Source of the DNA: an uncultured bacterium
GTDB lineage: Bacteria > Planctomycetota > UBA1135 > GCA-002686595
DNA: 42,287 bases
Reading direction: 5' to 3'
NCBI GenBank assembly: GCA_905480285.1
Contig: CAJQPT010000131.1
Location: 1-42,287, forward strand
The notes under the pieces are model-generated. The model saw nothing but the letters and a program-made list of their open reading frames with translations, searched no databases and was not told the origin of the DNA. Within the stretch, counting starts at the first letter, position 1. Every line of letters starts with the position of its first letter. The translations under genes and the position numbers were made by a program. Shown in pieces: positions 1 through 42,287 of this stretch.

Positions 1-2390
1 TAGGGGCCGACGGGCGCGACGTCGAGGTCCGCGCGGATGTCCCCCTCGCGTCCGAGACCCCAGAGGGTCGCGTTCAGGAGCAGCCGGCGCATGTCCTCGC
101 ACTCGAAGTCACGGGCGCTGCCCATGGTCGTGTGGAAGACCCGGCTCTCCTTGCCCCCGGCCCCGGTGAAGGTCCGGGTCCACGCCACCGGCAGCGCGAT
201 CTTGTTCTCATTCGGCGGCCCGTCGGGGGTCCGGCCGATGAGGGGCTGCCCCATGAGCAGGGGCACGCACCGGGCGGGCAGCGCGCCGCCCTCCGGGTAA
301 GTCCGGTAGACGTCCGTGGTGCCCCACACGTCGTCGATCCCGATGAGCACGGGGTGTCCCGCGTGCTCGGCGACGACGCTCGCCCGCGTGGAGTCCCGGC
401 TCCAGTTGCCGTGGTGGCCGCGGAAGGAGCCCCCCAGCACGCCCTCGCCGAACGGCACGCGCTTACCGTCTACCCGGTAGTCCCAGTCGATGAAGCCGTG
501 GTTCGCCGTGCGGATCGCGAGGATCGGCTTGCCTGAGTCGAGGTAGCCGTAGATGGACGCCAGCTGCTCGGGGGGAAGAGAGAGCAAGCGGGTATAGAAG
601 ATGGCCGCGTCCGCGCCCTCAAGGTGCTCGAGGCCCGGGATGTCGTGGACGATCTCCTTGTCCTCCCACTTGATCTTCGAGGTCGGGTCCACGCGGCCCT
701 GCTCGTCCTGCGCGAAGAGGACCGTGGTGTGCATGCCATGCCGCTCGGCCAGCAGCTCCGCCAGCATCGGCGTGCACTCCTCGCTCCGGTACTCCTGGTC
801 GCCCACCACGAACACCACGTGGGGCGCGTCCTCTCCGCCGCCCTTGGCGGGGTAGGTGAGCCAGCGCGGGTCCTCGGGCACCGGGTGCGTCCGCGGCGCG
901 GGGATCTCGTTGACCGTGTAGTAGGCGTCCCGGTGGAGCAGCGGCTCACCGGCAGCCGAGCGCAGCGCGGCGAGGTCAAACTCGTGGACGTGCCCCTTCT
1001 TGAGGGCGTCCAGCACGACCCGCGCCGACAGGCCGTCCTCGGATACGGTGACCGAGCGCACCTCCGGCACGGTCCGGTCCACCTCGGGTCCCCCGTAGGC
1101 GCCGTGGTAGATGTGGGTGAAGGTCCCCATGACCCAGTTCTCCGTCTTCGCCGCCGATTCGGGGTCCACGGGGAGGGTGAAGCGCACATCGAATCCCTCC
1201 GGGTGGATCGTGATCCGCTCCACCTCGAAGGGCGTGACCCCGGTCCACTCGAGCCGCTCGAGGGCGAAGGGCTCCAGCCCGCGCACGGGCCAGCCGCGGT
1301 TGGTCCCGCCCGCGATGAGCTTGCCCGCGGGGCTGAAGTGCACGTCGAGCAGCCCCGTGGAGAGCCCCTCGCGGAAGGGGTAGCAGGCCCCCTGCCAGAC
1401 GCCGTTCACCTGCTCCGTCGTCGCGCGCAGGATGACCGAGAGGCTGAAGTCCCCGAGGAACATCTGATCCTCGAAGGGGCCGAAGCTCCCGCCGGTGTCG
1501 TCCACGGTGAAGCCCATGATCGAGCGGCCCATGCGGATGTACGGGAAGACGATGGCGTAGGGCGTCAGCTCCGGCACCCGCTCCTGCTCGGTGAGGATGC
1601 GCGTCCCGGAGTTCGGGACCGTGGGCGCGTCGCCGAGGTTCGGCGCATAGGGATACCAGTTGAAGCTCACGGGGTGGCCGTGGAAGCTCCCCTCCTGCAC
1701 GGCCTTGAGGCTGCACGAGGAGTTCCAAGGGCCCTGGCTCTCGATGTAGAAGATCTGCCCGTTCTCGTCGGGGCCGATGCCGCCGGGGCTGCGCAGGCCG
1801 CTGGCCACGGGGATCGTCTCGCCCTCGGGCGTGACCTTGAGCACCCAGCCGCGGAACAGCGCCCGCGAGTGGTAGGAGTACGAGAGCCCCAGGGCCACGT
1901 GCACGTTGCCCTCGGCGTCCGGCCCCGTGCCGAAGGCGTACTCGTGGTAGTTCTCGTAGCCCCAGCCGGCGGAGACCACGTCGAAGCGGTCCGCGCGCCC
2001 GTCGCCGTCCGAGTCGGAGACCCGGGTCAGCTCGCAGCTCTGGGTCACCAGCAGCCCACCCTCCACGGCCTCGAGGCCGAAGATCTCGTCCATGCCGGAC
2101 GCGAACAGGGTGTAGGTCGGCTCGGGCTTGGGGTCGTCCACGCCGTCCACGAGGTAGATGTCCCCGTGCCGCGTCCCCACGGCGATCCGTCCGTCGGGGA
2201 GCGTGGTGAAGGCGCCCGCCTCCACGGTCAGCGCCTCGGGGATCGGCAGGCTCACCACCCGGTAGTACTTGCGCTCCTCGGTCTCGGTCCCCCACTTGGA
2301 GCCGAGGTCCTCGGCGGGCTGAGCCGCGAGGGCGGGGAGCGAGGTGAGGGCGAGCAGCGCGGCCGCGCGGGGATCAATCGGCGAGGTCAT
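1..2390 (-). CDS. Secreted beta-propeller dehydrogenase-like protein with C-terminal ThuA domain (3' end outside window)
   Basis: The frame is open from the ATG at 2390 to the window edge (796 codons seen, no stop), so the C-terminus is missing. Residues 8-22 are hydrophobic and end in an Ala-rich site, consistent with a signal peptide and export. Residues about 40-480 read like the sorbosone/glucose-dehydrogenase type beta-propeller of planctomycete 'membrane-bound dehydrogenase' proteins, with a calcium-loop-like DSDGDGRAD at 126-134. From about residue 520 the sequence matches the ThuA (trehalose-utilisation, glutamine-amidotransferase-like) fold, starting at HVVFVVGDQEYRSEE. The ATG overlaps the last 17 bases of the upstream multihaem cytochrome gene, so the two are probably co-translated and may form one periplasmic oxidation system. 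The substrate cannot be told from sequence; carbohydrate is likely by family association. Domain calls are from recognised motifs, not a profile search. Confidence 0.8.
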   Translation of the reverse strand, partial: MTSPIDPRAAALLALTSLPALAAQPAEDLGSKWGTETEERKYYRVVSLPIPEALTVEAGAFTTLPDGRIAVGTRHGDIYLVDGVDDPKPEPTYTLFASGMDEIFGLEAVEGGLLVTQSCELTRVSDSDGDGRADRFDVVSAGWGYENYHEYAFGTGPDAEGNVHVALGLSYSYHSRALFRGWVLKVTPEGETIPVASGLRSPGGIGPDENGQIFYIESQGPWNSSCSLKAVQEGSFHGHPVSFNWYPYAPNLGDAPTVPNSGTRILTEQERVPELTPYAIVFPYIRMGRSIMGFTVDDTGGSFGPFEDQMFLGDFSLSVILRATTEQVNGVWQGACYPFREGLSTGLLDVHFSPAGKLIAGGTNRGWPVRGLEPFALERLEWTGVTPFEVERITIHPEGFDVRFTLPVDPESAAKTENWVMGTFTHIYHGAYGGPEVDRTVPEVRSVTVSEDGLSARVVLDALKKGHVHEFDLAALRSAAGEPLLHRDAYYTVNEIPAPRTHPVPEDPRWLTYPAKGGGEDAPHVVFVVGDQEYRSEECTPMLAELLAERHGMHTTVLFAQDEQGRVDPTSKIKWEDKEIVHDIPGLEHLEGADAAIFYTRLLSLPPEQLASIYGYLDSGKPILAIRTANHGFIDWDYRVDGKRVPFGEGVLGGSFRGHHGNWSRDSTRASVVAEHAGHPVLIGIDDVWGTTDVYRTYPEGGALPARCVPLLMGQPLIGRTPDGPPNENKIALPVAWTRTFTGAGGKESRVFHTTMGSARDFECEDMRRLLLNATLWGLGREGDIRADLDVAPVGP

Positions 2391-4701
2391 AGGTGAGCTC
2401 CAGGGTCGAGGGGCCGGCGGGGAGGGGTAGGTGAAGGAGGAGCTCGCTACCGCTCTCCACGGAGCGCAGCTCGAACATCTTCGGCTTGAGGGGAGTCAGC
2501 GGCGCCACGGTCAGCCGGAGCTTCCCGAAGACGAAGCCGCCGCTGTCGGGGACCTCGACGACCCCCGCGAGGGCGCGGAAGACCATGGGCCCGGCCTCCG
2601 GCGAGTCAAAGGTGATGGAGCGCCGGAGCACCGTGCGCTCGCCCTCCTTCAGGGGCACCGTCCGGTCCTCCACGCCCACCGCGCCAATGGAGTAGCGCAG
2701 CGTGGGGACGCCGTCCCCATCCAGGTGATAGCCCCGGAAGCGGTAGCCGTGCTGGCGCGGATAGGTGGGGTCGGGGTTGACCGGGTTCTCCTCGGTCATC
2801 ACCGGCCGGACCGGCCAGGGGTCCGGCGGGCCCTCACCGGCCGCGAAGGCCAGGTCCCTGGGGAGCTCCACGGGTCGACCCCGCGGGTTGAAGTCGCCGG
2901 CCCCCTGGCCGTTCCAGTTGACCGAGACAAAGTCGCCGCGCCAGAGCCCCGCGAGGGCCCCGTTGTTGGCGTCGAAGGCGTAGTTCAGGCCCTCCTCGAA
3001 GCCAACGGCCACGCCGCGGAAGCCCGCGATCCGGCTCCGCCCGCGGTAGAGGCGCGCGCGACCCTCCACGTTGACGTCCCAGCGGGGCTGGTCGATCCCC
3101 TTGGGGTTCCGCGCGGAGCGGCCCAGGGCGAGGTAGTGCCAGATGGCGCCGAGCTGGCGGTCCGTGTCCGCGTCCAGGAGCGTGTCGTACACCGGCTCCC
3201 CGCCCGGCCAGGACTCCGGCATGACGATGTCCGCCACCTTGGACGTGGGCTTCACCATGAAGTCCCGGAACCAGCGCTCGCGCAGCCGCTCGGGCGTCGT
3301 GATCAGGTCCACGCCCTGGAAGCCGGGGGCCTCCTTGGTGTTGAACTGGTGGCAGCTCACGCACCCGAGCCCCGTGGTGCCCAGCATGGTCCGCGCGGCC
3401 TCCCGCGCCTCCTTCCACTCCTCACCCTCGGGCCTCGGGAAGACGAGCGGCTCCTCCGCGTCGAGGGCCTCGAGGTGACCGGGGAGGTCCGCCACGTTCG
3501 CGTCGCCGAACACCGGCATGCGCGTGTGCATGTAGGGCCGAACCGACGCGCCGTCGTGCAGGACCCGCTCGAGCCACTCCCGGCGGAGCTTGGCGCCCAC
3601 GCCGCTCAGCGTCGGCGGCCTGCGGGCGGGCTCCCCCAGGTCTGGCTCGTCGGTGGTGAGGAATCCGTCGAGGGCCGCGGGGACTCCGCCGACGCCGTCA
3701 CGCTCGTGACAGGCCGTGCAGCGCAGGGCCGCCATGGTGGAGGCCAGCTCCACCTCCGGCGCACGGGGCTCACCCAGCTGACCCGCGGCCTCGATGAGGG
3801 CGACGCGCTGCCCGTCGCTCAGGTCGTAGACCGGCAATCCCGCCGGCGGCGCCTTGGACGCGCACCCGGCCCCGAGCGGGCCCGCGGGGAAGGGCAGGGG
3901 GGCCTCGACCCCGCCCACGTCCCCGTGACAGGCGGCGCAGCGCAGGGTCCGGAAGTGCTCCCGGCCCGCGTCCACGAGGGCGGCCTCCCCGGGCAGCGGC
4001 TCGCCAGCAGGCCCGGCGCCTTCCGCGGCGATCAGGTAGGCCGCCAGGTCCGCCGCCTCCCCACGGTCCAGGTGCATGTCGGGCATGAGCCCGCCGGGCC
4101 GGTGGGCGAGGGGCTCGTGAAGGAAGGCCGTCAGCCCGTCCGCGGTGTACTTCCCGGCCACGTGATCCAGGGAGCGGCCGCCCTCGGGCAGCGGGGCGCC
4201 GCCGCGGCGCTCGCCGTGGCACATGACGCACCCGATCTCGTGGTAGATCCGATCCCCGCGCTTCGGGTCGCTCTCCCTGGCAGCCTGGCCGGGGCCGCCG
4301 GCCGGGGCCCCTTCGGTCGCCGGCGCCTCGCTGGCGAGGAACGCGGCGAGGGCACGGGCCACCCCGGCTCGCTCCCCCGGGGTGCGGTCCGCCATCAGGT
4401 CCGGCATCCGAGTGCCCGGCTGGGCCTCTGCCGGGTCCGCCAGATAGCGCAGGAGGAAGTCCGGGCGGAGGCGCACCGCGGCGAGTCCGAGGTCCGGCGC
4501 CAGGCGCTGTCCCGCGGGCTGGAGGTCATCGTGGCAGGCCGCGCACCCCAGACGGGCGATCTCCTCCCGTCCGTCTACCGCAGCCGGGCGGGCCCCGCCT
4601 CCCCCGGGCTTCTCGCCGTGGTGGCCCTCCGGCGCTGAGGCCGAGGCGATGGAGGCTAGGGCGAGCGCCAGGGCGCCAAGGGCGACGGGGAGGACCTTCA
4701 T
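2374..4701 (-). CDS. Secreted multihaem c-type cytochrome (five CXXCH sites)
   Basis: This is a 775-residue protein with signal peptide MKVLPVALGALALALASIA. I chose the ATG at 4701 because it begins this signal peptide; the frame extends upstream to 4806 without any secretion signal. Five haem-attachment motifs are visible at residues 53-57 (CAACH), 158-162 (CVMCH), 255-259 (CAACH), 328-332 (CTACH) and 447-451 (CVSCH). Downstream Met residues in GTRMPDLM, GGLMPDMHL and HTRMPVFG are plausible sixth ligands. The last about 250 residues lack CXXCH and are probably a beta-rich domain. The protein should carry electrons in the periplasm, probably for the overlapping propeller/ThuA gene downstream. 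A TATCGT hexamer lies exactly six bases before the ATG, suggesting a leaderless transcript. The cytochrome assignment is firm; the physiological partner is inferred. Confidence 0.88.
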   Translation of the reverse strand: MKVLPVALGALALALASIASASAPEGHHGEKPGGGGARPAAVDGREEIARLGCAACHDDLQPAGQRLAPDLGLAAVRLRPDFLLRYLADPAEAQPGTRMPDLMADRTPGERAGVARALAAFLASEAPATEGAPAGGPGQAARESDPKRGDRIYHEIGCVMCHGERRGGAPLPEGGRSLDHVAGKYTADGLTAFLHEPLAHRPGGLMPDMHLDRGEAADLAAYLIAAEGAGPAGEPLPGEAALVDAGREHFRTLRCAACHGDVGGVEAPLPFPAGPLGAGCASKAPPAGLPVYDLSDGQRVALIEAAGQLGEPRAPEVELASTMAALRCTACHERDGVGGVPAALDGFLTTDEPDLGEPARRPPTLSGVGAKLRREWLERVLHDGASVRPYMHTRMPVFGDANVADLPGHLEALDAEEPLVFPRPEGEEWKEAREAARTMLGTTGLGCVSCHQFNTKEAPGFQGVDLITTPERLRERWFRDFMVKPTSKVADIVMPESWPGGEPVYDTLLDADTDRQLGAIWHYLALGRSARNPKGIDQPRWDVNVEGRARLYRGRSRIAGFRGVAVGFEEGLNYAFDANNGALAGLWRGDFVSVNWNGQGAGDFNPRGRPVELPRDLAFAAGEGPPDPWPVRPVMTEENPVNPDPTYPRQHGYRFRGYHLDGDGVPTLRYSIGAVGVEDRTVPLKEGERTVLRRSITFDSPEAGPMVFRALAGVVEVPDSGGFVFGKLRLTVAPLTPLKPKMFELRSVESGSELLLHLPLPAGPSTLELTYDLAD

Positions 4702-4707
4702 GGCCCT

Positions 4708-4713
4708 ACGATA
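4708..4713 (-). promoter_or_regulatory. Candidate -10 element for the multihaem cytochrome gene (leaderless type)
   Basis: TATCGT on the minus strand is followed by six bases (AGGGCC) and then the ATG at 4701. The same spacing recurs at five other genes in the window. I see no convincing -35 box. Confidence 0.5.
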
Positions 4714-4775
4714 GGGCACAGGGGGAACCGCGTCGGAACGGAGGCCGCCCATTTGCCCCTCGGGTGGGGCGCCGG

Positions 4776-4799
4776 CGGACGGCGACGAGTCGCCGTCCG
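4776..4799. other. Strong hairpin in the 5' region of the cytochrome gene
   Basis: CGGACGGCGA and TCGCCGTCCG form a perfect 10-bp stem around a 4-base loop. It lies about 75 bases upstream of the cytochrome start and next to a second, longer hairpin at 4817-4850. No T-run follows on either strand. Confidence 0.6.
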
Positions 4800-4816
4800 A
4801 GGGCACCGATAAAGGC

Positions 4817-4850
4817 CCAGCCCGGTCGGGGCGCGGTCCGACCGGGCTGG
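4817..4850 (-). terminator. 13-bp GC-rich hairpin followed by CTTTAT on the minus strand
   Basis: Bases 4817-4829 pair perfectly with 4838-4850 around an 8-base loop. Read on the minus strand, the stem is followed by GCCTTTATC, weakly resembling an intrinsic terminator. No minus-strand gene ends nearby, so it could end a small RNA made from 4851-5091 or be a leader structure. The rest of the gene-free stretch 4702-5091 holds no gene I can support: no tRNA and no ORF with coding character. Confidence 0.4.
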
Positions 4851-5076
4851 TAGCGAACGGGTCGAGGGGGTTGATCCGTCCGCGTTAGGTAGGCACCGGA
4901 GCGTTCGCCAGGAGCGTGTTGAGGGGGGATCACGCGTCACTGGAGACGAGGCTCCGGGCCTGGGCTATTTGTTCCAGACACCAACGAGTCCGCCCCGGCC
5001 CCGGGGAGCGGGGCACGTTTCCCAACATTTCTTCAGACCCCGCTCGCCGGGCCCCCGCCGACGCCCTCTTCCCGCC

Positions 5077-5082
5077 TAGAAT
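5077..5082 (+). promoter_or_regulatory. Candidate -10 element for ispG
   Basis: TAGAAT ends nine bases before the ispG ATG at 5092, so transcription would start within about three bases of the start codon. No clear -35 box is visible. Confidence 0.45.
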
Positions 5083-5091
5083 CGCGCCGTC

Positions 5092-6222
5092 ATGATCCCC
5101 GCGCGCAAGACCCGCACCATCCGTATCGGCCCCCTCCGGGTGGGCGGTGAGGCCCCCATCGCCGTCCAGAGCATGGCGGCCACGCGAACCCAAGACATCG
5201 CCGCGACTCGCGGCCAGGTGGAGCGCCTTCAGGCCGCCGGGGCCGACCTCGTCCGGGTCGCCATCGACTCCCCCAAGGACGCCGAGGCCCTCAAGGAGAT
5301 CGCGGAGGGCATCCACGTCCCCCTCTCCGTGGACCTGCAGGAGAACTACCGCATGGCGGAGGCGGTGGCGCCCTTCGTGGCCAAGCTCCGCTACAACCCC
5401 GGCCACCTCCACCACCACGAGCGCACCAAGTCCACCGAGGAGAAGGTCGCCTGGATCGTCGACGTGGCACGCCGCCACGACTGCGCGATCCGGATCGGCG
5501 TGAACGCTGGCTCCATCGCCCCCGAGTACAAGGAGCGCTACCCCGGCGACAACGTGGGCGCCATCGTCGCCTGCGCCGTGGAGCACTGCGCCCTGCTGGA
5601 CGGGATGGACTTTCCGGACTTCGTGGTGTCCATCAAGGACTCCGACCCGCGGCTGGTGATCGACGCCAACACGCGCTTCGCCGAGGCCAGGCCCGACGTC
5701 CCCATTCACCTGGGGGTGACCGAGGCCGGGATGCCGCCCGAGGGGATCATCAAGACCCGCATCGCCTTCGAGCAGCTGCTCTCTCGCGGGATCGGCGACA
5801 CCCTCCGCGTGTCCCTGACCGTCCCCTTCGACGACAAGGGCCAGGAGATCGAGGTCGGGCGCCAGATCATCGAGGACGTCTCCAACGGGCGCTTCCGCTC
5901 CGTTCCACCCAACTTCTTCGACGGCCTCAACATCATCGCTTGCCCCTCCTGCAGCCGCGTCGAGAACGAGAAGTTCATCGACCTGGCCGAGGACGTGAAG
6001 CGCATGACCGAGGACGCCAAGGAGCACGACATCACCATCGCCGTGATGGGCTGCCGGGTGAATGGGCCGGGCGAGACGGACGACGCGGACCTCGGCCTCT
6101 GGTGTGGGCCCAAGACCGTCAATCTGAAGAAGGGCGAGGCCACGGTCGGCGCCTTCGGCTACGACGAGATCCTCGGGCAGATGCGGATCGAGCTCGACCG
6201 CCTCATCGCCGAACGAGCCTGA
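5092..6222 (+). CDS. ispG: 4-hydroxy-3-methylbut-2-en-1-yl diphosphate synthase (IspG/GcpE)
   Basis: IspG converts methylerythritol cyclodiphosphate to HMBPP, the penultimate step of the MEP isoprenoid pathway, using a [4Fe-4S] cluster in the cytoplasm. The 376-residue length fits the short bacterial form. The N-terminal TIM-barrel half carries [14 protein letters not shown] and RIGVNAGS. The C-terminal half has the cluster cysteines C284 and C287 (CPSC) and C321 ([10 protein letters not shown]), plus E328, the usual fourth ligand. The ATG at 5092 has no ribosome-binding site; a TAGAAT hexamer just upstream suggests a nearly leaderless mRNA. The gene stands alone, 130 bases before a two-component system on the same strand. 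Identification is very secure. Confidence 0.97.
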
Positions 6223-6314
6223 GAGGCCCGCGAGCTCCGCCGCCTTCACCGCCCCTCCCGGCTCCCGAAGGGACCCGTCTTATCCTCCTCCCCGAAGCGT
6301 TCAGCCCGGTCCTC

Positions 6315-6343
6315 GGCGAGGTAGAGAGGGCCCCTACCTCGCC
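6315..6343. other. 10-bp inverted repeat just upstream of the response regulator
   Basis: GGCGAGGTAG (6315-6324) pairs perfectly with CTACCTCGCC (6334-6343) around a 9-base loop and ends nine bases before the regulator ATG. It could be an operator or an mRNA hairpin limiting translation. It is not followed by a T-run, so a terminator for ispG is less likely. Confidence 0.55.
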
Positions 6344-6352
6344 TCCGCTCCC

Positions 6353-7030
6353 ATGAAGATCCTCGTCGTCGAAGACAACCCGAAGATGGCCCGCTCCATC
6401 GAGATGACGCTCACCGAGTCGGGGTTCGAGGTGGAGACCGTTGGCCTGGTCGCCGACGCCCTCGCCCGCGCGGGACAGGAGGCCTACGACCTCTTTCTGC
6501 TGGACCTGATGCTGCCCGACGGCGACGGGATCCAGCTCTGCCAGAGCCTGCGAGGAAGCGGCATCACCTCGCCCATCATGATGCTGACCGCGCTCTCGGG
6601 CACGTCGCGCAAGGTCGCTGGCCTCGACTCGGGTGCCGACGACTACCTGACCAAGCCCTTCGAGGTGGACGAGCTCGTGGCTCGCGTCCGCGCCCTCCTG
6701 CGCCGGGGCGGCAGCGCGGACTCCACGCGGCTCAAACACGGCGACGTGGAGATGGACCTGACCAAGCGCACCGTCCAGCGGGCAGGGGTCAAGGTCGCTG
6801 TGACCACCAAGGAGTTCGCCCTCCTCGAATTCCTCGTCCGTAATTCAGGCGAGACCTTCACCCGCGGCACGATCACCGAGCGCGTGTGGGACATGAGCTA
6901 CGAGCCGTCGAGCAACGTGGTGGACGTTTACATCTCCAACCTGCGACGCAAGCTCGACAAGCCCTTCGAGACCAAGCTGATCCACACGGTGGTCGGGACG
7001 GGCTACAGGTTTGGCGCCGCGGACGACTGA
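6353..7030 (+). CDS. OmpR/PhoB-family response regulator
   Basis: This 225-residue regulator has a receiver domain at residues 1-115, with acidic pocket E7-D8, phospho-acceptor D51 (LLDLMLPDG), T79 and K101 (DDYLTKPF). Residues about 125-222 form a winged-helix DNA-binding domain with the family signature TTKEFALLEFLVRN and the C-terminal VGTGYRFG. It should be phosphorylated by the histidine kinase encoded one base downstream. Targets are not evident; the adjacent haem genes and the inverted repeat at 6315-6343 are candidate sites. The ATG at 6353 gives the standard N-terminus MKILVVEDN. Confidence 0.95.
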   Translation: MKILVVEDNPKMARSIEMTLTESGFEVETVGLVADALARAGQEAYDLFLLDLMLPDGDGIQLCQSLRGSGITSPIMMLTALSGTSRKVAGLDSGADDYLTKPFEVDELVARVRALLRRGGSADSTRLKHGDVEMDLTKRTVQRAGVKVAVTTKEFALLEFLVRNSGETFTRGTITERVWDMSYEPSSNVVDVYISNLRRKLDKPFETKLIHTVVGTGYRFGAADD

Positions 7031-7031
7031 G

Positions 7032-8273
7032 ATGGCCGATGAGGAGGCCCCCACCCTCGCCGCGCCCGTGCGACTCTCGCTGCGGGCGCAGCTCACCATC
7101 TGGTTCGGGATCAGCTTCGGCGCCGTCCTGGCCACGATCGTGGGCGGGATCGTCATGCTCGACCAGGGGCGCCTCTTCGACCCCACTCGAGCGGACTACG
7201 ACTGGCTGATCCGCCTGGTGGGCATCGGCACCTTCGCCGCGCTCATCGGCGGAATCCTGGCGGCCTGGGTGATCGGCGGCGTCGCCCTCGAGCCCCTGCG
7301 GCGGATCACGGAGACCGCGCGGGCCATGGGCCCCGAGCGCATCGAGGCGACCCGGGTGGAGATGCCCGAGGTCGGCGTGGAGGTCAACGAGGCGCGCCTC
7401 GAGCTCAACCGCGCCCTGGATCGAATCGAGGCCGGGTATCAGTCCCAGGAGCGCTTCATCTCCAACGTGAGCCACGAGCTCAAGACGCCGATCGCGGTGC
7501 TCCTGACCGAGGCGAGGCGCCTCCAGCTCCAGGAGCGCGGCGCCGAGGAGCTGTCAGCGTTCGTGGGCGACGTCGCAGAGCAGATGGCGCGGCTCGGGAA
7601 GATCGTCGAGAGCTTCCTGACCCTCGCGCGCATTGACTACGAGGAGCGGCTGCGCAAGTTCGAGGACTTCTGGTTCCACGACCTCCTGCTGGAGGCCGTG
7701 CGGAGGACCCGCGCCCAGGCCCAGACCCACGAGGTCCACGTCGACCTCGAGCTCCCCGAGGGCACCGACTACTTCGACCGCCCCAGCTGGGGCGACCCCG
7801 AGCTCATATCGTCCGCCGTGGAGAACCTGATCCGTAACGCCATCCGGTTCGCCCCGGCAGGCTCCAGCGTGCGGGTCTCCCTCGAGTCCGACCCCGCGGT
7901 GATCGCCACGGTCGCAGAGGGTGAGCCCGCTGAACCCGCCCGCTCAGGTGCGCGAGTCTGTGTCTCCGATGACGGCCCGGGGATGCCCGAGGCCCTGCTC
8001 GCCACCGTCTTCGAACCCTTCAAGCAGGCGGACTCCGAGGAGGGGACCGGGCGGGGCACCGGCCTGGGCCTCGCGATCGCTCACCGCGTGGCGACCCTTC
8101 ACAAGGGCTCGATCCAGGCCCTCAACCGCCCGTCCGGCGAGGGTGGCGGTCGAGCAGGCTGCACGGTGGAGGTCGCGCTGCCGTTCCTCTCGGAGCAGGA
8201 CTGGGGCCCCATGGAAGGGGACCTCGAGGGGGCCCGACCGACCGCATCCGACGGCCCGCAGGCCGGGTCCTGA
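7032..8273 (+). CDS. Membrane sensor histidine kinase
   Basis: This is a 413-residue kinase. Two transmembrane segments (about residues 20-45 and 60-90) flank only a short periplasmic loop of about 15 residues, so sensing is probably within the membrane or cytoplasm. A HAMP-like region follows. The H-box FISNVSHELKTPIA places the phosphorylated histidine at H148. The N-box (AVENLIRNAIRF), G1 (DDGPGMP), F-box (FEPFKQ) and G2 (GRGTGLGLAIAH) are all present. A TTG further upstream would overlap the regulator gene; I chose the ATG at 7032, one base after the regulator stop, implying translational coupling. It pairs with the upstream response regulator; the stimulus is unknown. Confidence 0.94.
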   Translation: MADEEAPTLAAPVRLSLRAQLTIWFGISFGAVLATIVGGIVMLDQGRLFDPTRADYDWLIRLVGIGTFAALIGGILAAWVIGGVALEPLRRITETARAMGPERIEATRVEMPEVGVEVNEARLELNRALDRIEAGYQSQERFISNVSHELKTPIAVLLTEARRLQLQERGAEELSAFVGDVAEQMARLGKIVESFLTLARIDYEERLRKFEDFWFHDLLLEAVRRTRAQAQTHEVHVDLELPEGTDYFDRPSWGDPELISSAVENLIRNAIRFAPAGSSVRVSLESDPAVIATVAEGEPAEPARSGARVCVSDDGPGMPEALLATVFEPFKQADSEEGTGRGTGLGLAIAHRVATLHKGSIQALNRPSGEGGGRAGCTVEVALPFLSEQDWGPMEGDLEGARPTASDGPQAGS

Positions 8274-8324
8274 CGGCTGCTTCGCAGACCGCGACGACTC
8301 CCCCAAGGCGCGTCCGGCGCGGCC

Positions 8325-8330
8325 TATACT
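8325..8330 (+). promoter_or_regulatory. Candidate -10 element for the hemE operon
   Basis: TATACT lies 63 bases before the hemE ATG (8394) and nine bases before an in-frame GTG at 8340. It would drive hemE-hemN-hemY-hemX-hemA, giving either a leader of about 57 bases or a leaderless GTG start. No clear -35 box. Confidence 0.4.
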
Positions 8331-8393
8331 CCTGAGCAGGTGCGCGCCCCTCGTGCTCCTTCCCGCCCGAGGACCAGCGCAGAAAGCTCGCCC

Positions 8394-9431
8394 ATGAACT
8401 CCAGATCCCGATTCCTCGCCGCGTGCCGCCGCGAGGAGACCGATCGCCCCCCCGCGTGGATGATGCGCCAGGCGGGCCGCTACCTGCCCGAGTACCGGGA
8501 TGTCCGGAGCACATCCAGCTTCCTGGGCATGGTCCACGACCCCGCCCGAGCCAGCGAGGTCACGCTCCAGCCCATCCGCCGGTACGGCATGGACGCCGCG
8601 GTGATCTTCTGCGACATCCTCGTCCCGCCGGCCGCCATGGGCCAGGGCGTGGACTTCCTGGAGGGCCAGGGGCCGGTGCTCGAGCCGGCGGTCCGCAGCG
8701 CTGAGGACGTCGAGGGCCTCGTGGACTTCACGGCCACCGACGCCACGGGCTTCCTTGGCGACTCCATCCGCGCCGTCCGCGAGGGCCTCGGAGACGAGCG
8801 CGCCATCATCGGCTTCTGCGGCGCCCCGTTCACCGTGGCGAGCTACATGGTCGAGGGCCGCTCCTCCCGCAACTTCGAGAACACCAAGCAGATGATGCTC
8901 GGCGAGCCCGAGACGTTCGACCGGCTCCTCACCCGCGTCGTCGATAACTCCATCGGCTACCTGGGCATGCAGGTGGAGGCGGGAGCCGACGTCCTCCAGG
9001 TCTTTGACTCCTGGGGCGGGACCCTGTCCGCCGAGGTGTATCGGGAGCGCATCCTCCCCCATGTGGAGCGCCTGGTCTCCGAAGCCCGCGGCTTCGGTGT
9101 CCCTGTGATCCTCTACGTGAACGGCTGTCACCACCTGCTGGAGGTGATGGCGGACAGCGGCGCTGAGGTGCTCGGCATCGACTGGCGCATCAGCCCGCGC
9201 GAGGCCATCGAGCGCGTGGGCGATCGGGTGGCCCTGCAGGGCAACCTCGACCCCTGCACGTTGTTCGCGCCGCCCGACGTGGTGCGGGCCGAGGCGCGAC
9301 GCGTCCTCGAGGGATTCAAAGGCCAGCGCGGCTACATCTTCAATCTCGGCAGCGGGATCCTCCCCAAGACCCCCCTGGAGAGCGTCCAGGCCCTCTGGGA
9401 CACCGTCCTCGACGGAGGCCTGGGAGCGTGA
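8394..9431 (+). CDS. hemE: Uroporphyrinogen decarboxylase
   Basis: HemE removes four acetate carboxyls from uroporphyrinogen III to give coproporphyrinogen III in the cytoplasm. The 345-residue protein has the N-terminal signature PPAWMMRQAGRYLPEYR and the second signature FCGAPFTVASYMVEG, plus the conserved DSWGG and LQGNLDP segments. The ATG at 8394 gives the family-typical spacing of about 17 residues before the WMMRQAGRY motif. The frame is also open from a GTG at 8340, which would add 18 residues of no recognisable character. The stop overlaps the hemN start by four bases (GTGA), so the genes are coupled. It is the first gene of a five-gene haem block. Confidence 0.97.
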   Translation: MNSRSRFLAACRREETDRPPAWMMRQAGRYLPEYRDVRSTSSFLGMVHDPARASEVTLQPIRRYGMDAAVIFCDILVPPAAMGQGVDFLEGQGPVLEPAVRSAEDVEGLVDFTATDATGFLGDSIRAVREGLGDERAIIGFCGAPFTVASYMVEGRSSRNFENTKQMMLGEPETFDRLLTRVVDNSIGYLGMQVEAGADVLQVFDSWGGTLSAEVYRERILPHVERLVSEARGFGVPVILYVNGCHHLLEVMADSGAEVLGIDWRISPREAIERVGDRVALQGNLDPCTLFAPPDVVRAEARRVLEGFKGQRGYIFNLGSGILPKTPLESVQALWDTVLDGGLGA

Positions 9432-10840
9432 GGGAACGGCTCGAGGTCCCCAAGGAGCTCCTCGCTCGGTACGCGACCTCGGCGCCGCGCTACACGTCCT
9501 ATCCCACCGCGGTGGACTGGGAGAAGGACCCCGAGCGGGCGTTCGACCCGACGACCTACGGCGAGCGCCTGGAGGCCGCCGCGGCGGCGCGGCCGGACGA
9601 GGCCATCTCGCTCTATACCCACATCCCCTACTGCGCCGAACTGTGCCTGTTCTGCGGCTGTAACGTCCAGATCTCGCGGTCCGCGGAGCGCCGCGAGCGC
9701 TACCTGGAGGCGGTCGAGCACGAGCTTCGGTTCATCGAGCAGACCGGGATCCAGCGGCGCGAGGTCAAGCAGTTCCACTGGGGCGGCGGCACCCCCACGA
9801 GCCTTGATCCCGACCAGCTGGCGCGCCTGTTCGAGTCGATCATGGGGCGCTTCCGCATGGCGGAGGGGGCGGAGGTCTCCATCGAGGTCGACCCGCGGGT
9901 CACGACGACCGAGCAGATCGAGCGCCTCGCGGCGCTCGGCTTCAACCGGATCTCCATGGGGGTCCAGGACTTCGAGCCCGACGTCCAGAGCGCGATCAAG
10001 CGAGTCCAGTCCGAAGAGATGACGCGCAACGTCATCCAGAGCGCCAGGGAGTCAGGGATGGAGTCGGTCAACATCGACCTCATCTACGGCCTCCCCCATC
10101 AGACCCGGGACGGCTTCAAGCGGACCGTGGAGACCACCCTGGACATCGCTCCGGAGCGCGTGGCGCTGTTCCATTACGCCCACGTCCCCTGGATGAAGAA
10201 GCACCAGGCGGCCATGGATACGGACGCCATGCCCTCCGCGGAGCAGAAGCTGGACCTCTTCGCCGACTCGATCGAGGCCTTCGACGCGGCGGGCTATGTC
10301 TACCTGGGCCTGGACCACTTCGCCCTCCCCGAGGACGAGCTCAGCGTCGCGGCCGCGGACGGCACCCTGCACCGCAACTTCATGGGCTATACCACCCAGC
10401 GGGGCAGGGAGATGGTCTCCCTCGGCGTCTCCTCCATCGGCGAGGTGGACGGCTGCTACGTCCAGAACATCGCCAACGAGCCGGAGTACGTCCGGGACGT
10501 CGCCGAGCGCGGGTTCGCCACCTACCGGGGCCACGCCATGACCCCCGAGGACCGCCTGCGCCGGGACATCATCCTTGAGCTCATGTGCAACGGGCGCGTG
10601 GACAAGCGTCGTATCGAGACCGAGCACGGCATCGACTTCGACGCCACCTTCGCGCTCGAGCTGGGCGAGCTACAGATCCCCGCCGAGGACGGGCTCGTGG
10701 AGCTCAGCGCCGACGAGATCAAGCTGACCCCCGTGGGTCAGGTCCTGATGCGCAACGTCGCTGTCCCCTTCGACCGCTACCTCCGCCAGCGCAAGGCCAG
10801 CGGCGAGAGCGGTCAGTCCACGTTTTCCAAGACGCTCTGA
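9428..10840 (+). CDS. hemN: Oxygen-independent coproporphyrinogen III oxidase (HemN)
   Basis: HemN is a radical-SAM enzyme that converts coproporphyrinogen III to protoporphyrinogen IX without oxygen. The 470-residue length fits. The [4Fe-4S] cysteines are C69, C73 and C76 (CxxxCxxC, with C78 following, as in true HemN). Family marks include APRYTSYPTA at the N-terminus, HWGGGTPT, INIDLIYGLPHQT-type sequence, and DHFALPEDEL followed by HRNFMGYTT. These separate it from the haem chaperone HemW. The start is GTG at 9428, overlapping the hemE stop. Its pairing with hemY downstream means the penultimate steps mix an anaerobic and an oxygen-using enzyme type. Confidence 0.96.
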   Translation: MRERLEVPKELLARYATSAPRYTSYPTAVDWEKDPERAFDPTTYGERLEAAAAARPDEAISLYTHIPYCAELCLFCGCNVQISRSAERRERYLEAVEHELRFIEQTGIQRREVKQFHWGGGTPTSLDPDQLARLFESIMGRFRMAEGAEVSIEVDPRVTTTEQIERLAALGFNRISMGVQDFEPDVQSAIKRVQSEEMTRNVIQSARESGMESVNIDLIYGLPHQTRDGFKRTVETTLDIAPERVALFHYAHVPWMKKHQAAMDTDAMPSAEQKLDLFADSIEAFDAAGYVYLGLDHFALPEDELSVAAADGTLHRNFMGYTTQRGREMVSLGVSSIGEVDGCYVQNIANEPEYVRDVAERGFATYRGHAMTPEDRLRRDIILELMCNGRVDKRRIETEHGIDFDATFALELGELQIPAEDGLVELSADEIKLTPVGQVLMRNVAVPFDRYLRQRKASGESGQSTFSKTL

Positions 10841-10844
10841 GGCC

Positions 10845-12386
10845 ATGGCGGACGCGAACGTCATCGACAGCGGGTCCATGAACGACGTCATCGTCGTGGG
10901 CGCCGGCCTGACCGGGCTCGCCTGCGCGCACGAGCTCCGCTCCCGGGGCCTCCGGGTCCTCGTCCTTGAGGCCACACGCCGCGCCGGCGGCGTCGTCGGC
11001 ACCGGTGAGCGGAACGGGTTCCTCTTCGAGAGCGGGCCCAACACGGTCCCCGCGGGCGCCCGCCATGTACGAGAGGCCGCCGGCAAGCTCGGCCTTGGTG
11101 ACAAGCTGATCACCTCCAACGCGGCGGCCAAGCGGCGCTACCTCTTCAAGGACGGAGGGCTGCACGCGCTCCCGGGCTCACCCTCCGCCCTGCTCCGCAC
11201 CCCGCTCCTCTCCGCGCGCGCCAAGCTCAAGGTCCTCTCCGAGCCGCTGCGCCGCTTCCGACCCGAGCCCCAGGCGCCCGAACCGACCTTCGAGGCGTTC
11301 CTCACCGAGCGCATCGGCCGGGAGGCCACACGCACCCTCGCGGGGGCCTTCGTCCGGGGCGTGTATGCCGCCGAGATTGAAGAGCTCGGCGCGCGCAGCG
11401 CGTTCCCTCGCATGCACGCCATGTGCAGCGAGAGCGGCGGGCTGATCCGGGGCCTCCTCCGCAGGCGTCGCGAGGCTCGCCGAGCCCGGCGGCGAGGGGA
11501 CGCTCCCCCCCCCGGACCGCGCACCTCGTCCACGGACCTGATCTCATTCCAGGGTGGCTTCGGGACGCTCATCGACGGATATCGTCGCGCCCTCGAGGGC
11601 TCCCTCTCCCTGACCACTCCCGTGGTGGAAATCGACCGCGGCCCCGGTGGCTGGCGGGCGATTCTGGAGAGCGGCGAGTCCCTGGCCTGCCGCGACCTCG
11701 TGCTCGCCACGCCTGCGCCGGCGGCGTACCCGCTGATCGCGCTCTGCGCACCGGAGCGCCTCGACCTCGACGCCCTCCTGAACCTCCAGCACGCGGCGGT
11801 CACCGCCGTGCACCTCGGCCTCGAGAACGTGGAGCTACCGCCGGGCTTCGGCTTCCTCGTGCCGCCCGATGAGCAGGCGCGCCGCGACCCGCGCACCCCG
11901 GGGGTCCTCGGGACGCTGTTCACCTCACGGATCTTCGACGGGCGCGCCCCCTCCGGGACCTCCTCGATCACGTCCATGTTCCGCGGCGGCGACGTCGCGG
12001 ATCTGGTCGGAGATGAGCTCGTGGACCGAACCCTCGTCGAGCTGGAGCGTGCCCTCGCCGGCTACCGCAGGACGCACCCTGGCGACCTCACCCCGACCGG
12101 GGCCCCTCGAGTCGTCGCCTCCCTGGTCCAGCGCTGGACCAACGTCATCCCGCGCTACGCTCCCGGCCACGACCGCCGCATGGAGCAGCTCGTCGCCGGC
12201 TGCGCGCGGCACCTGCCCGGCCTGCACCTCGCCGGTAGCTACCTCGGAGGCGTGTCGGTCGACGATCGAATCCGGGTCGGGATCAACGTGGCCAACGACG
12301 CCGCGGCGCGTCTCTCGCACGTGACCGGGCGCCCACGCGAGGCAGCCTCGGCCGCAGCGCCGCCGACGCGGGGAGAGGTCTCGTGA
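10845..12386 (+). CDS. hemY: Protoporphyrinogen oxidase (HemY/PPOX type)
   Basis: This FAD enzyme oxidises protoporphyrinogen IX to protoporphyrin IX. The 513-residue protein has the dinucleotide-binding motif VVGAGLTGLACAHEL near the N-terminus and then LEATRRAGGVVGT, FESGPNT and the C-terminal SYLGGVSVDDRI, all typical of the PPOX/amine-oxidase family. A basic Arg-rich insert (RRRREARRARRRG) sits near residue 210. The ATG at 10845 is four bases after hemN; an internal ATG at 10878 gives the tighter N-terminus MNDVIVVGAG and is an alternative start. A coproporphyrinogen oxidase role (CgoX) is possible for the family, but the HemN next door fits the protoporphyrin route. Confidence 0.92.
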   Translation: MADANVIDSGSMNDVIVVGAGLTGLACAHELRSRGLRVLVLEATRRAGGVVGTGERNGFLFESGPNTVPAGARHVREAAGKLGLGDKLITSNAAAKRRYLFKDGGLHALPGSPSALLRTPLLSARAKLKVLSEPLRRFRPEPQAPEPTFEAFLTERIGREATRTLAGAFVRGVYAAEIEELGARSAFPRMHAMCSESGGLIRGLLRRRREARRARRRGDAPPPGPRTSSTDLISFQGGFGTLIDGYRRALEGSLSLTTPVVEIDRGPGGWRAILESGESLACRDLVLATPAPAAYPLIALCAPERLDLDALLNLQHAAVTAVHLGLENVELPPGFGFLVPPDEQARRDPRTPGVLGTLFTSRIFDGRAPSGTSSITSMFRGGDVADLVGDELVDRTLVELERALAGYRRTHPGDLTPTGAPRVVASLVQRWTNVIPRYAPGHDRRMEQLVAGCARHLPGLHLAGSYLGGVSVDDRIRVGINVANDAAARLSHVTGRPREAASAAAPPTRGEVS

Positions 12387-13219
12387 ATCAAGAGCTCATC
12401 CAGGCCCTCAGCGTCGCCCTCCCGAGCCTCTATCTCTTCCTGGGCGTCCTCTACGGAATGTCCTTCGCAGGAGACCGAGAGCCGCCGATTCACCGCGCCC
12501 GCAAGGCGTTGATGCTGTCGACGATCGCGCTGCACGCCGGCCTCTTCGCCCTGCTGGGCGATGCGTCCGGCGGGTTCCCGCGCCTCGATGTGTGGCTCTC
12601 GTTCTCGGCCGTCTGCCTCGGCATGGTGTCGCTCTTCTCCCTCGTCACCCTCCGGAATCAGCAGCCCACCGTCGCGGCGATCGTCTTCATCGCCGCCTTC
12701 CTGCTCCAGCTCTCTGCGAGCATGTTCGGCCCGCTGCGCGCGCTCACCGAGCGCGGCCCCTCCACGATCAGCACGATCATGCACGTGCTCACTGTGGTCC
12801 TCGCCAGCGCGGCGGTGATGCTCTCGGGGCTGTACGGCTTCCTCTACCTGCTGCTGTTCCGCCAGATGCGGCGGCAGACCTTCGGCGCGCTCTTCCGCCA
12901 GCTCCCCGACCTCCGCCAGCTGGCGGTCATGACGCGCCTCTCCGCGCTGACGGGCTTCCTGGGCCTCCTGCTCGGGGTCAACGTCGGCATCGCCATGGCC
13001 CACAGCCGGGGCATCGAGGGGTTCGGCTACACCGACTCGTTCGTGTTGAGCATGTTCGCGATCTGCCTCCACTTTGGGCTCATCGCGTTCTCCAAGCGCA
13101 TCCCCGGGATCACCGCGAATCGGGCGAGCTGGGCGGCCGTAGGCGGGCTGATACTCCTCCTCGGTGCGCTGGTCGCGTCCGCGCTCATCCCCGAGGCGTC
13201 GTTCCACTCCCTCGACTGA
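12383..13219 (+). CDS. HemX/CcsA-like cytochrome c assembly family membrane protein
   Basis: This 278-residue protein has eight predicted membrane segments. The order resembles the HemX/YpjD branch of the CcsA/CcmC family: no tryptophan-rich WWD haem-handling motif is visible, but histidines are present near membrane edges (LHAGLF, IMHVLTVV, CLHFGLIAF). HemX proteins are often encoded beside hemA and are reported to influence glutamyl-tRNA reductase levels, which suits this position directly before hemA. The GTG at 12383 overlaps the hemY stop by four bases, and GGAGAGG upstream is a usable ribosome-binding site. Function is inferred from family and context; a role in cytochrome c maturation is the alternative. 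Confidence 0.75.
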   Translation: MNQELIQALSVALPSLYLFLGVLYGMSFAGDREPPIHRARKALMLSTIALHAGLFALLGDASGGFPRLDVWLSFSAVCLGMVSLFSLVTLRNQQPTVAAIVFIAAFLLQLSASMFGPLRALTERGPSTISTIMHVLTVVLASAAVMLSGLYGFLYLLLFRQMRRQTFGALFRQLPDLRQLAVMTRLSALTGFLGLLLGVNVGIAMAHSRGIEGFGYTDSFVLSMFAICLHFGLIAFSKRIPGITANRASWAAVGGLILLLGALVASALIPEASFHSLD

Positions 13220-13222
13220 GCC

Positions 13223-14473
13223 ATGCACTCGATCGACGACCTCGTCCTGGTGGGAATGTCCCAGCGGACCGCTCCGGTGGCGGTGCGGGAGCGGTACGCC
13301 GTCAGCGAGGAGGACGCACGGGCGCTGCTCCAGCAGCTCAGCCAGGGCGGGCTCGTGGAGGAGGGCGTGGTCCTGTCCACCTGCAACCGCACCGAGATCC
13401 TCGCCTCCACCACCGACGGCACCCAGGGGGCAGCGACGCTCCGCGGGGCGCTGTTCAGGAACGCCGAGGAGCGTCACGTCTACGGCTTCCGCGGGGTCGA
13501 GGCGATCATGCACCTCTTTCGCGTCGCCTCGGGGCTCGACAGCCTGGTGCTCGGAGAGACTGAGATCCTCGGACAGCTGAAGCGCAGCCTCGAGGCGGGG
13601 CTCACCGGTAAGAAGCTGACGCCCCTCTACGAGCAGGCCATCACCGTGGGCAAGCGCGTCCGCCGCGAGACGTCGATCGGTGAGGGGAGCCTCTCGGTCG
13701 CGCGGGTGGGGCTCGAGGTGGCCTCACGCGCCGTGGGCCGCTTTGAGGAGCGGCGGGCGGTGGTCGTCGGGGCAGGCGAGACCGGCCTGCTCGTGGCGCG
13801 CAACCTGACCGCCGCCGGCATCGGGCACCTGCGCCTCATGAACCGCACCCCAGAGCGATCCGCGGAGGCCGCCCTGGAGCTCGGTGACAGGGTGGATTCC
13901 GCCGGGCTGGAGCGCCTGCCCGAGGAGTTCGAGGCCGCCGACCTCGCGGTCGTCTGCGTGGACGGTTCGGAGCCCCTGGTGAGCGCAGCGGACCTGAATC
14001 AGAAGGCCCTGGCGAAGCGAGACCAGCCCCTGGTCGTCCTCGACCTGTCGGTCCCCCGCTCGGTCGCGCCGGATGTGGCGGGCCTGGACGGCGTGATCGT
14101 CTACGACCTTGACGCGCTGCTGCCCGTGATCGAGGAGCACCGGGCGGGCCGCCAGGCCGCCGCCGAGGAGGTCACGCCCATCCTGATCGGCGAGGTCCAC
14201 AAGTTCCTCAGCCTGCGCACCTTCGCGGCGTTCACGCCAGCCATCGAGGAGCTGAAGAGCGGCTTCGCCGAGGAACGCGAGCTGCTCCTCGATCGCGTCA
14301 CGAAGGGCCAGGCCACCGCGCGCGAGCTGGAGCTGGCGCACGCCATGGAGCGGCAGCTCCTGCACCTCGCCCTCTCCCAACTCAAGGAGAGTGCCAGGCA
14401 GACCCAGTCCACCGCTGCCCTCGAGCGCGCCTACCTGCGCTTCGTTGACGGGCTCCCCGGCGACGTGAGCTGA
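13223..14473 (+). CDS. hemA: Glutamyl-tRNA reductase
   Basis: HemA reduces glutamyl-tRNA(Glu) to glutamate-1-semialdehyde with NADPH, the committed step of C5-pathway tetrapyrrole synthesis. The 416-residue protein has the N-terminal catalytic domain with GMSQRTAPVAVRE and the nucleophile C54 in STCNRTEI, then SLVLGETEILGQ, the NADPH-binding Rossmann segment VVVGAGETG, and a helical dimerisation tail. It starts three bases after the hemX-like gene and ends the first haem block. About 220 bases with no gene follow before the DUF3500 gene. The C5 enzyme agrees with hemL being in the same window. Confidence 0.97.
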   Translation: MHSIDDLVLVGMSQRTAPVAVRERYAVSEEDARALLQQLSQGGLVEEGVVLSTCNRTEILASTTDGTQGAATLRGALFRNAEERHVYGFRGVEAIMHLFRVASGLDSLVLGETEILGQLKRSLEAGLTGKKLTPLYEQAITVGKRVRRETSIGEGSLSVARVGLEVASRAVGRFEERRAVVVGAGETGLLVARNLTAAGIGHLRLMNRTPERSAEAALELGDRVDSAGLERLPEEFEAADLAVVCVDGSEPLVSAADLNQKALAKRDQPLVVLDLSVPRSVAPDVAGLDGVIVYDLDALLPVIEEHRAGRQAAAEEVTPILIGEVHKFLSLRTFAAFTPAIEELKSGFAEERELLLDRVTKGQATARELELAHAMERQLLHLALSQLKESARQTQSTAALERAYLRFVDGLPGDVS

Positions 14474-14685
14474 GCGCCCGCGGCCCCCGCCAGGCCGATC
14501 GCAAGGGGCCTCTTCGAGCCCTGCTTCCACGCTCCGCTCGGGTGGTCCCGTGCGCGCCCGTTCAGCGCCGCTGTTCAGGCCACCCCGCGGAGGAGATCCA
14601 GGCGCGTTGGGCATGACCCCCCTGGTTCTCTGCTCGGCGGATCCGAGCCGGCGGCTTCTCAAGGGCAGGGTTCGTCCGGTGCGCG

Positions 14686-14691
14686 TATCTT
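14686..14691 (+). promoter_or_regulatory. Candidate -10 element for the DUF3500 gene (leaderless type)
   Basis: TATCTT is followed by exactly six bases (CGGGGA) and then the ATG at 14698. This would start a second haem-block transcript. No clear -35 box. Confidence 0.5.
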
Positions 14692-14697
14692 CGGGGA

Positions 14698-15732
14698 ATG
14701 CCCAGCAGCTCCTGGATCAAGAGACTCGCGCCCGCGGCGGGGTGCCTCGCCGTCGCCCTCGTGTCCACCGCCGTGGCCCGGGTCGAACCCCAGGACCGTG
14801 ACGGCATCGCCGAGCGTATGGCTCGAGCCGCCCAGTCGATGCTCGCGGCGCTCCCGGACAAGCTGAGCAGCAACGCGAGAGCTGCCCACGGGGACCCGGA
14901 GCGGACCCAGTGGGCCTTCGGCCCCGTCCAGCGCGAAGGGCTCGCCATCGGCGCGCTTGACGAGGATCAGGTCGCGGCGCTCGAGGAGCTCCTGGACACG
15001 GCCCTCTCCACCGATGGCATGACCATGTGGCGGCAGGTCAGGCGCCTGGAGACGGAACTCCGACGACTCGAGTCCACGCCGGAGAAGGTCGCGACCCACC
15101 GCGACCCGGACCTCTACTGGCTCCGGGTGTACGGTGAGCCTGGCCCCGAGCAGCGGTGGTCCTGGCGCTTCGAGGGCCACCACCTCGCGCTCCATGTGGA
15201 CTGCCGCGCCGGGCGCACGCCGAGCGTCACCCCCTTCTTCGTAGGGGCACGTCCCGTGCTCGCGGTCCCCAACTCAGCAGACCCCGAGGCCAGCGCCCCG
15301 AGGTCGACGGTCGACGTCTTCGGGGCCCTCAATGAGGACTATCGCTCTGCCCTTGAGGGCGGAGGCGACGCGCTCCCCGAGTCCGAGCAGCCCCGTCCCA
15401 GGGACATCCGGATGGGGCCTGGCAGCGACTCGTTGCCTGGGGAGGACGGCGTGCGGTTCGCCGACCTCAAGCCAGAGGTGCGCGAGGGCATCGCGGCCCT
15501 CATGAGCACCTACCTTGAGCTGCTCGACGAGCCGCTGCGCGTCCCCTACAGCTTCGACCCCCAGCGAGCCGGCGCCGTGCGCTTCATGCGCTGGGGGGGG
15601 AGCGACCTCGATGGGCCCAGGGCATGGACCCTGCTCACCCCGAGGTTCGCGCTCGAGCTCTTCACGACCGATGGGCCCAACCACGTCCACGCGGTCCTCC
15701 GCGACGTCGACCGGGACTTCGGCGGCGAGTAG
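14698..15732 (+). CDS. Exported DUF3500-family protein
   Basis: This is a 344-residue protein with a signal peptide (about residues 1-28, SWIKRLAPAAGCLAVALVS). The body matches my recollection of the DUF3500 family, with WSWRFEGHHLALHVD, TPFFVGARP and the C-terminal NHVHAVLRD. The family has no established function that I know of. Here it precedes hemC-hemD-hemL, 131 bases upstream of hemC, and has its own candidate leaderless promoter, so it might share a transcript with the haem genes or sit there by chance. The stop is TAG; the same frame stays open past it through three imperfect 21-base repeats. Confidence 0.8.
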   Translation: MPSSSWIKRLAPAAGCLAVALVSTAVARVEPQDRDGIAERMARAAQSMLAALPDKLSSNARAAHGDPERTQWAFGPVQREGLAIGALDEDQVAALEELLDTALSTDGMTMWRQVRRLETELRRLESTPEKVATHRDPDLYWLRVYGEPGPEQRWSWRFEGHHLALHVDCRAGRTPSVTPFFVGARPVLAVPNSADPEASAPRSTVDVFGALNEDYRSALEGGGDALPESEQPRPRDIRMGPGSDSLPGEDGVRFADLKPEVREGIAALMSTYLELLDEPLRVPYSFDPQRAGAVRFMRWGGSDLDGPRAWTLLTPRFALELFTTDGPNHVHAVLRDVDRDFGGE

Positions 15733-15744
15733 CAGGGCTTCGCG

Positions 15745-15807
15745 TCCGACCTCAGGACCCCGCTGTCCGATCTCAAGATCCCGCCGTCCGGCCTCAACTC
15801 CCAGGCC
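15745..15807 (+). repeat. Three imperfect 21-base tandem repeats between the DUF3500 gene and hemC
   Basis: Units start at 15745, 15766 and 15787 (TCCGACCTCAGGA..., TCCGATCTCAAGA..., TCCGGCCTCAACT...). The period is a multiple of three and in phase with the DUF3500 frame after its amber stop, so the segment may be decayed coding sequence. Confidence 0.6.
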
Positions 15808-15863
15808 GCCGCCCACAACCCTCGGCCAAGATCCCCGGCCACCGGCTCCGGCCAAAGCTCTCC

Positions 15864-16772
15864 ATGCACCTTGCCACCCGAGGCAGCCAGCTCGCGCTCT
15901 GGCAAGCCCATACCACCCAGGCGATCCTCGGCGAAGAGCACGAGCTCCTGATCGTGAAGTCCTCCGGAGACCTTGACCGGGAGACCGAGCTCGCGCGGTT
16001 TGGGAGCATCGGCATCTTCACGGCCGAGGTGGACCGGGCCGTCCTCGACGGCCGCGCCTCCATCGGCGTCCACAGCATGAAGGACATGACCACGACCCTT
16101 CAGGACGGCGTCGTGCTCGCGGGCTGCCTACCTCGAGGCCTCGTGGAAGACGCGTTGATCTCCAGGGACGGCGCGCTCCTCGGCGACCTCGCTGAGGGGA
16201 GCCGCGTGGGAACGGGCTCGCTACGCCGGGGCTCGATGCTGCGCGCCGCGCGAGGCGACCTCGAGGTCGTCCCCCAGCGCGGGAACGTGAATACGCGCCT
16301 GAACCAGGTCCTCGATGGGGACCTCGACGCCTGCCTGCTCGCGCGGGCCGGCCTGGATCGCCTCGGCCTCGCGAGTCACATCAGCGAGGTGCTCAGCGTC
16401 GAGCGCTTCCTCCCGGCCGTTGGTCAGGGGATCGTCGGGATCACGTGCCGTGAAGAGGACAGCGAGGCTCGCGCGGTCCTGGAGGAGAAGCTCCGGGACC
16501 CCGACGCCTGGGCGGCCGCGCTCGCGGAACGCGCCTTCCTCCGCGGCACGAACGGCGGCTGCAACGCCCCCATCGCCGGCCACGCCACCATCGATGCGGG
16601 GGAGCTCCACCTGCGCGGGAGAGTGCTCTCCGTCGACGGTGCCAGGCGCCTCGAGGGCGAGGTTCGCGGGCCAATGGACCGCGCCGAGGAGCTCGGCGCC
16701 ACGCTCGCCGAGGAGCTGCTGTCCAAGGGCGCCGGGGCGCTGGTCGAAGAGGCCCGCCGGCTGACCTCATGA
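15864..16772 (+). CDS. hemC: Hydroxymethylbilane synthase (porphobilinogen deaminase)
   Basis: HemC polymerises four porphobilinogens into hydroxymethylbilane, using a dipyrromethane cofactor tethered to a cysteine. The 302-residue protein begins MHLATRGSQLALWQA, the family N-terminus, which fixes the ATG at 15864; the frame is open upstream, but the extra residues are repeat-like and basic. It shows SIGVHSMKDM, GTGSLRR, PQRGNVNTRL and the cofactor cysteine C233 in NGGCNAP. Its stop overlaps the hemD ATG (ATGA). Porphobilinogen synthase (hemB), which makes its substrate, is not in the window. Confidence 0.97.
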   Translation: MHLATRGSQLALWQAHTTQAILGEEHELLIVKSSGDLDRETELARFGSIGIFTAEVDRAVLDGRASIGVHSMKDMTTTLQDGVVLAGCLPRGLVEDALISRDGALLGDLAEGSRVGTGSLRRGSMLRAARGDLEVVPQRGNVNTRLNQVLDGDLDACLLARAGLDRLGLASHISEVLSVERFLPAVGQGIVGITCREEDSEARAVLEEKLRDPDAWAAALAERAFLRGTNGGCNAPIAGHATIDAGELHLRGRVLSVDGARRLEGEVRGPMDRAEELGATLAEELLSKGAGALVEEARRLTS

Positions 16773-17491
16773 GCGTCGGCGGCTTGCCGAGGGTGTGCCT
16801 GACGGGACCCGCCACGCCGCGGGCCGCGGCGAGATGGATCGACGCCGTGGGGGCGACGGGGGCCTGGGAGCCCGTGCACTGCCCGCTGGTTCGGGTGGTG
16901 GGGCGACCCATCGAGCCCGCCGGGGTGACCCTGCTTCCGGCCATGGTCGCGGTGACCAGCCAGAACGCCATCCCGGCCCTGCGACGGCTCTGGGCCGAGC
17001 GGGTCGACGTGCGCGAGGCCCCCCACGCCGCGATCGGTCTCGCGACCGCGCGCTCCCTGCGACAGGCGGGCGTCGACCCGGTCCTGGTGGGCCGGGCCGA
17101 GGAGAGCGGCGCGGCCCCCCTGGCCGACGCCATCGCCAAGGCGACGCAGCCCGGAGAGCGGATACTCTGGCCGCGAGGCGACCTGGCGTCAGACCTTAGA
17201 GAGCACCTCGTCGTCGCCGGGCGGATCGTGGAGGACCCCGTGGCCTATCGCTCGGAAGAAGTGGCCGGCGCCGAACTCCCATCGCCCCTCGACGCTGCCT
17301 TCTTCGCCAGCCCCTCGGCCGTGCGCGCCTGGCTGCGGATCGCTGACGCACCCCGCGTCACCGCCATCGCCATTGGCGCCACGACCCAGTCTGAACTGGC
17401 GGTCTCGTACTCGAGATTCCAGAAGCTCTTGCGGCTCCATCGGCCGACACCAGACGCGCTCGTCGAGGCGCTCGCTACACTCCGCGGGTGA
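16769..17491 (+). CDS. hemD: Uroporphyrinogen-III synthase
   Basis: HemD cyclises hydroxymethylbilane with inversion of ring D. The family is poorly conserved. The 240-residue length, the position coupled directly after hemC, and typical segments such as VAVTSQNAIPALRRLW near the N-terminus and AAFFASPSAVRAWL followed by AIAIGATTQSELA support it. The start is the ATG at 16769, overlapping the hemC stop. Its own stop overlaps the hemL GTG by four bases. Two rare codons for this genome (GCT ACA) near the end create the TACACT hexamer that may be a hemL promoter. Confidence 0.9.
   Translation: MSVGGLPRVCLTGPATPRAAARWIDAVGATGAWEPVHCPLVRVVGRPIEPAGVTLLPAMVAVTSQNAIPALRRLWAERVDVREAPHAAIGLATARSLRQAGVDPVLVGRAEESGAAPLADAIAKATQPGERILWPRGDLASDLREHLVVAGRIVEDPVAYRSEEVAGAELPSPLDAAFFASPSAVRAWLRIADAPRVTAIAIGATTQSELAVSYSRFQKLLRLHRPTPDALVEALATLRG
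17476..17481 (+). promoter_or_regulatory. Candidate internal -10 element for hemL (leaderless type)
   Basis: TACACT lies inside the hemD C-terminus, exactly six bases before the hemL GTG at 17488. It would let hemL be transcribed apart from hemC-hemD. Confidence 0.4.
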
Positions 17492-18789
17492 ACCAGCAAC
17501 ACTTCGTCAGAACCCGTAGCGAGGAGATCTTCGCGGCCGCCAAGGAGCTCATCCCGGGGGGCGTGAACAGCCCCGTACGGGCGTACGGGAGCGTCGGTGG
17601 CGTCCCACCCCACCTCGTTCGCGGGAAGGGGCCCCTCGTCTGGGACGAGGATGGCAACGAGTACGTCGACCTCGTCGGCTCGTACGGCCCCCTCATCCTC
17701 GGGCACGGCAACGCCGAGGTGCGCGCGGCGCTCCACGAGGCCGTCGACGGGGGCACCACCTTCGGCGCCCCCACCCGGGGCGAGCTGGACATGGCCCGCG
17801 ACATCTGCGCGCGCGTCCACTCGGTGGAGATGGTCCGGCTGGTCAACTCAGGAACGGAGGCGACCATGTCCGCAGCCCGCCTCGCGCGCGCCGCGACGGG
17901 CCGCGAGAAGATCCTGAAGTTCGAGGGCTGCTACCACGGTCACGGCGACTCCTTCCTCGTGGCCGCAGGCAGCGGCGCCCTCACCCTCGGCGCGCCGGAC
18001 TCCCCCGGCGTCACGCGCGCCACAGCAGAGAACAGCCTGGTCGCCGTCTACAACGACCTCGATTCGGTCAAGGCAGTGTTCGACGAGCACGGCCCCGAGC
18101 TCGCCGCGGTCTTCGTGGAGCCGGTGGCCGGGAACATGGGGACCATCCCCCCCGACGCGGGCTTTCTTGAGGGGCTCCGCGCGCACTGCGACGTGTCCGG
18201 AGCGCTGCTCGTGTTCGACGAGGTGATGACGGGCTTCCGCGTGGCGCGCGGCGGCTTCCAGGACTTCACCGAGGTCCGCTGCGACCTGATCACCCTCGGC
18301 AAGATCATCGGGGGCGGCCTACCCGTCGGCGCCTACGGCGGCCGTCGAGACCTCATGCAGCAGGTCGCGCCCGCGGGACCCATGTATCAGGCGGGCACCT
18401 TGAGCGGTAACCCACTCGCGGTGGCCGCCGGGCGCAAGACCCTGGAGATCCTCGGCCGCGACGGGATCTACGAGGCCCTCGAGGCGGCCGGCTCCCAGCT
18501 CTCGACCGGGCTCATGGAGATCGCGGCGCGACACGGTCGCGTGCTCGCCGTCGGCCGCATCGGCTCGATGATGTGCCCCTACTTCTCCCCCGTGATGCCC
18601 CGCAACCTCACGGATGTCACGGCCACCGACCGGGAGGCATGGGTCCGCTTCTTCAACGAGATGCTCTCCCGTGGCGTCCTGATGCCCCCCTCTCCCTACG
18701 AGGCCTTCTTCCTGTCCGTGGAGCACGACAGCGGCGTCCTCGACCGGGTCCTCGACGCGGCAGAGGCCAGCTTCGCTGCGATCGCCTGA
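17488..18789 (+). CDS. hemL: Glutamate-1-semialdehyde 2,1-aminomutase
   Basis: HemL is a PLP enzyme that converts glutamate-1-semialdehyde to 5-aminolevulinate, the step after HemA. The 433-residue protein has the N-terminal segment PGGVNSPVRAYGSVGG, VNSGTEATMSAARLAR, YHGHGDSFL, VFDEVMTGFR and the PLP lysine K272 in LGKIIGGGLPVGAYGG. All are diagnostic and separate it from ordinary class-III aminotransferases. The GTG start at 17488 overlaps the hemD stop; TACACT six bases upstream could also give a separate leaderless transcript. It closes the second haem block. Confidence 0.97.
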   Translation: MNQQHFVRTRSEEIFAAAKELIPGGVNSPVRAYGSVGGVPPHLVRGKGPLVWDEDGNEYVDLVGSYGPLILGHGNAEVRAALHEAVDGGTTFGAPTRGELDMARDICARVHSVEMVRLVNSGTEATMSAARLARAATGREKILKFEGCYHGHGDSFLVAAGSGALTLGAPDSPGVTRATAENSLVAVYNDLDSVKAVFDEHGPELAAVFVEPVAGNMGTIPPDAGFLEGLRAHCDVSGALLVFDEVMTGFRVARGGFQDFTEVRCDLITLGKIIGGGLPVGAYGGRRDLMQQVAPAGPMYQAGTLSGNPLAVAAGRKTLEILGRDGIYEALEAAGSQLSTGLMEIAARHGRVLAVGRIGSMMCPYFSPVMPRNLTDVTATDREAWVRFFNEMLSRGVLMPPSPYEAFFLSVEHDSGVLDRVLDAAEASFAAIA

Positions 18790-18825
18790 GCGCGACCGGG
18801 GCGAGGCGATCTCGCTCCGGGAGGG

Positions 18826-18831
18826 TAGGAT
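18826..18831 (+). promoter_or_regulatory. Candidate -10 element for gmhA (leaderless type)
   Basis: TAGGAT is followed by exactly six bases (CGGTCC) and the ATG at 18838. No clear -35 box or ribosome-binding site. Confidence 0.5.
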
Positions 18832-18837
18832 CGGTCC

Positions 18838-19437
18838 ATGACGTCTCCCCAAGACCAAGCTGTCCGGGCCTCCCTTGAAGAGGCCCGGGCCACCCTCGAC
18901 GCGTTCCTCTCCGACACCGACCTGATCCAGGCCGTCGGACAGTTCGCCCAGCGCTGCGAGGCGACGTTGAAGGGGGGCGGCAGGCTGCTGGCCTGCGGCA
19001 ACGGCGGCTCCATGTGCGACGCCATGCACTTCGCCGAGGAGTGGACGGGCCGCTTCCGCGGCGACAGGAGCGCGCTCCCCGCCATGGCCTTCTCTGACCC
19101 GAGCCAGCTCTCGTGCATCGCCAACGACTTCGGCTACGACGAGGTCTTCGCCCGGTCCGTGGAGGCCCACGGTCGGACGGGAGACCTGCTCGTCTGTCTC
19201 TCCACCAGCGGCGACTCGCCCAACACCGTCCGGGCATTGGAAGAGGCGCGCCGCCTGGGGATTCAATCCGTCGCGCTCCTCGGCCATGGCGGCGGAAGAA
19301 TGAAGGACCTCGCCGATCTCTCGATCGTCGTGCCGGTCGCGCAGACCTCGGACCGTATCCAGGAGCTGCACATCAAGATCATCCACACCGCGATCGAGAT
19401 CGTGGAGCGGATGATGTTCCCCGGGAACTACGAGTGA
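18838..19437 (+). CDS. gmhA: Sedoheptulose-7-phosphate isomerase (GmhA, SIS domain)
   Basis: GmhA converts sedoheptulose 7-phosphate to heptose 7-phosphate, the first step to the ADP-heptose or GDP-heptose used in LPS core or surface glycans. The 199-residue length matches the family. SIS-domain marks are LLACGNGGSMCDAMHFAEE, CLSTSGDSPN and the C-terminal ELHIKIIHTAIEIVE, whose histidine is a usual zinc ligand. The ATG at 18838 has no ribosome-binding site but a TAGGAT hexamer six bases before it. The stop overlaps the next start by one base (TGATG). The presence of gmhA suggests a Gram-negative type envelope. A related SIS protein acting on another sugar is the alternative. Confidence 0.9.
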   Translation: MTSPQDQAVRASLEEARATLDAFLSDTDLIQAVGQFAQRCEATLKGGGRLLACGNGGSMCDAMHFAEEWTGRFRGDRSALPAMAFSDPSQLSCIANDFGYDEVFARSVEAHGRTGDLLVCLSTSGDSPNTVRALEEARRLGIQSVALLGHGGGRMKDLADLSIVVPVAQTSDRIQELHIKIIHTAIEIVERMMFPGNYE

Positions 19438-20204
19438 TGAGCTGGGGCCGGCGAGCAGCGGTCGCGGCCGCGTTGCTCGCGGTCGCGGGGTGCGCCCTCA
19501 CCCCCGCCACCACGAACTCCAGCGTCTCAGCTTCCCAGAGTCCGCCCTGGAGCCAGCTCGGCACCAGCCGGGAGGGGCGCCCGCTGAGGGCGCTGGACCT
19601 CGGCTCCGGCGGGCAGCGCGTGGCCGTCATCGCGGGGATCCATGGCACCGAGCAGGAGGGCCAGAGGCACGTCCCAGAGCTGATCTCTGCGCTCGCGCCG
19701 CTACCCGCGACGATCCGACTCTACGAGGACGTCAACCCGGACGGCTCCGCCGCCAATCGTCGGCGGACCTCCGCTGGCGTGGACCCCAATCGCAACTGGC
19801 CCGCCGCCAGCTTCACGGCCGCCCCTTCCCGAGGTCCTCGGCCGCTGAGCGAGCCGGGCGTCGGACACGTCTATCGGGACCTGGTCCGGTTCGACCCAGA
19901 CCTCGTGATCGTGCTGCACTCCACCGCGTCGGGCCCCTTCGTTAACTTCGACGGACCCGCCGAGGGGCTCGCCCGGCGCTTCGCCGCGGCGGCCGGCGCT
20001 CCCTGGTTCGTCAAGCCCTCCATGGGCTACCCGACGCCCGGCTCCCTGGGGTCCTGGATGGGCCGCGATCGAGGGCGACCGATCCTGACCATCGAGTTCC
20101 GCCGCGGCGCACCGGAGGAGGAGACCGGGCCCGCCTTGGTGCTGGGTCTCAGGGCGGTGATCCGGGAGGGGCCGCTCGAGGACGAGCGCCCAAGGGTGCG
20201 CTGA
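19437..20204 (+). CDS. M14-family zinc carboxypeptidase lipoprotein
   Basis: This is a 255-residue exported protein. The N-terminus MSWGRRAAVAAALLAVAGC ends in a lipobox (VAGC), so it is probably a lipoprotein. The mature part has the M14 zinc and catalytic set: H69 and E72 (IHGTE), NPDG, DPNRNW, H161 (VLHST) and the general base E220 (TIEFR). The short, single-domain form resembles murein-peptide amidase MpaA and related peptidases that trim gamma-linked peptides, so a cell-wall-peptide substrate is plausible. The start is the ATG at 19437, overlapping the gmhA stop; the frame is open upstream only as the antisense-like shadow of gmhA. It is convergent with the GNAT gene. Confidence 0.85.
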   Translation: MSWGRRAAVAAALLAVAGCALTPATTNSSVSASQSPPWSQLGTSREGRPLRALDLGSGGQRVAVIAGIHGTEQEGQRHVPELISALAPLPATIRLYEDVNPDGSAANRRRTSAGVDPNRNWPAASFTAAPSRGPRPLSEPGVGHVYRDLVRFDPDLVIVLHSTASGPFVNFDGPAEGLARRFAAAAGAPWFVKPSMGYPTPGSLGSWMGRDRGRPILTIEFRRGAPEEETGPALVLGLRAVIREGPLEDERPRVR

Positions 20205-20210
20205 GCGCCT

Positions 20211-20272
20211 AACGCCGAGCGCCCCGCAGGACCGAGACCCGAAGGTCGCGGCGCAGCGGGGCGCTCGGCGTT
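20211..20272. terminator. Bidirectional terminator between convergent genes
   Basis: A perfect 17-bp inverted repeat (AACGCCGAGCGCCCCGC at 20211-20227, complement at 20256-20272) encloses 28 bases that can fold again (GACC...GGTC). It lies between the M14 gene and the GNAT gene, which point at each other. T-runs are minimal. Confidence 0.75.
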
Positions 20273-20299
20273 GGCCGCGTACACGGCTTGCTGAAGGCC

Positions 20300-21376
20300 T
20301 CAGATGGAGTCGAGGCCCCAGGCGTAAGGCTCGATCGGGAGCAAGGGAAGATCGACGCCGATCTCCGACTCGGCCACCTCGGTGACGCGCTTGTCACCAC
20401 GGGGCGGGCAGAGGGCGAGCAGGATCTCGTGATCGGTCAGCGTGATCTGGCCCGAGGGACCGTCCAGCGAGAGCGATCGATCGCCCACGATCTCGACGGT
20501 GACTCCCTCAGGAGTCAGCTGATCGAAGACTCGCGCCAAGGCGCCGAGGTCACCGATCCGAGCCATGGAGAGAATGCCCTTGGCGCCGAGTGAGCGGATG
20601 AAGGTGAAGTAGGCGGTGAAGTTCGCCTCGGACTCGGGGACCATCACGAAGAGCCGGTCCGTTTCCTCGCTCGTCGCGGTCCAGTGGCTGGTGATGACGG
20701 GCAGGACGTCATCGGCCGTTCCTCCCCACTCATGCACGCAGTGAGCGAGGTCCTCGCCCCTGCCGACGCAGGCGTACCCGGTGACCTCACCCTCGACCTC
20801 ACGGACGAGCGCCCGAAGGCCCGGGGTGGTCAAGAGCGCGCCCGTCTCGGCCTCGGAGCGGTCGACTCGCGACTCATGGGTGCAGTAGAGCCCGTGGACC
20901 GCGGGGACGTCCCGCGCCTCCATGGGGCGCACCCCCACGGCGTCGGGCAGCAGGAAGGCGTTGTTGCTGTTGATCACGAAGACGTTCTCGGTCCCCATGG
21001 GCACCCAGCCGCGGGACTGATACCACTCCGACTCATCGGCCCAGAGCAGGGCGAGCGCCGCCCCGTCCTCGGCCGCGCGGGCGATCGCCCGCTCCACGAC
21101 CGCGGTCCCGTGGCCCCTGCCACGGTGGCTGACCTGGGTCGCCACGGACCCGACGAAGGCCACAGGCAGCTGGAGGCCCCCGACCAGGAGATCGCGCCGT
21201 ATCCACGCGCATGTGGAGACAAGCTCACCATCTTCTTCGATGGTCTCGACGTGCCCGGTGGCCCCCGGACCGAAGATCTGAGCGTACTCGGCGGCCATCG
21301 GGCGACCGTCCCGCAGGACGGCTTCCATGAGTTGAAGCGCAGCCTCAGGCTGGCTGGTCATCGGCGTGGTCATCAT
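20300..21376 (-). CDS. GNAT-family acetyltransferase at the end of the flagellar operon
   Basis: This 358-residue protein has an N-terminal GNAT domain (residues about 10-140) with the acetyl-CoA loop VATQVSHRGRGHGTAVVERA and the following LLWADESEWYQSRGW segment. A second, more divergent GNAT-like half and a C-terminal sterol-carrier-like tail would give an Eis-type architecture; that is a tentative reading. The start ATG at 21376 overlaps the stop of the preceding small gene (ATGA), so it is coupled to the flagellar operon. A role in modifying a flagellar component or its glycan is possible but unproven. It ends near the bidirectional terminator at 20211-20272. Confidence 0.8.
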   Translation of the reverse strand: MMTTPMTSQPEAALQLMEAVLRDGRPMAAEYAQIFGPGATGHVETIEEDGELVSTCAWIRRDLLVGGLQLPVAFVGSVATQVSHRGRGHGTAVVERAIARAAEDGAALALLWADESEWYQSRGWVPMGTENVFVINSNNAFLLPDAVGVRPMEARDVPAVHGLYCTHESRVDRSEAETGALLTTPGLRALVREVEGEVTGYACVGRGEDLAHCVHEWGGTADDVLPVITSHWTATSEETDRLFVMVPESEANFTAYFTFIRSLGAKGILSMARIGDLGALARVFDQLTPEGVTVEIVGDRSLSLDGPSGQITLTDHEILLALCPPRGDKRVTEVAESEIGVDLPLLPIEPYAWGLDSI

Positions 21377-21699
21377 TGTTCTGCGTCTTTGAGAGAGTCG
21401 AGGGCGGCGCCCTGCGCCTTGTGATTGCTTCGCTGCGTGGAGGCCCGATAGGCCTCGATCAGGTCCGTCCCGAGCGAGACAGCTTCCTCCACGGAGGCCC
21501 GCGCGCTCAGGACGGCGTCTCCGAGCCGGCTGGGGTCGTCGAGGTTCTCGGAGGCTTCTCCAAGAGCTCGAGTCTTCTCCTCCAGCCGTTCGAGGACGGC
21601 CCTGAAGGCCGCGCCGGCCTTTGCGTCTGATTGTTGAGCTCGCGCCGCACCCTCAACGGTGGCTTCCGCGCTGCTCTGGATCCTGGGATCGATCGACAT
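21373..21699 (-). CDS. Small FliE-like protein
   Basis: This is a 108-residue, Ala/Glu-rich, helical protein with no signal peptide. The ATG at 21699 is preceded by a good ribosome-binding site (AAGGA). The pattern AFRAVLERL...DDPSRL...ARASVEEAVSLGTDLIEAYR follows the helical C-terminal layout of FliE, the MS-ring/rod adaptor (length about 100, ending in a ...LVEAYQ... helix). It differs in having about 16 extra C-terminal residues and lacking the usual flgB-flgC neighbours. It lies between flgL and the GNAT gene and is coupled to both sides. I cannot exclude an unrelated secreted flagellar helper. Confidence 0.5.
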   Translation of the reverse strand: MSIDPRIQSSAEATVEGAARAQQSDAKAGAAFRAVLERLEEKTRALGEASENLDDPSRLGDAVLSARASVEEAVSLGTDLIEAYRASTQRSNHKAQGAALDSLKDAEQ

Positions 21700-21730
21700 T
21701 GAATTTTCCTTGAGGGGATTCGGGGACGAA

Positions 21731-23146
21731 TCAGAGGTAGCGCAGCAGGCTCTGCTGCAAGAGGCGCGAGCCGGTGGCCTGGGCGAGCTGGAGCGTCTGC
21801 TCCGAGCGCTGAAGGTCGAGGGCGACCTCCGTGAAGTCCGCGTCCTCAACGTTCGAGATGAGGCTCCTCACCGAGACGTCCAGGTCTTCGAGGCGGGAGG
21901 AGGCGATGTCGATCTGCTGCGCGGCGGTGCCCAGCCGGCCGAGCGCCGTGATCATGTCGCCCTCACTGCGGTCGAGCTCGCCGAGCCGGGTCTGGAGCCG
22001 CTCGGAGAGCATGAGCCGGTCCGTGCCCTCAGGCATTCGAAGGTCAGCCACCACACCGCGGATCGTGTCGAACACGCTCGGGGTCCCTGAGAAGGTGGCC
22101 AGATCGCTCCCGGCGACCTTCAACCCCGTGGTGTCCACGTGCATCCGAGCACCAGTGCTCTGACTCCGAAGCAGCAGGTCCGTCTCGGTGAGGTTGACCG
22201 GGGTAAAGCTGACGCCATCGAGGGACACGGACGCCGCACCCGTGAGGTTGGTGTTGAGCGCTCCGCCCCCCCAGGCGCTGAGGTCGAGCTCCACGGTCGC
22301 CCCGTTCTCATCCTGCACGGTCATCGTGGAGGGCGCCGGCGTCGGGATATCCAGGACCTGCCCCGTCCCCAGCTGCACCGTCCTGGCGGCCCCGTCCACG
22401 CTCAGCGCCTGGGTCCCCACCAGCGTGTCGGAGGTGTCCACGAGCGTGATGCCCGCGCCCATGGCACCGGTGGTCCCGTTCTGCTGGACGATCAGCTCGG
22501 CGTAGCCCGAACCGGAGTCAGCCGTCGATCCGCTCTTGATACCCGTGGTGGAGGTGAGGTCGGTATCGGTGTACGCGAACTTGGAGAACACCTCCTGTCC
22601 TGAGACGTTGATCGCGACCTCCGCGTCGCGTCCCGTCTGGATGCTCTGCCGCCGAGCGTTCCCACGAAAGACGATCGCCCCCTCGCCGTCGACGGTCTCC
22701 TCCACGAACGGCCGCTCATCGGTCGCCGTGCCGCTGAAGAGGAAGCGGTCGCCGCTTCGGGTGTTGGCGATGTCGAGCAGCTGCGCCTCCAGGAGCTCGA
22801 GCTGGTTGGCCACCGAGCCCCGGTCGTCGGCGCTCAACGCGCCGTTCATCCCCTGGATCATCAACGCCCGGATGTCCCCGACCAGGTTGACCCCGTCCTG
22901 GAGTCGCGACGCCGCCTGCTCGACGATCGGCTTCGCAGACGCCGTCGAGGTCGAGTAGGCCTCGATCGCCCCGCGCTGGCGCCGGAGCGAGAGCGAGACG
23001 GACGACCCCACCGGGTCGTCGGAGGCGCGCACGATCCGCCGGCCGCTGGCAGCCTGCTCCTGCGCGCGGATCAGCCGCGACGTGTTGCGCTCGATACCAC
23101 GCTGTACGAGGTCGAAGATGCGCCCTTGTGTCGGTCGAATGCTCAT
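21731..23146 (-). CDS. flgL: Flagellar hook-filament junction protein FlgL (HAP3)
   Basis: FlgL joins the hook-associated proteins to the filament. The 471-residue protein has the flagellin-like N-terminal helix region (MSIRPTQGRIFDLVQRGIER..., then ASGRRIVRASDDPVGS) and the matching C-terminal helices (DIASSRLEDLDVSVRSLISN... to LLQQSLLRYL). It is longer than the enteric form (317 residues in E. coli), the extra sequence lying in the central surface domain. AAGGAG five bases before the ATG at 23146 is a strong ribosome-binding site. It follows flgK by 13 bases in the same unit. Confidence 0.93.
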   Translation of the reverse strand: MSIRPTQGRIFDLVQRGIERNTSRLIRAQEQAASGRRIVRASDDPVGSSVSLSLRRQRGAIEAYSTSTASAKPIVEQAASRLQDGVNLVGDIRALMIQGMNGALSADDRGSVANQLELLEAQLLDIANTRSGDRFLFSGTATDERPFVEETVDGEGAIVFRGNARRQSIQTGRDAEVAINVSGQEVFSKFAYTDTDLTSTTGIKSGSTADSGSGYAELIVQQNGTTGAMGAGITLVDTSDTLVGTQALSVDGAARTVQLGTGQVLDIPTPAPSTMTVQDENGATVELDLSAWGGGALNTNLTGAASVSLDGVSFTPVNLTETDLLLRSQSTGARMHVDTTGLKVAGSDLATFSGTPSVFDTIRGVVADLRMPEGTDRLMLSERLQTRLGELDRSEGDMITALGRLGTAAQQIDIASSRLEDLDVSVRSLISNVEDADFTEVALDLQRSEQTLQLAQATGSRLLQQSLLRYL

Positions 23147-23159
23147 GTGTTCTCCTTGC

Positions 23160-25487
23160 TCAGACGAGCGCCAGGACGGTGTCGTTCAGCTGCCCAACGA
23201 CTTGAAGGAAGCGGGCCGCCGCCTGGTAGGTCTGTTCGTACTCGATCATCTTCACGAGCTCCTCGTCGACGTTGACGCCCGACACCTGCTCGCGCTGCTC
23301 CTCAAGGCTGGCGAGCATGAAGCTCTCGACCTCGAGCGCGCTTGAGGTCGAAGCGACCTCAAAACCGACGCCGCCGACCAGCGAGCCGTAGTAGGTCGAC
23401 AGCGTCCCGTTGAGGCCCTCGACATCCGCGCTCTGCACGTCGAGCATGGCGAGAATCGCGCCGTTGTCGCCGTCATCACCCGTCGACGATCCAGCGAACA
23501 GGCGCGGATCCTCAACGATGTCAGCGTTCAGGTTGATGGTCTCGGCATCAACACCGGTGAAGAGGCTGTTCAGTCCGAGCGCCACAAGGACGTCGCTCGT
23601 GTCTGAGTCGGCGATCGTGTCCAGGACAAAAGCGTCGCCCGCTGCCCCGTTGATCTCCCCCACCGAGAAGGACACATCGATGCCCTCGGCCACCGAGATC
23701 GGCGTGCCCGGCGAGTAGCCCTCGCCCACGTCGAGGGTGGTGACCAGCGCCCCCATCTTGTCCCGAACCTCAACCTCGAGCCGCGGCGTCGTCCCGATCG
23801 TGCCCGTGCCGACCGGCGTGAAGGTCCACTGGTCGTTGCTGCTGCCCTGGTAGTCCCCAGTCACAGCCACCTCGACCTCAAGATCCTGACCGCTGTAGGT
23901 GCCGACCGAGAGTCCCAACGCCGCCGCAGCGGTACCGCCCGCGACCTGGAAGGAGGCGGCGGCGCCGGTGCTCAGCGTCTGGAAGCCAAGTCGATCCCCC
24001 ACGGCGACCGCCCTGAGGTCCGCCGCGGCCATGCTTGGCGAGAGGTTGAAGCTCTCCGCGAGTTCCTGCGCTGTGGGAGAGCCCACCGACGCGAAGCTCG
24101 CGGGATCAATCGAGAGCGTGAGAGGCCCCGCGGCGCCGACGAGCTCCAGCGTGGAGGTCGTGCCGATGGCGAAGGGGCCGCCGAAGCTGCTCACGTGGGA
24201 CGCGCGGTCTCCGCCGAAGCTCCCCACATCGTCGGGGGAACCCTCCAGGCGAGCGCCGAAGTGGAACTTGGTCTGCGACAGCGAATCCACGGCGAGGCGG
24301 CCAGAGGTATCGATCCGCGCCGAGAGCCCAGGAATACCTGAGAGGGCGTCCGCGAAGCCCTGCACCGTCATCCGGCTCGGGTCGATCTCGAGGCGCGTGG
24401 TCTTGAAGCTCTCATCGCCGTCCACCGCGACATGCACGAAGAGCTCCCCCGACTTGACGTCGAAGGGGAGCTGCGCATCCCGCAGGAGCACGTCACCGAA
24501 GGCGCCGTCGCCGTCGAGGTCGGCGACCGGTGTGGCGCCCCGCAGCTGGTTGAAGCCGCCGCCGAGGGGGACCCCGGTGGAGTGGGCGCGGTTCATCTCC
24601 AGCACGATGCCCTTGGCGTAGCGGTCGAAGCCATCGAGCACCTCGGTGGCGAACGTCTCCGAGAAGGCCACCACGCCGGCCAGCTGACCGGCTCGTGGTT
24701 GCACAGGCTGAACGCCGCCCTCGAGCTGGAGGGTGATCGCGCCGTTCGGACCAGCGTCGGCCCTCATTCGGTTCGTCGAGCGGGAGCCGACCAGCAGCTG
24801 CCCATCCACCTGGACCAGAACCGCTCCCTGCGCGTTCTCCCTGGCAGTGATCTCGACGCGCTCGGAGAGGGCGCGGAGCGCGACGCCGCGCTGGTCCCTC
24901 AAGTCATTGGCCACCGTCCCTTGGACGGACTCCACCTGGGAGATCTGCTGGTTGAGGTCGACGACCCGCTCGGCCAGGAGGTTCACGTCTGCCACGAGGG
25001 TGCCCGCCTTGACCTGCGCGTCCCCCTGAAGCTGCTGGATCTCGTCGGAGACCTGGTGGAAGCGGCGGGTCATGTTCTCCGAAGACTGGAGCGCGCCGTT
25101 ACGGGCGACCACGTCTTCGGGGCTCGCCGAGAGCAGGGATAGGCTGTTGAACAGGCTGTCCATCAGCGCCCCAAAGCCCCCTTCGCCGGGCTCGTTGAGG
25201 AGCGCCTCGACGCTGCCCATCTCCGTCAGCTGGGACTCCAGCCTCGCGACCGACGAGGACTGCCCCTCGATCCGTGAGTTCAGGAGCGCGTCGACGGAGC
25301 GCGTGATCACGTTCGCGTTGACCCCGTTCCCGAGCTGAAGACCCCGCAGGTTGAGCGGCCGCGCGCTGGAGGTCAGCACCCGCTGACGGCTGTAGCCCTC
25401 TGTCGTGGCGTTGGCGACGTTGTGCCCGATCGTGTCCAGGGCTGACTGTGAGGTCAGCAGGGCCCGCAGCCCAATGTTCGTGCTCAC
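23160..25487 (-). CDS. flgK: Flagellar hook-associated protein FlgK (HAP1)
   Basis: FlgK caps the hook and precedes FlgL at the hook-filament junction. The N-terminus shows the rod/hook signature SALDTIGHNVANATTEGYSRQRV, then helices with VVDLNQQISQVE. The C-terminus is VDEELVKMIEYEQTYQAAARFLQV, as in the family. At about 775 residues it is well above the enteric 547, owing to a large variable central region. I give the GTG at 25487 (MSTNIGLR) by family N-terminus; a TTG at 25493 has better spacing to AGAGG and would add two residues. It begins just after the flgN stop. Confidence 0.93.
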   Translation of the reverse strand: MSTNIGLRALLTSQSALDTIGHNVANATTEGYSRQRVLTSSARPLNLRGLQLGNGVNANVITRSVDALLNSRIEGQSSSVARLESQLTEMGSVEALLNEPGEGGFGALMDSLFNSLSLLSASPEDVVARNGALQSSENMTRRFHQVSDEIQQLQGDAQVKAGTLVADVNLLAERVVDLNQQISQVESVQGTVANDLRDQRGVALRALSERVEITARENAQGAVLVQVDGQLLVGSRSTNRMRADAGPNGAITLQLEGGVQPVQPRAGQLAGVVAFSETFATEVLDGFDRYAKGIVLEMNRAHSTGVPLGGGFNQLRGATPVADLDGDGAFGDVLLRDAQLPFDVKSGELFVHVAVDGDESFKTTRLEIDPSRMTVQGFADALSGIPGLSARIDTSGRLAVDSLSQTKFHFGARLEGSPDDVGSFGGDRASHVSSFGGPFAIGTTSTLELVGAAGPLTLSIDPASFASVGSPTAQELAESFNLSPSMAAADLRAVAVGDRLGFQTLSTGAAASFQVAGGTAAAALGLSVGTYSGQDLEVEVAVTGDYQGSSNDQWTFTPVGTGTIGTTPRLEVEVRDKMGALVTTLDVGEGYSPGTPISVAEGIDVSFSVGEINGAAGDAFVLDTIADSDTSDVLVALGLNSLFTGVDAETINLNADIVEDPRLFAGSSTGDDGDNGAILAMLDVQSADVEGLNGTLSTYYGSLVGGVGFEVASTSSALEVESFMLASLEEQREQVSGVNVDEELVKMIEYEQTYQAAARFLQVVGQLNDTVLALV

Positions 25488-25494
25488 TCCCAAA

Positions 25495-25977
25495 TCAGAC
25501 CTCTGCGTCGATCAGGCTTCCGCCTGCGTGTACGTCTCCGCCGTCCTCGGGACCGAGGACGACCTGAATCAGCTCGCGTGTGACCTGTCGGTGCAGCCGT
25601 ACCAATGTCGCCATGCGACGATTGAGGCGACCGATCTCGCCGCTCACCTCGACGAGGTGAGCCCGCTCGACGGCGAGGAGCTCTCCGTCCACGCCGAGTC
25701 GCTCGACCAGGCTGCCCACCGTCGCGGCGGAAGGCGCGACGCCGAACTCCTCGGCCAGGGCGACGACGGCCCTCTCTCGCCGCGCGGTGCGCTGTGAGCT
25801 GCGCTTCAGCTGGACCTCCAGCTCCTCCGTTGCCGTCTTGAAGGCGGGGCCGGCAGGCTGGCGGATCGAGCCCTCCTGTGCGTTGAGCAGCTCGAGGATT
25901 CGCCGCTGGGTGGCCACCTCCTCGCGGATCGCGATGACGAGGCGGTTCACGAGGTTGGATTGGGTCCCGGCGCTCAC
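25495..25977 (-). CDS. flgN: FlgN-family export chaperone for FlgK/FlgL
   Basis: This 160-residue, all-helical cytoplasmic protein lies directly upstream of flgK, the usual place for FlgN, the chaperone that delivers FlgK and FlgL to the export gate. The sequence is rich in Glu, Arg and Leu (for example EEVATQRRILELLNAQEG and a C-terminal amphipathic LVRLHRQVTRELIQVVLG), as in the family, which has few fixed residues. The GTG start at 25977 overlaps the flgJ stop by four bases. The assignment rests on length, helical pattern and position. Confidence 0.75.
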   Translation of the reverse strand: MSAGTQSNLVNRLVIAIREEVATQRRILELLNAQEGSIRQPAGPAFKTATEELEVQLKRSSQRTARRERAVVALAEEFGVAPSAATVGSLVERLGVDGELLAVERAHLVEVSGEIGRLNRRMATLVRLHRQVTRELIQVVLGPEDGGDVHAGGSLIDAEV

Positions 25978-26342
25978 TGTCCCACCTCTCCCTCGGGAGC
26001 CGAGCCAGCGAGCCGCGCCGCCTGAGCGGCCGCCGCGGCCTGCTGGCGGATGATGCTTTCCTTCACCTGGGCTCCGATGCCGAGGTTGCCCTGGTCCGCA
26101 ATGGACGCTCCGAGCTGCTCGTCGAACCAGCCGTTGAAGGTGTCAGCCCCCTTACCGGTCCCGAAGAAGCCCTCTCCGAGCCCCTTGCGCATCTCGGTGA
26201 CCAGGAGCGTCGCGAACAGCGACTCCATCTCCTTCGCGGCCACATCGGGCGCCTCAGCCCCCCGCTCGACCCGGGAGATCCGGCCCGTCATGAGCCCATT
26301 GCGCGCCGTCAGGGCGCCGGTGTTCTCAGCGTGAAGCTCCAT
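25974..26342 (-). CDS. flgJ: Rod-binding domain protein FlgJ (N-terminal domain only)
   Basis: This 122-residue protein matches the rod-scaffold domain of FlgJ, with the pattern KEMESLFATLLVTEMRKGL...TFNGWFDEQLGASIADQGNLGIG. The C-terminal muramidase domain found in enteric FlgJ (313 residues) is absent, as in many non-enteric bacteria, so wall opening for the rod would need a separate enzyme. The ATG at 26342 overlaps the flgI stop (TGATG). It lies in the normal flgI-flgJ-flgN-flgK order. Confidence 0.88.
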   Translation of the reverse strand: MELHAENTGALTARNGLMTGRISRVERGAEAPDVAAKEMESLFATLLVTEMRKGLGEGFFGTGKGADTFNGWFDEQLGASIADQGNLGIGAQVKESIIRQQAAAAAQAARLAGSAPEGEVGQ

Positions 26343-27649
26343 CACATCCTCTTGAGTTCAGCGACGAGGAGCCCACCGGAGACGAGCGACTCCATGATGG
26401 CGATCATGTCCCGCGGGGTGGCCCCGAGGACGTTCAACACCTCGACGACCTCCTCGAGGTTGGTGGCGCCGCCCATCAGCACGAGGGGCGCGTCCCCCTC
26501 GACGACGTTGAGGTTCGTCCGGGGGACCTCGGTGGTCACGCCGTTCGAGAAGCCGGCCGGCTGGCTGACCTCGGGGGTCTCGGCGATGGTCACGACGATT
26601 GAGCCGTGCTGGATCACACCAGGCCGGAGGCGGACGTTGCCGCCCATCACGATGACTCCGGTGCGCTCGCTGATCACGACGCGCGCCAGGTTGTCCGTCT
26701 CCACCTCGAGCCGCATGGCGCTGTCGAGGTAAGCGACCACGTTCTCCGCGGGGACCCCGTCCATGACCTTGAAGCGGACGGACTTGCCGTCCGGCATGAC
26801 CCGAGCCATGTCCGGATAGAGGCGGTTGATCGCGTCGTTGGCTCGCACGGTGTTCCCGAAGGAGCCCTGTCCGTTCTTGGCGTCCAGGTAGATGTAGCCG
26901 TGCTCGTTGACGACGCTGGCGTCGACCCCCATCTGCACCCGCCCGGCGTTGGCGAGGGTGCCCACGGTGACGTGGTTCTTCGTGGTCGAGGCAGCGTCAC
27001 CAGCCGCGAAGAACCCGCCCACCGTGAGCGACCCTGACGCCGTGGCGTAGACGTTGTTGCCCTCGATGTCCATCAGCTCCGTGATCAGCAGGTTCCCCCC
27101 GAAGAGGCTCTCCGCATCGCCGAGCGTCGAGACGATCACATCCATCCGCGTGCCAGGCTTCGCGCCGTGAGGGATGACCCCCTTGACGTGGACCGTCGCG
27201 ATGCTGGAGGTCGCAAGGAGCTTGGGGTCGATGTTGATGTTCGACGCGAGCAGGCTGTTGGCCAGCAGCTGTGGAGCCAGGAGGCCACTGTCCCCGGTCG
27301 CGTCGAGCCCCATGACGATGCCGATCCCGTTGACCTCGTTCTCCTGGACGCCCCGGACCCTGAAGAGGCTCGAGAGCGGGGAGGAGATCTTGGCCTCGTA
27401 GTTGCCGCCAGTCCTGGAGACAGGTCGGACCCGAGCGGTACGCGAGTAGTTCGCGCTGGAGACGCCCTGGGGCTGCGTGGGGGCTTCGATGCTCCCAACG
27501 GGCAACACCGTGGCGAGGTTCCCGCCCTGGTCGGTGGCCGCAGACGTGGCGTCGACGGGCTGTGTGATGGGGCCCGCAGCCGGGACAGTGCCTTGCGCAC
27601 CGGCGGATGCCGTGACGGTCAGGGCGACGATGATGTTGAAGAGGCGCAT
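26342..27649 (-). CDS. flgI: Flagellar P-ring protein FlgI
   Basis: FlgI forms the periplasmic ring in the peptidoglycan layer around the rod. The 435-residue precursor has signal peptide MRLFNIIVALTVTASAGAQG. It then shows an extended N-terminal segment of about 60 residues before the conserved SSLFRVRGVQENEVNGIGIVMGL motif; the family normally has this closer to the cleavage site, so the N-terminal extension is unusual. Other marks are GTRMDVIVSTLGDAESLFGG and the C-terminal LNVLGATPRDMIAIMESL. The ATG at 27649 lies six bases after the flgH stop. Confidence 0.95.
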   Translation of the reverse strand: MRLFNIIVALTVTASAGAQGTVPAAGPITQPVDATSAATDQGGNLATVLPVGSIEAPTQPQGVSSANYSRTARVRPVSRTGGNYEAKISSPLSSLFRVRGVQENEVNGIGIVMGLDATGDSGLLAPQLLANSLLASNINIDPKLLATSSIATVHVKGVIPHGAKPGTRMDVIVSTLGDAESLFGGNLLITELMDIEGNNVYATASGSLTVGGFFAAGDAASTTKNHVTVGTLANAGRVQMGVDASVVNEHGYIYLDAKNGQGSFGNTVRANDAINRLYPDMARVMPDGKSVRFKVMDGVPAENVVAYLDSAMRLEVETDNLARVVISERTGVIVMGGNVRLRPGVIQHGSIVVTIAETPEVSQPAGFSNGVTTEVPRTNLNVVEGDAPLVLMGGATNLEEVVEVLNVLGATPRDMIAIMESLVSGGLLVAELKRM

Positions 27650-27655
27650 GATTGA

Positions 27656-28279
27656 TCAGAAGGGCCAGACCCAGTCGACGGCGCTGTGGAGCCACTTGGC
27701 GAGGCCACGGCGCTCGTTGGTTCGGGTGAGCGGGCCGCTGCCCGAGTAGGAGACGTAGGCGTCCGCGACGAGCTCGGACTGGACGGTGTTGTCCCGCTGG
27801 ACGTCGTAGCGGCGCACGATGCCGCGGAACTCGAGGACCTTGCGCTCCTCGTCGATGCGGATCTCGCGTCGCCCCTCGACCACGAGGTTGCCGTTCGGGA
27901 GCCGGTCCACGACCATCGCGGTCAGACGGGCCTCGAAGGCCCCGCTCTTCTCGTAGTTGGCCGCCCCGCCGAAGCTGTCGGACTTCGTCGTCCGCATGGT
28001 CGGCAGCGGGTTGAAGGCGTCCGGCGCCACGTCGAAGTCCACCAGCTGGTAGTTCAGCGTGCTGTTCTTGGCGAGGTCGGTCTTCTCCTCGTTCTTGAGG
28101 TCCTGGTTCTCCCGGATGACCACCGTGAGCAGATCGCCCACGCGGTTGGCGGTCTTGTCCGAGATCGGGGAGACCGGGCCGCGAGCCGGGTCGTAGATGG
28201 AGCCCCGCCGCTGGGCGTCGGCCATGCCCGTCAGGAGCGCGACCGCGAGGGCCAGGTGGGTGATTCGGAGGGTGCTCAT
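27656..28279 (-). CDS. flgH: Flagellar L-ring protein FlgH, lacking the lipobox cysteine
   Basis: FlgH forms the outer-membrane ring of the rod bushing. The 207-residue protein has the family core: SISDKTANRVGDLLTVVIREN-type sequence, FEARLTAMVVDRLPNGNLVVEGRREI and an immunoglobulin-like C-terminus. FlgH is normally a lipoprotein, but here the signal peptide ends ALLTGMADAQ and the whole protein contains no cysteine. It is therefore probably cleaved by ordinary signal peptidase and not lipid-anchored. The ATG at 28279 overlaps the flgA stop (ATGA). Confidence 0.94.
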   Translation of the reverse strand: MSTLRITHLALAVALLTGMADAQRRGSIYDPARGPVSPISDKTANRVGDLLTVVIRENQDLKNEEKTDLAKNSTLNYQLVDFDVAPDAFNPLPTMRTTKSDSFGGAANYEKSGAFEARLTAMVVDRLPNGNLVVEGRREIRIDEERKVLEFRGIVRRYDVQRDNTVQSELVADAYVSYSGSGPLTRTNERRGLAKWLHSAVDWVWPF

Positions 28280-29208
28280 TTGATCTTCACCTCGAGGAGC
28301 TTGGGGCCGCGGACGACGGCCTGGAGTTCAACGCCCGAGGAGCGCAGCTGGACGCGGACTCGCTCGCCCATGCGCCCGTTGGACTGGGCCTGTCCCACGT
28401 CCTTGACCGTGACCCCGCGGCTCTTCACTGCCACCTGGACCAGGTCGCCGCGCCGGACGAGTGTCATGCGCTTCACGTCGCGTTCACTCACCGGTGCCCC
28501 CGCGGCCATGCTCCGGTTGACGACAGAACCAGCGACCTGGGTGAGCTCGAGAAACTGGAGCCCGGAGCCAGACTTGACCTTGGTGCGCACCACCTGGAAC
28601 ATCCCGGGTGAGAGCTCGGTACCAGCGGGGATCGCCTGCTTGAGGACCGCCTGGCGCTTCCAGACCGTGACCTCAAAGCGGACCTGGACCGTGCGGTAGA
28701 TCCGATCACCGACCCAGACCTCGACGGGGACCTGGATCCTCCCGGGGAAGACTCGGTCCACGCGGAAGGTGGCGCGCAAGCGAGGCTCGTGGTCCGACGC
28801 GGGCAGGACGAGGTCGGGCATGTCCATCAAGGGCGTGGCCTCGGCGTCCAGCCCCGTGAGCGCCGCGCGGAGGGCCTGACTCGCCTCCGCGGTGACTCGC
28901 GTCCCGCGGACGGTCGTCGTTGCGGAGGTGACCCGGCAGCGCGGTGCTCCCGTGATCGTGACCTCGATGTCGGGCAGCGATTGCCTCAGAGAGGCCTTGA
29001 GCAGGTCGGCCCGCAGGATCCGGTGATACCCGGGAGCGGGGGCATACCCCAGCGACGCAGCCCGGACCCGCTCGACCTCGGTCGCGTCGTCGCCTTCGAC
29101 CTTGGCGATCTCGTTGACCGAGATCTCCATTCCGGAGGAGGTGGCCTCGGACGGGAGGGCGATGGAGACGCCCCCCGCACAGAGGAGAAGAAGTGTGGTG
29201 GTAATCAT
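28276..29208 (-). CDS. flgA: Flagellar P-ring assembly chaperone FlgA
   Basis: FlgA is the periplasmic chaperone for FlgI. This 310-residue protein has an N-terminal hydrophobic signal (TTTLLLLCAGGVSIALP), a divergent middle, and the SAF-type C-terminal half: VLKQAIPAGTELSPGMFQVV, MAAGAPVSERDVKR, LVRRGDLVQVAVKSRGVTV and GRMGERVRVQLRSSG, typical of FlgA. It is longer than the enteric protein (about 219). It sits seven bases... after flgG and directly before flgH, the usual order in many phyla. Confidence 0.92.
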   Translation of the reverse strand: MITTTLLLLCAGGVSIALPSEATSSGMEISVNEIAKVEGDDATEVERVRAASLGYAPAPGYHRILRADLLKASLRQSLPDIEVTITGAPRCRVTSATTTVRGTRVTAEASQALRAALTGLDAEATPLMDMPDLVLPASDHEPRLRATFRVDRVFPGRIQVPVEVWVGDRIYRTVQVRFEVTVWKRQAVLKQAIPAGTELSPGMFQVVRTKVKSGSGLQFLELTQVAGSVVNRSMAAGAPVSERDVKRMTLVRRGDLVQVAVKSRGVTVKDVGQAQSNGRMGERVRVQLRSSGVELQAVVRGPKLLEVKIK

Positions 29209-29214
29209 GTTGGA

Positions 29215-30000
29215 TCAGCGGATGAGCTGGTTGACCTGCTGGAGCATCTCGTCCGAGACGCGGATGGCTCGGCTGTTCACCTCGTAGTTGCGCTGGGCCA
29301 CGATCAGCGACACAAGCTCGTCGACGGTCTCGACGTTGGAGCGCTCGAGGTAGCCCTGCTTGACCATCCCGGCGCCGGCCGTGGTCGGCTGAGTCGCTGC
29401 GGGTTGGCCGGACGACGGCGTTCCGGCGAAGTAGTTACCGCCCATGGCGCGGAGGCCGGTCGGGTTCGGGAACACGTGCAGGCGGATCGTGCCGATCTGG
29501 TTCTGCACGTTGCCCTCTCCGAGGGAGTAGACCTCACCGTCGGCGGAGATCGAGATGCCCTGGCTGTCCGGGGGGACCTGAACCTGGTCGCTGAGAAGGT
29601 AGCCCTCGGCGGTCACAAGGCGACCGTTGGCGTCCTGCCGGAAGGTGCCGTTTCGGGTGTAGCGCTGCTCGCCGTTCGGGAGCTCGATCTCGAAGAAGCC
29701 CGCACCCTCGACGCCGAGGTCGAGGGAGTTGCCCGTGAGCTCGAGGACGCCCTGCTGCATCTCCTTGCGGGATCCTGAGACCTCCGTACCCGAGCCGATC
29801 TGGAGGCCGGTCACGTCGTTCTGGTTGTTCGCCAGCGGCAGGCCAGGCTCGCGATAGGTCTGATAGAGCAGCGAGCGGAAGGAGAGACGGCTCTTCTTGA
29901 AGCCACTCGTGTTCACGTTCGCGATGTTGTTCGCGATCGTGTCGACCTGGAACTGCTGGGCCTTCATGCCGGAGGCCGCGGTGTAGAGAGAACGAATCAT
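29215..30000 (-). CDS. flgG: Flagellar distal rod protein FlgG
   Basis: FlgG builds the distal rod. The 261-residue length is typical (260 in E. coli). The N-terminus MIRSLYTAASGMKAQQFQVD is followed by TIANNIANVNTSGFKKSR, the central ILTRN-type strand RYTRNGTFRQDANGRLVT, and the C-terminus LVSLIVAQRNYEVNSRAIR...EMLQQVNQLIR. It is exported by the flagellar type III system without a cleaved signal. It lies 31 bases after flgF in the same transcription unit. Confidence 0.96.
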   Translation of the reverse strand: MIRSLYTAASGMKAQQFQVDTIANNIANVNTSGFKKSRLSFRSLLYQTYREPGLPLANNQNDVTGLQIGSGTEVSGSRKEMQQGVLELTGNSLDLGVEGAGFFEIELPNGEQRYTRNGTFRQDANGRLVTAEGYLLSDQVQVPPDSQGISISADGEVYSLGEGNVQNQIGTIRLHVFPNPTGLRAMGGNYFAGTPSSGQPAATQPTTAGAGMVKQGYLERSNVETVDELVSLIVAQRNYEVNSRAIRVSDEMLQQVNQLIR

Positions 30001-30031
30001 GGTGCTTGGGTCGCTAGGTTCCTGCCCGGCC

Positions 30032-30727
30032 TCAGCGATAGAGGCGGCTGAAGCTCTGGTCGATGGTCTTGAACGCCTGTGATGCGGACTCGAAGGACCG
30101 CTGGGCTGCGATGAGCTCGACGAGCTCGTCGATGGTCTCGAGGTTCGCGCGCTCCAGGAATCCCTGGCTCACGGTGGCGTTGGCCTCGGTGTACTGCGCG
30201 CCGTCACGGAGGCGGAAGCCGCCGAACTCGTCCGGCTCGATGGAGCGCGGCCCGTCGACGTTCACGACGCGGATCTGCCCCACGGGGAGCCCTTCCTGGT
30301 TCACCCTCCCGTCCGAGTCAATCCGAACGGCGCCCTTGAGCGGGTCGATGACCCCGCGCCCTCCAGCCCACTGAACCGGGAACCCGCTGGGGTTCACAAG
30401 GACGCCCCTCTCGGTCAGTGAGAACTCGCCGTTACGCGTCAGGATCTCACTACCTGCGCCCTCGAGGACGAAGAAGCCCCCGCCTTCCAGCGCGAGGTCG
30501 AGCGCGTTACCCGTGCTCTGGAGCACGCCTTGGCTCATGTCGAGGCGCGAGGCCGCGGCGACCTGAGTGTGGCTCGCGTCGTCCGCCCAGTTCTCGACGC
30601 CGTGGGCCACGTGGAGCATCCGCTTGAATCCCGTCGCGTCCGCGTTGGCGATGTTCGAGCTGATGATCTCGACGCGCTGCTGGTTGGCGCTCATGGCGGC
30701 GACCGTTCGATAGAGCCCGACGTTCAT
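30032..30727 (-). CDS. flgF: Flagellar rod protein FlgF
   Basis: FlgF is a proximal/distal rod subunit related to FlgG. The 231-residue protein has VEIISSNIANADATGFKRM at the N-terminus, ALDLALEGGGFFVLEG, and the C-terminus LIAAQRSFESASQAFKTIDQSF. It is shorter than FlgG and precedes it, matching FlgF. The ATG at 30727 is the first codon of a second flagellar unit: a sigma-54 -24/-12 site ends 12 bases before it, so the mRNA may begin almost at the ATG. AGGGA five bases before the ATG is an alternative ribosome site if transcription starts further upstream. Confidence 0.9.
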   Translation of the reverse strand: MNVGLYRTVAAMSANQQRVEIISSNIANADATGFKRMLHVAHGVENWADDASHTQVAAASRLDMSQGVLQSTGNALDLALEGGGFFVLEGAGSEILTRNGEFSLTERGVLVNPSGFPVQWAGGRGVIDPLKGAVRIDSDGRVNQEGLPVGQIRVVNVDGPRSIEPDEFGGFRLRDGAQYTEANATVSQGFLERANLETIDELVELIAAQRSFESASQAFKTIDQSFSRLYR

Positions 30728-30739
30728 GCCGGTCCCTAC

Positions 30740-30754
30740 GCAAGCGCGATGCCA
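30740..30754 (-). promoter_or_regulatory. Sigma-54 (RpoN) promoter of flgF
   Basis: TGGCATCGCGCTTGC on the minus strand has the invariant GG and GC ten bases apart and a TTGC -12 box. The predicted start is one base before the flgF ATG. One base deviates from the TGGCAYR consensus. Confidence 0.6.
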
Positions 30755-30795
30755 ACCTCGCTCAGCACCCCTGAGGGCCGCTCGGCAGCCCCGAC

Positions 30796-30812
30796 CGGGA
30801 AAGAACTTCCCG
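30796..30812 (-). terminator. Short hairpin after the methyltransferase gene
   Basis: CGGGAA...TTCCCG forms a 6-bp stem with a 5-base loop, eight bases past the methyltransferase stop. A near copy (CCGGAA...TTCCGG) lies at 30830-30846 inside the gene's last codons. No T-run, so termination is uncertain. Confidence 0.35.
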
Positions 30813-30819
30813 CCTTCGG

Positions 30820-31536
30820 TCAGAGGGCGCCGGAAAGAAGTTCCGGGTCCCTGACGATCCGCACGAGGCGAAAGGCGCCGGCCTCCGGCGCCGCCTGCCG
30901 CCCCTCTGCGTCCTCCGTCTCCACCTCGAGTCCGCGGGCTCGAGCCCGCCTGAGGAAGCCCGGGAGCCGTGTCCGACCCGGGTCGGCGAAGAGCGCCGAC
31001 CCCCCTGGTGCCATGTAACGCTCGACCACGTCCAGGAGGGGCTCCTGCAGCCTCGCCTCATATGCAACATCACAGCCCACCAGGAGATCGAAAACCCCCG
31101 GCTCGGACCGCTCGAGCTCGCGCCAGTCGAGATCCCAGGTCCTGGTCCCATCGAGCCCGTTGAGGGCCGCGTTGACGGGCAGCACCGCCAGGGAGAGGGG
31201 GTCGTGGTCCGAGAGGGTCAGCTCCGCTGGCCCCTGTGCCGCCAGAGCCGCCGCGATGCCGACCAGCCCGAGGCCCGCGCCCAGCTCCAGGATCCGCGCG
31301 CCGCTGGCGGGGGGCGCCGCCGCGATGCGCCGCGCCATGGCGGGCGCCGAGTCCCACAGCCAGGCCCAGTACGGCATGGAGTCGTTGAACTCGTTCCTGG
31401 CAACGACGGCGTCGTCGTCGAGGAGCGCGTCGGGGGCCGCGGGGACGAAGAGATCCACCTCCAGACCCGCCGAGACCTCATGGGATTGGCGGGCCCAGCC
31501 TCCAGCCAGTTCGGGGAGTCGAGATTCGAGGTTCAC
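30820..31536 (-). CDS. SAM-dependent methyltransferase (METTL/Methyltransf_16-like) between two flagellar units
   Basis: This 238-residue class-I methyltransferase has a SAM-binding motif I ILELGAGLGLVGIAAAL, an acidic residue after the next strand (SDHD), and the GCDVAYE strand that precedes the active-site region in protein-lysine methyltransferases of the METTL21/Methyltransf_16 group. The region before motif I (MPYWAWLWDSA) is also typical of this group. The GTG at 31536 has a TAGAGT hexamer exactly six bases upstream. It lies between flgE and flgF but has its own promoter and a terminator on the flgE side. Methylation of a flagellar protein is an attractive idea but only a guess; the substrate is unknown. 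Confidence 0.82.
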   Translation of the reverse strand: MNLESRLPELAGGWARQSHEVSAGLEVDLFVPAAPDALLDDDAVVARNEFNDSMPYWAWLWDSAPAMARRIAAAPPASGARILELGAGLGLVGIAAALAAQGPAELTLSDHDPLSLAVLPVNAALNGLDGTRTWDLDWRELERSEPGVFDLLVGCDVAYEARLQEPLLDVVERYMAPGGSALFADPGRTRLPGFLRRARARGLEVETEDAEGRQAAPEAGAFRLVRIVRDPELLSGAL

Positions 31537-31542
31537 GGGGAG

Positions 31543-31548
31543 ACTCTA
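31543..31548 (-). promoter_or_regulatory. Candidate -10 element for the methyltransferase gene (leaderless type)
   Basis: TAGAGT on the minus strand is followed by exactly six bases (CTCCCC) and then the GTG start at 31536. No clear -35 box. Confidence 0.5.
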
Positions 31549-31591
31549 GCGAGACGCGCGGGTCAGGGCGCGGCATGGCGCTGATCAGGAA

Positions 31592-31626
31592 GCGGGGGCC
31601 GGGGCGCGTTGCGCTCCGACCCCCGC
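31592..31626 (-). terminator. Terminator after flgE
   Basis: An 11-bp GC-rich stem (31592-31602 with 31616-31626, one G-T wobble) can be extended by a GCGC/GCGC inner helix. On the minus strand it is followed by TTCCTGATC. It separates flgE from the methyltransferase gene. Confidence 0.6.
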
Positions 31627-31668
31627 CCCATCCTCAGCTCAGGGCCCCCTGGGGCACCCCGGCCCGGA

Positions 31669-33645
31669 TCAGACCAGGTTCACGGTCTCGGCGAGGACCT
31701 CATCCTGAGTGGAGACCACCCGGGCGTTGGCCTGATAGCCGCGCTGAGCCTCGATCAGGCGCACGAACTGCTCCGCAGTATCGACGTTGGAGTTCTCCAG
31801 CGAGCCAGAGATCACCGCGCCCGCCTTCCGGATGTCGCCGGCGCCGTAGCGCGCCTCCCCGGAGTTGGGCGTCTCCTCGAACATGTTGTTGCCCGAGCTC
31901 CGTAGCCCCTCGTCGTTCTGGAACGTCACGACCCCCAGGGCCCCCAGGGCGCGCGACTGGCCGTTGGAGTAGAAGCCGTCGATCTGGCCGGTGGTCGAGA
32001 CGGTGATGTTGGCGAGCTCGCCATCCCCGAACCCGTTCTGGTCGAAGACGTAGGCGGTCCCTGCGCTGCCAAACTGGGTCAAGCCGTCCACCGACCCGTC
32101 CGCTCCGAGGTTGACAGAGACCTCCTGGAGAGGCTGCCCTGTGAACTGGAGCTGCATCCGTGAGTCCACGGAGCCGAGGCCCGTGGGGGACCCATCCGGC
32201 GCAAAGGTGATCCCCGTGATCGGGTCCGCTGCGCTGCCTTTGCCGACCACTCCCTCGCTGGGATCCAGGTCGGCGTACAGGTTCCAGGTCAGGTCCGCCT
32301 GGCGCTCATAGCGCATGGTCACCGAGTGCGCCACGCCAGCGGCGTCGTAGATCTCGGTGGAGGTCGTGACGGTGTCTGGCCCGGTCCCGTCGGTCGTGAC
32401 CGACATCGCGTAAGCGCTGAAATCGGTCCCACCGGTGTTGGACGACCCGTCCGACATCGAGAGCAGAAGGTTCGCCTGGCCCGCGGTCTGAGCCGTCGCG
32501 ACGAGGCGTCCGGAGCCGTCGACGGAGACCACCGCGTCCGTGTAGAGCGAGTCCAGGAAGCTCACGAGATCTTGCATCGTCGTGCCGTTGTTGACCGCAC
32601 CGAAGGTGAAGGTCCCTGAGACCGGGCTACCGTCGGTGTCTTCACCGACGATCTGGATCTGGTCCCCGTTCACGTACTCCTTGAGGTTCGCCGTGAGGTC
32701 GTTCAGGTTCGCCGTGCTGAGGTCGCTCGGGATCGGGGTCTCCGTACCGGACTGAATGGTCGTGGAGAAGCCCACCATCTGCGTCAGGTCAGCCACGCCC
32801 GCCGGCGGGTTGAGGTCAACAGAGAACGAGCCGCCCTTGCGGTTCGTCGAGATCGCGATCTGCCCGGCCCCGTTCACGGTGGCCGTCACATCCTGCAGCG
32901 CGTTGATGGCTGCGGCGATGGAGGCAGAGGTCACGTCCCCGGTGGTCGGGTCGCTCGACACGATCACCTGCTGGGGCACGCCGCCGTTGGCGATGAGCTC
33001 CATGGCGACGATGTCTCCCGGCGCCCCTCCCACGGACGAGACGTTGTAGGTCGCGCTCGTACCAGTACTTGCGATCTCAGCTGCCGTCCCCATGGAGAAC
33101 GAGGAGTTGGCGGAGAGCAGCTCCGCCAGAGGGCCCTCGACCACCGCGGACAGGTTCCCCTTCATGGTCACGTCCGTGGTGACCTGCGGCGGGAAGAGCG
33201 AGGCCACATCAAGGGAAATGGCGGCGCCACTCGGGTTCAGAACCCGCATCCCCGAGCCCTGATCCACGAGGTTCTGCTGGGAGTCCAGACCGAAGGTCCC
33301 CACCCGGGTAAAGCTACGGCCCTCGCTACTCTCGAGCGCGAAGAAGCCCCCGCCCTCGAGGGCGAGGTCAAAGACGCGGCCCGTGTCGGAGAGCGCGCCC
33401 TGGGTGAAGGTCTGATCCACGCTGGCGAGGCCAACGCCGTACCCGACCTGCATGCCATTGATCCCGCCGACGCCGCTCCGCGGACCGCTCGCGAACCTGA
33501 AGTTACGAGAGAAGTTATCCGCGAACACGGCGCGGCTCTTTTTGTAGCCGGGCGTGTTCTGGTTGGCGAGGTTGTTACCGATGACGTCGATCCACTGCTG
33601 GTGCGATCGCATCCCGGAGAGGGCGGAATAGAAGGATGAAGGCAT
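31669..33645 (-). CDS. flgE: Flagellar hook protein FlgE
   Basis: FlgE polymerises into the hook. The N-terminus MPSSFYSALSGMRSHQQWID with VIGNNLANQNTPGYKKSR and the C-terminus EQFVRLIEAQRGYQANARVVSTQDEVLAETVNLV are diagnostic. At 658 residues it is much longer than the enteric hook protein (402), with extra central domains that face outward, in the repeated Thr/Gly/Asp-rich section around residues 170-470. It follows flgD by 60 bases and is the last gene of the fliK-flgD-flgE unit. I see no strong ribosome-binding site before the ATG at 33645. Confidence 0.95.
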   Translation of the reverse strand: MPSSFYSALSGMRSHQQWIDVIGNNLANQNTPGYKKSRAVFADNFSRNFRFASGPRSGVGGINGMQVGYGVGLASVDQTFTQGALSDTGRVFDLALEGGGFFALESSEGRSFTRVGTFGLDSQQNLVDQGSGMRVLNPSGAAISLDVASLFPPQVTTDVTMKGNLSAVVEGPLAELLSANSSFSMGTAAEIASTGTSATYNVSSVGGAPGDIVAMELIANGGVPQQVIVSSDPTTGDVTSASIAAAINALQDVTATVNGAGQIAISTNRKGGSFSVDLNPPAGVADLTQMVGFSTTIQSGTETPIPSDLSTANLNDLTANLKEYVNGDQIQIVGEDTDGSPVSGTFTFGAVNNGTTMQDLVSFLDSLYTDAVVSVDGSGRLVATAQTAGQANLLLSMSDGSSNTGGTDFSAYAMSVTTDGTGPDTVTTSTEIYDAAGVAHSVTMRYERQADLTWNLYADLDPSEGVVGKGSAADPITGITFAPDGSPTGLGSVDSRMQLQFTGQPLQEVSVNLGADGSVDGLTQFGSAGTAYVFDQNGFGDGELANITVSTTGQIDGFYSNGQSRALGALGVVTFQNDEGLRSSGNNMFEETPNSGEARYGAGDIRKAGAVISGSLENSNVDTAEQFVRLIEAQRGYQANARVVSTQDEVLAETVNLV

Positions 33646-33705
33646 AAGACTACGTTTGGCTCAGGTGGTGGATTCGAAAGGAGGCGAGGCGCGGGCCGTC
33701 GTGGT

Positions 33706-34200
33706 TCAGAAGGACTCGCCGGAGCCCTCGCCTTCGCCTTCGTCCTCGCCGACGATCTCGTCCCCGTCACCGACCTCGCCGAGGACCTCGGCGACGCGGG
33801 CGAGGGGCACATCGATCCCGTCGATACCGAGGAAGATCTCGCCGTTCTGGACCCTCGCGGAGTCCACGGCGCCCTGGGCCATCTCACCCGAGACCGGGTC
33901 GAGATAGCCGACACGCTGGCCCACGAGGCCGCTGGCACCCGTGAGCTGGTCCATCAGGGCGTTGCCCTGCTGCAGGCGGGCCATGCCCACCAGGTTCTCA
34001 TTCACGAGCTCCATCTGCTCCAGCGAGGAGAACTGCGCCAGCTGGGCGGCGAGCTCCTCATTCGACTGAGGCGACATGGGGTCCTGGTTCTGAAGCTGGG
34101 TGACCAGCAGCTGCGTGAACGCGTTCTTGTCGAGCTGCTGGTTGGCCGTCGCATTGGAGAAGCTCCGCTGCGCGTCCTGAATTCCGATTCCGTCAATCAT
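33706..34200 (-). CDS. flgD: Hook cap/scaffold protein FlgD, short form with acidic tail
   Basis: FlgD caps the growing hook. The N-terminal export and capping region shows LDKNAFTQLLVTQLQNQDPM followed by AAQLAQFSSLEQMELVNENL, the family hallmark. At 164 residues it is shorter than enteric FlgD (231). The part after the cap region is only about 80 residues and does not obviously contain both the tudor-like and Ig-like domains. It ends in a Glu/Gly/Asp-rich tail (GEDEGEGEGSGESF). It lies 26 bases after fliK. Confidence 0.92.
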   Translation of the reverse strand: MIDGIGIQDAQRSFSNATANQQLDKNAFTQLLVTQLQNQDPMSPQSNEELAAQLAQFSSLEQMELVNENLVGMARLQQGNALMDQLTGASGLVGQRVGYLDPVSGEMAQGAVDSARVQNGEIFLGIDGIDVPLARVAEVLGEVGDGDEIVGEDEGEGEGSGESF

Positions 34201-34226
34201 GGCTGCCTGCTGTTGTGGTTTGAGTA

Positions 34227-35432
34227 TCAGGCGGTGAGGTCCACACCGCCCTCGGCGGTGCGTGTAGCGAGTTGTTGGACGAGCGCCTCGGGGCTGGCGA
34301 TGGGACTGGCCTCATCGCCGCTCTGGCCCCGGCGCGCACCGGAGTCCTGCCCGCGCTCGCCTTGTTCCGAGCGGGCCTGGGCGTCCGCTTCGGCGGAGGT
34401 CATCAGCCCGAGGTTGAGCTCCACGCTCTCCGCGCCGTCCCGACTCAGCCAGGCCCGAAGCTCGGGCGCATGGGCCTCAAGGACGGCCAGCGTCTCGGCG
34501 CTCTCGGCGGCGATGGACGCGTGGACGGCGCCCTGGTCGACCTTCACGTGGAGCCGCAGGCGGCCGAGGTCAACGGGGTTGAGGTTGATGGTGGCCTCTC
34601 GGTCGCCGCCCTGGATGCGCACCTTCAGCTGCTCGAGGATGGCCTCCGCGCGCTGCATGGAGGACGCGGGCTTGGCCGGCGCCGTCTTGTTCGTCGGTGC
34701 ACCCGCGGCCGTCTCGACCCGGGTGCCCGCGGCGGTCGCAGCGGCGGGTGGGCGGTTGCCACCGGATGCCACCCCGGGCAGAGGCTGGCCCGTCCCAGGG
34801 GCCCTGAAGACCCCCGAGATCGCCGGCGCGGGTCCGGCAGAGGCCCCCATGGAGAGCGTCATCGGACCCGTAGGCTGCTGGGGCTGGGCCCCGAGGGTCG
34901 GGCCATAGGGCGCCTCGGTGACGTCCTCAGGCTCGATGGTCGAGCCCTGGGCGTCACTGGCGTCGGTCCACCCGGCGGCCTTCTCCTGACCGGAGAGCTT
35001 GCCGCCGTGGCGCCCGGAGGCTGCCTTCTGCCCGCCTCTGAACTCTGCGCTACGACGGCTCGACCCTGACTGTTCGGTGGCGCGGTCCGCCTGACGCGCG
35101 GCGTCATTGCGCTGGGCATCGGCCCGGGCGTCACGCACCTGCTGATCATCTCTGACCGCCGACTCGCGGCGCCTGACCTGCTTGGCGGAGTCCGTTCGCC
35201 CATCACGAATGCGTGCGGCGACGTTGTCTTCCACCTCTTCACGGGACCGTCGCGTCATCGTCGATCCTTCGGATGACTTCAGCTCCAGGTACTCCGAGAA
35301 CCTCCCCGCGGCGGGCGATCCGCCTGGGCTACCCGCTCCAGGGGTGGTGGACGTGGGCGGCCGCTCCGTGCCGAGCGCCCGCCCTTCCATATCCATGGAA
35401 CGGAGATTCGAATGGGACTTCAAATACTCCAT
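34227..35432 (-). CDS. fliK: Hook-length control protein FliK
   Basis: FliK is the secreted ruler that sets hook length and switches export specificity. The C-terminal domain carries the family motif INLNPVDLGRLRLHVKVDQGAVHASIAAES followed by LEAHAPELRAWL. The first 250 residues are low-complexity and rich in Ala, Gly, Pro, Gln and charged residues, as usual. The start is uncertain: I chose the ATG at 35432 because a consensus sigma-54 site places transcription two bases before it. Alternatives are the ATG at 35396, where codon bias becomes gene-like, and the ATG at 35258, which has a good AAGGA site. It leads the fliK-flgD-flgE unit. Confidence 0.85.
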   Translation of the reverse strand: MEYLKSHSNLRSMDMEGRALGTERPPTSTTPGAGSPGGSPAAGRFSEYLELKSSEGSTMTRRSREEVEDNVAARIRDGRTDSAKQVRRRESAVRDDQQVRDARADAQRNDAARQADRATEQSGSSRRSAEFRGGQKAASGRHGGKLSGQEKAAGWTDASDAQGSTIEPEDVTEAPYGPTLGAQPQQPTGPMTLSMGASAGPAPAISGVFRAPGTGQPLPGVASGGNRPPAAATAAGTRVETAAGAPTNKTAPAKPASSMQRAEAILEQLKVRIQGGDREATINLNPVDLGRLRLHVKVDQGAVHASIAAESAETLAVLEAHAPELRAWLSRDGAESVELNLGLMTSAEADAQARSEQGERGQDSGARRGQSGDEASPIASPEALVQQLATRTAEGGVDLTA

Positions 35433-35444
35433 CGACGGCCATGG

Positions 35445-35460
35445 AGCAATGGCCGTGCCA
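35445..35460 (-). promoter_or_regulatory. Sigma-54 (RpoN) promoter of fliK-flgD-flgE
   Basis: TGGCACGGCCATTGCT on the minus strand matches the consensus TGGCACG-N4-TTGCW at every defined position. The predicted start near 35434 is two bases before an ATG in the fliK frame at 35432. Confidence 0.8.
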
Positions 35461-35511
35461 AGCGCGCCGCGGGGCCGCAGGCGAGGTCTCGGCCACAATC
35501 AGGTGGAAGAC

Positions 35512-35529
35512 CTTTCCGGCCCCGGAAAG
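35512..35529 (-). terminator. Hairpin just after rpiA
   Basis: CTTTCCGG and CCGGAAAG form an 8-bp stem with a 2-base loop three bases past the rpiA stop. On the minus strand only GTCTTCC follows, so it is a weak terminator at best. Confidence 0.4.
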
Positions 35530-35532
35530 TCC

Positions 35533-36219
35533 TTACGCCCCTTTCTTTCGCAGGTCCGCCGACCCGTCGTCGTGACCGATCACCAGCGTGCGCGCGAGGT
35601 TGATGAAGAGGCCGGACTCCACGACTCCAGGGATCGCGTCGAGGGCCAACTCCAGCTGGGCGGCGTCCGAGATGCCGCTCTCGAAGTGAACGTCGAGGAT
35701 CTGGTTGCCGTTGTCGGTCAGGTAGGAGGCGCCCTCCGCCCCCCGCAGCTTCGGAGCACCGCCGAGCGCCCGGATCCCGCGCTCCACCGCCGCCCGTGCG
35801 AAGGGGACGACCTCGACGGGGAGGTCGAATGTGGTCCCCAGGGTGCCCACGACCTTCTCCGGGCCGACGACGACCACCATGTGCTCGGTGGCGGCCGCCA
35901 CGACCTTCTCACGCAGCAGCGCGCCGCCGCCGCCCTTGATCATGGCGTAGTCCCCGTCGATCTCGTCCGCCCCATCAATGGTGACGTCGAAGCGCTCCAC
36001 CTCGTCAAGGGTCGCCAGCGGGATGCCGAACTCGCGGGCCTTGTTCTCGGTGTCCACGGACGTCGGCACGCCGCGGATCACCAGACCCTCGTCCCGGATC
36101 CGCTCCCCAAGGCGCTCGAGGGCAAAGAACACGGTCGAGCCGGTCCCCAGCCCAACGTCTTGTCCGGTCTCCACCACGTCTGCTGCGCGGCGACCCGCGG
36201 CTCTCTTGGAAGCGCTCAT
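35533..36219 (-). CDS. rpiA: Ribose-5-phosphate isomerase A
   Basis: RpiA interconverts ribose 5-phosphate and ribulose 5-phosphate in the pentose phosphate pathway. The 228-residue protein has VGLGTGSTVFFALERL, DVTIDGADEIDGDY and MIKGGGGALLREKVVA, the phosphate-binding and catalytic segments of the family, and the usual length. TAAGTT lies exactly six bases before the ATG at 36219, with no ribosome-binding site, suggesting a leaderless mRNA. It reads toward fliK, but a hairpin and the sigma-54 promoter separate the two. It is divergent from the sulfatase gene. Confidence 0.96.
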   Translation of the reverse strand: MSASKRAAGRRAADVVETGQDVGLGTGSTVFFALERLGERIRDEGLVIRGVPTSVDTENKAREFGIPLATLDEVERFDVTIDGADEIDGDYAMIKGGGGALLREKVVAAATEHMVVVVGPEKVVGTLGTTFDLPVEVVPFARAAVERGIRALGGAPKLRGAEGASYLTDNGNQILDVHFESGISDAAQLELALDAIPGVVESGLFINLARTLVIGHDDGSADLRKKGA

Positions 36220-36225
36220 GGGGCC

Positions 36226-36231
36226 AACTTA
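36226..36231 (-). promoter_or_regulatory. Candidate -10 element for rpiA (leaderless type)
   Basis: TAAGTT on the minus strand is followed by exactly six bases (GGCCCC) and then the ATG at 36219. Confidence 0.5.
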
Positions 36232-36303
36232 GCGCCCAGGGCAGCCGGCTGCGATCATGGGCCGGGCTGCCCGAGGCGCTTGGACGACATCCGCGGATCC
36301 CTG

Positions 36304-36309
36304 TAGGGT
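36304..36309 (+). promoter_or_regulatory. Candidate -10 element for the sulfatase gene (leaderless type)
   Basis: TAGGGT is followed by seven bases and then the ATG at 36317. The spacing is one base longer than the commonest form in this window. Confidence 0.4.
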
Positions 36310-36316
36310 CGTGGCC

Positions 36317-37900
36317 ATGCTCCTCTCCCAGAGACCCCGCCTGGTCACCTCCCTCGTGTTGCTCCTGGCCGCCTCCGCGGCCTCCCCCGCTGCTGCGACC
36401 GCGCAGGAGAGCGGTCCCAAGGGGAGCCGGCCCAACATTCTGTTCATCTTCAGCGATGACCACGCCACCGACGCCATCGGGGCGTACGGCGGGCGACTCG
36501 CGGGCGTGGACCCCACGCCCCGCATCGACCAGCTGGCGAGCGAGGGCATGGTCTTCCGGCGCTCCTTCTGCACCAACTCCATCTGCGGGCCGAGCCGCGC
36601 CGTGATCCTCACGGGCAAGCACAGCCACGTGAACGGGTTCGAGCAGAACGGGAACCGCTTCGACGGGGGCCAGCCGACCTTCCCGAAGATGCTGAAGAAG
36701 GCGGGCTACACCACCGCCATGATCGGCAAGTGGCACCTGGGGAGCGACCCCCAGGGCTTCGACTACTGGGACGTGCTCCCTGGCCAGGGGGCCTACTACA
36801 ACCCACGCCTCAAGCGCGCCGAGGGCCCCCGGGTCGTGGAGGGGCACTGCACCGACATCGTCACCGACCTCGCCCTCGAGTGGCTCGAGGGGAACAAGGA
36901 CTCCGAGCAGCCCTGGCTGCTCATGTGCCAGCACAAGGCGCCCCACCGCACGTGGATGCCCGCCGCCCGGCACCTGGACCTGTACGCCGACATGGACCTC
37001 CCGGTCCCCGACACCCTCTTCGACGATCACGCGGACAACTCGAGCGCCGCGGCCCGCTCCGAGATGTCGATCGCGGAGCACATGTACCTCTTCTATGACC
37101 TCTTCGTACCGCCGGTGGAGGGCGCGGACCCGAAGAAGGGCGGCTCCCTGGACGCCTCGGGTCAGCGCAACCTGGATCGTATGACGCCGGCGCAGCGGGC
37201 CCTCTGGGATGCCGCCTACGGCCCCCGCAACGCCGCCTTCCGCGCGGCCAATCTCGAGGGCGAGGATCTCGTTCGCTGGAAGTACCAGCGCTACGTGAAG
37301 AACTACCTGCGCTGCGTGCGCGGCGTGGACGAGAGCGTCGGGCGCCTGGTGGACTGGCTCGCGGAGAACGGCCTCGATGAGAACACCATCGTCATCTACT
37401 CGTCCGACCAGGGCTTCTACCTGGGTGACCACGGCTGGTACGACAAGCGCTGGATGTACGAGGAGTCCCTGGAGATGCCCTTCGTCATCCGCTGGCCGGG
37501 CGTCGTGCCCGCGGGGGGCACGTCGGACGCACTGATCCAGAACCTCGACTACGCCCCCACGTTCCTCGAGGCCGCCGGCGCCGAGATCCCCGCGGACATG
37601 CAGGGCCGCTCCCTGATCCCGGTCCTCGGCGGCGAGACCCCCGAGGACTGGCGCGACGCCATCTACTACCGCTACTTCGAGTTCCCCGGCCCGCACCAGG
37701 TCGCCAAGCACTACGGCATCCGCACGGACCGCTACAAGCTCATGTACTTCCACGACATCGACCAGTGGGAGTTCTATGACCTCCAGGAAGATCCCGACGA
37801 GCTCACGAACGTGTTCGGCGCCCCCGAACACACCGCCCGCATCGCCCGCCTGGCCACGCGCCTCGGTGAGATGAAGGCTGCGGCGCTCGACACCGATTGA
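36317..37900 (+). CDS. Secreted type I sulfatase
   Basis: This 527-residue arylsulfatase-family enzyme has a signal peptide (MLLSQRPRLVTSLVLLLAAS...), which fixes the ATG at 36317 over an upstream in-frame ATG at 36257. The metal-binding Asp pair is D47-D48 in FIFSDDHATD. The formylglycine motif is C90-G-P-S-R94, so it needs a sulfatase-modifying enzyme. The second metal site D364-Q365 lies in SSDQGFYLGDHGWYDKRWMY, followed by EMPFVIRWPG. It most resembles sulfatases acting on sulfated glycans; the exact sugar is unknown. Large sulfatase sets are typical of Planctomycetota. It is divergent from rpiA. Confidence 0.94.
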   Translation: MLLSQRPRLVTSLVLLLAASAASPAAATAQESGPKGSRPNILFIFSDDHATDAIGAYGGRLAGVDPTPRIDQLASEGMVFRRSFCTNSICGPSRAVILTGKHSHVNGFEQNGNRFDGGQPTFPKMLKKAGYTTAMIGKWHLGSDPQGFDYWDVLPGQGAYYNPRLKRAEGPRVVEGHCTDIVTDLALEWLEGNKDSEQPWLLMCQHKAPHRTWMPAARHLDLYADMDLPVPDTLFDDHADNSSAAARSEMSIAEHMYLFYDLFVPPVEGADPKKGGSLDASGQRNLDRMTPAQRALWDAAYGPRNAAFRAANLEGEDLVRWKYQRYVKNYLRCVRGVDESVGRLVDWLAENGLDENTIVIYSSDQGFYLGDHGWYDKRWMYEESLEMPFVIRWPGVVPAGGTSDALIQNLDYAPTFLEAAGAEIPADMQGRSLIPVLGGETPEDWRDAIYYRYFEFPGPHQVAKHYGIRTDRYKLMYFHDIDQWEFYDLQEDPDELTNVFGAPEHTARIARLATRLGEMKAAALDTD

Positions 37901-38009
37901 CCCGGAGACGCGGCCCTCGGTCGCGCCTGACGGGAATCTCTCCCAGGTTGAGGACTCCAGGCCACCAGGCTTCAGAGCTCCAGCCTCTCCGACCGACGGG
38001 GAGACTGGT

Positions 38010-40577
38010 ATGTCGCATCGATCCCCGATCCTGGCAGCTGCTGGGGCCTTGGGCCTCGCAGCGTGTGGAATGGAGGGCGTCTCGGTCTCAGGACCGGAGA
38101 CGACCGTGGGCTTCGTCAGCAGCGCCTCGAGCCACGGGGAAGACGACGGGGCTCTGTTCATCGCCGTCGAGCTGACCACGGACCTCAACGCGCTGCCCCA
38201 GCCGGTCTCCGTCACGGTCTCCGACGGCCTGTCCGGCTCTGCCACCAGCGGGGCCGACTACGTCCCGTTCGCCCCGATCGAGGCGTCCTTTCCCGCGGGC
38301 TCACTCAGCGGCGCGACGACCCTCGTCCAGGTCACCGCCCTCGGAGACAACCTCGCCGAGGGAGCCGACGAGACCGTCCAGCTGGTCCTCACCGACGCGT
38401 CCGGGGCCACCCTCGGGAGCACCACCGAGACCCTGCTCAGCCTGACCGATGCCGAGAGCGCCGACGTGCGCTTCGTACAGCCCACGAGCCTCACGCCGGA
38501 TGAGTCGCCGGCGAGCTACGACATGGACGTCGAGCTCGTCCTCTCCGCCGGAGCGACCCTCGCCTTTGACATCGACCTCGTCGCCGTGGACGGAGGCGCG
38601 GGGACGGCGACCTCCACTGCGGACTACCAGGCGGTCGCGCCAGCCGCGATCCAGTTCAGCGCGGGCACCCCCTCGGGGGCCACGCGCACCGTCACCGTGG
38701 ACGTCCTCGATGACGCCCTCTCGGAGGGGCCGGAGACGGTCCGCCTGAGCCTCTCGGGGGCCGACCTCTCCCGGCTCACCCTGGCGGGGCCCGCCGAGCA
38801 CGTGCTCACGATTGTCGACGACGAGGGAGCGCCCACTCCCCTGTTCGGGGCGAGCCACGGGCCGACCACCGGGGTCGAGACCACCCTCGTGTCTGGAGAC
38901 ACCGTGGACCTCGGCACCATGCCCAACGAGGGCGGCGCGAGCGTCGGCACCCTCCTGGTCCTCGCGAACCAGGGCGGCGCGGACATGCTCCTCGGCCAGC
39001 CCACCTTCGGCGGGACGGACCCGACCGACTTCTCCCTGGAGATCGAGGCCGCCAGCTTCGAGAACGGCGAGATGGTCGTCGCGTCCATGTCCGCCCCAGG
39101 AGAGACCGTCGACCTGGCCGCGCCGTTCGTACGCGCCGCCGCCCTCGGCCCGCCCGCTGCCACGGCACGCCCCGGCGTCGAGGTGGCGGTGGACGCCGCC
39201 AGCCTCGCCGACCTGCAGTACTTCGACCACGTCCGCCTGCACGGCTTCCCCGTGCCCGGGGGCGGCGACGTCACCCTGGAGCTGGACCGGATTCCCCTGC
39301 CGATCACGAGAGACGCCGTGCTGGCCCTCGACGGCAGGCCCGTCTCGGGGGGCCTCCGGGCCGCGCTCGGGGACCTCTCGACCTGGAGCGGACGGGCCCT
39401 CGAGCTCCCCGGCAGCCGCGTCTTCCTCGCCCTGCGCGAGGCCGGCCCCGAGGGCTGGATCGAGCTGCCCTTCGAGGACGGGCGCTTCATTCACCTCACC
39501 ACCGAGACCGCCGCCACCCCCGGAACCGCGGCCACCTGTCGCCTCATTCACGAGGATGACCTGCTGGCCCTGGCGCCGGACGCCCGCCCGCCCCTGTGCA
39601 GCGGCATGGAGCTCCCGCCGGGCGCCCAGCTCCCCTCACAGCTGGCCTCCTTTGGCAGCGGCGGCGCGGCGCCCGGTGCCCTACCCGGTGCTCTACCCGG
39701 CGCTCTACCCGGCGCTCTACCCGGTGACGGGGACCCGCCGACCTCGGGCCTCGTGACCGTCGCCACGTGCCGCCTCGCCATCGAGACCGACTGGCAGTTC
39801 TTCCAGAAGTTCGGGAACGCCTCCGACGCCACGGCCTACGTCACCGGCCTCATCGCCGCGATCAGCGACGTGTACTTCGAGCACGTCCAGACCACCCTCA
39901 CGATCGCCTACATCGGCCTCCACTCCACCTCCGCCGATCCCTGGACCGCGCCCGACGTCGGCGCCAGCGCCGGCGCGCTGCTGAGCGAGTTCCGCAGCAG
40001 CTGGAACAGCTCGGGGTGGCCCGTGTCTGCCGACCTCGCGCACTTCATGTCCGGCGCGGACCTCGGCGGCGGCATCGCGTATGTGAACGTGCTGTGCAGC
40101 CCGAACTTCGCCTACGGGGTCAGCGGGAACATGAACGGCAACATTGACTGGGGGACCTGGACCGGCAACCCCGGGAGCTTCACCTGGGACTTCGTGGTGG
40201 TGGCCCACGAGCTGGGGCACAACTTCGGCGCCGAACACACCCACGAGTACTGTCCGCCCATCGACACCTGCACCACCAACTGCACCGGCGGCACTGCCTG
40301 CAGCCTGGGCACGCTGATGAGCTATTGCCACTCCTGCGGCGGCATGAACAGCATCGACCTCCGCTTCCACCCGCAGGTCTCCAACATCATGCGGAGCCGG
40401 GTGGACGCCAGCTGCCTGGGCGACGCGACCATGCAGGCGGGGGACACCATCCAGTACCGCCTGCGCTTCGCGCCCCGCAGCGGCGCGGGCGCGAAGAACG
40501 CCACCCTGGACGTGGGGCACGACGCGGCAAACGCGCCGTCGCCCTTCACGATCAACGTGACGGGCCTGGCCCAGTAG
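38010..40577 (+). CDS. Lipoprotein with Calx-beta domains and M12B-type zinc metalloprotease domain
   Basis: This 855-residue secreted protein has a lipobox at LAAC (C19), so it is probably lipid-anchored. Two Calx-beta-like domains follow (about residues 30-150 and 150-275; ATSGADYVPF and ATSTADYQAV start matching strands, and DNLAEGADETVQL and DALSEGPETVRL close them). A middle region of about 300 residues is unassigned and ends in a Gly-Ala-Leu-Pro repeat. The metalloprotease domain has H733-E-L-G-H737-x5-H743 (HELGHNFGAEH), with a downstream Met-turn candidate (LMSYC) and many cysteines (CPPIDTCTTNC). A reprolysin-like fold is likely. A GGGGAG ribosome-binding site precedes the ATG. The substrate is unknown. 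Confidence 0.88.
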   Translation: MSHRSPILAAAGALGLAACGMEGVSVSGPETTVGFVSSASSHGEDDGALFIAVELTTDLNALPQPVSVTVSDGLSGSATSGADYVPFAPIEASFPAGSLSGATTLVQVTALGDNLAEGADETVQLVLTDASGATLGSTTETLLSLTDAESADVRFVQPTSLTPDESPASYDMDVELVLSAGATLAFDIDLVAVDGGAGTATSTADYQAVAPAAIQFSAGTPSGATRTVTVDVLDDALSEGPETVRLSLSGADLSRLTLAGPAEHVLTIVDDEGAPTPLFGASHGPTTGVETTLVSGDTVDLGTMPNEGGASVGTLLVLANQGGADMLLGQPTFGGTDPTDFSLEIEAASFENGEMVVASMSAPGETVDLAAPFVRAAALGPPAATARPGVEVAVDAASLADLQYFDHVRLHGFPVPGGGDVTLELDRIPLPITRDAVLALDGRPVSGGLRAALGDLSTWSGRALELPGSRVFLALREAGPEGWIELPFEDGRFIHLTTETAATPGTAATCRLIHEDDLLALAPDARPPLCSGMELPPGAQLPSQLASFGSGGAAPGALPGALPGALPGALPGDGDPPTSGLVTVATCRLAIETDWQFFQKFGNASDATAYVTGLIAAISDVYFEHVQTTLTIAYIGLHSTSADPWTAPDVGASAGALLSEFRSSWNSSGWPVSADLAHFMSGADLGGGIAYVNVLCSPNFAYGVSGNMNGNIDWGTWTGNPGSFTWDFVVVAHELGHNFGAEHTHEYCPPIDTCTTNCTGGTACSLGTLMSYCHSCGGMNSIDLRFHPQVSNIMRSRVDASCLGDATMQAGDTIQYRLRFAPRSGAGAKNATLDVGHDAANAPSPFTINVTGLAQ
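39672..39720 (+). repeat. 12-base tandem repeat coding for (PGAL)n
   Basis: Four units of CCCGGYGCYCTA begin at 39672, 39684, 39696 and 39708, with a partial fifth. It encodes a Pro-Gly-Ala-Leu linker just before the protease domain of the metalloprotease lipoprotein. Confidence 0.9.
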
Positions 40578-40591
40578 GGCTCACCGTCCGC

Positions 40592-40611
40592 GAGGCTCCG
40601 CGCGGAGCCTC
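40592..40611. terminator. Bidirectional terminator between the metalloprotease gene and dsbD
   Basis: GAGGCTCCGC and GCGGAGCCTC form a perfect 20-base palindrome (8-bp stem, GCGC loop) between convergent genes; it overlaps the dsbD stop codon. No T-run is present. Confidence 0.5.
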
Positions 40612-42287
40612 AGCGAGCCTCGAGGTCCTCGGTGACCACGGTCATGAACTCGACGAAGGGCGACCAGTCCTTGATGGTCCCACCCTTGAAGCGGCCGAGC
40701 TCCTCCTCGGAGGAGGGGTCCACCGCCACGTAGATGGGCTGGGCGGGGCTGCCCGCGAGGGTTTCGATCAGGCCCGCGATGCGCTCGCGGAGCGCGAGGT
40801 CGTGGGCGTCCGAGTGGAGCCGGGCCTCGACCCAGCGTTGCTTGAGGGCGCGGACTTCAGGCTTGGGGAAGATGGAGACCTCCATCTTGCGGCAGACCAC
40901 TCATGTGTGGCCGGTGAAGTTCACCAGCACACCCAGCCCCCGTTCACGCGCGACCCTGAGGGCCAGGTCGTAGTCGTCCACCACCACCAGCGAGCCTCCC
41001 TGTCGCTTCACTCCTGCGGGAAGGGCCTGGCTGCTGCCGCCGCTGACGACCTCGGCCTTGTGGGTCTCCACGAGGCCCCGGGAGTACTCGGGAGGCGGCG
41101 CCATGGCCGACATGATCGTCTCGTCGAGGTGGTAACCGAGGACGCCCATGAAGCAGTAGGCGGAGCCGATCAGGGTGACCAGGCCGCCGCAGAGCCGGCC
41201 CGGTCCGATCTCCCCGTCCGGGGACTCGCCCTTCAGGTTGATGCGGCCGAACAGGTACATGGCCGCGGCGAGGCCGATGGCCGCCCACATCATCAGGAAG
41301 ACCTCGCGCGGCAGCCAGCCGGCCTGCAGGGCGATGTCCGCGTTGGAGAAGAACTTCAGCGCCGCCGCGAGCTCCACGAAGCCCATGAAGACCTTGAGCG
41401 TGTTCATCCATCCGCCAGCGGAGGGGATCGCGCTCAGGCGGCTGGGGATCAGCGCCAGGACGACGAACGGCGCTGCCATGGTCGCGCCGAACACCCCCAT
41501 GCCGATCACGATTCGCATCACGCCGCCGCTGGCGCCGGCGGCGATCAGGGTGCCGACGAAGGGACCGGTGCAGGTGAAGCTCGTGATCACCAGGGTCAGG
41601 CCCATGAGGAAGACCCCGTAGATCCCGCCCGTGCCGCTGGCCTTGCCCGCGGCACCCATGAGGAACTGGGGCGGGTTGAGCGTGATCGCACCGAAGAGCG
41701 CCAGGGCGAAGACCACGAACAGGACGCCGATGAACAGGTTCGTCACGTAGTGCGTGGCGAAGGGCACCAGCAGGGGCCCGGCGAGGACCCCTAGCAGCAC
41801 GAACATCAGCACGATCCCGAGCCCGTACACCGAGGCGAGCAGGAGCGCGTTGCCGCCCTTCTCGTCCGCCTGCTTGGTGAAGAAGGAGATCGTGATGGGG
41901 ATCATCGGGTAGGTGCAGGGCATCAGCAGGGTGAAGAGCCCCGCGCCGATGGCCAGCAGGATGAACTCCAGCAGCCCGTCGCTCTCGGTCTCCTGGCCGA
42001 AGGAGCGCTTCTCGCCATCCTCCACCGGGGCCTCGATCGTGGGCGTCGACTCCGCCGCGCCGACGACCGCCCCGGCGTCGGTCTCGGTGTCGGTCTCGGC
42101 GTCAGTGCCAGTGCCAGTGCCAGTGCCACTACCGGCATCGGGAACAGCGCCAGGTTCCGTGGCTGCCCCTGCGCCGCCGCTGGCCGCCTGCGGGAGCGTC
42201 CATGTGGCGAAGGCCGCCGCGAACAGTGCGTCCGAGCCGGACCCCACGACCTCGATGCCGGAGAATTTCACCGGGAGGCAGGCGCCG
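40610..42287 (-). CDS. dsbD: Thiol:disulfide interchange protein DsbD with in-frame UGA at the first CxxC cysteine (probable selenoprotein; 5' end outside window)
   Basis: DsbD passes electrons from cytoplasmic thioredoxin across the inner membrane to periplasmic thiol proteins. The frame is open to the right edge, so the N-terminus is missing; the visible start ...ACLPVKFSG fits the end of the periplasmic alpha domain. A Thr/Gly/Asp/Glu linker follows, then about eight membrane segments with the transmembrane cysteines in MPCTYP (41915-41917) and FTCTGP (41570-41572). The C-terminal thioredoxin domain reads VNFTGHT-UGA-VVCRKMEVSIF, where the family has T-C-x-x-C-RKME. The UGA (40901-40903) thus replaces exactly the first catalytic cysteine, and the frame continues 97 codons to the natural end. 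A SECIS-like hairpin follows. Gene finders would split it at 40900/40901. A nonsense mutation or sequencing error is the alternative. Confidence 0.88.
40869..40888 (-). promoter_or_regulatory. Candidate bacterial SECIS element in dsbD
   Basis: On the minus strand AAGAUGG (40888-40882) and CCAUCUU (40875-40869) form a perfect 7-bp stem around the hexaloop AGGUCU (40881-40876). The loop begins 19 bases after the UGA. Both the loop sequence and the distance resemble the E. coli fdhF SECIS as I recall it (AGGUCU, about 17 bases from UGA), where loop G and U are bound by SelB. Confidence 0.75.
42103..42126 (+). repeat. Six-base tandem repeat in the dsbD linker
   Basis: Four perfect copies of CAGTGC (GCACTG on the coding strand) encode a Gly-Thr repeat between the periplasmic and membrane domains of DsbD. 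Copy number could vary by slippage without changing frame. Confidence 0.85.

Follow-up and report, generated by a model that had tools for sequence, protein, structure and literature searches.

Does the in-frame UGA that interrupts a dsbD-type gene of an uncultured planctomycete end the protein prematurely, or does it encode a selenocysteine (Sec) at the active site? The window, which is the whole stretch of 42,287 nucleotides analysed here (contig CAJQPT010000131.1), belongs to a genome of 4.5 Mb distributed over 339 contigs and 84% complete. Its minus strand carries a frame reading ...VNFTGHT-TGA-VVCRKMEVSIF..., in which the TGA at 40903-40901 is the sole interruption, and beyond this codon the frame remains open for 96 more codons until a second TGA (40612-40610). 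An earlier note on this DNA had placed a TGA at the codon of the first cysteine of the CxxC motif in the gamma domain of a DsbD, and had described a frame running on to the C-terminus; its coordinates and numbers were correct, and so was its description. The coding part held by the window comprises the end of the N-terminal part, the DsbD_TM membrane domain and the gamma thioredoxin domain (Table 1). The gene leaves the contig at 42287; contig C13, also from this genome, carries its 5′ part, and the end of C13 shares exactly 141 bases with that of the window. The sequence evidence set out below suggests that a gene which looks broken in fact probably encodes a complete selenoprotein. Our main reading, with a probability of about 0.9, is that the window gene encodes a whole DsbD-type protein whose UGA would be decoded as Sec at the attacking position of the gamma-domain UxxC motif.

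Table 1. Position of the dsbD-type gene and its features in the window
Feature	Position	Strand	Basis or remark
dsbD-type gene, 3′ part (558 codons, UGA read through)	40613..42286	-	DsbD_TM 76.8 bits, Thioredoxin_7 27.7 bits
In-frame UGA opening the gamma-domain UxxC, predicted to encode selenocysteine	40901..40903	-	frame; relatives
TGC, resolving Cys of UxxC	40892..40894	-	TGC/TGT in 174/174 distinct sites
SECIS-like hairpin AAGAUGGA[GGUC]UCCAUCUU, loop 40877-40880	40869..40888	-	8 bp, 12 nt after UGA
Terminal TGA of the dsbD-type gene, ordinary stop	40610..40612	-	four near relatives also TGA here

The four near relatives that share the terminal TGA differ from the window in the sequence beyond it. 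At this stop, between two convergent genes, a hairpin resembling a terminator but lacking a T run, GAGGCTCC[GCGC]GGAGCCTC (window 40592-40611), was spotted by eye. The adjoining gene (window 38010-40577) encodes a large protein that contains HELGHNFGAEH, a zinc-protease motif, and, at about 39670-39727, several GALPG repeats in a short run.

The domain content of the protein was established by profile searches. The membrane domain was recognized by DsbD_TM (PF02683), and the gamma domain, with U read as the first C, matched Thioredoxin_7 (PF13899) barely above the cut-off of 27 bits; PF13098 gave a weak score on the same domain (17.5 bits, below its cut-off of 27). The gamma domain is probably the one named DsbDgamma in CDD (cd02953). 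In a full-length relative of the same genus (G002), DsbD_N (34.6 bits for a cut-off of 25) was found together with DsbD_TM and Thioredoxin_7. This relative contains two N-terminal CxxxxC stretches, and the same two are present on contig C13 of the window genome. An alignment of 33 members, in which the window row closes with one extra residue from the terminal TGA, shows no variation at the membrane cysteines C32 and C147 or at either catalytic position. The AlphaFold2 model of the protein (mean pLDDT 80.6, pTM 0.79) places the predicted Sec at the point where a central strand gives way to the next helix, immediately ahead of that helix, as in thioredoxins. The only PDB structures matched at E <= 0.001 were two chains of 3f9u (Bacteroides); Foldseek linked the model to DsbDgamma structures with a probability of 0.97-1.00 at E of about 0.1, with CcdA at rank 30, and the sequence-profile search returned chains of 3f9u, CcdA and DsbD with E values no higher than 0.01.

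The protein was then compared with known systems. E. coli DsbD (gamma domain structures 1vrs, 2fwe-2fwh and 1uc7) has its N-terminal, membrane and thioredoxin domains in the same order, but it has Cys and not Sec, and its sequence is distant from that of the window protein. CcdA (5vkv) was matched in the fold and profile searches. The protein missed the cut-off of PRK00293, the curated NCBIfam DsbD subfamily (92.5 versus 330 bits), and it is therefore named here DsbD-type and not a member of that subfamily. The cut-off of the TsoB model (NF045694) was also missed (107.6 versus 805 bits). TsoB, a selenoprotein resembling a rhodanese/DsbD fusion, has the DsbD-type membrane domain in common with the window protein (residues 99-345 of the latter), but it is listed with a UxxxxU motif and two Sec, whereas the window protein has UxxC and no rhodanese match in Pfam. 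No NCBIfam selenoprotein model among those looked at covered the family; a Trx7/PDZ model matched 23 of the 33 members weakly.

The homologous codon was then followed among the relatives. A first search gave a match in 60 of 61 genomes, the own genome included, and at the 30 best-scoring places in the related genomes (window included) the codon was TGA in 27 and Cys in 3, which is above chance for TGA. A draw over the phylum covered 392 genomes, at least 169 of which had a match at 1e-40, and supplied loci from 92 further genomes (15 plus 80 hand-picked places, three genomes being shared); 58 of these 92 had UGA, 26 had Cys, and 8 were without a readable site. Once these 8 were left out of the 122 genomes, UGA was found in 85 and Cys in 29 of the remaining 114, proportions that do not come from a random sample because the 80 places were picked by hand, often one per genus. 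Aligning the homologues, as the earlier note had proposed, yielded 174 distinct sites over all loci, 145 with UGA and 29 with Cys and nothing else at the codon, an exclusivity partly built in by the profile alignment, which needs a Cys-like residue at this place. The second residue of the motif was Cys in every distinct site (the profile favours such sites).

A pattern scan for TGA in the genomes of named species, which is biased towards TGA, gave at least 119 stretches, of which 114 were confirmed by the profile and L051, L100, L115, L146 and L160 were not. The UGA form occurs in two finished genomes, Poly30 (CP036434.1) and Pla86 (CP036296.1), neither of which is labelled a MAG in its title. 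The first, named Saltatorellus ferox Poly30 in PMC10896814, belongs to the same genus as the window genome, and Saltatorellus is placed in Planctomycetota by NCBI. In some UGA relatives (L062, L101, L102, L103, L122, L129 and others) a C-terminal extension was observed, with about 190-198 codons after the UGA compared with the usual 85-105.

These comparisons bear on the possibility that the UGA does end translation, or is an error of assembly, the gene being a pseudogene or encoding a membrane protein devoid of the gamma domain. The standard code does read UGA as a stop, and conservation is slightly lower after the codon than before it: between the window and four near relatives, the ratios of synonymous to nonsynonymous codon differences were 7:5, 13:6, 9:3 and 8:5 after the UGA, versus 5:1, 21:3, 24:8 and 22:5 in the 100 codons that precede it. 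The stretch after the UGA is thus somewhat looser, but the changes still fall mostly at third positions and the frame stays open. Furthermore, the same codon is UGA in the 85 genomes from many families mentioned above, two of them finished and not MAGs, and the genome holds the Sec machinery described below. Taken together, these observations render both a genuine stop and an assembly error very improbable.

On a tree of the relatives, which was built from few columns, has many open forks and is weakly resolved, the UGA/Cys label changes at least 10 times, three of these changes being forced by well-supported branches. The changes indicate that Sec and Cys replaced each other more than once in this gene; we claim no direction.

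Decoding of UGA as Sec would require a dedicated machinery, which the earlier note had proposed to look for. All the components sought were found in the window genome: a tRNA-Sec with anticodon TCA (69 bits for a cut-off of 47), selA (454.5 bits), selB (327.9 bits, or 350.2 together with a neighbouring piece) and, adjoining selA, selD (327.2 bits). The selD gene has its own in-frame TGA, read as UGA within CAGU..K (L018, G000:C25:30963-31907), so that the window genome probably makes a second selenoprotein, SelD. About 32 nt past this TGA, inspection by eye showed a hairpin with the arms CACGCA/TGCGTG and the loop GGTGC.

Across the relatives, with selB-less genomes marked by hand, selB scored above the cut-off in 81 of 85 UGA genomes and in 24 of 29 Cys genomes, the exceptions among the latter being G033, G196, G266, G327 and G409. 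As a predictor of UGA versus Cys, selB was rejected because those 24 Cys genomes possess it too. The four UGA genomes without selB over the cut-off, G120, G187, G209 and G325 (loci L243, L258, L244 and L192), are all MAGs with a completeness of 76-90%, and the missing genes are probably assembly gaps. One genome outside the 114, G031, has a TGA within its match and no selB over the cut-off.

We then analyzed the RNA signal. The SECIS of E. coli fdhF has the loop AGGUCU, at a distance after the UGA similar to that of the window hairpin, and differs in that the window stem is perfect and uninterrupted and lies in another gene. The earlier note had reported a perfect hairpin with loop AGGUCU 12 bases past the UGA; we recovered this hairpin as 8 bp closed by a GGUC tetraloop, the six-base loop of the note arising when the A-U pair next to the tetraloop is taken as open. 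The bSECIS rules were applied as a loop of 3-9 nt, a stem of 4-16 bp, a UGA-to-loop distance of 16-37 nt and an MFE <= -7.5; these rules, with a G in one of the first two loop places, come from the accessible part of PMC13188914. The window hairpin passes them, with 8 bp, a GGUC loop 20 nt from the UGA and an MFE of -8.7 kcal/mol. Taken by itself, this hairpin is not unusual: among 200 dinucleotide-shuffled versions of the 49-nt segment, 36 folded equally well (z -0.89), and 14% of the synonymous recodings of the window peptide give a GGUC stem of equal or greater length. On the strength of both controls, significance from the window hairpin alone was rejected. The case for a SECIS is carried by the comparison of sequences among relatives.

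Short sites and sites with ambiguous DNA were excluded from this comparison, 142 or 141 of the 145 UGA sites being kept. A rule-fitting hairpin within 16-37 nt was found at 45 of 141 UGA sites versus 1 of 29 Cys sites, and lifting the spacing limit (to 55 nt) raised these counts to 102 of 141 versus 3 of 29, with contiguous stems only being counted and the sites being non-independent through shared ancestry. Of the UGA sites, 57 pass the rules only beyond the spacing limit and 39 have no contiguous rule-fitting hairpin. The comparison of the hairpin across relatives, put forward in the earlier note as a check, speaks in favour of its interpretation, the 39 sites counting against it. When each site was set against its own recodings, the mean z was 1.27 for UGA sites versus 0.43 for Cys sites, and single sites reached p 0.05 in 29 of 141 and 3 of 29 cases, respectively. 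The folding energy of the whole segment hardly separates UGA from Cys sites (p 0.057).

Could the UGA instead be translated independently of SelB, as a different amino acid, through a suppressor tRNA or a reassigned code? Such readthrough would give the same picture of the frame, and it would account for the UGA sites where the simple hairpin is missing. However, the codon is one of a catalytic residue and is UGA in some relatives and Cys in others, the window gene and its near relatives also end in TGA, tRNA-Sec and SelB are present, and SECIS-like hairpins are enriched at UGA sites. We hold this explanation to be hardly credible. The proposal of the earlier note, a UxxC DsbD with Sec, is supported by the machinery, by the exchange of UGA and Cys and by the excess of hairpins at UGA sites.

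The position of the putative signal is not the same in all relatives. A GGUC loop at the place of the window hairpin is found in 11 distinct UGA sites, nine of them in the window's genus and two (L192 and L209) in another family; well-supported branches force two separate appearances of this loop. In 81 of 142 UGA sites a GGUC occurs 44 nt after the UGA, beyond the accepted 16-37 nt, and in 71 of these 81 it is closed by at least four uninterrupted pairs. The commonest far form is CCGGC-GGUC-GCCGG, which encodes P-A-V-A-G. Over the six pairs of the far helix, pairing holds in 408 of 486 cells, against a mean of 355 and a maximum of 369 in 2000 shuffles, and every slide of the helix gives a lower value. 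Changes on both sides affect 47 cells, versus a maximum of 24 in 2000 shuffles; since the far set was selected by its GGUC, the constancy of the loop is built in, but the covariation of the stem is not. At the same positions, the Cys relatives have 57 of 174 cells paired.

A second helix, GGAAGA...UCUUCC, lies nearer to the UGA in the far set. There, 442 of 486 cells are paired (maximum 434 in 2000 shuffles), and both-side changes reach 22 cells versus a shuffle maximum of 17. The Cys relatives form 124 of 174 cells of this near helix, which is therefore partly a codon effect. From these sequence patterns we think it rather probable that the SECIS has moved along one orthologous gene, from 20 nt in the window's genus to 44 nt in most UGA relatives sampled, the near helix perhaps folding up the gap and the protein being shaped to P-A-V-A-G.

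Alternatively, the working SECIS of the far-type relatives might be the near helix itself, the GGUC at 44 nt being something else. This would keep the signal within the accepted spacing, and the near helix is indeed paired above all 2000 shuffles, with its 22 both-side cells. We regard this alternative as doubtful: the pairing of the near helix persists in the Cys relatives to a much greater extent than that of the far helix (124 versus 57 of 174 cells), its loop is variable and often misses the early G, and both-side changes affect 47 cells of the far helix versus at most 24 in the shuffles. Moreover, 57 of the 141 UGA sites fit the rules solely at the far place, as against only 19 that do so at both. 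In one locus (L052, 6832-6870), a near hairpin AGATGGA[GTTC]TCCATCT was observed, the loop of which is a GUUC variant of GGUC; this gene continues for 258 codons after the UGA.

Sec in a domain of the DsbDgamma type has very probably been recorded before. The 2008 Global Ocean Sampling survey counts 22 UxxC sequences under 'Trx-like 2 (Thiol disulfide interchange protein)', cd02953 (accessible part of PMC2398784). That entry shares with the window protein a thioredoxin-like domain, the UxxC motif and the thiol:disulfide interchange name; in the accessible part it is a table row of metagenomic reads, compared here by its description, without a membrane domain, host phylum or SECIS position. A 'Thiol:disulfide interchange protein' (PF13098, UxxC, WP_011366075.1) figures in an inventory from 2026 that covers 119 families (PMC13188914 Table 1), in which the TsoB fusion is the only other DsbD-like family named. 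This protein is, like the window protein, a UxxC thiol:disulfide interchange protein, but it comes from other phyla, and it too was compared by description. A selenoprotein of the same name is listed for Geobacter and Syntrophus in the accessible part of PMC1794560. The Sargasso Sea paper (PMC1088965) contains none of the five terms looked for, and a 2016 paper reports selenoproteins in two planctomycetes, with the list placed in its supplement (PMC4807772, accessible part). Our full-text literature search, within the portions of the sources accessible to it, returned no description of a Sec-containing full-length DsbD, nor of its spread in Planctomycetota or of the shifted SECIS. The earlier note knew of no described DsbD of this kind, while allowing that metagenomic surveys may contain one; the novelty it hoped for holds for the full-length form in the texts accessible to the search, but is reduced by the 2008 row of cd02953 (PMC2398784, accessible part).

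How would such a protein be made and work? SelB charged with Sec-tRNA-Sec would bind the hairpin just past the UGA, and Sec would be delivered instead of termination; we infer that Sec is inserted at this codon. The electron route of E. coli DsbD is the model for the one proposed here. By analogy, electrons would pass from cytoplasmic thioredoxin to the membrane Cys pair, which lies in MPCTYP and SFTCTGPF, next to the Sec/Cys pair of the gamma domain, and from there through the Cys pairs of the N-terminal domains to periplasmic clients. With Sec, the protein may work faster or withstand over-oxidation better.

If the SECIS has indeed shifted, the 16-37 nt spacing rule would be too narrow and would miss a class of bacterial selenoproteins, and a tandem-hairpin SECIS would be tolerated or used by planctomycete SelB. 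The near, far and lost-with-Cys forms constitute a natural series on the reach of SelB and on the reshaping of a coding sequence by an RNA signal. If a selenium form is spread through the phylum, many planctomycete dsbD genes would be at risk of being annotated as truncated. Saltatorellus ferox Poly30 is an isolated strain (accessible part of PMC10896814), so that the protein is open to direct study. DsbD supplies reducing power to the periplasm, and the carriers are widespread bacteria of water, sediment and groundwater; a Sec-containing DsbD throughout a phylum would tie the redox chemistry of their envelope to the supply of selenium.
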